Source of the DNA: a virus
Length of the DNA: 24,169 nt
IMG/VR virus record: IMGVR_UViG_3300024352_000084
Span: 1-24,169 of that record
Strand: one strand, 5' to 3'
The notes beneath the pieces were generated by a model. The model worked only from the letters and a program-made list of their open reading frames with translations, did no database searches and was not told where the DNA came from. Shown piece by piece: positions 1 to 24,169 of this stretch (within the stretch, counting starts at the first letter, position 1; each line of letters opens with the position of its first letter). The position numbers and the translations under genes are program-made.

Positions 1-371
1 ATGTTATTGTTTTTTAACAAATCGTTGATTACGCCAAACGTCTTTTGCGTAGGAATCTTATTAGCTTCAAGAATGTTTTGCACAACACCTAATTGTGCTT
101 TCATTCCTTCAGCATCGCCATTTTTAAATGCGTCCGAGTTTTCTAGTCCTGTCAGCATCCCGCCAACAATGCTTAATTGCTTTTGATTCAACCCAAGTTC
201 AGCCGCACCTGCTTGCGCCTCTGCTTGTCGCAACGCAATCGGATTCATTTGTTCCGCTTGTTGATATGCTTGTGCGCCACGGGCAATATTTAACATATCA
301 CCTAAAGATGATAATCCTTGTGGTGCTTTTGCAGCCAAAGGAATGGTTGGGTCTACATAAGATGTTGCCAT
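1..371 (-). CDS. Ejection/internal-virion-type protein, 3' end cut by window edge
   Basis: The frame opens with ATG at 371 and stays open to base 1, giving 123 residues of a longer protein whose C-terminus lies outside the window. The start has a good ribosome-binding site (AAGGA, 7 nt before the ATG) that overlaps the TAA of the preceding gene, so the two genes are probably co-translated. The visible part is rich in Ala, Gln, Gly and Leu, begins MATSYVDPTIPLAAK, and looks mostly helical, with long Gln/Ala stretches around residues 25-60. There is no signal peptide and no catalytic motif in the visible part. Its position directly after the 333-aa ejection-type gene and downstream of gp4 and gp10 homologues matches where P22 keeps its DNA-ejection proteins (gp7, gp20, gp16). 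The role is inferred from position and composition only. Confidence 0.75.
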   Translation of the reverse strand, partial: MATSYVDPTIPLAAKAPQGLSSLGDMLNIARGAQAYQQAEQMNPIALRQAEAQAGAAELGLNQKQLSIVGGMLTGLENSDAFKNGDAEGMKAQLGVVQNILEANKIPTQKTFGVINDLLKNNN

Positions 372-380
372 ATTTATTCC

Positions 381-1382
381 TTAAAACGCATAATCAGCAA
401 CTGAACTAGGCACAACACCTTGTCCACCAAATCCATAGACGTTTTCTGCGCCATATTGATTCATTGCATTTTGAGCGTTTTGCAATGGCGATCCGGTTTT
501 GGGTTTAAGCAATTGGCTTAATGCGTATGTTTGACCTGCGTTAGTAATTCCACCCGTTAAGGCATTTGCTACGCCAACATCGCCCGCTGCACCCGCTTGT
601 GCTGATCCGGTAATACCTGCCGCTGTTGCCGCTGCACCGCCTGTCAACAAATCAGCAATGTTTTTACCAACGCCTGTTGTTAGACCAGTTCCGGTATAAC
701 CGTATACATTACCTGCATTGATTGCTTGACCTGTACCCGTTGTGCCTAAACCTGCAATGCCTGACAATGTGCTAAATATGTTGTTGCGCTGCGCTTGCCA
801 ATTGTTAAATGCTTGTTGATAAGCATTACCTGCATAATCTTCGGCAAACTTTGTTGCGCCCCTTGCAATGTTAGAGCCGCCACCACCAACGTTTAGGGCT
901 TGCTTTGTAGCACCTAAACCTTGGTTAAGCATAAACTCATAATTAGGCGCAAGGTTAGATTTAAGATCAGCCGCCGTAAATGGTTGGCTGAAATAACCCG
1001 AATTAACCAATTCGTTTAGCTTTGCGGCTGCGTTTGTGCCTGTCGTAATAAACGGTGCTGTATACGCTTGGGATTGCCCATATATGCCGCCCAAATTACT
1101 CATTTGGCGATCAGCAATATCTCGCAATACAACAGCGTTACGTTCCGCTGTTTCTCGTTGCGCTGCCGATGCCTCTTTAGCGGCTTGTGCTTGTTTAGAT
1201 GCGGCTGATGATGCTGCGCTACCGGAAATAGCACTTCCAAGCAATTGACCGCCAACCATAACGGCAGCGGAAACAGGATCACGCATTTCACGATACGCTG
1301 CGCCACCCGTAGGATCGCCGATAGGATGATCAATAGACATCGCCTTAGTTTGGCGGCGGGATAGGTATACTTTATGGTACAT
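381..1382 (-). CDS. DNA-transfer/ejection-type virion protein (333 aa)
   Basis: Predicted protein very rich in Ala, Gly, Gln and Asn. Residues about 36-85 form an Ala-rich amphipathic stretch that looks like coiled coil. Residues about 140-200 carry a pattern (LAPNYEFMLNQG, then GGSNIARG, then AFNNWQAQRNNIF) that I recognise from proteins annotated in podoviruses as DNA-transfer or ejection proteins. The ATG at 1382 is preferred because GGAG sits 5 nt upstream. An internal ATG at 1340 is possible but has a poorly spaced site. The start overlaps the end of the GNAT-like gene by 11 nt, and the stop overlaps the ribosome-binding site of the next gene, so it is embedded in a translationally coupled late operon. 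It is probably carried in the virion and delivered with the DNA. No enzymatic motif is visible. Confidence 0.82.
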   Translation of the reverse strand: MYHKVYLSRRQTKAMSIDHPIGDPTGGAAYREMRDPVSAAVMVGGQLLGSAISGSAASSAASKQAQAAKEASAAQRETAERNAVVLRDIADRQMSNLGGIYGQSQAYTAPFITTGTNAAAKLNELVNSGYFSQPFTAADLKSNLAPNYEFMLNQGLGATKQALNVGGGGSNIARGATKFAEDYAGNAYQQAFNNWQAQRNNIFSTLSGIAGLGTTGTGQAINAGNVYGYTGTGLTTGVGKNIADLLTGGAAATAAGITGSAQAGAAGDVGVANALTGGITNAGQTYALSQLLKPKTGSPLQNAQNAMNQYGAENVYGFGGQGVVPSSVADYAF

Positions 1383-1743
1383 ATTTGCTCCGATAGCATC
1401 TAAGTAGGATTTTATCGCTTTCTTGCCCTAATTCAATAAAACCCAATCTTTTGCAGAAATTTAAACCTTTGGGGTTGTCTTTTAAAACCGATGTTGTTGC
1501 ATATCCGTATTTATCTATTACTTTCTTCAATGCCATCAAATGTCCCCTAATAGATGCTTTTGATGGTTTTCCGTATCCAATATGCAATTCGTGCCCTTTT
1601 TGCATAATTGCGCCAATTACTTCATCGTTTTGACGCAACGGGATAATTTCCCAATCAACCAAACATTTATTAAAGTCATTTAAAGAAATAGTTAGCCTAT
1701 CCTTTACTGATTCATACAGCATAGAAATGGCTTGGTCTCTCAT
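1372..1743 (-). CDS. GNAT-fold acetyltransferase-like protein (123 aa)
   Basis: The C-terminal half has the typical N-acetyltransferase ending: KDNPKGLNFCKRLGFIELG (residues about 91-109), in which an Asn-containing helix leads to a GF and a short final strand. Earlier, residues 34-60 look like the paired strands of the fold (WEIIPLRQNDEVIGAIM). At 123 residues it is shorter than most GNAT enzymes and lacks a clear Gly-rich acetyl-CoA loop (usually Q/RxxGxG/A; here KASIRGHLMA is the nearest equivalent), so it may be catalytically inactive. It begins in a TAATG overlap with the upstream fibre-type gene. GNAT-like proteins are often found among podovirus tail and ejection genes, T7 gp13 being a case usually described as virion-associated. 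A structural or assembly role is as likely as acetyl transfer. Confidence 0.8.
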   Translation of the reverse strand: MRDQAISMLYESVKDRLTISLNDFNKCLVDWEIIPLRQNDEVIGAIMQKGHELHIGYGKPSKASIRGHLMALKKVIDKYGYATTSVLKDNPKGLNFCKRLGFIELGQESDKILLRCYRSKYVP

Positions 1744-2246
1744 TACACAATGCTCGTAATAATGCCGTTTGTTACGGTAATTGTTTTTTGCACCGCATCA
1801 CCGGATTTAAACGTTCCTGTTGCGCCGCCAACTACGTTGCTGCTTGTAACTGTAATAGGTGATGTTGTTACCGCTGTTAATTGACCACGGCTGTTTACAG
1901 TTAATGTAGGCACATTGCTAGAATTACCGTATGTCCCCGCTGTTACGGCTGTATCAGTAACTTTTATAGCAATTCCGCCTGATAAATTAGTAACGGTGAT
2001 GCCTTGTCCGGCTGTTAATACATTTAATGAATATCCCGTGCCATTGCCAATCAATAATTGTCCATTTGCAGGAATAGTGCTTAATCCTGTTCCGCCATAC
2101 ACAACAGGCACAAGGTTAGAAACGTTTACCCCAACATAACTTGGGTTCATTAGCCACATCATCCATTCCCGTGCAGGCCTGCCCGTCATAGGATCAAGAA
2201 ATGGGCTTTGCGGGAAAATGATGTTGGTATTGGGTGCTGTGGCCAT
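1743..2246 (-). CDS. Tail fibre/adhesin-type protein (167 aa)
   Basis: Residues about 10-35 hold a short adaptor-like segment (PFLDPMTGRPAREWMMWLM), a pattern seen at the N-terminus of many small phage fibre proteins. The rest is Gly/Thr/Val-rich beta sequence with fibre repeats. Residues about 49-96 (YGGTGLSTIP, LIGNGTGY, LTAGQGITVTN) closely resemble a segment of the 1165-aa fibre encoded 5 kb upstream. Residues about 104-130 follow the common fibre motif AGTYGxxxxVPTxTVxxxGxLTA. The start forms TAATG with the stop of the gp10-like gene and the end forms TAATG with the GNAT-like gene, so all three are translated as a chain. It is probably a virion protein attached near the gp10-like hub. 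Its exact place is not shown by the sequence. Confidence 0.85.
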   Translation of the reverse strand: MATAPNTNIIFPQSPFLDPMTGRPAREWMMWLMNPSYVGVNVSNLVPVVYGGTGLSTIPANGQLLIGNGTGYSLNVLTAGQGITVTNLSGGIAIKVTDTAVTAGTYGNSSNVPTLTVNSRGQLTAVTTSPITVTSSNVVGGATGTFKSGDAVQKTITVTNGIITSIV

Positions 2247-3832
2247 TAGTTGTCCCCAACGCTACCTTTAAGGTTAGCCGACACAATCACAGCTTTAATT
2301 GGATCGCTAACAACTACTTCAAAAATACGATCCCGTGCCATGCCCAAACGCCGCCATATTGCACGATTCTTATACCGTCCAATTTTGCCAATGCTTACCC
2401 AATGTTCGTTTGACCAAGTGCTGCCGCCATCATTAGACCAACGCAGCATTGCTTTAGGCTCTGCCCCAAGCGTTTCTGTATTAATACTAAATTCATAGTA
2501 AATATTAATGATTTCTGTTGGATCAACCGTTTCTGTGGCTGATGGGCCAATAATTAAACTTGTTGGGCTTAAATTTTGATTAACAAAAGTTTGCCCGTTT
2601 AAGCCTACGCCTGGTTGAAACTGAATTTGCAATTCATCAAAGTATTGGCGTTGTAAGTCTGATGTAAGATGCGGAGCACGGCGCAATCTACGGATTTTGT
2701 TGCCATCTTCTGTATATACAGTTTGGTCTAATTTATAGATTTTTCCGTTTTCATAGTCACCGACTAAATTAACGCCCTGGAAAAACGCAGCGCAATTAGA
2801 ACGATGCCGATGGTAGACACTTTGCTCATCAATAGACAGCCATTTATGCCACATCTTAGTAGTCAAATCGTATGCCCAAGTTAGATCGGCAGTCGGAAAT
2901 GTAACTACATAAAATTCGTGGCCTTCAATTTGATAGCTATAAGCAATCGCATCGGAAATTACTTTGCCAACCAATGATTGTTCAACAGCATGGGTTGAAA
3001 CTCGTTGAAATTGATAGCCTTGGATGCCGCCAATAATTGCTTGTCCTCTTGTGTCTTTCGATACAAACAAGAATTGTTCAGCAAATCGAGCAATTGAAAA
3101 CTTAGCCGCAATACCATGCTGCAATGATGTGCCTGGCACACGCTGAAACGGAAAAGATGTAATGCCTGTGATTACATTACCAACGTCTACCCATACTTCG
3201 GACGTTACTTCACCAAGCAAATACACTTGCCGATGGTCAACAATAAATGACACTAAGTTATCAGGCGATCCGTCTTTTGATCCAAAATAACCTGTTGTGC
3301 TAACAGCCAAACCAAGGTCTGAGCACGCCCAATTTTGCGTGTTTGGTTGGTTGTAAACAATGTAGTTATCCACAGTATCGCAAATGTTTGCGCCTTGCCA
3401 CGGGCCATCTGTGTCAGGCAAGACCGCAAATGTGTTTGTATCTGCAATCCATGTATAACGATCACCGCCATCAACAATATATGCCGTAAGCCCGTTATCT
3501 GTGGTTTGGTTGTCTGTAATAGATACAGGCCCTGTAGATGTGTTCAGCGTTCCAATTTGAGTTATTGAATCTACGCTTAATGCGGAATAAACCTTATCGC
3601 CGCACACAATCACCAAATAATTACCGCCTGATAACGCCCGCATCCCACGCACGGGAGCTTCGTTCAATTGTGCAAGCTTAACTAGTCCAGGCGTAGGATA
3701 TAACGCAACAACGCCACGATCACCAGGCTGTTTTAACGGATCAATCTCAGGATAAAAGTTAATACATTCCTGTGCATCTTGGTAAATGCTAGGTGCTTCG
3801 TAAGATGGGCCAACAAAACCAAAATCAGGCAT
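2246..3832 (-). CDS. P22 gp10-like tail hub / packaged-DNA stabilisation protein (528 aa)
   Basis: In P22, gp10 binds below gp4 and forms the tail hub that keeps packaged DNA in the head and carries the needle and tailspikes. This protein has the same layout. An N-terminal segment carries CINFYP (residues 23-28) and YPTPGLVK, like the P22 ending of strand one in which a pore-proximal loop leads to SFPGIAK. The middle is repetitive, propeller-like beta sequence (GNYLVIVCGDKVY, DHRQVYLLGEVTSEVW, FVSKDTRGQAIIGG). The conserved C-terminus (LRWSNDGGSTWS, residues about 452-463, then RAIWRRLGMARDRIFEVVVSDP) matches the P22 ending LSATTDG...VLWKRVGRIRKN. The length exceeds the 472 residues of P22 gp10. 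The start has AAGGA 7 nt upstream and follows the gp4-like gene by 9 nt. The gp4-then-gp10 order is the same as in P22. Confidence 0.92.
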   Translation of the reverse strand: MPDFGFVGPSYEAPSIYQDAQECINFYPEIDPLKQPGDRGVVALYPTPGLVKLAQLNEAPVRGMRALSGGNYLVIVCGDKVYSALSVDSITQIGTLNTSTGPVSITDNQTTDNGLTAYIVDGGDRYTWIADTNTFAVLPDTDGPWQGANICDTVDNYIVYNQPNTQNWACSDLGLAVSTTGYFGSKDGSPDNLVSFIVDHRQVYLLGEVTSEVWVDVGNVITGITSFPFQRVPGTSLQHGIAAKFSIARFAEQFLFVSKDTRGQAIIGGIQGYQFQRVSTHAVEQSLVGKVISDAIAYSYQIEGHEFYVVTFPTADLTWAYDLTTKMWHKWLSIDEQSVYHRHRSNCAAFFQGVNLVGDYENGKIYKLDQTVYTEDGNKIRRLRRAPHLTSDLQRQYFDELQIQFQPGVGLNGQTFVNQNLSPTSLIIGPSATETVDPTEIINIYYEFSINTETLGAEPKAMLRWSNDGGSTWSNEHWVSIGKIGRYKNRAIWRRLGMARDRIFEVVVSDPIKAVIVSANLKGSVGDN

Positions 3833-3841
3833 CGCCTATCC

Positions 3842-4813
3842 TTATCTAAAGAAACCACCTGACAAAATCCAACCTGCGTCACGCTGCCTGCTTACAAGCA
3901 ATGCGTCAGGGAATCGTGCAGATTGTGTTGGGCGCATATTGGTACGCTTGACCGTAGCTTTAGCTTGCGCTGCCAAACTTGCAATCATTGCAATTTGCGT
4001 TTGATTGTTTTTGCCATACATAGGCATCAATCGTTCAGCCAAACACCACCGCAACGCCATTGAATAGCCTTGTGGCAAATTTATGTTGTCATACATTGTT
4101 GTAAATCGACTAAACAAGTTGTCAGCAAACAAGTGCATTTCACCCTGTGATGGGTTTGGCCACACAAAAATGTTTCCTAGCAATTCTGATGGTTGGTAAT
4201 ACAATGCTTTTGGCCACGGGCCGTTCATTGTCTTTAAACCAATCATTTCATAATCTTCAAGGTTCAACACGGCAACCGGATAATCCAACCCACCGTTTAC
4301 AACAGGTTGACCGTTGGAGTTTGTGTTAATCCTAACAAATGCAGAATTAATCACTAACGGGCGTTGGTAATATGCCGTAATCGTTGTAGATGCAACCGTT
4401 TGCGAAATGTTGACGGTATATGTACCTGTCTCATTTACGTTGCCGCCTGCGCCTGTCAAAAACCCAACAATCGTTGTTCCGGCAGCGATACCCGTGCCCG
4501 TAATGGTTTGACCAATAGTTATTGCGCCTTGACTAATTGCCGTAATAGTTAAAGTTGTACCTGAGATAGAACCCGTTACAACAGCATTAGATTGTCCGCC
4601 TGGGCCGATGGTATATTGTGTTTGACCTGGCACAATAGGAAACACAATTTCGTTTTTATAAAACACCATCATATCTTCGTTTGACCATTGATCTATCATG
4701 TCATTCAATGTATCAAACGCATCTTGTGCAGCTTCAGGCGTTGGGCTTTCCCCCGCTTCCAATGCACCAATATCTCTTAATGCACGGCTGATAATATCTA
4801 TTGGTAAAGCCAT
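3842..4813 (-). CDS. P22 gp4-like tail accessory factor with an inserted beta domain (323 aa)
   Basis: The P22 gp4 protein is the adaptor that binds the portal ring from below and starts tail assembly. Residues 1-50 here are helical and follow the gp4 pattern ([18 protein letters not shown], then [19 protein letters not shown]). The C-terminal region ([23 protein letters not shown], followed by a long helix ending in arginine-rich sequence) also fits a gp4-type fold. Between them lies an extra block of about 80 residues (roughly 78-150: [41 protein letters not shown]), a small beta repeat common in surface and fibre proteins but absent from the 166-aa P22 gp4. The start has AGGA 7 nt upstream. 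It lies immediately before the gp10-like gene, as in P22. Confidence 0.9.
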
Positions 4814-4821
4814 AATTTTTC

Positions 4822-5139
4822 CTAAATCTTAGGTGTAAATACTTGTGGCTTCCACGGCGGAATCGTTGGTTTTTGCGATCCCAAATAAGCCAATTGTTTC
4901 TCTAAATTAGATTTTATGACGCTTACGCCATCTTGGATAGATTCATTTTCTATCCATTGAGCAATCATTTCCTCTGTTACATCGCTAAACGGTACTTTGA
5001 TAATTTGATCGGAAAATGTCCAATATCCTTCGGTATCTACCGACAAATCATCAACGTACGCTTTAACGTAATATCTAGCACCCGTGATTAATTCATCGGT
5101 TGCCAATACATCGAGTATTTTCCAAGTAAAGTTAGCCAT
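4822..5139 (-). CDS. Conserved phage protein of unknown function (105 aa)
   Basis: A compact, acidic protein with an N-terminal half that looks like beta strands ([29 protein letters not shown]), a middle [25 protein letters not shown] that reads as a strand followed by a helix, and a proline-rich C-terminus ending near IPPWKPQVF. No catalytic motif, signal peptide or membrane segment is visible. Similar small proteins occur among structural genes of aquatic phages, to my recollection, but I cannot name a function. The ribosome-binding site is weak (CCGG before ATG), and the start lies 3 nt after the stop of the tailspike-type head-binding protein, which suggests translation coupled to it. 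It is probably a virion or chaperone component of the adhesin block. Confidence 0.8.
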
Positions 5140-5142
5140 GAT

Positions 5143-5445
5143 TTATGCCGGATCGTTAATACCAGGAATGTTATCGTTTGACCAAATTTGTACGGCAGAT
5201 GAATCTTTCAAAATAAACTTATAACGCACTCCACCCGTTAACCAAATTTGATTTGGCGGACGGCCATACGAATCCAAAACAATAGGATTTGAGTTGGCAA
5301 TATTGCCTGCGCTTGTTGTGTAAGTAGCTTCAGGGGCGGATGTTCCGGCTGTGTAGGTATAAAGCAAACCACCGTTTAATGGCTGTCCTGTGTTGCTAAA
5401 AAACTGTGCGCCTGCACCGCCAATTGGAGATAAGTAAACTGACAT
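5143..5445 (-). CDS. Tailspike head-binding-domain-like protein (100 aa)
   Basis: The whole protein follows the pattern of the N-terminal particle-binding domain of podovirus tailspikes: an initial F...TGQPLNGGLLYTYTAGT strand pair (residues 15-35), then Y.....NIANSNPIVLDSYGRPP (about 41-64), and a final strand set VRYKFILKDSSAVQIWSNDNI (about 73-93). In P22 this domain is about 110 residues at the front of the tailspike and binds gp4/gp10. Here it stands alone, without a receptor-binding or endoglycosidase C-terminus. It may be an adaptor onto which a separate fibre assembles, or the remnant of a spike. AGGA lies 6 nt before the ATG, and the gene follows the Gly-rich adhesin gene by 8 nt. 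Confidence 0.85.
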   Translation of the reverse strand: MSVYLSPIGGAGAQFFSNTGQPLNGGLLYTYTAGTSAPEATYTTSAGNIANSNPIVLDSYGRPPNQIWLTGGVRYKFILKDSSAVQIWSNDNIPGINDPA

Positions 5446-5453
5446 AATTTGTC

Positions 5454-6428
5454 CTATGCGGTATATGAGCCGCTGCTAGTAAATTTAACAATCGTATTTG
5501 ATCCGCTAGTTGTTACTGTTGGCGAACCCGTAACTGTTCCGGTATATTGCACCGTTGGGATAGACAAAACAACAACGCCTGATCCACCCGATCCGCTTGA
5601 TACCGCTGTTGTGCCGCCACCGCCGCCCGATCCTGTGTTAACTGTTCCGGCTGTTGCAGGCGTTGTAATACCTCCGCCTGTTCCACCGCCGCCCGTCCCG
5701 CCTGTTCCGCCTGGCACGTTTTGCGATCCGCCCCCGCCGCCACCTCCGGCATAAGTAACGCTTGATCCGGTTATAGAATTAGCAAGACCTGCACCGCCTG
5801 TACCGCCTTGCGTGCTTGGCGTGCTATTTGATCCGTTTGCCCCTGCCCCGCCTGCTCCGCCGGATGTTTCATAAAAAGTTGTTGAATCACCTGACCCCGC
5901 TTTATGCTCTGTTGGGCCACCGGATGCATAAATGTATGCTTTGCCGCCACCGCTACCAATATAAGAATTAAAAGTGCTATCAACACCTGCTGCGCCGTTG
6001 TAAACATAAGTGCCACCTGCACCACCTGCGCCAACAACAATAGTATATGTAACACCTGAATTTAATAATGTTGTGCCGGATAAAACACCGCCCCCGCCAC
6101 CTGGTGCGCCTCCGTTTCCTGCGCCCCCGCCTGCGCCGCCACCCACAACTAACATAGACACTTGATAAGCACCAACAACAGCCCAACCTGTGCCGTTATA
6201 AAACTCTACTACATTTGTAGTAGTGTTAGCACGCATCATCCCAACAACGGGTGTGCCTGGACGTTGTGCAGATGTGCCCGATGGAATCGTTGTCGCACCT
6301 GTGGCTTTATCAGACAATACTAAAAGCCCGTTTTTAGCAGGTACAGTAATAGAAATCGTAGATGCAGTATCTTCACCAATTAATGATGTTGATCCGCCCG
6401 ATGGTGCTTGAAATACTACTGAACCCAT
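5454..6428 (-). CDS. Fibre protein with glycine-rich adhesin domain (324 aa)
   Basis: Residues 1-86 form a beta domain containing the module SGTSAQRPGTPVVGMMRANT ending in EFYNGTGWAVV. Almost the same domain makes up the whole 85-aa protein encoded just upstream, and the key module recurs in the 1165-aa fibre. From about residue 92 (SMLVVGGGAGGG) to 275 the protein is a glycine-rich domain with runs of 4-8 Gly broken by short Ser/Thr/Asn turns. The last 45 residues (VVLSIPTVQYTG, TSGSNTIVKF) are nearly identical to the end of the 1165-aa fibre. Glycine-rich sheets of this kind form the receptor-binding tip in phage S16-type gp38 adhesins, where stacked polyglycine helices carry variable loops. 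A receptor-binding role is therefore likely. The start has AAGGA well spaced. Confidence 0.88.
   Translation of the reverse strand: MGSVVFQAPSGGSTSLIGEDTASTISITVPAKNGLLVLSDKATGATTIPSGTSAQRPGTPVVGMMRANTTTNVVEFYNGTGWAVVGAYQVSMLVVGGGAGGGAGNGGAPGGGGGVLSGTTLLNSGVTYTIVVGAGGAGGTYVYNGAAGVDSTFNSYIGSGGGKAYIYASGGPTEHKAGSGDSTTFYETSGGAGGAGANGSNSTPSTQGGTGGAGLANSITGSSVTYAGGGGGGGSQNVPGGTGGTGGGGTGGGITTPATAGTVNTGSGGGGGTTAVSSGSGGSGVVVLSIPTVQYTGTVTGSPTVTTSGSNTIVKFTSSGSYTA
5503..5528 (+). repeat. 26-bp exact direct repeat, copy 1 (end of 324-aa fibre gene)
   Basis: Bases 5503-5528 are identical to 7174-7199 and lie at the same place in two paralogous fibre genes, near the codons for the shared C-terminal ending (TTSGSNTI region). 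The surrounding 100 bp are also similar. The two copies are in direct orientation 1671 bp apart, so recombination between them would delete the genes in between or swap fibre tips. Confidence 0.9.
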
Positions 6429-6437
6429 AATTTTTCC

Positions 6438-6695
6438 TTAAAGCAAAACCCAACTTGTGCCGTTGTACCATTCAGGATAGCCCAAAGTAGAGTTATATCT
6501 AATCATTCCATAAACAGGGCTTGCGGGCCGTTGTGCTGTTGTTCCTGATGCAATATATGCTGCACCCGTAGCAGAATCTTCCAATAACAAAATACCATTA
6601 CTTGTTGGCACATTAATTGCATAATTGCTTGCTGAATCTGTGGCTACCAATGACACAGATCCGCCTGATGTTGCATCAAATTTTAATGTGCTCAT
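6438..6695 (-). CDS. Short fibre-domain paralogue (85 aa)
   Basis: The whole protein aligns with residues 1-86 of the next gene product. Both start with a strand of the form M.(S/T)(V/L).F.A.SGGS.SL, continue through I.VP..NG.L.L.D.ATGA, and end with the module SGTTAQRP..PV.GM(I/M)R.N followed by (E)(F/W)YNGT.W. It lacks the glycine-rich tip domain completely and ends at WVLL. It could be a capping or collar subunit, a truncated duplicate, or a reservoir for exchange with the longer fibres. The 15-nt gap to the upstream gene is pure A/T apart from one base, and the ribosome-binding site is poor, so expression may be low or depend on read-through of ribosomes. No enzymatic motif is present. 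Confidence 0.82.
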   Translation of the reverse strand: MSTLKFDATSGGSVSLVATDSASNYAINVPTSNGILLLEDSATGAAYIASGTTAQRPASPVYGMIRYNSTLGYPEWYNGTSWVLL

Positions 6696-6710
6696 GTTAT
6701 TAATTAATTT

Positions 6711-7121
6711 TTAAGGTTGTATCAAAACCCAAGTTTGGGTTTGTTCATCCCAATAATAATCTTTTCCATCATTAGGATATGGAATAGGCGGCTGCCATAA
6801 CCAAGTAGGTGCGCTTACTGTCCAACTATAAAACACGCCTGTTTGATTTGATGGCCTTGGCGCATAAAACACATCGTTTATTGAATCGTATGTGTATCCA
6901 ATCCCCGCATAATTAGCACGCAATGCTTTAGATTGATCAGGATCGGGTGTGTTTGTGTTCGGTATGTAATAAATGCCGCCACGGGTGTTATAGCTAGTTT
7001 TAATCCATGTCAAAGGATCGCCAACTAACCCTGTTTGAATAAATGCTTCATCAGCAACAATTACATCTTCAACAGTCCCTTGCCCATCTGTAATTGTTGG
7101 TACTTTTGCGTAATGTCCCAT
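6711..7121 (-). CDS. Conserved phage structural-type protein (136 aa)
   Basis: The C-terminal two thirds contain a repeated aromatic pattern I recognise from proteins widespread in marine cyanophages and pelagiphages: YAGIGYTYDSINDVFYAPRP (about residues 70-89), then FYSWTVSAPTWLWQPPIPYP (about 96-115), then DGKDYYWDEQTQTWVLI. The three aromatic segments look like short hairpins of a small beta domain built around Trp and Tyr. The N-terminus (MGHYAKVP.I.DG.V..VI.AD..FI) is also typical of the family. The function is unknown. Its frequent presence beside fibre genes points to a virion or fibre-associated part. AGGA lies 7 nt before the ATG, and the gene follows the 1165-aa fibre gene by 3 nt. 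Confidence 0.85.
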   Translation of the reverse strand: MGHYAKVPTITDGQGTVEDVIVADEAFIQTGLVGDPLTWIKTSYNTRGGIYYIPNTNTPDPDQSKALRANYAGIGYTYDSINDVFYAPRPSNQTGVFYSWTVSAPTWLWQPPIPYPNDGKDYYWDEQTQTWVLIQP

Positions 7122-7124
7122 AAC

Positions 7125-10100
7125 TTATCCTAAATAACTTCCTGATGATGTAAATTTCAAAATAGTATTGCTACCGCTAGTTGTTACTGTTGGCGAACCT
7201 GTTGTGATACCTGTGTAATTTGCAGTAGGAATAGAAAGAATAACAACGCCTGAACCACCTGCTCCGCCATTAGAGTCATTTCCACAGCCGCCACCGCCGC
7301 CGCCAAGGTTAACTGTGCCTGCCGAACCTGATCCTGTTGATCCTGTGCCGCCTCCGCCCGAGCCTCCACCGCCGCCCGATCCTCCGGAGTTTGCGCCTCC
7401 GCCGCCCCCGCCTGCATATGTGACGCTAGAGCCTGTAATAGACGATGCTGCACCTGCTCCGCCGTTTCCGCCTGTTGTGCCGCTTCCTGAGCCGCCAACT
7501 GCGCCTGCTCCACCGCCGCCACCTCCGGCTTGGTTTGCGCTACCGCCGCCCGCATAACCTTGGCCTGATGTTCCACTCGCACCGCTTCCGCCTGACCGCC
7601 CGCCGCCGCCCGAACCTCCGGACGTTGCGCCAACAAATGTACTTGCGCCTCCGCCACCGCCTGTCGCAGCAACAAGAGAGCCAAGGTTTGAATTTGAACC
7701 TGGGCTTGGCCCGCCACCGGAACTTGCGTTTGTACCGCCCGATCCACCTGCACCAACGGTAATGACATAAGTTGTTGATGTAGCTAATTGCGTTGTGCCC
7801 GCAAGCAAACCACCTGCACCGCCACCACCGGATGCGGAGTTGCCCGAAAATGTGCCTCCGCCTCCGCCACCACCTGCAACAACTAAATAAGAAATTGTAT
7901 AAGGCAAACCTTGGTTGAAAGCAACCCAAGCGGACGATGCTGTGCTATACCACTCAGGAAAACCTGTTGTGGTATTCATTCTTATTTCACCGTTTGTAGG
8001 TGATGGGTCTCGTTGTGCAGTAGTGCCAATCGGGATTCTTAACCCCAACGTATTATTGCTTGCATCAACAACTCCGGTTGATGCCGTAATTGCTAAATTA
8101 CTAGCAGATGATTGCAACAAAGGCGTTGTGACTGAAGTTGTGCCAATTACGCTTGGAGAACTAAGTGCACCCGTTGACGGGTTGTAGCTTAACTTTGTTG
8201 ATGATGTATAAATTGTGCTTAACGACCCGCTCGTTGCAGCCGTAAAGTTAATGTACCTAGTGCCGTTTGTTGTCGTATCGTCACTAATTGTTGCGCCTGT
8301 AGCTGTTGACGCAATTGTGATCGATCCCGCACCGTTTGTAACAGTAATGCCTGTGCCCGCAGTAATTGCAGCCGCAGTATAGTTTGTGCCATTGCCAATC
8401 GGGATATAGCCGTTTGATGGCGTTGTCGTAATACCTAAACCACCATACGCTACACCAAGCGTTCCCGCTGATATGTTGGATGCGCTCAACGATGTTAACG
8501 ATGCGCCCGATCCGCTAAACCCTGTGGCGGTTAAAACGCCTGTGCTTGGGTTGTATTGATATTTAGTCGAACTTGTGTAAATCGTTGATGCTGATCCGCT
8601 TGTTGTTGTGGAAAACAAGGGATAGCGTGTGCTGTTAGTAGTGGTATCGTCCGAAAAAGATACACCGCCCGCAGCCGCTTGCCATGTTGGGGCACTTGTA
8701 CCGTTTGAAGTTAGCACATAACCAATAGTGCCAGCAGCAACAAAACTAGTAGTACCTGATCCGGACTGATATGGAACATAACCCGCACCTCCGCCCGCTA
8801 AATTAGTAGCAGTTGTTGCGCTTGTTGCGCTTGTTGCACTTGTTGCGGTTGTTGCAGTTGCAGCATTGCCGCTAATGCTAATGCTCCAAGTACCGCTTGC
8901 ACCTGTACCGTCTGCTTTAGGTGCGCCTAATGTGTTGTAAGACACAGTTTTGGCAGCACTTCCGTTAAACGTAGCACCGGATGCATCACCTGTACCGCTA
9001 TTGTTAAACGTAACAGCGTTAGCAACCGATCCTACGCCTGTAACCGAACTAGGTGCAATGTTGCGCCAATAGCCGCCCGCTGCGTAATATTGAATTAGAT
9101 CATTGTTAGCAAGTGTGCCAAATTGAACGTTTGAATCCGTGCCACCAAGCGTTGATCCTAAATTGATCAATACTTGAAATGATCCTGATCCGCCGCTTCC
9201 GGCACTAATAACAGTACCCAATTTAACTTTGATGCCAGGCGCAACGGGTTCGGTTTTGGTTAATCCGCCTGTTGTCGGGTTGTACCAAATATCATCGTTA
9301 TCTGCCCATGTTTCGCCGTATGCAGCACCGTTTGTTGTAATGCCATGTATCACACCATACGATGTAATACGACCAAATCCGTTAGTAGCAATGTTTTCTG
9401 TAGCCATACCGATAAACACATCGGCATGAGTAATCCCCGCAGTAGCCGGAGCAAATGTAATAACGCCGCTTGAGCCTACCGTGCCCGTCTTTACAACGGC
9501 TTGCAAAGGCGAATCAGTAATTGCTGCCGATGCCTTGCCATACACAAACAATTCTTCGCCGATTTGCTGAGTGATGTTGCCACCACCCATCCCTGCGTTC
9601 AATGAACCCGTTGTTTGGTCATACCATAAGCGTCCGGCTGCTAATGTAGTGCCTGATCCGCTGCCCATCTGAATGTAAGTTGGGCTGCTAATTGATCCTG
9701 TAAGCCCCGACATTGATGTAATGTCAGAGTTAGCACCGCTTTTGGCTGCACTTAAGTTAGAACGGGCTGTAGTGGCATCTGTAGCACCTGTGCCGCCATT
9801 TGCAATGGCAATCGTTGTGCCGTTCCATATGCCTGTGGTAATCGTTCCAAGCGTTGTAATGCTTGTTTGCCCTGGGTAAGTATCGGAAATCTTAACGCCG
9901 CTTGACGATACATTCAGCGTTGTACCGTTAGCCAGTACAGAGAATGTATTGCCTGTCAGCGCAAGACCATCGCCCGCAATGTAATTACCCGCAGAGCCAA
10001 ATTGCGTCCATGTGATAGGCGTTGTGCCTAATGTACCGCCCGCATCGCTGATACAAACCCAACCCGTGTCGGCTTGAGTCGATCCCTGTTGGATAAACGT

Positions 10101-10622
10101 AAATGCGCTAGGCACTTCCGCCCATGTATCCATATCGGACGATCTAGCCCACGCACCCGATGCTGCAACATAAATGCCGTTGTTTTGCGATAGAGTTTGA
10201 TTCTTGACCAATACCCGATCACCCGCCGCAACCGTTACGCCATCAATCGTTAGCAACCCTGACAACGATGCCAAGTTAGCCGTTGTTGCTACTAAGCAAG
10301 AGGCTTTTAGGTTTAACCCTTGTGCGACAGAATCAACGTAATATTTGTTTGCAATATCCGTTGATGCGTTAGGCGTTGTACTAATTTGACCTGTTGTGGT
10401 GCTGATATTAGTAAACGTACCCGCAGCGGGCACAGAGCCACCAATTACCGTACTATTAATCGTACTAGCGGTAATGTTTAGCCCTGATTGATTAGGATCA
10501 ATATTGGCATCAAATGGCGTTCCCGCAGGGCCAATTAATGTAACAAGAGAATGATCCTCGTTAAATATGCCCTGAACCGGAACGATATTTATCGTATTGG
10601 TTTTGGCTGTATCGTTAGCCAT
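7125..10622 (-). CDS. Large modular tail fibre with glycine-rich tip (1165 aa)
   Basis: This is the largest gene in the window. Residues 1-90 look like an attachment segment (NIVPVQGIFNEDHSLVTLIG, later TDIANKYYVDSVAQGL). Residues about 100-240 follow the common fibre unit GVTVAAGDRVLVKNQT...NGIYVA...W.RS.DMD. The centre has repeated trimeric beta-helix-like Gly/Thr/Ser segments (TLGTITTGIWNGTTI, IANGGTGATDATTARSNL). An ATTATSATSATSATTAT stretch is encoded by 9-bp tandem repeats. Near residue 895 comes the IPIGTTAQRDPSPTNGEIRMN module shared with two shorter fibre genes, then from about 935 a glycine-rich domain. The C-terminal 40 residues nearly match the 324-aa fibre. It is probably the main receptor-binding fibre. 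The start has AAGGG 8 nt upstream. Confidence 0.93.
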   Translation of the reverse strand: MANDTAKTNTINIVPVQGIFNEDHSLVTLIGPAGTPFDANIDPNQSGLNITASTINSTVIGGSVPAAGTFTNISTTTGQISTTPNASTDIANKYYVDSVAQGLNLKASCLVATTANLASLSGLLTIDGVTVAAGDRVLVKNQTLSQNNGIYVAASGAWARSSDMDTWAEVPSAFTFIQQGSTQADTGWVCISDAGGTLGTTPITWTQFGSAGNYIAGDGLALTGNTFSVLANGTTLNVSSSGVKISDTYPGQTSITTLGTITTGIWNGTTIAIANGGTGATDATTARSNLSAAKSGANSDITSMSGLTGSISSPTYIQMGSGSGTTLAAGRLWYDQTTGSLNAGMGGGNITQQIGEELFVYGKASAAITDSPLQAVVKTGTVGSSGVITFAPATAGITHADVFIGMATENIATNGFGRITSYGVIHGITTNGAAYGETWADNDDIWYNPTTGGLTKTEPVAPGIKVKLGTVISAGSGGSGSFQVLINLGSTLGGTDSNVQFGTLANNDLIQYYAAGGYWRNIAPSSVTGVGSVANAVTFNNSGTGDASGATFNGSAAKTVSYNTLGAPKADGTGASGTWSISISGNAATATTATSATSATSATTATNLAGGGAGYVPYQSGSGTTSFVAAGTIGYVLTSNGTSAPTWQAAAGGVSFSDDTTTNSTRYPLFSTTTSGSASTIYTSSTKYQYNPSTGVLTATGFSGSGASLTSLSASNISAGTLGVAYGGLGITTTPSNGYIPIGNGTNYTAAAITAGTGITVTNGAGSITIASTATGATISDDTTTNGTRYINFTAATSGSLSTIYTSSTKLSYNPSTGALSSPSVIGTTSVTTPLLQSSASNLAITASTGVVDASNNTLGLRIPIGTTAQRDPSPTNGEIRMNTTTGFPEWYSTASSAWVAFNQGLPYTISYLVVAGGGGGGGTFSGNSASGGGGAGGLLAGTTQLATSTTYVITVGAGGSGGTNASSGGGPSPGSNSNLGSLVAATGGGGGASTFVGATSGGSGGGGRSGGSGASGTSGQGYAGGGSANQAGGGGGGAGAVGGSGSGTTGGNGGAGAASSITGSSVTYAGGGGGGANSGGSGGGGGSGGGGTGSTGSGSAGTVNLGGGGGGCGNDSNGGAGGSGVVILSIPTANYTGITTGSPTVTTSGSNTILKFTSSGSYLG
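7174..7199 (+). repeat. 26-bp exact direct repeat, copy 2 (end of 1165-aa fibre gene)
   Basis: Partner of the repeat at 5503-5528. It lies in the codons for the C-terminal residues shared by the two glycine-rich adhesins, where both proteins read SPTVTTSGSNTI followed by LKF or VKF. Confidence 0.9.
8812..8856 (+). repeat. Tandem 9-bp repeat inside the large fibre gene
   Basis: Five consecutive 9-mers, all variants of (C/G)TTGTTGC(G/A): GTTGTTGCG, CTTGTTGCG, CTTGTTGCA, CTTGTTGCG, GTTGTTGCA. Since each unit is a multiple of three, copy-number change keeps the reading frame and simply lengthens or shortens an Ala-Thr/Ala-Ser-Thr stretch in the fibre shaft. It looks like a slippage-prone linker. 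Confidence 0.85.
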
Positions 10623-10631
10623 AAATCGCCC

Positions 10632-10970
10632 TTAATCAGCGAGTGCAGGGGTAATATAGAGAACGTTAGTACCTGAACTAATGCCTTTGATGTAAAAAGG
10701 GCCAGCAGGGGCGGCGATAACCAATGGATAATTCATTGCAGCGGGCAATACATACGAACCTGCGTTACCCGATGCTGCAATTGCCGGATCAATAAATGTT
10801 GCACCGCTCGACAATTCAATCGCAGCAACACCTGTGCCTGTGTTTAGCAAATGCACATAGTTGGTTTGATCGTTTGCTTGTGGTGTAATCAAAAGTGCGG
10901 CGGATGCGCTTGTAGTTAATGACAGCACATAAGTGCGACCATTTAAGCGGATTACAGATGTGTTTGTCAT
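10632..10970 (-). CDS. Small virion-type protein of unknown function (112 aa)
   Basis: A beta-rich protein high in Ala, Thr and Ser with no catalytic motif. The pattern is an N-terminal strand pair (VIRLNGRTYVLSLTTSASAALLI), a Q/N-rich loop (TPQANDQTNYVHLLNTGTGVAAI), and a C-terminal jelly-roll-like run ending in PLVIAAPAGPFYIKGISS. This resembles small head-decoration or fibre-base proteins found in many phages, but I cannot assign it to a named family. A strong ribosome-binding site (AAAGGA, 6 nt before the ATG) indicates real translation. It follows the glycosyltransferase gene by 10 nt and precedes the large fibre gene by 9 nt, so it belongs to the adhesin block. A role as fibre base or surface decoration is an inference from context. 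Confidence 0.8.
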   Translation of the reverse strand: MTNTSVIRLNGRTYVLSLTTSASAALLITPQANDQTNYVHLLNTGTGVAAIELSSGATFIDPAIAASGNAGSYVLPAAMNYPLVIAAPAGPFYIKGISSGTNVLYITPALAD

Positions 10971-10980
10971 TGTCTTTCCT

Positions 10981-11643
10981 TTAAGACCGATTTCTTAGCC
11001 AATTACCTAAATGACCTTTAAAAACTTTTAAGCCAATGTGAGCCATCGCTATCTCAGGATCACACCATACTTTACCGCCAATTTTAGCCCATCGCATACA
11101 GAAACTATAGTCCTCGCCATATTTTTTGTCATCAATTACGATGTGCCCAAATAAATCATAAAAAAGTTCATCTTTAGCGGCATCGTGATAATACCGTTGG
11201 GGATATGCCTCAACCATTTTATTGATGCAATTTCGGCTGATTTTCATAAATCCTGTGGGCAAACAAGCCACTTCCAATAATCCTGTATCGGGATCAGCCC
11301 ATAATTCAGGTTTATCTAGGTATTTAACGGGGAAATTCAGATTATCAACCCGATATGGGTATATTCCGCCTACCAAATCTACAGGATGATCAATTAGTTT
11401 GAGCAATGCGCCTGATTGCCAAGCAACATCATCATCTATAAAAACTAAGCAATCGGAGTCGGAATAGTAGAAATTTGTAGCTATTGCGCCACGGCAATCC
11501 GCTATATATGCGCTGCCAATATTATCCACTAGTGTAAAAGTATCGCCACGATCAACCAAAAGCATTAAATCATTGATCAGGGATCGCATTGTGCCCATAC
11601 AGATTTTGCCTGTGTATGCAGGTATAGCAATCGTTACGTTCAT
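10981..11643 (-). CDS. GT-A type glycosyltransferase (220 aa)
   Basis: The N-terminus (MNVTIAIPAYTGKICMGTM) is the nucleotide-sugar-binding start of family-2-like glycosyltransferases. The metal-binding DxD signature is present as FIDDDVAW (Asp 70-72), ending strand four of a Rossmann-like half. Further along, GGIYPYR, CLPTGFMKISRNCI and YGEDYSFCMRWAKIGGKVWCDP (GEDYSFC likely carrying the catalytic acid) complete the catalytic domain. No membrane segment or signal peptide is present, so the enzyme is cytosolic. It lies within the virion operon, after the coat and head-fibre-like genes and before the fibre genes, suggesting that it glycosylates a virion protein, although modification of host surface sugars is possible. 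A terminator ends 13 nt before its ATG, and GGGGGA in that gap is its ribosome-binding site. Confidence 0.88.
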   Translation of the reverse strand: MNVTIAIPAYTGKICMGTMRSLINDLMLLVDRGDTFTLVDNIGSAYIADCRGAIATNFYYSDSDCLVFIDDDVAWQSGALLKLIDHPVDLVGGIYPYRVDNLNFPVKYLDKPELWADPDTGLLEVACLPTGFMKISRNCINKMVEAYPQRYYHDAAKDELFYDLFGHIVIDDKKYGEDYSFCMRWAKIGGKVWCDPEIAMAHIGLKVFKGHLGNWLRNRS

Positions 11644-11656
11644 TCATCCCCCATAG

Positions 11657-11686
11657 AAAAAACCCGCCCTTTTTAGGGGGCGGGCT
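11657..11686 (-). terminator. Rho-independent terminator after coat/head-fibre genes
   Basis: On the minus strand the sequence is CCCGCCC, loop CCTAAAAA, GGGCGGG, then six T. The 7-bp stem is all G/C pairs, and the T run follows directly, so this is a textbook intrinsic terminator. It lies 14 nt after the stop of the 78-aa gene, and its T run ends 13 nt before the ATG of the glycosyltransferase. With no room for a promoter in between, the downstream tail genes must rely on read-through or antitermination. Confidence 0.92.
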
Positions 11687-11699
11687 TATTACTGCAACA

Positions 11700-11936
11700 T
11701 TAGGCTGTTAAGCCAACGTTTTTTAGTGCTGCGATAACGCTGTTTACGGCTACAGAAATTGCTGTACCAGTTGCGTTTGTTGCAATGGTAGTAATTGCTG
11801 CGGCTTGAACAACGGGAGTTGCACCGTAGAAACCAACCAAGTTTGTTGCCGAACCACCGATTTGAACGCCATCGGTAGAATCGCCATTAAACAAATAGTG
11901 GTAGGTTTGGGTACTTGCTGGGCCTGGGTTAGACAT
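11700..11936 (-). CDS. Head-fibre-like small virion protein (78 aa)
   Basis: The protein follows a pattern common just after coat genes in many phages: a Gly/Thr-rich start, the core DGVQIGGSATNLVGFYGATPVVQ (residues about 22-44), an Ala/Thr-rich stretch, and a C-terminal helix ending in ALKNVGLTA. The VGFYGxTPV motif is characteristic of proteins annotated as head fibre or capsid-decorating proteins. The ribosome-binding site is near perfect (GGAGG, 8 nt before ATG), as expected for a product made in many copies. It follows the coat gene by 16 nt and is the last gene before a strong terminator, so scaffold, coat and this gene probably make one abundant transcript. The function is inferred from motif and position. 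Confidence 0.82.
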   Translation of the reverse strand: MSNPGPASTQTYHYLFNGDSTDGVQIGGSATNLVGFYGATPVVQAAAITTIATNATGTAISVAVNSVIAALKNVGLTA

Positions 11937-11952
11937 GATTTCGTCCTCCTAA

Positions 11953-13218
11953 TTAAGCTGCCACACGGCAAGCGAGTTCAGGGTAGAGTGGAGCCCATCC
12001 GTACAACACATCTAGACGAGTCGGGATCGAATCGTTGTTGATGGTGTATTGACGAACAACACGCATGGAAAGGCCGATTTCCTTATCGGAGGCACGACCA
12101 GCGAAATGCACACCTTCGGGCAATTCCAAATCAGCACAAGCAAGCGTAAATGCGTTGCGGTGCATGATAATGTTCTGTGGCGATACAACACCTGCGCCCG
12201 ATACGCCAGCCGAGAAAGGCGTGACAGTAGCAGTCGATGATGTAGTAGCAACAGAAACGTTTTGGAACTGACCTGCGGTAATGATAGCGGGGCTAACAGT
12301 TACCGACATTGTGCCCGAACCTGTGCCTGTCACGGTGCTTGTAACAACAAAGTTACGCAGCTTGTTCGTGCCGTAGGCTTGACGGTTCTGTGGGTTGACA
12401 GCGTAAACACCTGCGATCTGAATCACATCGCCTTGGTTCAGAGTAATTGTTGCGCCCTGTGCCAAAGTAATTGTCGATGTTTGTGCCCAACCGCTTGTGA
12501 GCGAACCTGTGAACGTTGCTGTGTTGGTTGTCAGCGTTGATGCAGTACCGCCAGCCCATGAGCCGAATGTCTGCGACACAACGTTCTGATCCATCTTCCA
12601 GTTCATACCTGCGGAGTCACGACCCATCAAGCCCTTGCGGTATTGATCGCCAATAACTTCCTGTGGCACAAACAGACCCTTCAAGCTGTCAACGATAGTT
12701 GCAGATGTGAAAGGCTCAACGATACACGAACGGCGTCCGTCACGGGGTGCGCCTTCGCTGTCAAGGTAAGCACCCGCTGTCAGGTATGTAATCAAACCTG
12801 TAGGCGGTGTACCTGCTGTACCAACGATGTTAGCCGTGTTGTTCTTAGCCATAACCAAGCCGTCACGGTCAATCTTGTTGGCGATAGCTGCAACTGCGGG
12901 CTTCAGAACACGATCGCTGAACATATCGAGCGATAGAGCCAAATCCTGAGTTGTGAACTGTGTGTCAACGTGGAACTGTGTGCTGAGGGTAACAGGCACG
13001 GATGTTTCGTTGAAATCTTCAACGTTCAATGCAGGGCCAGTTGTACCGATAAAGCGACCAGGACGGCGAACGTTAACGGTGTTACCGATCTTTGCACCAA
13101 CTACTGCGAATTGATCGTCATAGTTACGATCAACTTCTGACGTAAATGTCAGTTCGTTTTCCAAGACCATTAGGGCTTCGTTAGTGATCTTGGAAATGGT
13201 GAGTAAGGTATTACTCAT
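11953..13218 (-). CDS. Major capsid (coat) protein, P22 gp5-like (421 aa)
   Basis: Length (421 aa, against 430 in P22), gene position directly after the scaffold gene, and internal layout all fit a P22-type coat protein. The N-terminus starts with a helix (TNEALMVLENELTFTSEV), then NTVNVRRPGRF and a long helix (SDRVLKPAVAAIANKIDRDGLVM, residues about 101-123). Residues about 215-330 contain a beta-rich insertion (QGDVIQIAGVYAVNPQNRQAYG, VTSTVTGTGSGTMSVTVSPAI). It reads like the P22 I-domain segment (GDKISFAGVKFLGQMAKN...), which inserts in the HK97 fold. The C-terminus (RVVRQYTINNDSIPTRLDVLYGWAPLYPELACRVAA) matches the P22 pattern of an isomorphic strand then LWYGV. AAAGGA gives a strong start. 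Codon use appears more G/C-rich at third positions than in neighbours, consistent with high expression. Confidence 0.95.
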   Translation of the reverse strand: MSNTLLTISKITNEALMVLENELTFTSEVDRNYDDQFAVVGAKIGNTVNVRRPGRFIGTTGPALNVEDFNETSVPVTLSTQFHVDTQFTTQDLALSLDMFSDRVLKPAVAAIANKIDRDGLVMAKNNTANIVGTAGTPPTGLITYLTAGAYLDSEGAPRDGRRSCIVEPFTSATIVDSLKGLFVPQEVIGDQYRKGLMGRDSAGMNWKMDQNVVSQTFGSWAGGTASTLTTNTATFTGSLTSGWAQTSTITLAQGATITLNQGDVIQIAGVYAVNPQNRQAYGTNKLRNFVVTSTVTGTGSGTMSVTVSPAIITAGQFQNVSVATTSSTATVTPFSAGVSGAGVVSPQNIIMHRNAFTLACADLELPEGVHFAGRASDKEIGLSMRVVRQYTINNDSIPTRLDVLYGWAPLYPELACRVAA

Positions 13219-13233
13219 TTTGATTTCCTTTTA

Positions 13234-13246
13234 AATTGGGTTAATT
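13234..13246 (+). repeat. 13-bp inverted repeat flanking the scaffold gene, left arm
   Basis: AATTGGGTTAATT lies on the plus strand at the 3' edge of the scaffold gene, overlapping its stop codon. The same 13-mer occurs on the minus strand at 14173-14185, just before the scaffold start. The two copies therefore face each other across the gene. They may be regulatory or the edges of an exchanged cassette. Confidence 0.7.
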
Positions 13247-14159
13247 ACCTGATCCGTTTAGCTTTACGGGCTTCTTTCCATTGCTGATATGTCCCGTGAA
13301 ACTCGCCTTTCGAGTCGATAGGGGCATCCATTGCGCCGGAAGTTGCCTTGATAGGGCTAATTGGTGCAGGTGCTTTAGACTTCACAGCAACAGGTTTGCT
13401 TTGAGGCGCACTTTCATCTGCTTTCGCAGTTTCAAATCGTGCCTCCAATTTCCCAATTTCTCGCAAGGCTCTTGCGGTAGGCATTGCTGCCAATGATCGA
13501 GCGAATTCGAGGTTTTCGGCAAGGTGATATAGGATTTTTGGGCCTACATCACTTTCAATAATGGCATCCCGCACATCTGAGTTAACCTCAACATCCGCAG
13601 ATTGCACCATTTCCTCAAAATCAGGCAATTCAGCTTTCACTTGCTCCACACGTTGCGTCCAAGTTTGTACAACCTTGTTACGTTCCTCTGCGGCTTTCCG
13701 TTCTGCCTCTTGCCTATCCCGATCCCGTAATGCCTTTTCAGTCGAGTATTCCGCTAATGCTTTTGCATATTCAAATGCATCTTGGAATTGGCTCGGCTGC
13801 GGCTCTGATCCCAACTCATCCTCTACTTTCGCAGGGGCTTGTTGCTGTTCATATTGCCGTAAACGTGCTTCAAGAGCTTCTTTTTCAGCTTTGACCGCTG
13901 CCGCTTCCGCTTTAGCTGCCTCACGCTGTTTAGTTAACTCCGAAAACCGTTTCTCAAGTTTAGGATTTTGTTTCGGCTTTTCTGTTACTTCGCTTTCTTG
14001 TTCTGCAACCTGTTCACTCTGTGATTCCGCCTCAACCTCCGGCTCTGATTGTGCATCAGCCACAGCGGGAGCATCATCTACAGCTAAACCAAGTTTATTG
14101 GCAGTCCAATCGGCTAAATTTTCACTTGTTACTACAGTACCAGCTTCACGTTCTGACAT
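13245..14159 (-). CDS. Scaffolding protein, P22 gp8-like (304 aa)
   Basis: The scaffold drives procapsid assembly with the coat protein and leaves before DNA packaging. At 304 residues it is almost the length of P22 gp8 (303). The N-terminal 60 residues are acidic (EPEVEAESQSEQVAEQESEV). Residues about 65-110 form a strongly charged coiled-coil-like helix (LEKRFSELTKQREAAKAEAAAVKAEKEALEARL by pattern of Lys/Glu/Ala). The extreme C-terminus is basic (YQQWKEARKAKRIR), as expected for the helix-turn-helix that docks on the coat in P22. I chose the ATG at 14159, with GAGG 6 nt upstream. The frame can be extended to a TTG at 14171, but that has no ribosome-binding site. It lies between the portal and coat genes, as in P22. 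Confidence 0.92.
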   Translation of the reverse strand: MSEREAGTVVTSENLADWTANKLGLAVDDAPAVADAQSEPEVEAESQSEQVAEQESEVTEKPKQNPKLEKRFSELTKQREAAKAEAAAVKAEKEALEARLRQYEQQQAPAKVEDELGSEPQPSQFQDAFEYAKALAEYSTEKALRDRDRQEAERKAAEERNKVVQTWTQRVEQVKAELPDFEEMVQSADVEVNSDVRDAIIESDVGPKILYHLAENLEFARSLAAMPTARALREIGKLEARFETAKADESAPQSKPVAVKSKAPAPISPIKATSGAMDAPIDSKGEFHGTYQQWKEARKAKRIR

Positions 14160-14172
14160 GAGTTGCCTCAAG

Positions 14173-14185
14173 AATTAACCCAATT
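14173..14185 (-). repeat. 13-bp inverted repeat flanking the scaffold gene, right arm
   Basis: Minus-strand copy of AATTGGGTTAATT, 13 nt upstream of the scaffold ATG. It overlaps a 7-bp hairpin (arms 14180-14186 and 14192-14198: CCAATTA and TAATTGG around a 5-base loop). The hairpin has no T run, so it is not an obvious terminator. It may be a protein-binding or mRNA leader structure. Confidence 0.65.
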
Positions 14186-14209
14186 AAAACCTAATTGGTA
14201 AGGTTACTG

Positions 14210-14240
14210 AATATATTAAACTATATTAACAGATAGTCAA
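14210..14240 (-). promoter_or_regulatory. Candidate sigma-70-like promoter before scaffold and coat genes
   Basis: Reading the minus strand from 14240: TTGACT, then A/T-rich sequence with two possible -10 boxes, TAATAT after a 16-nt spacer or TATATT after 19 nt. The 84-bp gap between portal stop and scaffold start is one of the few noncoding stretches in the late operon and is very A/T-rich. The fit to consensus is moderate. The position, just before the genes whose products are needed in hundreds of copies, supports it. Confidence 0.42.
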
Positions 14241-14243
14241 TAC

Positions 14244-16370
14244 CTATTGAGGCATTAACGGATTCTGTCCTTGATCTATATCTTGTGCAGCAATCGTTGC
14301 ATACTGTGCTTGTTCGGCATTGCGGCGATCAATCTCAGCCATAAGCCTTCCTGTATCCATGTGATGCAACAACAACTGAACAATCGCATCAATCTCTGTT
14401 TTGTTTTGGCTAGTGATCGCACGGGTGTTTTGATCGTTGACCTTAACCTCTGCCATTGTTTCGGTGTTATGAGCCTTAGCGGTAACTTCCATAAGTTTGC
14501 GCTTAGTTGCTGCCTCATCTTTCTGTTGAGCAACGCTTGCGCCATACTTCATATCTAAGGTCATTTCTTGAATCTGTTGCGTTAATTCCTCAATGACTTT
14601 CTTGGATTGCGCCAACTGCATCTGAACCTGTGGCGGCACATTTGATTTATCGTCAATCTGAGCCAATGGGTTAGCCGCTGCCAAACGATCCGCAATAATG
14701 TCTGCGCCAGGGAAATCCATGTTTCTAAAGATCAGATCGCCCGCTTGTTGCATCAATGCCGGATCAGCCGTGAGCAAACTCATCATTGAATCTACAGCCT
14801 CTTGACGCTTGGAGTTATAGCCTGGGCCTGTATCCATCACAACATCATATTGCCCAATCGTCACATCGTTAAGCACACGCTCAACGCCGTATTCATCTGC
14901 GGCCCGTTGGTTAATAGTAATCAAATCAGGCTTGCCATCATCACCAATGATACGCATCACACGCTCGGAGTCGTATATCTTGGGGATCAAATCTAGGATG
15001 ATCTTGCCTGTGTGACGGATTGATCGGGTCAGGTTATCAAAATAGTGGAAGTTAGACATATCCACTTGTTGTTGCTGACCTTGCAACGCTTTGCCCGACA
15101 CATTGCCCGTTGGCATTTGGCTTGGGTCAAAAATGCCCAATACCGACTGCAAATCGCCATTGATAGCGGCTGATTGTGCCAATATGCCATTTGGTGGAGG
15201 CTCAGGCTGCAAACGTTGTGGTGGAGGCGCAGGTGTGCCCTCAATGTCTTTTTGCTTGTACCGTAGGACGGGACTAGATTTAATGTTAGCCGCTGCCCAT
15301 TCGTTTTCGTGGCCTTCGTCCTGACCTTCAGCAATCAGCCACTTAGCTTTAGGTGCTAGTGCAACCGATTCCGTTGCCGCCGTTTGCCAAAAGTTATACA
15401 TACGCTGCGGGTCTTTCGCCATGCGTACCAAGCCAAACTTTTTGCGCTTGTTCTCAACAATAAGCTGTTGACCGTAGACGGGCACAACAGGAATAAATTT
15501 ACCTGCCCATTCGCCTTCCTCTAGGATTTCCATAGCGGTTAGCTTGCACCACTTGATTACCTTTTTGAACGATTCACGGTAATCAAGCACTTCAATCCCT
15601 GCGGATGCCAATGCTACGGGATCGGGTAATTCATCTTCAAATGCGGATGTGCCATCGGACAACAATGCCAGGCGAGCACGTTTGCGCTCTGTGTAAAAGA
15701 ATTCGGCAATGCGAATATCCTCTTTCATCACCCATTCGGCATCGCTATCGCCTGTGCCACGCATCGTAAAGCCTGAGCCATCATCTGCGTTTGGATATAA
15801 CTTTTTAAATAGTTTTTTATCCATTACCGTTGTGATCAAGCATCGCTCGGCATCTGAACCATCGGGTGCTGTTGAGTTTGGATCAAAGTAAACGGTAAAT
15901 GGGTTCTCAATCGGGCGGATATAGATTTCCTGATCAAAGCTATCTTCGCTTACATAATCAGTAACCACACGCCAATAGCCCCAACCCATACGCACAGCGT
16001 AATCGAAAGCGTGATCGTAAGCATTATCAGCATCGCTATTAACCTCAACATGGCGGCATATTCCTGTAATGATTTCTGCCATCTTCGCATCGGTTTCGCT
16101 GCTTACACCGTGCACCTTAATCCGTGGGCGTTGCTGTCGCTGTTGGTTTGTAATCTGTCGCACATACGCATCAATCTTATTGATTGTCAGGCATGGGCGA
16201 GCCTCAAGTTGTCGGCTGTTCTGAATCTCTACGGGCCATTGATCACCTGCGGCAAAGCGTAAATCTTCTAACGCCTCTGATCGGTTTTGTGTGTCAGAGT
16301 CGGACGTTAGGCGTAAAAACTGCTTGGCCTCATCAATCCGCTTATCGAAATCCATTGTTTTTTCAGCCAT
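14244..16370 (-). CDS. Portal protein, P22 gp1-like (708 aa)
   Basis: The portal is the dodecameric ring through which DNA is packaged and to which gp4 binds. The length (708 aa, against 725 in P22) and family pattern agree: an N-terminal segment DFDKRIDEAKQFLRLTSDSD, then EALEDLRFAAGDQWP (residues about 38-52), RPCLTINKIDAYVRQITNQQRQQRP (about 63-87), YDHAFDYAVRMGWGYWRV (about 123-140), and ENPFTVYFDPNS. The C-terminal 150 residues are a long Gln/Lys/Glu-rich helical region (QLAQSKKVIEELTQQIQEM), equivalent to the barrel and crown of P22. I chose ATG at 16370. A TTG extension to 16385 would overlap the TerL end and has no support. The start lies 2 nt after the TerL stop, which suggests coupling. 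Confidence 0.95.
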   Translation of the reverse strand: MAEKTMDFDKRIDEAKQFLRLTSDSDTQNRSEALEDLRFAAGDQWPVEIQNSRQLEARPCLTINKIDAYVRQITNQQRQQRPRIKVHGVSSETDAKMAEIITGICRHVEVNSDADNAYDHAFDYAVRMGWGYWRVVTDYVSEDSFDQEIYIRPIENPFTVYFDPNSTAPDGSDAERCLITTVMDKKLFKKLYPNADDGSGFTMRGTGDSDAEWVMKEDIRIAEFFYTERKRARLALLSDGTSAFEDELPDPVALASAGIEVLDYRESFKKVIKWCKLTAMEILEEGEWAGKFIPVVPVYGQQLIVENKRKKFGLVRMAKDPQRMYNFWQTAATESVALAPKAKWLIAEGQDEGHENEWAAANIKSSPVLRYKQKDIEGTPAPPPQRLQPEPPPNGILAQSAAINGDLQSVLGIFDPSQMPTGNVSGKALQGQQQQVDMSNFHYFDNLTRSIRHTGKIILDLIPKIYDSERVMRIIGDDGKPDLITINQRAADEYGVERVLNDVTIGQYDVVMDTGPGYNSKRQEAVDSMMSLLTADPALMQQAGDLIFRNMDFPGADIIADRLAAANPLAQIDDKSNVPPQVQMQLAQSKKVIEELTQQIQEMTLDMKYGASVAQQKDEAATKRKLMEVTAKAHNTETMAEVKVNDQNTRAITSQNKTEIDAIVQLLLHHMDTGRLMAEIDRRNAEQAQYATIAAQDIDQGQNPLMPQ

Positions 16371-16372
16371 GT

Positions 16373-17653
16373 TTAGCCCATCCAACTAGCATTTTGTACG
16401 AAAACGGGCTTATTTGGCCTCGGTTTCTTAGGTTCATTTACCATCAATCCGATATATCTAAACGCATCTGCGCCGTGCGAAAAGTTATCATGCACAGGCG
16501 TTTTACTAAACATTTTGGTATCAGGATCAACCTCATACCGATAATGTCTTAAACATTGTAATCCTTCGTGGCAATTTTCTCTATCAAACCAACAGTTTGA
16601 AAAGATCGTCCTTGCAGCGTTAATAGAATCGGTAATCGGGGTTTTGCCAATGATGCGGGTTTTGAACCCTGCATTTCGGACGATTTCCTCAATACTTCGC
16701 CCATTTCCGGCAAGTGTCTTGTTTTCTGCGTCATGAGGCAACCACAGCGTGTCATATACATACCCGTAAGTTTGCATTAAGGCCAAATAGTGCTGAATTG
16801 TGCGTTGGTTATCTTCCACATACCTAATTAGCCTGGTTTCCATCCCTACAAACTGTAGAAACCAAATAGCCGTGGCATCCGACCAACCCAAATCAAATAT
16901 GGCGTGGACAGGCTTTGAGGCATCATACGGAACACGGGTAATCCGTCCGTCTAACTCTGCCATCTGCATTTCACGGGCAAACACAGCCCCATCCACCGTC
17001 TGTCGGCAAATCCCTTCCCACACCGTGTTGTATGCCTCTACATCACGATCCCTTAGCGCATCCTTTTCTAGGCGCAGGGTTTCAGGAAACCAAGGGTTGT
17101 CCGACCAATTAATCTTTTGCACTATGCAATCAGCGGGCGGGTTCAATACAAACCGCTGATATGTTTCATCCGATTCTAATTCAGGGTTAAACGTTACCCA
17201 TATCTCGGAATCTTGCTTACGGATAGTTGGAATTAGCACGTTCCAACTAAGTTTTGACACGCTTTGGGCTTCCTCAACCCAACAAATATCCACGCCTTCA
17301 AACGATTTGATATTGGTTACGTTGTTTTTCAAACCCACAAACGCTATTTCAGTACCATTGATGGCCCGAATTGATGATTGCGTGATCTCATAGAACCCAT
17401 GCATACCCAAGGCATCAATCTGATCTGATAGCAACTTGTGCACAGAATCTTTAATTGAAGTTTGGAATTCACGGGCGCACAGAATGCGTAATGGACGTTT
17501 AGCCCCCAAGATCAACAAGGCACGGGCCACACCCCAACTCTTAGCCCCGCCTCGCCCACCGTACAAAACCTTATAACGTGATTTCTCAAACAGGCAAGAT
17601 AGCTTGACCGGAAACTCGGCCTTAGCTATCGCATTTTCTACAATATCACTCAT
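16373..17653 (-). CDS. terL: Terminase large subunit (426 aa)
   Basis: TerL is the ATP-driven packaging motor and headful/site nuclease. The ATPase half has a Walker A motif GGRGGAKS at residues 32-39, an adenine-binding CAREFQTSIKDSV region (59-71), Walker B VDICWVEEA (121-129) with catalytic Glu 127/128, and coupling motif III WVTFNPE (152-158). The C-terminal RNase H-like nuclease carries the expected acidic triad: Asp254 in IFDLGWSD, Asp308 in LPHDAENK and Asp396 in HGADAFRY. This is the PBSX-type terminase arrangement. It is shorter than P22 gp2 (499 aa) but complete. Its start overlaps the end of the small subunit gene by 8 nt, and the ribosome-binding site is weak, indicating coupled translation of the two subunits. 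Confidence 0.97.
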   Translation of the reverse strand: MSDIVENAIAKAEFPVKLSCLFEKSRYKVLYGGRGGAKSWGVARALLILGAKRPLRILCAREFQTSIKDSVHKLLSDQIDALGMHGFYEITQSSIRAINGTEIAFVGLKNNVTNIKSFEGVDICWVEEAQSVSKLSWNVLIPTIRKQDSEIWVTFNPELESDETYQRFVLNPPADCIVQKINWSDNPWFPETLRLEKDALRDRDVEAYNTVWEGICRQTVDGAVFAREMQMAELDGRITRVPYDASKPVHAIFDLGWSDATAIWFLQFVGMETRLIRYVEDNQRTIQHYLALMQTYGYVYDTLWLPHDAENKTLAGNGRSIEEIVRNAGFKTRIIGKTPITDSINAARTIFSNCWFDRENCHEGLQCLRHYRYEVDPDTKMFSKTPVHDNFSHGADAFRYIGLMVNEPKKPRPNKPVFVQNASWMG

Positions 17654-17921
17654 TCGGTTTTACAAATGTGACTTGGATGCCCGCAAGCAATGGTGAGCCA
17701 TCTGCGTTCTCTAGCGTATTAGCTTGGATAGCTTTGCCATCAATACGATCTATCAACTCTTTGACAGCCCATTGCTCGCCTTCCTCTGCCGCCGTGATCA
17801 GCACCTCAACCACGCTGTTTAACCGATGCGGCTCTTGCACAAGTTTCTTACGCATAGCATCGTAGAACAGCCTACTCTTAGCTGCGTTCTGATTGCCTTT
17901 AGGTGCGCCTACCTGAGACAT
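17646..17921 (-). CDS. terS: Terminase small subunit (91 aa)
   Basis: The small subunit recognises phage DNA and loads the motor. The start GAPKGNQNAAKSRLFYDAMRKKL (residues 5-27 by pattern), followed by VVEVLITAAEEGEQWAVKELIDRIDGKAIQ, is a well-known signature of phage small terminases: a basic N-terminal DNA-binding segment, then a helical oligomerisation part with the DR(I/L)DGKxxQ motif. I chose the ATG at 17921, which has AGGGA 8 nt upstream. The same frame is open to 18005, but the extra 28 residues (LWIT repeated) are simply the overlapping DnaA-box sequence read in another frame. It overlaps TerL by 8 nt. It is shorter than P22 gp3 (162 aa). DnaA boxes lie 36-77 bp upstream. Confidence 0.92.
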   Translation of the reverse strand: MSQVGAPKGNQNAAKSRLFYDAMRKKLVQEPHRLNSVVEVLITAAEEGEQWAVKELIDRIDGKAIQANTLENADGSPLLAGIQVTFVKPNE

Positions 17922-17949
17922 TGATTTAATCCCTAAATACTTGACATAA

Positions 17950-18120
17950 TTAAGAGTTATCCACAGGCTTATCTGAGTTATCCACAGAGTTATCCACAGG
18001 TTCAACCTGTTTTGCTATGTTTCTAATTATATCTTCAGAACTCTTAGCCACCACAACAGGAAATTCCCGCAATGCAGCAATAATAAAGTTCAATTCTTGT
18101 GGACTTAACTCAATGTTCAT
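17950..18120 (-). CDS. Small conserved phage protein with DnaA-box-encoded tail (56 aa)
   Basis: This short gene reads MNIELSPQELNFIIAALREF at the start, a pattern (M.IELS.QELN.I..AL.E.P) found in many small phage proteins of unknown function, usually followed by an amphipathic helix (here VVVAKSSEDIIRNIAKQV). The last 17 residues are three (P)VDNS repeats, encoded by the DnaA-box cluster on the opposite strand. It starts with ATG at 18120 in a 4-nt ATGA overlap with the 43-aa gene, and a GAGG lies about 9 nt upstream. It ends with TAA at 17950, 28 nt before the small terminase start. Function unknown. Homologues I recall lack the repeat tail, so the tail looks added. It could be either protein sequence under selection or a DNA element that happens to be translated. 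Confidence 0.72.
   Translation of the reverse strand: MNIELSPQELNFIIAALREFPVVVAKSSEDIIRNIAKQVEPVDNSVDNSDKPVDNS
17957..17998 (+). promoter_or_regulatory. Cluster of three perfect DnaA boxes
   Basis: TTATCCACA, the high-affinity binding site for bacterial DnaA, occurs exactly at 17957-17965, 17978-17986 and 17990-17998, with a degenerate fourth copy (TTATCTGAG) at 17969-17977. Copies 1 and 3 share the longer AGTTATCCACAGG. Spacings are multiples of three because the opposite strand codes for VDNS repeats. The cluster could bind host DnaA near the terminase genes for replication or regulation. One further perfect box lies in the RusA gene (19824-19832) and one in the gp10-like gene (3366-3374). 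Confidence 0.7.
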
Positions 18121-18248
18121 TTTTTCTTAGCCTCACGCTTAACCGAATACGCAATGGCAACCGATTGTTTAACAGGTTTACCCGCTTTAATTTCGGCTTT
18201 AACATTTTGCTCAAACGCTTTTTTGCTTGCTGATTTCTTTAATGGCAT
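18117..18248 (-). CDS. Small basic phage protein (43 aa)
   Basis: The product is very basic (16 Lys/Arg in 43): MPLKKSASKKAFEQNVKAEI, then KAGKPVKQSVAIAYSVKREA and KKK. The core pattern, LKKG/SxSKKxxxxNIKxEIKAGKPxKQAVAIAxSxxRxAKK, is one of the most common tiny proteins of tailed phages. Its function is unknown, and the charge suggests nucleic acid binding. A good ribosome-binding site (GAGGG, 8 nt before ATG) lies within the 3' end of the endonuclease VII-like gene, which this gene overlaps by 38 nt. It ends in an ATGA overlap with the 56-aa gene. It is a small gene easily missed by length cut-offs. Confidence 0.85.
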   Translation of the reverse strand: MPLKKSASKKAFEQNVKAEIKAGKPVKQSVAIAYSVKREAKKK

Positions 18249-18531
18249 TTTGTGGCCCTCTTTCGCAGTAATCAATAATTACATCTCTATTTTTTTCAAA
18301 CCAACCCAACCTAGTATTGCATTGTTGACATAAAACCCCACGATATGTTTTAGGTATTTTGTGATCAATACACATCTTTTTTGCTTTTGTGCCACAAATT
18401 TCGCACGGCAATGACCTTAAATATCTAGCTTCATCAAGGCTCAAACCATACTTTTTCTTAACGTCATATCTAAGTTGATTTAATTTTAAGTTGTCAGGCA
18501 ATGTGCCGTTATTGGCAAATTTATGCCGCAT
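18211..18531 (-). CDS. Endonuclease VII-like HNH/His-Me nuclease (106 aa)
   Basis: The core is that of the recombination endonuclease VII family: a zinc-binding CEICG (with its second Cys pair at LCQQCN), MCIDHKIPKTYRGVLCQQCN containing the DH catalytic pair, and then the R-G-V-L-C and LGWFEKN features. The family cuts branched DNA or nicks DNA near packaging sites, and a nuclease of this type is often encoded next to terminase genes. It uses the ATG at 18531, with AGGAAGG 4 nt upstream overlapping the last codons of the GroES-like gene. An upstream ATG at 18558 exists, but the spacing is worse. It may trim branches before headful packaging, helped by the nearby TerS/TerL. The C-terminus (CERGPQNAIKEISKQKSV) is basic. 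Confidence 0.88.
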   Translation of the reverse strand: MRHKFANNGTLPDNLKLNQLRYDVKKKYGLSLDEARYLRSLPCEICGTKAKKMCIDHKIPKTYRGVLCQQCNTRLGWFEKNRDVIIDYCERGPQNAIKEISKQKSV

Positions 18532-18805
18532 CTTGCCCTTCCTCAATAAAACACACATCTTTCCAAGACATAATCAGATAACGATCATCGCCTTCAAAGT
18601 ATTCTTGATAGCTTAGATACTCGTTATCACCCATTGTTCCAAACCGGATAAAGCTGCCTGGCTGTATTTTGTTTTCAGCTTGCGGGCCAACAGCTACTAC
18701 TGTGCCCATGTTGTCTTTTTCTGACATTACAACCTGCAAGATCGAACTCTTAACCCGTTCTACAGGTTTAACAACAATACGATCTCGTAAAGGTTTAAGC
18801 CTCAT
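18521..18805 (-). CDS. GroES-like co-chaperonin (94 aa)
   Basis: The protein follows the GroES fold along its length. The opening RLKPLRDRIVVKPVE (residues 2-16) matches the bacterial start of the form (I/L)(R/K)PL.DR(V/I).V(K). MGTVVAVGPQ (residues about 33-42) matches the GxVxAVG strand, then PGSFIRFG, then a final YLIMSWKDVCFI like the GroES VLIMSESDILAI. The segment between (RVKSSILQVVMSEKDN) stands for the mobile loop, with ILQVV in place of the IVL that binds GroEL, and is shorter. A phage co-chaperonin, as with T4 gp31, would pair with host GroEL, perhaps to fold the coat protein, since P22 coat is a known GroEL client. ATG at 18805 has AGGGAG 6 nt upstream. Confidence 0.88.
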   Translation of the reverse strand: MRLKPLRDRIVVKPVERVKSSILQVVMSEKDNMGTVVAVGPQAENKIQPGSFIRFGTMGDNEYLSYQEYFEGDDRYLIMSWKDVCFIEEGQDAA

Positions 18806-19004
18806 TTGATTCTCCCTTAGCAGGTCTGCCACGCTTGGCAACCACGGGTTCATATTTTGGGCTTGGTATCTTGCTGTATTCCCCGCACCAGTCGTTTTGA
18901 TGCTTGTTTAAGTGCTCAGGAAAACGCCGACATTGCCCCATCATATCGCCACGCAGCCAAAATAGACAGTCGTAGCATGAGGCACTAGAATTGATTGCAG
19001 CCAT
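18795..19004 (-). CDS. Small cysteine-rich phage protein (69 aa)
   Basis: Four cysteines are arranged as CYDCLFW (Cys10, Cys13), GQCRRFPE (Cys25) and DWCGEY (Cys40). That spacing suggests a single zinc or iron-sulphur site, and the same C..C...G.CRR.P...W..CGE(F/Y) pattern recurs in many small phage and bacterial proteins of unknown role. The C-terminus is Lys/Arg/Pro-rich (VAKRGRPAKGESNEA), and RGRPAKG resembles an AT-hook core (RGRP), so DNA binding is possible. A very good ribosome-binding site (AAGGAG, 6 nt before ATG) is present. It overlaps the start of the GroES-like gene by 11 nt, so they are probably co-translated. The hairpin at 19031-19061 lies just upstream of it. Confidence 0.82.
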   Translation of the reverse strand: MAAINSSASCYDCLFWLRGDMMGQCRRFPEHLNKHQNDWCGEYSKIPSPKYEPVVAKRGRPAKGESNEA

Positions 19005-19030
19005 TCATAACTCCTTTTATGTTTGGTTAG

Positions 19031-19061
19031 AAAGCCCGATAACTCGTAATTATCGGGTTTT
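19031..19061. terminator. Long hairpin, possible bidirectional terminator
   Basis: A perfect 8-bp inverted repeat (CCCGATAA and TTATCGGG) surrounds the 7-base loop CTCGTAA. With a G-T pair and three A-T pairs at the base the stem reaches 12 bp. On the plus strand it ends in a T run (GGGTTTTCGCTTT). On the minus strand it ends in CTTTCT, which is weaker. It lies between two minus-strand genes, so it could lower or pause transcription into the GroES/packaging region. Confidence 0.65.
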
Positions 19062-19065
19062 CGCT

Positions 19066-19254
19066 TTACTTACAATCGCCACGCTTGTGTTCGTAGCAAA
19101 TCCCTGCTGTGCGGCCTGTGTCAAACTTCTTGTCTGCACCTGCGGCATCCATTTTGCCCATGCCTACGCCGTCTTTCTTCATTTCTTTGCGCTCGCCTGT
19201 TTTGTCCGATGCTGCAACACCTGCTGGGCGTTTGAAGTCGTTACCATATTTCAT
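19066..19254 (-). CDS. Small conserved phage protein (62 aa)
   Basis: A charged, Gly/Lys/Asp-rich short protein (MKYGNDFKRPAGVAASDKTG, later VGMGKMDAAGADKKFDTGRT and a C-terminal YEHKRGDCK). The pattern YG.DF..PAGV.AS ... GMGKMD.AG resembles small proteins I recall from phages of Betaproteobacteria. No known domain, membrane segment or signal peptide is visible, and the low-complexity, polar composition suggests a disordered protein. The start has AAGGA 6 nt upstream. It lies 9 nt after the end of the ferritin-like gene and 5 nt before the hairpin region, so it appears to be the last gene of that transcription segment. Function unknown. Confidence 0.78.
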   Translation of the reverse strand: MKYGNDFKRPAGVAASDKTGERKEMKKDGVGMGKMDAAGADKKFDTGRTAGICYEHKRGDCK

Positions 19255-19263
19255 AATATTTCC

Positions 19264-19623
19264 TTATTTCAAGAATCTTAGTTTGTACAACGTGCTGTTA
19301 ATCAAATCTGCAATTTCATCTACGATATTTTGCAGTTCGGTATCCTTTGGCAAGTGTTCCCGACTATCCTCTACAAAATCCTTTAGCCCCTCAAAATACT
19401 TTATCGGCTCTTTTTCGCCGTGGAAGTCATTAGGATATTTTTTGATCTGCTCATATTTGCCTTGATAACTCTCAGCAAATGTATCCACCAAATCCACAAT
19501 GCTTTCATAGTATTTTTGCAACGCTTTATGTTTTGCATAGGAATCCGTTGCCAAATGCTGAAAATGGGCAATCGTTGCGCTATGCAACATCACAGCTATA
19601 AATGCGGCGGATTCTTTTTCCAT
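19264..19623 (-). CDS. Ferritin/Dps-like four-helix protein (119 aa)
   Basis: Nearly all of the protein is predicted helical. Helix one holds MLHSATIAHFQHLATDSYAKHKAL, helix two KYYESIVDLVDTFAESYQGKY, and the C-terminus ELQNIVDEIADLINSTLYKL forms another. HxxxxHFxH, with A-x-H and E positions in register, resembles the ferroxidase/ligand arrangement of the Dps family. I recall a group of phage proteins (DUF5856) with this pattern. Dps proteins store iron or protect DNA from oxidative damage. At 119 residues it is shorter than E. coli Dps (167), so the fold is probably a compact bundle. There is no good ribosome-binding site directly before the ATG at 19623. The 30-nt gap to the RusA gene contains TTGACT, a possible -35 box. 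Confidence 0.75.
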   Translation of the reverse strand: MEKESAAFIAVMLHSATIAHFQHLATDSYAKHKALQKYYESIVDLVDTFAESYQGKYEQIKKYPNDFHGEKEPIKYFEGLKDFVEDSREHLPKDTELQNIVDEIADLINSTLYKLRFLK

Positions 19624-19653
19624 TATGTAATTGTGCCTTATTTCATAGGATAG

Positions 19654-19992
19654 TCAAGTAATGCCTACCTCTACATAGCCACCAATATTATCTTCTAGGT
19701 GTGGATGTATTCTAAACCTTTTGTCGTTAACTTGTAAGGCATCTGCAATTCCATCACGACCCGCTTTAAACGCTGAGATCATATTATCGTCATCACGATG
19801 GCGGCGATCAGGCGGATAAAAAGTTATCCACAGGTTAATGTTTCCGTCCGGCGGAACAGTCAGCCCTGCGGCTAGCGTCAACAACTTACATTGCTCACGA
19901 TACGCTTTGGCAAACTTGCTCTTAACAGCCCAATGCAACTTTTTGTTTGGGTTTAATTCTTTCGGAGGCCACGGTAATTTGAATGTTTGCAT
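19654..19992 (-). CDS. rusA: RusA-like Holliday junction resolvase (112 aa)
   Basis: RusA family enzymes are small phage resolvases that cut four-way DNA junctions. The core is present: FKLPWPPKELNPNKKLHW at the start (beta strand then the conserved loop), ITFYPPDRRHRDDDNMISAFKAGRDGIADAL (residues about 56-86) carrying the aspartate cluster DDDN (67-70) and the D80/D84 helix, then Asp90 in VNDK. These acidic residues are the catalytic metal ligands in the family. The gene has no ribosome-binding site before its ATG and begins in the divergent control region, so its mRNA may have a very short leader. One perfect DnaA box (19824-19832) lies inside it, encoding part of the LWIT segment of the protein. 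Confidence 0.93.
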   Translation of the reverse strand: MQTFKLPWPPKELNPNKKLHWAVKSKFAKAYREQCKLLTLAAGLTVPPDGNINLWITFYPPDRRHRDDDNMISAFKAGRDGIADALQVNDKRFRIHPHLEDNIGGYVEVGIT

Positions 19993-20002
19993 ATAAAATT
20001 GT

Positions 20003-20030
20003 TTGTTTTGTAATACTTATCTAGTATACT
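20003..20030 (+). promoter_or_regulatory. Candidate plus-strand promoter of the divergent region
   Basis: TTGTTT at 20003-20008, a 16-nt spacer and TATACT at 20025-20030 give a good sigma-70-like promoter for the plus-strand phosphoesterase gene, whose ATG is 30 nt downstream behind TTAAGG. The -10 box lies in the palindrome AGTATACT (20023-20030), so its minus-strand copy could serve the opposite direction. Confidence 0.55.
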
Positions 20031-20051
20031 TCAACTAGCTTAACAAGTTAA
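20023..20051 (-). promoter_or_regulatory. Candidate minus-strand promoter sharing a palindromic -10
   Basis: TTAACT (20051-20046), a 17-nt spacer and TATACT (20028-20023), read on the minus strand, could drive RusA and the genes after it. The -35 box lies in an inverted repeat (CTTAAC-AA-GTTAAG, 20039-20052) that looks like an operator. The two -10 boxes overlap in AGTATACT, so the two directions probably compete for polymerase. Confidence 0.45.
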
Positions 20052-20059
20052 GGCTTGAT

Positions 20060-21025
20060 ATGACGTTATATGTCTCAGATGATGAATTCGTCAAAGTATG
20101 GAATGAACTTGGCTCACCTGCGCTAGTTTCTAAACATCTAGGTATGACGGTGCGGGCTGTTTATTCTAGACGTAGAGGTATTGAAGTAAAGCACAAAATA
20201 AATTTAGAAACTACTAACCCGCAACAGCCTATACAACCTCAGCCTAAAAAGATACATCAAACGCCAGGACAAGTGAGGCGGGGCATAGAACTAGAAAAGG
20301 GCGTGGTGATTGTATTTTCCGATGCACACTTTTGGCCTGACGATACTACCACAGCGTTTAGAGCCTTACTAAAACTAATTAAAGAATTAAAGCCCGCTGC
20401 CATTGTTTGTAATGGTGATGCATTTGATGGCGGTGCGATCAGTCGGTTTCCTCGTATTGGATGGGACTCTAAACCAACCGTTAAGCAAGAATTAGAGGCT
20501 TGTCAGTTTTATTTAGGTGAAATTGAAAACTTGGTTAAGTCCTGTGAACTAATTTGGACAATGGGCAATCACGATGCCCGCTTTGAAACCGTATTGGCAA
20601 ACAATTCCTCGCAATTTGAGGGCGTAAAAGGGTTTACGCTTAAAGATCACTTCCCACGATGGCAACCTTGTTGGTCTTATTGGGTCAATGAAGATACCGT
20701 TATTAAGCATAGATTTAAGGGCGGGCGCAACGCAGGGTATGCCAACGTCTTAAATAGCGGCGTAAACATCATAACGGGCCATACGCACGTTTTAGCCGTA
20801 CAACCCATAACAAACTATACGGGCACACTTTGGGGCGTTCAAACAGGCACTTTGGCTGAACCCAACAATATGCAGTTTGCTGATTACACGGAGGACAATC
20901 CTAAAGATTGGCGTTCAGGCTTTGCCGTGTTAACTTTTGATCGAGGAATGTTGTTGATGCCGGAACTTGTACAAGTTCTTGGCGAAGATGAAGTCGTATT
21001 TCGGGGCAAAATTATTAAGGTTTAA
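20060..21025 (+). CDS. Metallophosphoesterase with N-terminal helix-turn-helix-like segment (321 aa)
   Basis: A calcineurin-type phosphoesterase, common in phages and usually thought to act on DNA ends or nucleotides. All metal-binding motifs are present: DxH as Asp88-Ala-His90, GDAFD at 119-123, GNHDAR at 169-174, and the GHTH motif at 240-243, with a likely extra His217. The first 50 residues are separate: EFVKVWNELGSPALVSKHLG then MTVRAVYSRRRGIEVK, which reads as a helix-turn-helix followed by a basic helix. This part is common to the phage subgroup and may bind DNA. The start has TTAAGG 6 nt upstream. It is transcribed away from the rest of the genome and followed 2 nt later by the SprT-like gene. 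The target is unknown. Confidence 0.93.
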   Translation: MTLYVSDDEFVKVWNELGSPALVSKHLGMTVRAVYSRRRGIEVKHKINLETTNPQQPIQPQPKKIHQTPGQVRRGIELEKGVVIVFSDAHFWPDDTTTAFRALLKLIKELKPAAIVCNGDAFDGGAISRFPRIGWDSKPTVKQELEACQFYLGEIENLVKSCELIWTMGNHDARFETVLANNSSQFEGVKGFTLKDHFPRWQPCWSYWVNEDTVIKHRFKGGRNAGYANVLNSGVNIITGHTHVLAVQPITNYTGTLWGVQTGTLAEPNNMQFADYTEDNPKDWRSGFAVLTFDRGMLLMPELVQVLGEDEVVFRGKIIKV

Positions 21026-21027
21026 GC

Positions 21028-21372
21028 ATGAAACTTACTTCCGGCAAGTTAGAGGCAATTTACTTGATGCTGCTCAAACTCAAACCCTTTGATGCCTGGA
21101 AGATGCCGCCCACCGATGAAATCATCTTTCAAGTGACCAACGAAACCGATGCAATGGGCACTTATGTTTATGATGATTTGCAGGAAAAACACGTTTTAAC
21201 TATATCCAAAGCTAAAAACGCTCATTTGGAAACCGTGTTAAAAACAATGGCGCACGAAATGATCCACATGAAAAGAGGCAAAACCAAGTATTGGGATAAG
21301 CACGATCAAGTGTTTAGAAACCATGCCCACCGGATCGCTATAGAACTTGGCTTTGATCCATTAGAACTTTAG
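21028..21372 (+). CDS. SprT-like zinc metalloprotease (114 aa)
   Basis: The active-site motif HExxH is present as HEMIH at residues 76-80 within the helix TVLKTMAHEMIHMKRG, with a likely third ligand among His92 or His99. The pattern matches the SprT-like/Spartan protease core, which digests proteins crosslinked to DNA. At 114 residues it lacks the C-terminal zinc ribbon found in larger relatives. It starts with ATG 2 nt after the stop of the phosphoesterase gene. I recall the two genes standing together in many phages, which suggests a joint role, perhaps clearing protein-blocked DNA ends, although that remains inference. Its last 35 nt overlap the end of the convergent Ref-like nuclease gene. 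Confidence 0.92.
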   Translation: MKLTSGKLEAIYLMLLKLKPFDAWKMPPTDEIIFQVTNETDAMGTYVYDDLQEKHVLTISKAKNAHLETVLKTMAHEMIHMKRGKTKYWDKHDQVFRNHAHRIAIELGFDPLEL

Positions 21373-21622
21373 TTTGTTCTAACAAATCTTCCTCAGTCAC
21401 ACCATAATGTTTTGCAAAGGCTTTGCGGCCCATGCCATGCACGCCCGTGTTACCTCTGTGATGCTCAGGACATAGCCCAATCACAGGCGCAAGATCACGC
21501 CGCCCTGCGTGTCGGATATGGTGAATCTCGCAAGGTGTTTCACCATATCCTAAATGCCGACACAAACTACAGCCCAATTGAGCCAATTTATCGTAATGCT
21601 TGCGCTGCTCTTTACTTGCCAC
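21338..21622 (-). CDS. Ref-like RecA-dependent HNH nuclease (94 aa)
   Basis: Members of the P1 Ref group are HNH nucleases that act with RecA in recombination. The pattern is clear: a start MASKEQRKHYDKLAQLGCSLC, zinc-type Cys18 and Cys21, EIHHIR (residues 32-37) with the catalytic His pair, GLCPEHHRG (49-57) with the metal ligands, and a C-terminus GMGRKAFAKHYG. The start is GTG at 21622, overlapping the stop of the preceding gene by 11 nt. It ends inside the convergent SprT-like gene, sharing 35 nt, so transcripts from both sides meet here. With RusA, the endonuclease VII-like enzyme and this one, the phage carries three small nucleases within 3.5 kb, a recombination-oriented set. Confidence 0.92.
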   Translation of the reverse strand: MASKEQRKHYDKLAQLGCSLCRHLGYGETPCEIHHIRHAGRRDLAPVIGLCPEHHRGNTGVHGMGRKAFAKHYGVTEEDLLEQTKVLMDQSQVL

Positions 21623-21782
21623 TTTTAATTTGCTCGTATGTCCAATTTTCTAGCCAACGGGCCAAATAGCTAATTTCCTCAGCGGTTTGCAACGCCTCAC
21701 GAAATTCATCTTTCAACATACATTTGCGAAAATCTTTAATCTCAGCCGTTAACTTAATCAAACAACCCGAATAGTCCATCAT
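21612..21782 (-). CDS. Small acidic/helical protein of unknown function (56 aa)
   Basis: The predicted protein (MMDYSGCLIKLTAEIKDFRK at the start; then DEFREALQTAEEISYLARWL and ENWTYEQIKSGK) reads as two amphipathic helices with an Ala/Glu-rich middle. The frame is open up to 21794, but the ATG at 21782 is preferred: GGGGTG lies 4 nt before it, while no ribosome-binding site precedes 21794. An ATG 3 nt further on (21779) is equally possible. It ends in an 11-nt overlap with the Ref-like nuclease gene. No known domain is visible. It is likely a small accessory gene of the early operon and may modulate a neighbouring enzyme, but no evidence for that is in the sequence. Confidence 0.66.
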   Translation of the reverse strand: MMDYSGCLIKLTAEIKDFRKCMLKDEFREALQTAEEISYLARWLENWTYEQIKSGK

Positions 21783-21813
21783 AGTACACCCCATAAAATT
21801 ATAAGAATCAGAA

Positions 21814-21960
21814 TTATTTTGATGCCATCATATAAAGGCCGATGTTGCTTGCAGCGTATCCACCATAAATAATCAACATTGCCATGTTGCCTTTTAAGCC
21901 TTGTTCTACGGCGATATATGCGTAGATAAGCCCTGTTACGATGATTAACCATGCGCTCAT
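21814..21960 (-). CDS. Small membrane protein (48 aa)
   Basis: Reading from ATG at 21960, the protein is MSAWLIIVTGLIYAYIAVEQ, a short polar turn (GLKGNM), then AMLIIYGGYAASNIGLYMMA and SK. It has two hydrophobic helices of about 16-18 residues joined by a small loop, a typical two-pass phage membrane protein. Similar 45-50-aa proteins occur widely in phage early regions. A strong ribosome-binding site (GGGGG, 5 nt before ATG) and an ATGA overlap with the DUF3310 gene support it. A longer open frame (66 codons, 21779-21979) overlaps it in another frame, but it has poor amino acid composition and no ribosome-binding site. The role could be host takeover, lysis timing or superinfection exclusion; none is shown. 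Confidence 0.75.
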   Translation of the reverse strand: MSAWLIIVTGLIYAYIAVEQGLKGNMAMLIIYGGYAASNIGLYMMASK

Positions 21961-22166
21961 TGTTCCCCCTTAATTTCAATAAGTTTGTCTATGTAATGCC
22001 GTGCTTTTTGTAAATCTTGTATCCCATTTTTTGCTTGGTATCGGCATATATACTTGATGATGTTGCCTTCTAAATAACCAAGATTGTTTGAAATAATAAA
22101 ATCCCAAACTTGTATAGCATTTTTGCTATAGTGCGATCCGCCTATTTGCCTTTCATTTGCGCTCAT
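21957..22166 (-). CDS. DUF3310 family protein (69 aa)
   Basis: The protein carries the family signature almost complete: GGSHYSKNAIQVWDFIISNN (residues 9-28), NLGYLEGNIIKYICRYQAKNG (about 28-48) and DLQKARHYIDKLIE. DUF3310 proteins are widespread in phages and are sometimes fused to nucleotide kinases or found beside nucleotide-metabolism genes. The motif GGSHY and the buried KY/CRY positions suggest a small-molecule or nucleotide-binding helical fold, but no activity is proven. The start is ATG at 22166 in an ATGA overlap with the upstream gene, and the end makes an ATGA overlap with the small membrane-protein gene, so this is a strictly coupled chain. Confidence 0.92.
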   Translation of the reverse strand: MSANERQIGGSHYSKNAIQVWDFIISNNLGYLEGNIIKYICRYQAKNGIQDLQKARHYIDKLIEIKGEQ

Positions 22167-22492
22167 TTTGTCATTTTGTCCATTTGTCGGTTACTTGCCT
22201 GTTCCGTGCGCCAGGCATCAAAACGCATCCTTGCCGCCTCTAGCCGCCACTTCAACAATTCTGCTTTTTCTGTGGCCTCTCCTATTGCGGTGCACAATTG
22301 CACATAATTCTCACTAGCGTATGCCTCTCGCTCTTGTGCGCCTATGCTTGTTTCATTGGATTTTTTCATTTCAATGGCTTTGAGGCTTGATTTGTATACT
22401 TCCAAACTAGCCAAATCGCCTTTTGCCTTAGCGTATGCGGGAGCGTTTTCCCAAATGTATTCAATCGCTGGGTGCGGGCTGTAATCTGTCAT
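22163..22492 (-). CDS. Conserved phage early protein, helical (109 aa)
   Basis: A mostly helical protein: YSPHPAIEYIWENAPAYAKA (residues 4-23), AIEMKKSNETSIGAQEREAYA, YVQLCTAIGEATEKAELLKW, and a final LEAARMRFDAWRTEQASNR. The pattern HPA..YI...A..YA.AK ... QEREAYA ... ARxRxxxWRxxxASNR recurs in many phages, to my recollection, beside early recombination or replication genes. No function is known. The ATG at 22492 is chosen because it lies in an ATGA overlap with the methyltransferase stop. The frame is open a further 10 codons, but without a ribosome-binding site. It ends in an ATGA overlap with the DUF3310 gene. Charge distribution suggests it could bind nucleic acid or oligomerise as a coiled coil. 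Confidence 0.85.
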   Translation of the reverse strand: MTDYSPHPAIEYIWENAPAYAKAKGDLASLEVYKSSLKAIEMKKSNETSIGAQEREAYASENYVQLCTAIGEATEKAELLKWRLEAARMRFDAWRTEQASNRQMDKMTK

Positions 22493-23388
22493 TTTAAGAG
22501 TTCCCAAGCTGTTGCTGCACATAAAGGGACTTGTCCATTTCCAATGGCTTTAAGTCTGTCCATTCTGGCGGCCACCCCATTAGCCACTCTACCCACGTTG
22601 GGTTCAAATGACCACCAACTTGCGCTGCCAAAGTCGGCGTATTTCGTTCCGATTCGCTGGGAGCATTTGTTTCCTTTGCGTTGTGTGATGTTGGTGTTGG
22701 CCATATTCTTTGACCCACTATCGTTTCCAAATTCGGGTTGCGTTTTTCGTTCCAAGCAGATTCCGGTGTTATTGTTGCCGCCATTGCGCTGCAACTCCGA
22801 GGTGTGGGCCAAATTTCCAACCGTTTCTTTAATGCTTTCCGACTGTTGCTCCCACCGTCCATTCCCGTTGTATTCGGTGTGTGAAAAAAAGTTTCGTTGT
22901 TCGGCTCTAATCCATATTCTTTCACGCTGATGGTTTGCACCAATGTCGGCAGCAGATACAACGCCCCATTTTGCATCGAACCCCAACGTGGAAAGGTCTG
23001 CAAGGACAACTCCAAGTCCTCTAGTAGTGAGCATTGGGCTGTTTTCCACAAAGACGTATTGGGGTCTAACCTCGCCAATGATCCTTGCCATGTGTTTCCA
23101 CATACTTGATCGTTCTCCTTCAATTCCTGCGCCTCGTCCAGCTGCGCTAATGTCTTGACACGGAAATCCTCCAGATACAACGTCAACAATTCCTCGCCAC
23201 GGTCTGCCGTCAAAGGTTTGAACATCATCCCAAATCGGGAAAGGCGGGAGAATTTTGTCATTTTGTCGGGCGCACAATACGCTTGCTGGGTATTGTTCCC
23301 ACTCAACGGCGCAGACAGTTCGCCATCCAAGCAGGTGTCCCCCAAGTATTCCTCCACCAGCACCTGCGAAAAGAGCCAACTCATTCAC
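22489..23388 (-). CDS. C5-cytosine DNA methyltransferase (299 aa, GTG start)
   Basis: The enzyme adds a methyl group to cytosine C5 in DNA, probably protecting phage DNA from host restriction. All main motifs are in order: motif I LFAGAGGGILGGHLLG (residues 6-21), motif IV GGFPCQDIS (73-81) with catalytic Cys77, motif VI FVENSP (113-118) with Glu115, motif VIII QRERIW (154-159), and the C-terminal motif X AIGNGQVP near residue 280. Residues about 163-255 form the variable target-recognition region. The start is GTG, with GGAGG 4 nt upstream, and the gene begins inside the stop of the previous gene. It ends in an ATGA overlap with the next gene. A second long frame (22494-23384) lies across its whole length, which is highly unusual. 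Confidence 0.93.
   Translation of the reverse strand: MNELALFAGAGGGILGGHLLGWRTVCAVEWEQYPASVLCARQNDKILPPFPIWDDVQTFDGRPWRGIVDVVSGGFPCQDISAAGRGAGIEGERSSMWKHMARIIGEVRPQYVFVENSPMLTTRGLGVVLADLSTLGFDAKWGVVSAADIGANHQRERIWIRAEQRNFFSHTEYNGNGRWEQQSESIKETVGNLAHTSELQRNGGNNNTGICLERKTQPEFGNDSGSKNMANTNITQRKGNKCSQRIGTKYADFGSASWWSFEPNVGRVANGVAARMDRLKAIGNGQVPLCAATAWELLK
22494..23384 (-). CDS. Overprinted frame: WPTP/WVEWLMGWP-type phage protein (296 aa)
   Basis: This frame lies one base off the methyltransferase frame over almost its full length and has no stop for 296 codons. It is not random. From about residue 68 it follows a pattern I recognise from proteins encoded beside or across phage cytosine methyltransferase genes: YLEDFRVKTL (70-79), TWQGSLARLDPNTSLWKTAQ (98-117), FPRWGSMQNG (131-140), two WPTP motifs (192-195, 228-231) and GGHLNPTWVEWLMGW (257-271). 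Its ATG is 8 nt after GGAGG, better spaced than the methyltransferase GTG. No function is known to me. It could be a true second protein, or a conserved-looking frame forced by codon constraints of the enzyme. The first 60 residues are less typical, so an internal start such as 23228 is possible. Confidence 0.5.
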   Translation of the reverse strand: MSWLFSQVLVEEYLGDTCLDGELSAPLSGNNTQQAYCAPDKMTKFSRLSRFGMMFKPLTADRGEELLTLYLEDFRVKTLAQLDEAQELKENDQVCGNTWQGSLARLDPNTSLWKTAQCSLLEDLELSLQTFPRWGSMQNGALYLLPTLVQTISVKEYGLEPNNETFFHTPNTTGMDGGSNSRKALKKRLEIWPTPRSCSAMAATITPESAWNEKRNPNLETIVGQRIWPTPTSHNAKETNAPSESERNTPTLAAQVGGHLNPTWVEWLMGWPPEWTDLKPLEMDKSLYVQQQLGNS

Positions 23389-23759
23389 GCTGCCTCCGCA
23401 ATGCGTTGTGCAATCCTGGTTCTAAATTGAGCCATGTCCTCACCTGGGCGTGGGTTCATAGCCAATTCACGGGCCTTATCCATTGTTAACTGTTCGGTGC
23501 TATACCAAGGCAAAGGCGGCTTTTTGTTAACCTTAGGCTGCATATCCAATTCATCTTCATAGCGGCCCTGATTGAGCCATGTAGACGGATGCGGAATGTA
23601 CTCTATGCCCGTTTCTTTTAGTTTCCAATATTCCAAATGATCATCAATAGCGCAACAAGCTAAATCTTGTTCCATTGGTGTTAGCTTGTTAAACGCTTTC
23701 ATCGCCTCTTTTTTGGCAACTTTGCGAGGGTATTTTGACCAAAATTCATCAAAGCTCAT
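23385..23759 (-). CDS. Phage replication-type protein with FDEFWxxYPRK domain (124 aa)
   Basis: The N-terminal pattern FDEFWSKYPRKVAKKEAMKAF (residues 3-23) followed later by GIEYIPHPSTWLNQGRYEDEL (about 51-71) is typical of the C-terminal domain of phage replication proteins of the lambda-O / DnaT / helicase-loader type. Here it stands alone, without the usual N-terminal winged-helix DNA-binding domain. It might assist loading of host helicase onto phage DNA, or be a remnant. The C-terminus (ARELAMNPRPGEDMAQFRTRIAQRIAEAA) is helical. The start is ATG at 23759 in an ATGA overlap with the upstream gene. Its final codons contain the GGAGG that serves the methyltransferase, and its TGA lies inside the GTGA start of that gene. 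Confidence 0.85.
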   Translation of the reverse strand: MSFDEFWSKYPRKVAKKEAMKAFNKLTPMEQDLACCAIDDHLEYWKLKETGIEYIPHPSTWLNQGRYEDELDMQPKVNKKPPLPWYSTEQLTMDKARELAMNPRPGEDMAQFRTRIAQRIAEAA

Positions 23760-24169
23760 GTGTTCTTCTCCTTAAGTTTTGCTTCGATGGCACGGTAAAA
23801 ATCTACCCACCCACTTATCTCCATACCTTCTTCTTGGCATTTTGCGTAAACTTCATATGCACTAACAAGCTCCTCATCCGTCAGCCCGACCCATTCTTTG
23901 CGTGGTGGTGCGGTGTCATTAGCAACAAAACGCATACGACCTTCTGCCCCGCAGTCATAGCAAGTTGCTATATCTTCGGTTACATCGTTGGAATATCTTT
24001 TGTGTTTGCACGCCACAGGCATTGGCGAACCAGAAGTTTCGGGTTGGTTCGCTATTGGGTTCGCTAATGGTTCGCTATCAGCGACACAAGCGGGACAAGT
24101 CCTATCCCAGTGCTGCATAGGGTGGTCTGTGTGGGAATGGTTTTGTATGCGTATTGATGGGTTCTTTGG
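23756..24169 (-). CDS. Zinc-ribbon early phage protein, probably 5'-partial
   Basis: The frame is open to the window edge, so the true start may lie beyond it. The first ATG inside is at 24118, with no ribosome-binding site. Reading upstream of it, the residues RIQNHSHTDHPMQHWDRTCPACV (by pattern SHTDHPMxHWDRTCPAC) match a motif I recall as continuous in related phage proteins, so I favour the longer form. Cysteines occur in two groups: TCPAC and, after a Pro/Asn-rich linker, the ribbon pair ACKHKRYSNDV...TCYDCGAEG. A zinc-binding fold with CxxC pairs is likely. The C-terminus (EEWVGLTDEELVSAYEVY-like, helical) carries the common WVGLTDEE segment seen in many phage accessory proteins. Function unknown. 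Confidence 0.72.
   Translation of the reverse strand, partial: PKNPSIRIQNHSHTDHPMQHWDRTCPACVADSEPLANPIANQPETSGSPMPVACKHKRYSNDVTEDIATCYDCGAEGRMRFVANDTAPPRKEWVGLTDEELVSAYEVYAKCQEEGMEISGWVDFYRAIEAKLKEKNT

Follow-up and report, generated by a model that had tools for sequence, protein, structure and literature searches.

The usual explanation for a fully overlapping gene pair is that a new accessory gene has joined an old one. Among the C5-cytosine methyltransferases, the reading frame of the small subunit of M.EcoHK31I overlaps that of the large one. Natural two-chain enzymes of this family exist, in which the small subunit contains only motif IX (M.EcoHK31I) or motifs IX and X, next to a chain with motifs I-VIII (M.AquI) (PMC3404938). 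In M.EcoHK31I and M.EaeI, the large subunit carries motifs I-VIII and X and the small subunit motif IX, and the large subunit of M.EcoHK31I also has a predicted recognition domain (PMC3404938). The small domain of C5 methyltransferases consists of a variable region and motif IX (PMC3404938). In the single-chain enzymes M.HhaI and M.HaeIII, and in two phage relatives of the locus described here (L433 and L436), the recognition domain and motif IX are in frame with the catalytic large domain, which comprises motifs I-VIII and X.

A second protein encoded in another frame inside a phage methylase has also been reported, namely the HNH ORF of the ShiLan domain (PMC11855218). In the Paenibacillus phage Shelly, gp56 (L002, positions 1642-2346) is annotated inside the methyltransferase SHELLY_55 as a 'g55 internal gene' and corresponds to the frame called B below. 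The ShiLan HNH is a mobile homing insert confined to the insertion, whereas B spans the methyltransferase itself.

The window, i.e., the whole stretch of DNA that was analysed, comprises 24,169 nts of the IMG/VR virus record IMGVR_UViG_3300024352_000084. A first-pass annotation made from the sequence alone had reported two open minus-strand frames of 299 and 296 codons, A and B, over a cytosine methyltransferase gene; both are located where it put them and contain the motifs that it quoted (Table 1). Frame B is the +1 frame of frame A and starts 4 nts downstream of the A start. Each B codon is made of the second and third bases of an A codon and the first base of the next, so that the second position of B, its most important one, is the wobble position of A. 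Hence, the conservation of A alone cannot dictate B. It is probable, as argued below, that a single C5 methyltransferase is split here into two subunits encoded in fully overlapping frames, A being the catalytic subunit and B the recognition/motif-IX subunit.

Table 1. Features of the overlapping methyltransferase locus (positions in the window).
Feature	Coordinates	Strand	Remarks
Frame A	22489..23388	-	GTG start, 299 aa; probable C5-cytosine methyltransferase catalytic subunit; PF00145, phrog_363, Foldseek
Frame A residues 1-165, motifs I-VIII (FAGxGG, PCQ, ENS, QRERIW)	22894..23388	-	High pLDDT; A dNS/dSS 0.04-0.05
Frame A residues 166-257, linker in place of recognition domain	22618..22893	-	Disordered, neutral in frame A
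Frame A C-terminal part, motif X (RLKAIGNGQVP)	22492..22617	-	pLDDT 81-92 over last 20 residues; constrained in A
Frame B	22494..23384	-	ATG start, 296 aa; overlapping gene; proposed recognition/motif-IX subunit
Frame B residues 1-165, over A catalytic motifs	22890..23384	-	B dSN/dSS 0.34-0.36; ~65-163 related to sister-clade short +1 ORF
Frame B variable region, WPTP repeats	22617..22889	-	Proposed target-recognition domain; sole frame constrained here
Frame B motif-IX-like block GHLNPTWVEWLMGWPPEWTDL	22548..22616	-	Best motif-IX matrix window in 84/101 B proteins
Double start GTGAATGAG	23380..23388	-	A GTG at 23388, B ATG at 23384; TGA of upstream gene directly before B ATG
Shine-Dalgarno GGAGG	23393..23397	-	8 nts before B ATG, 4 nts before A GTG
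Upstream gene, 124 aa	23385..23759	-	TGA overlaps A GTG, abuts B ATG

Frame A carries motifs I, IV (PCQ), VI (ENV/ENS), VIII (QRxR) and X in the order that defines a C5-cytosine methyltransferase, and matches phrog_363 (2.3e-66). It had been taken for a complete enzyme, a description that does not hold. The match to PF00145 (6.5e-33) covers only positions 4-216 of 324, i.e., the first two thirds of the profile, that to M.HhaI (7.5e-35) residues 14-176, and the NCBIfam dcm score of 87 bits lies under the 100.65 cut-off. A motif-IX matrix derived from 17 single-chain enzymes detected no in-frame motif IX in A. In an AF2 model built from 66 sequences, the mean pLDDT of 10-residue blocks is 90-98 as far as residue 160 and at least 82 as far as residue 170, falls to 39-55 over most of residues 180-270 (predicted disorder at ~170-270) and rises again to 81-92 at motif X, while Foldseek aligns 168-170 columns of the model to M.HaeIII or M.HhaI, corresponding to the large domain only. 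Frame A therefore contains neither motif IX nor a folded recognition domain on its own chain; variable region and motif IX, the contents of the small domain (PMC3404938), are exactly what it lacks. The same contrast is seen within 18 bacterial genomes, where PF00145 spans 1-320 in ordinary methyltransferases and mostly ~4-200 in those overlapped by B; the +1 frame of the ordinary enzymes in these genomes is interrupted by 7-33 stops, and none of them has a B.

Frame B ends in the block LNPTWVEWLMGWPPEWT, which resembles motif IX. In 84 of 101 B proteins, this NPxWVEWLMG block is the window that scores best with the motif-IX matrix (window p 0.016). In the nearest relatives devoid of B, motif IX is found in frame A and reads LTPVECEALMGWPPDHT, compared with LNPTWVEWLMGWPPEWT in B; likewise, the frame-A motif IX of single-chain relatives, RRLTPVECEALMGWPPDHT, can be set against GHLNPTWVEWLMGWPPEWT in the B of the window. 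That the block corresponds to motif IX is suggested by this short resemblance, its position, its complementarity to A and two fused cases described below. By its position between motifs VIII and IX, the variable region of B is proposed to be the target-recognition domain. Beyond a match to phrog_1008 (1.3e-27), profile searches of B against Pfam, NCBIfam, PADLOC and the PDB returned nothing significant, and AF2 of B alone (101 sequences) gave a poor fold (pLDDT 58) with no PDB fold match. Alignment of B with single-chain methyltransferases by hhalign was not significant either, the best C-terminal columns being LMGWP/LMGFP. The first-pass annotation knew of no described function for B: a literature search indeed found neither a function nor an analysis of the overlap, but a plausible function can now be proposed, B carrying what A lacks.

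Under the split-enzyme reading, A would be the alpha chain, with the AdoMet-binding catalytic domain (motifs I-VIII), a disordered linker and motif X, and B the beta chain, supplying the missing small domain, in which the WPTP-containing variable region would be the recognition part and LNPxWVEWLMGWPxGWT motif IX. The two chains are expected to assemble, B would read the DNA sequence, and the assembled enzyme would methylate DNA of the phage (or of the host), probably as a protection against host restriction, which is the usual role of phage methyltransferases. The division of motifs over two open frames, with a putative motif IX on the second, is that of a two-subunit C5 methyltransferase and resembles that of M.EcoHK31I. 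However, M.EcoHK31I has its predicted recognition domain on the large subunit, a region where A is neutral and disordered and B is constrained. Furthermore, the present pair is borne by phages and prophages, the overlap is complete, the starts are 4 nts apart in one clade and no restriction partner was identified. M.AquI differs in that the window and most of its relatives keep motif X on the catalytic chain and use a second frame of the same bases for the other chain.

For the analysis of selection, single-base differences between disjoint pairs of relatives were sorted, frame by frame, into synonymous and nonsynonymous ones, and the corresponding opportunities were taken into account. In the main set (92 disjoint pairs from 207 relatives), dSN/dSS for B over the entire overlap was 0.32 [0.28-0.36] and dNS/dSS for A 0.21 [0.18-0.25], the intervals being somewhat too narrow as the pairs share deep ancestry. 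The +1 frames of neighbour genes, used as a control, gave 1.52 [1.0-2.5]. Over motifs I-VIII the values were 0.052 for A and 0.34 for B (0.04-0.05 and 0.34-0.36, respectively, across both sets), and over the last 45 codons 0.31 and 0.33. Between motif VIII and the C-terminal block, A reached 1.19 [0.92-1.68] and B only 0.10 [0.06-0.17], with a dNN/dNS of 0.05. Loci selected through A alone gave 1.68 [0.92-4.16] for A in this middle part, B being at 0.10-0.13 across sets; there, 256 changes were silent in B alone and 20 in A alone, compared with 85 and 828 over motifs I-VIII. In the same loci, the constraint on the B frame vanished past the B stop. A second clade (Lactobacillus/Paenibacillus-type), also selected through A, yielded 1.63 for the B frame before B, 0.42, 0.16 and 0.08 inside and 2.5 after, with 0.71 [0.42-1.32] for the middle of A. 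Purifying selection thus acts in each frame beyond the demand of the other, as judged against neighbour genes and flanking parts. These two-frame counts identify B as a coding gene. The constraint moves from frame A to frame B between motifs VIII and X, and in mid-gene it is the protein of frame B alone that matters.

Phages and prophages from many bacterial phyla have kept the overlapping arrangement, which is almost always annotated as one gene. B was found over A in phages of Acinetobacter, Salmonella, Vibrio, Pseudomonas, Mycobacterium, cyanobacteria, Paenibacillus and Lacticaseibacillus, as well as in bacterial contigs of Proteobacteria, Verrucomicrobia, Spirochaetes, Nitrospira and others. 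Few copies occur on plasmids (4 records) and in E. coli (4 of 5,426 genomes). By tblastn of phage records, B was present in 81 and A in 818. Among 150 further loci selected through A, about 129 have a full B; in 14 (L419-L432) A ends after motif VIII and is accompanied by a short +1 ORF, L433, L434 and L436 encode single-chain enzymes with an in-frame motif IX, and the remainder are truncated contigs.

Two loci, L248 (a Spirochaetia MAG) and L241 (Paraburkholderia adhaesiva), are natural REARRANGEMENTS, in which A stops just past motif VIII and motif X (KRLKAIGNGQVP and SRIRALGNGQVP, respectively) is found behind the LNPxWVEWLMGWP block on the chain of B. The first chain thus comprises motifs I-VIII and the second the recognition region, motif IX and motif X, as in M.AquI. 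Motif X is hence able to share the chain of B, and this layout argues that the B block occupies the place of motif IX, the middle of A being only a tether to motif X. The M.AquI-like division is also seen in L420 (2037-2810) and L426 (2097-2810), the two loci of the L419-L432 group that were inspected, where a catalytic chain of ~195 aa is followed by a separate downstream chain with a recognition region, motif IX (RRLMPLECERLQGFPDDWT) and motif X.

The short +1 ORF of the sister clade (L433 1772-2155, L436 1790-2173, L522-L569, L420 1694-2143) encodes 115-152 aa with the signature LSxKACxGILRR (...YFLSxKACxGILRRAxRRGKxLP...), though motif IX sits in frame A. It is constrained, with values of 0.31 inside and 1.6 and 6.3 outside (12 pairs), and the ORFs of L420 and L426 match positions 65-163 of the B-family HMM (31 bits). 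Part of B must therefore do something besides supplying motif IX, and the relatedness of the two ORFs implies that the overlapping module predates the takeover of motif IX by B. The main alternative starts from here: B could be made but have another job, as a regulator, an inhibitor or an anti-restriction factor, its likeness to motif IX being coincidental and A having a reduced or unusual recognition region. The constrained ORF, lying over an enzyme whose motif IX is in frame, would fit such a role, as would the lack of any significant fold or profile match for B. It is nevertheless unlikely, because A has neither motif IX nor a folded recognition domain, the constraint on A ceases at the very place where the recognition domain belongs, L241 and L248 place motif X behind the B block on one chain, and B was never found without A. 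On this last point, a search for stand-alone B proteins, proposed in the first-pass annotation, gave none: all 80 bacterial loci found through the own motif of B have it in the +1 frame over A.

For the preferred reading of a split methyltransferase, a likely route would be that the recognition region and motif IX came into the +1 frame, A keeping motifs I-VIII and, via an open neutral linker, motif X. In a tree of motifs I-VIII, a single branch (SH-aLRT 99) separates all 66 B carriers from the rest, indicating one gain; the tree was built by a quick method, and losses of B may be undersampled. The somewhat favoured scenario is one ancient event, in which the recognition half grew from an older overlapping module beside a single-chain methyltransferase and gave rise to a widespread phage enzyme.

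The start region is consistent with separate translation of both frames. Over 217 relatives, the start consensus is [AGT]TGAATGAG[TC]; the B start is ATG in 213, the A start is ATG, GTG or TTG in 188, and a Shine-Dalgarno sequence is found in 180, with a modal spacing of 8 nts to the B ATG. In the second clade, the B start lies within A; a Shine-Dalgarno sequence precedes 77 of 100 first start codons, compared with 62 of 364 control internal ATGs. B accordingly has its own start and a predicted ribosome-binding site in both clades. Ribosomes would initiate both at the B ATG and at the A GTG 4 nts upstream or, in the second clade, internally from the Shine-Dalgarno sequence of B, and translational coupling to the upstream gene is likely.

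Catalytic and recognition parts in neighbouring frames could also be joined by programmed +1 frameshifting of the ribosome close to where motif VIII ends, in which case a separate B would not be a functional product. A single +1 shift would indeed restore the order of motifs I-VIII, recognition region and motif IX, but frame A would remain necessary for motif X. Such a fusion is very improbable, since the A-to-B junction has no conserved heptamer (codons 160-180; the best occurs in 27 of 152 clusters), the N-terminal 100-165 residues of B are constrained, and B has the start signals just described.

That B is protein-coding is near-certain. When the synonymous codons of A in the window were shuffled, the +1 frame had a mean of 6.1 stops, compared with only two observed, those bounding B, and B is uninterrupted in 75 of 76 distinct relatives picked by A alone, where 0.06 would be expected from shuffling synonymous codons within each gene; the earlier view that a 296-codon frame is unlikely by chance is thereby borne out. 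B is open even in loci of 33-39% G+C, the composition that is least favourable to long open frames. Where a conserved residue of A has a fourfold codon, the third base is in many cases frozen (e.g., G in 98/98, C in 107/107 and G in 108/108), with variation rising near and past the end of B. The first-pass annotation had left a choice between two proteins being made and B being a shadow propagated by databases: the former is supported by a constraint on synonymous sites of A that ends with B and exceeds that on A in mid-gene. The latter, an untranslated B kept open passively by codon usage in A, would account for its missing Pfam, NCBIfam or PADLOC family and rare annotation but deserves practically no credence and was rejected by the shuffling and the selection counts, given the frames open against expectation, the frozen wobble bases that form the second position of B and a constraint that is not seen in control genes and stops where B stops. 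Three observations had been named beforehand as speaking against B, and neither stop codons in B of close relatives nor free synonymous variation in A was found; only the third, the lack of stand-alone homologues, was made.

In this locus, two frames thus appear to split one enzyme, with constraint switching frame where the domains switch, so that the way in which overlapping genes arise and persist can be studied with a clear biochemical read-out. If the proposed division is correct, catalysis and specificity are locked into the same bases. Of the 'DNA cytosine methyltransferases' of phages and prophages whose annotation comes from A alone, many are then probably half enzymes; the annotated A expressed by itself could yield an inactive protein, and A-based predictions of specificity would be drawn from a neutral linker. 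The few database traces of B (phrog_1008, SHELLY_56) are labelled just 'DNA methyltransferase' or 'hypothetical protein', and most other records annotate A alone.

Interruptions of a single frame are rare among the relatives and hit A more often than B. Stops in A with an open B occur in L020, L027, L028, L215, L222 and L235, which may be either decaying copies or cases of further splitting, while L098 has an internal stop in B. In an E. coli prophage (PCP07014; L520 3003-3764), A has an internal stop and is given as a pseudogene in the annotation, and the breaks in A and B are only a few bases apart. In L170 (1402-2161) and L244 (3001-3984), single indels swap the frames in mid-gene and produce chimeras of the B N-terminus and the A C-terminus; the former corresponds to gp74/gp75 of Mycobacterium phage Llama, annotated as two DNA methylase genes. 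Elsewhere in the window, a 194-aa open frame (7184..7768, minus strand) lies over the glycine-rich end of a 1165-aa tail-like protein; it is of low complexity and probably due to chance.
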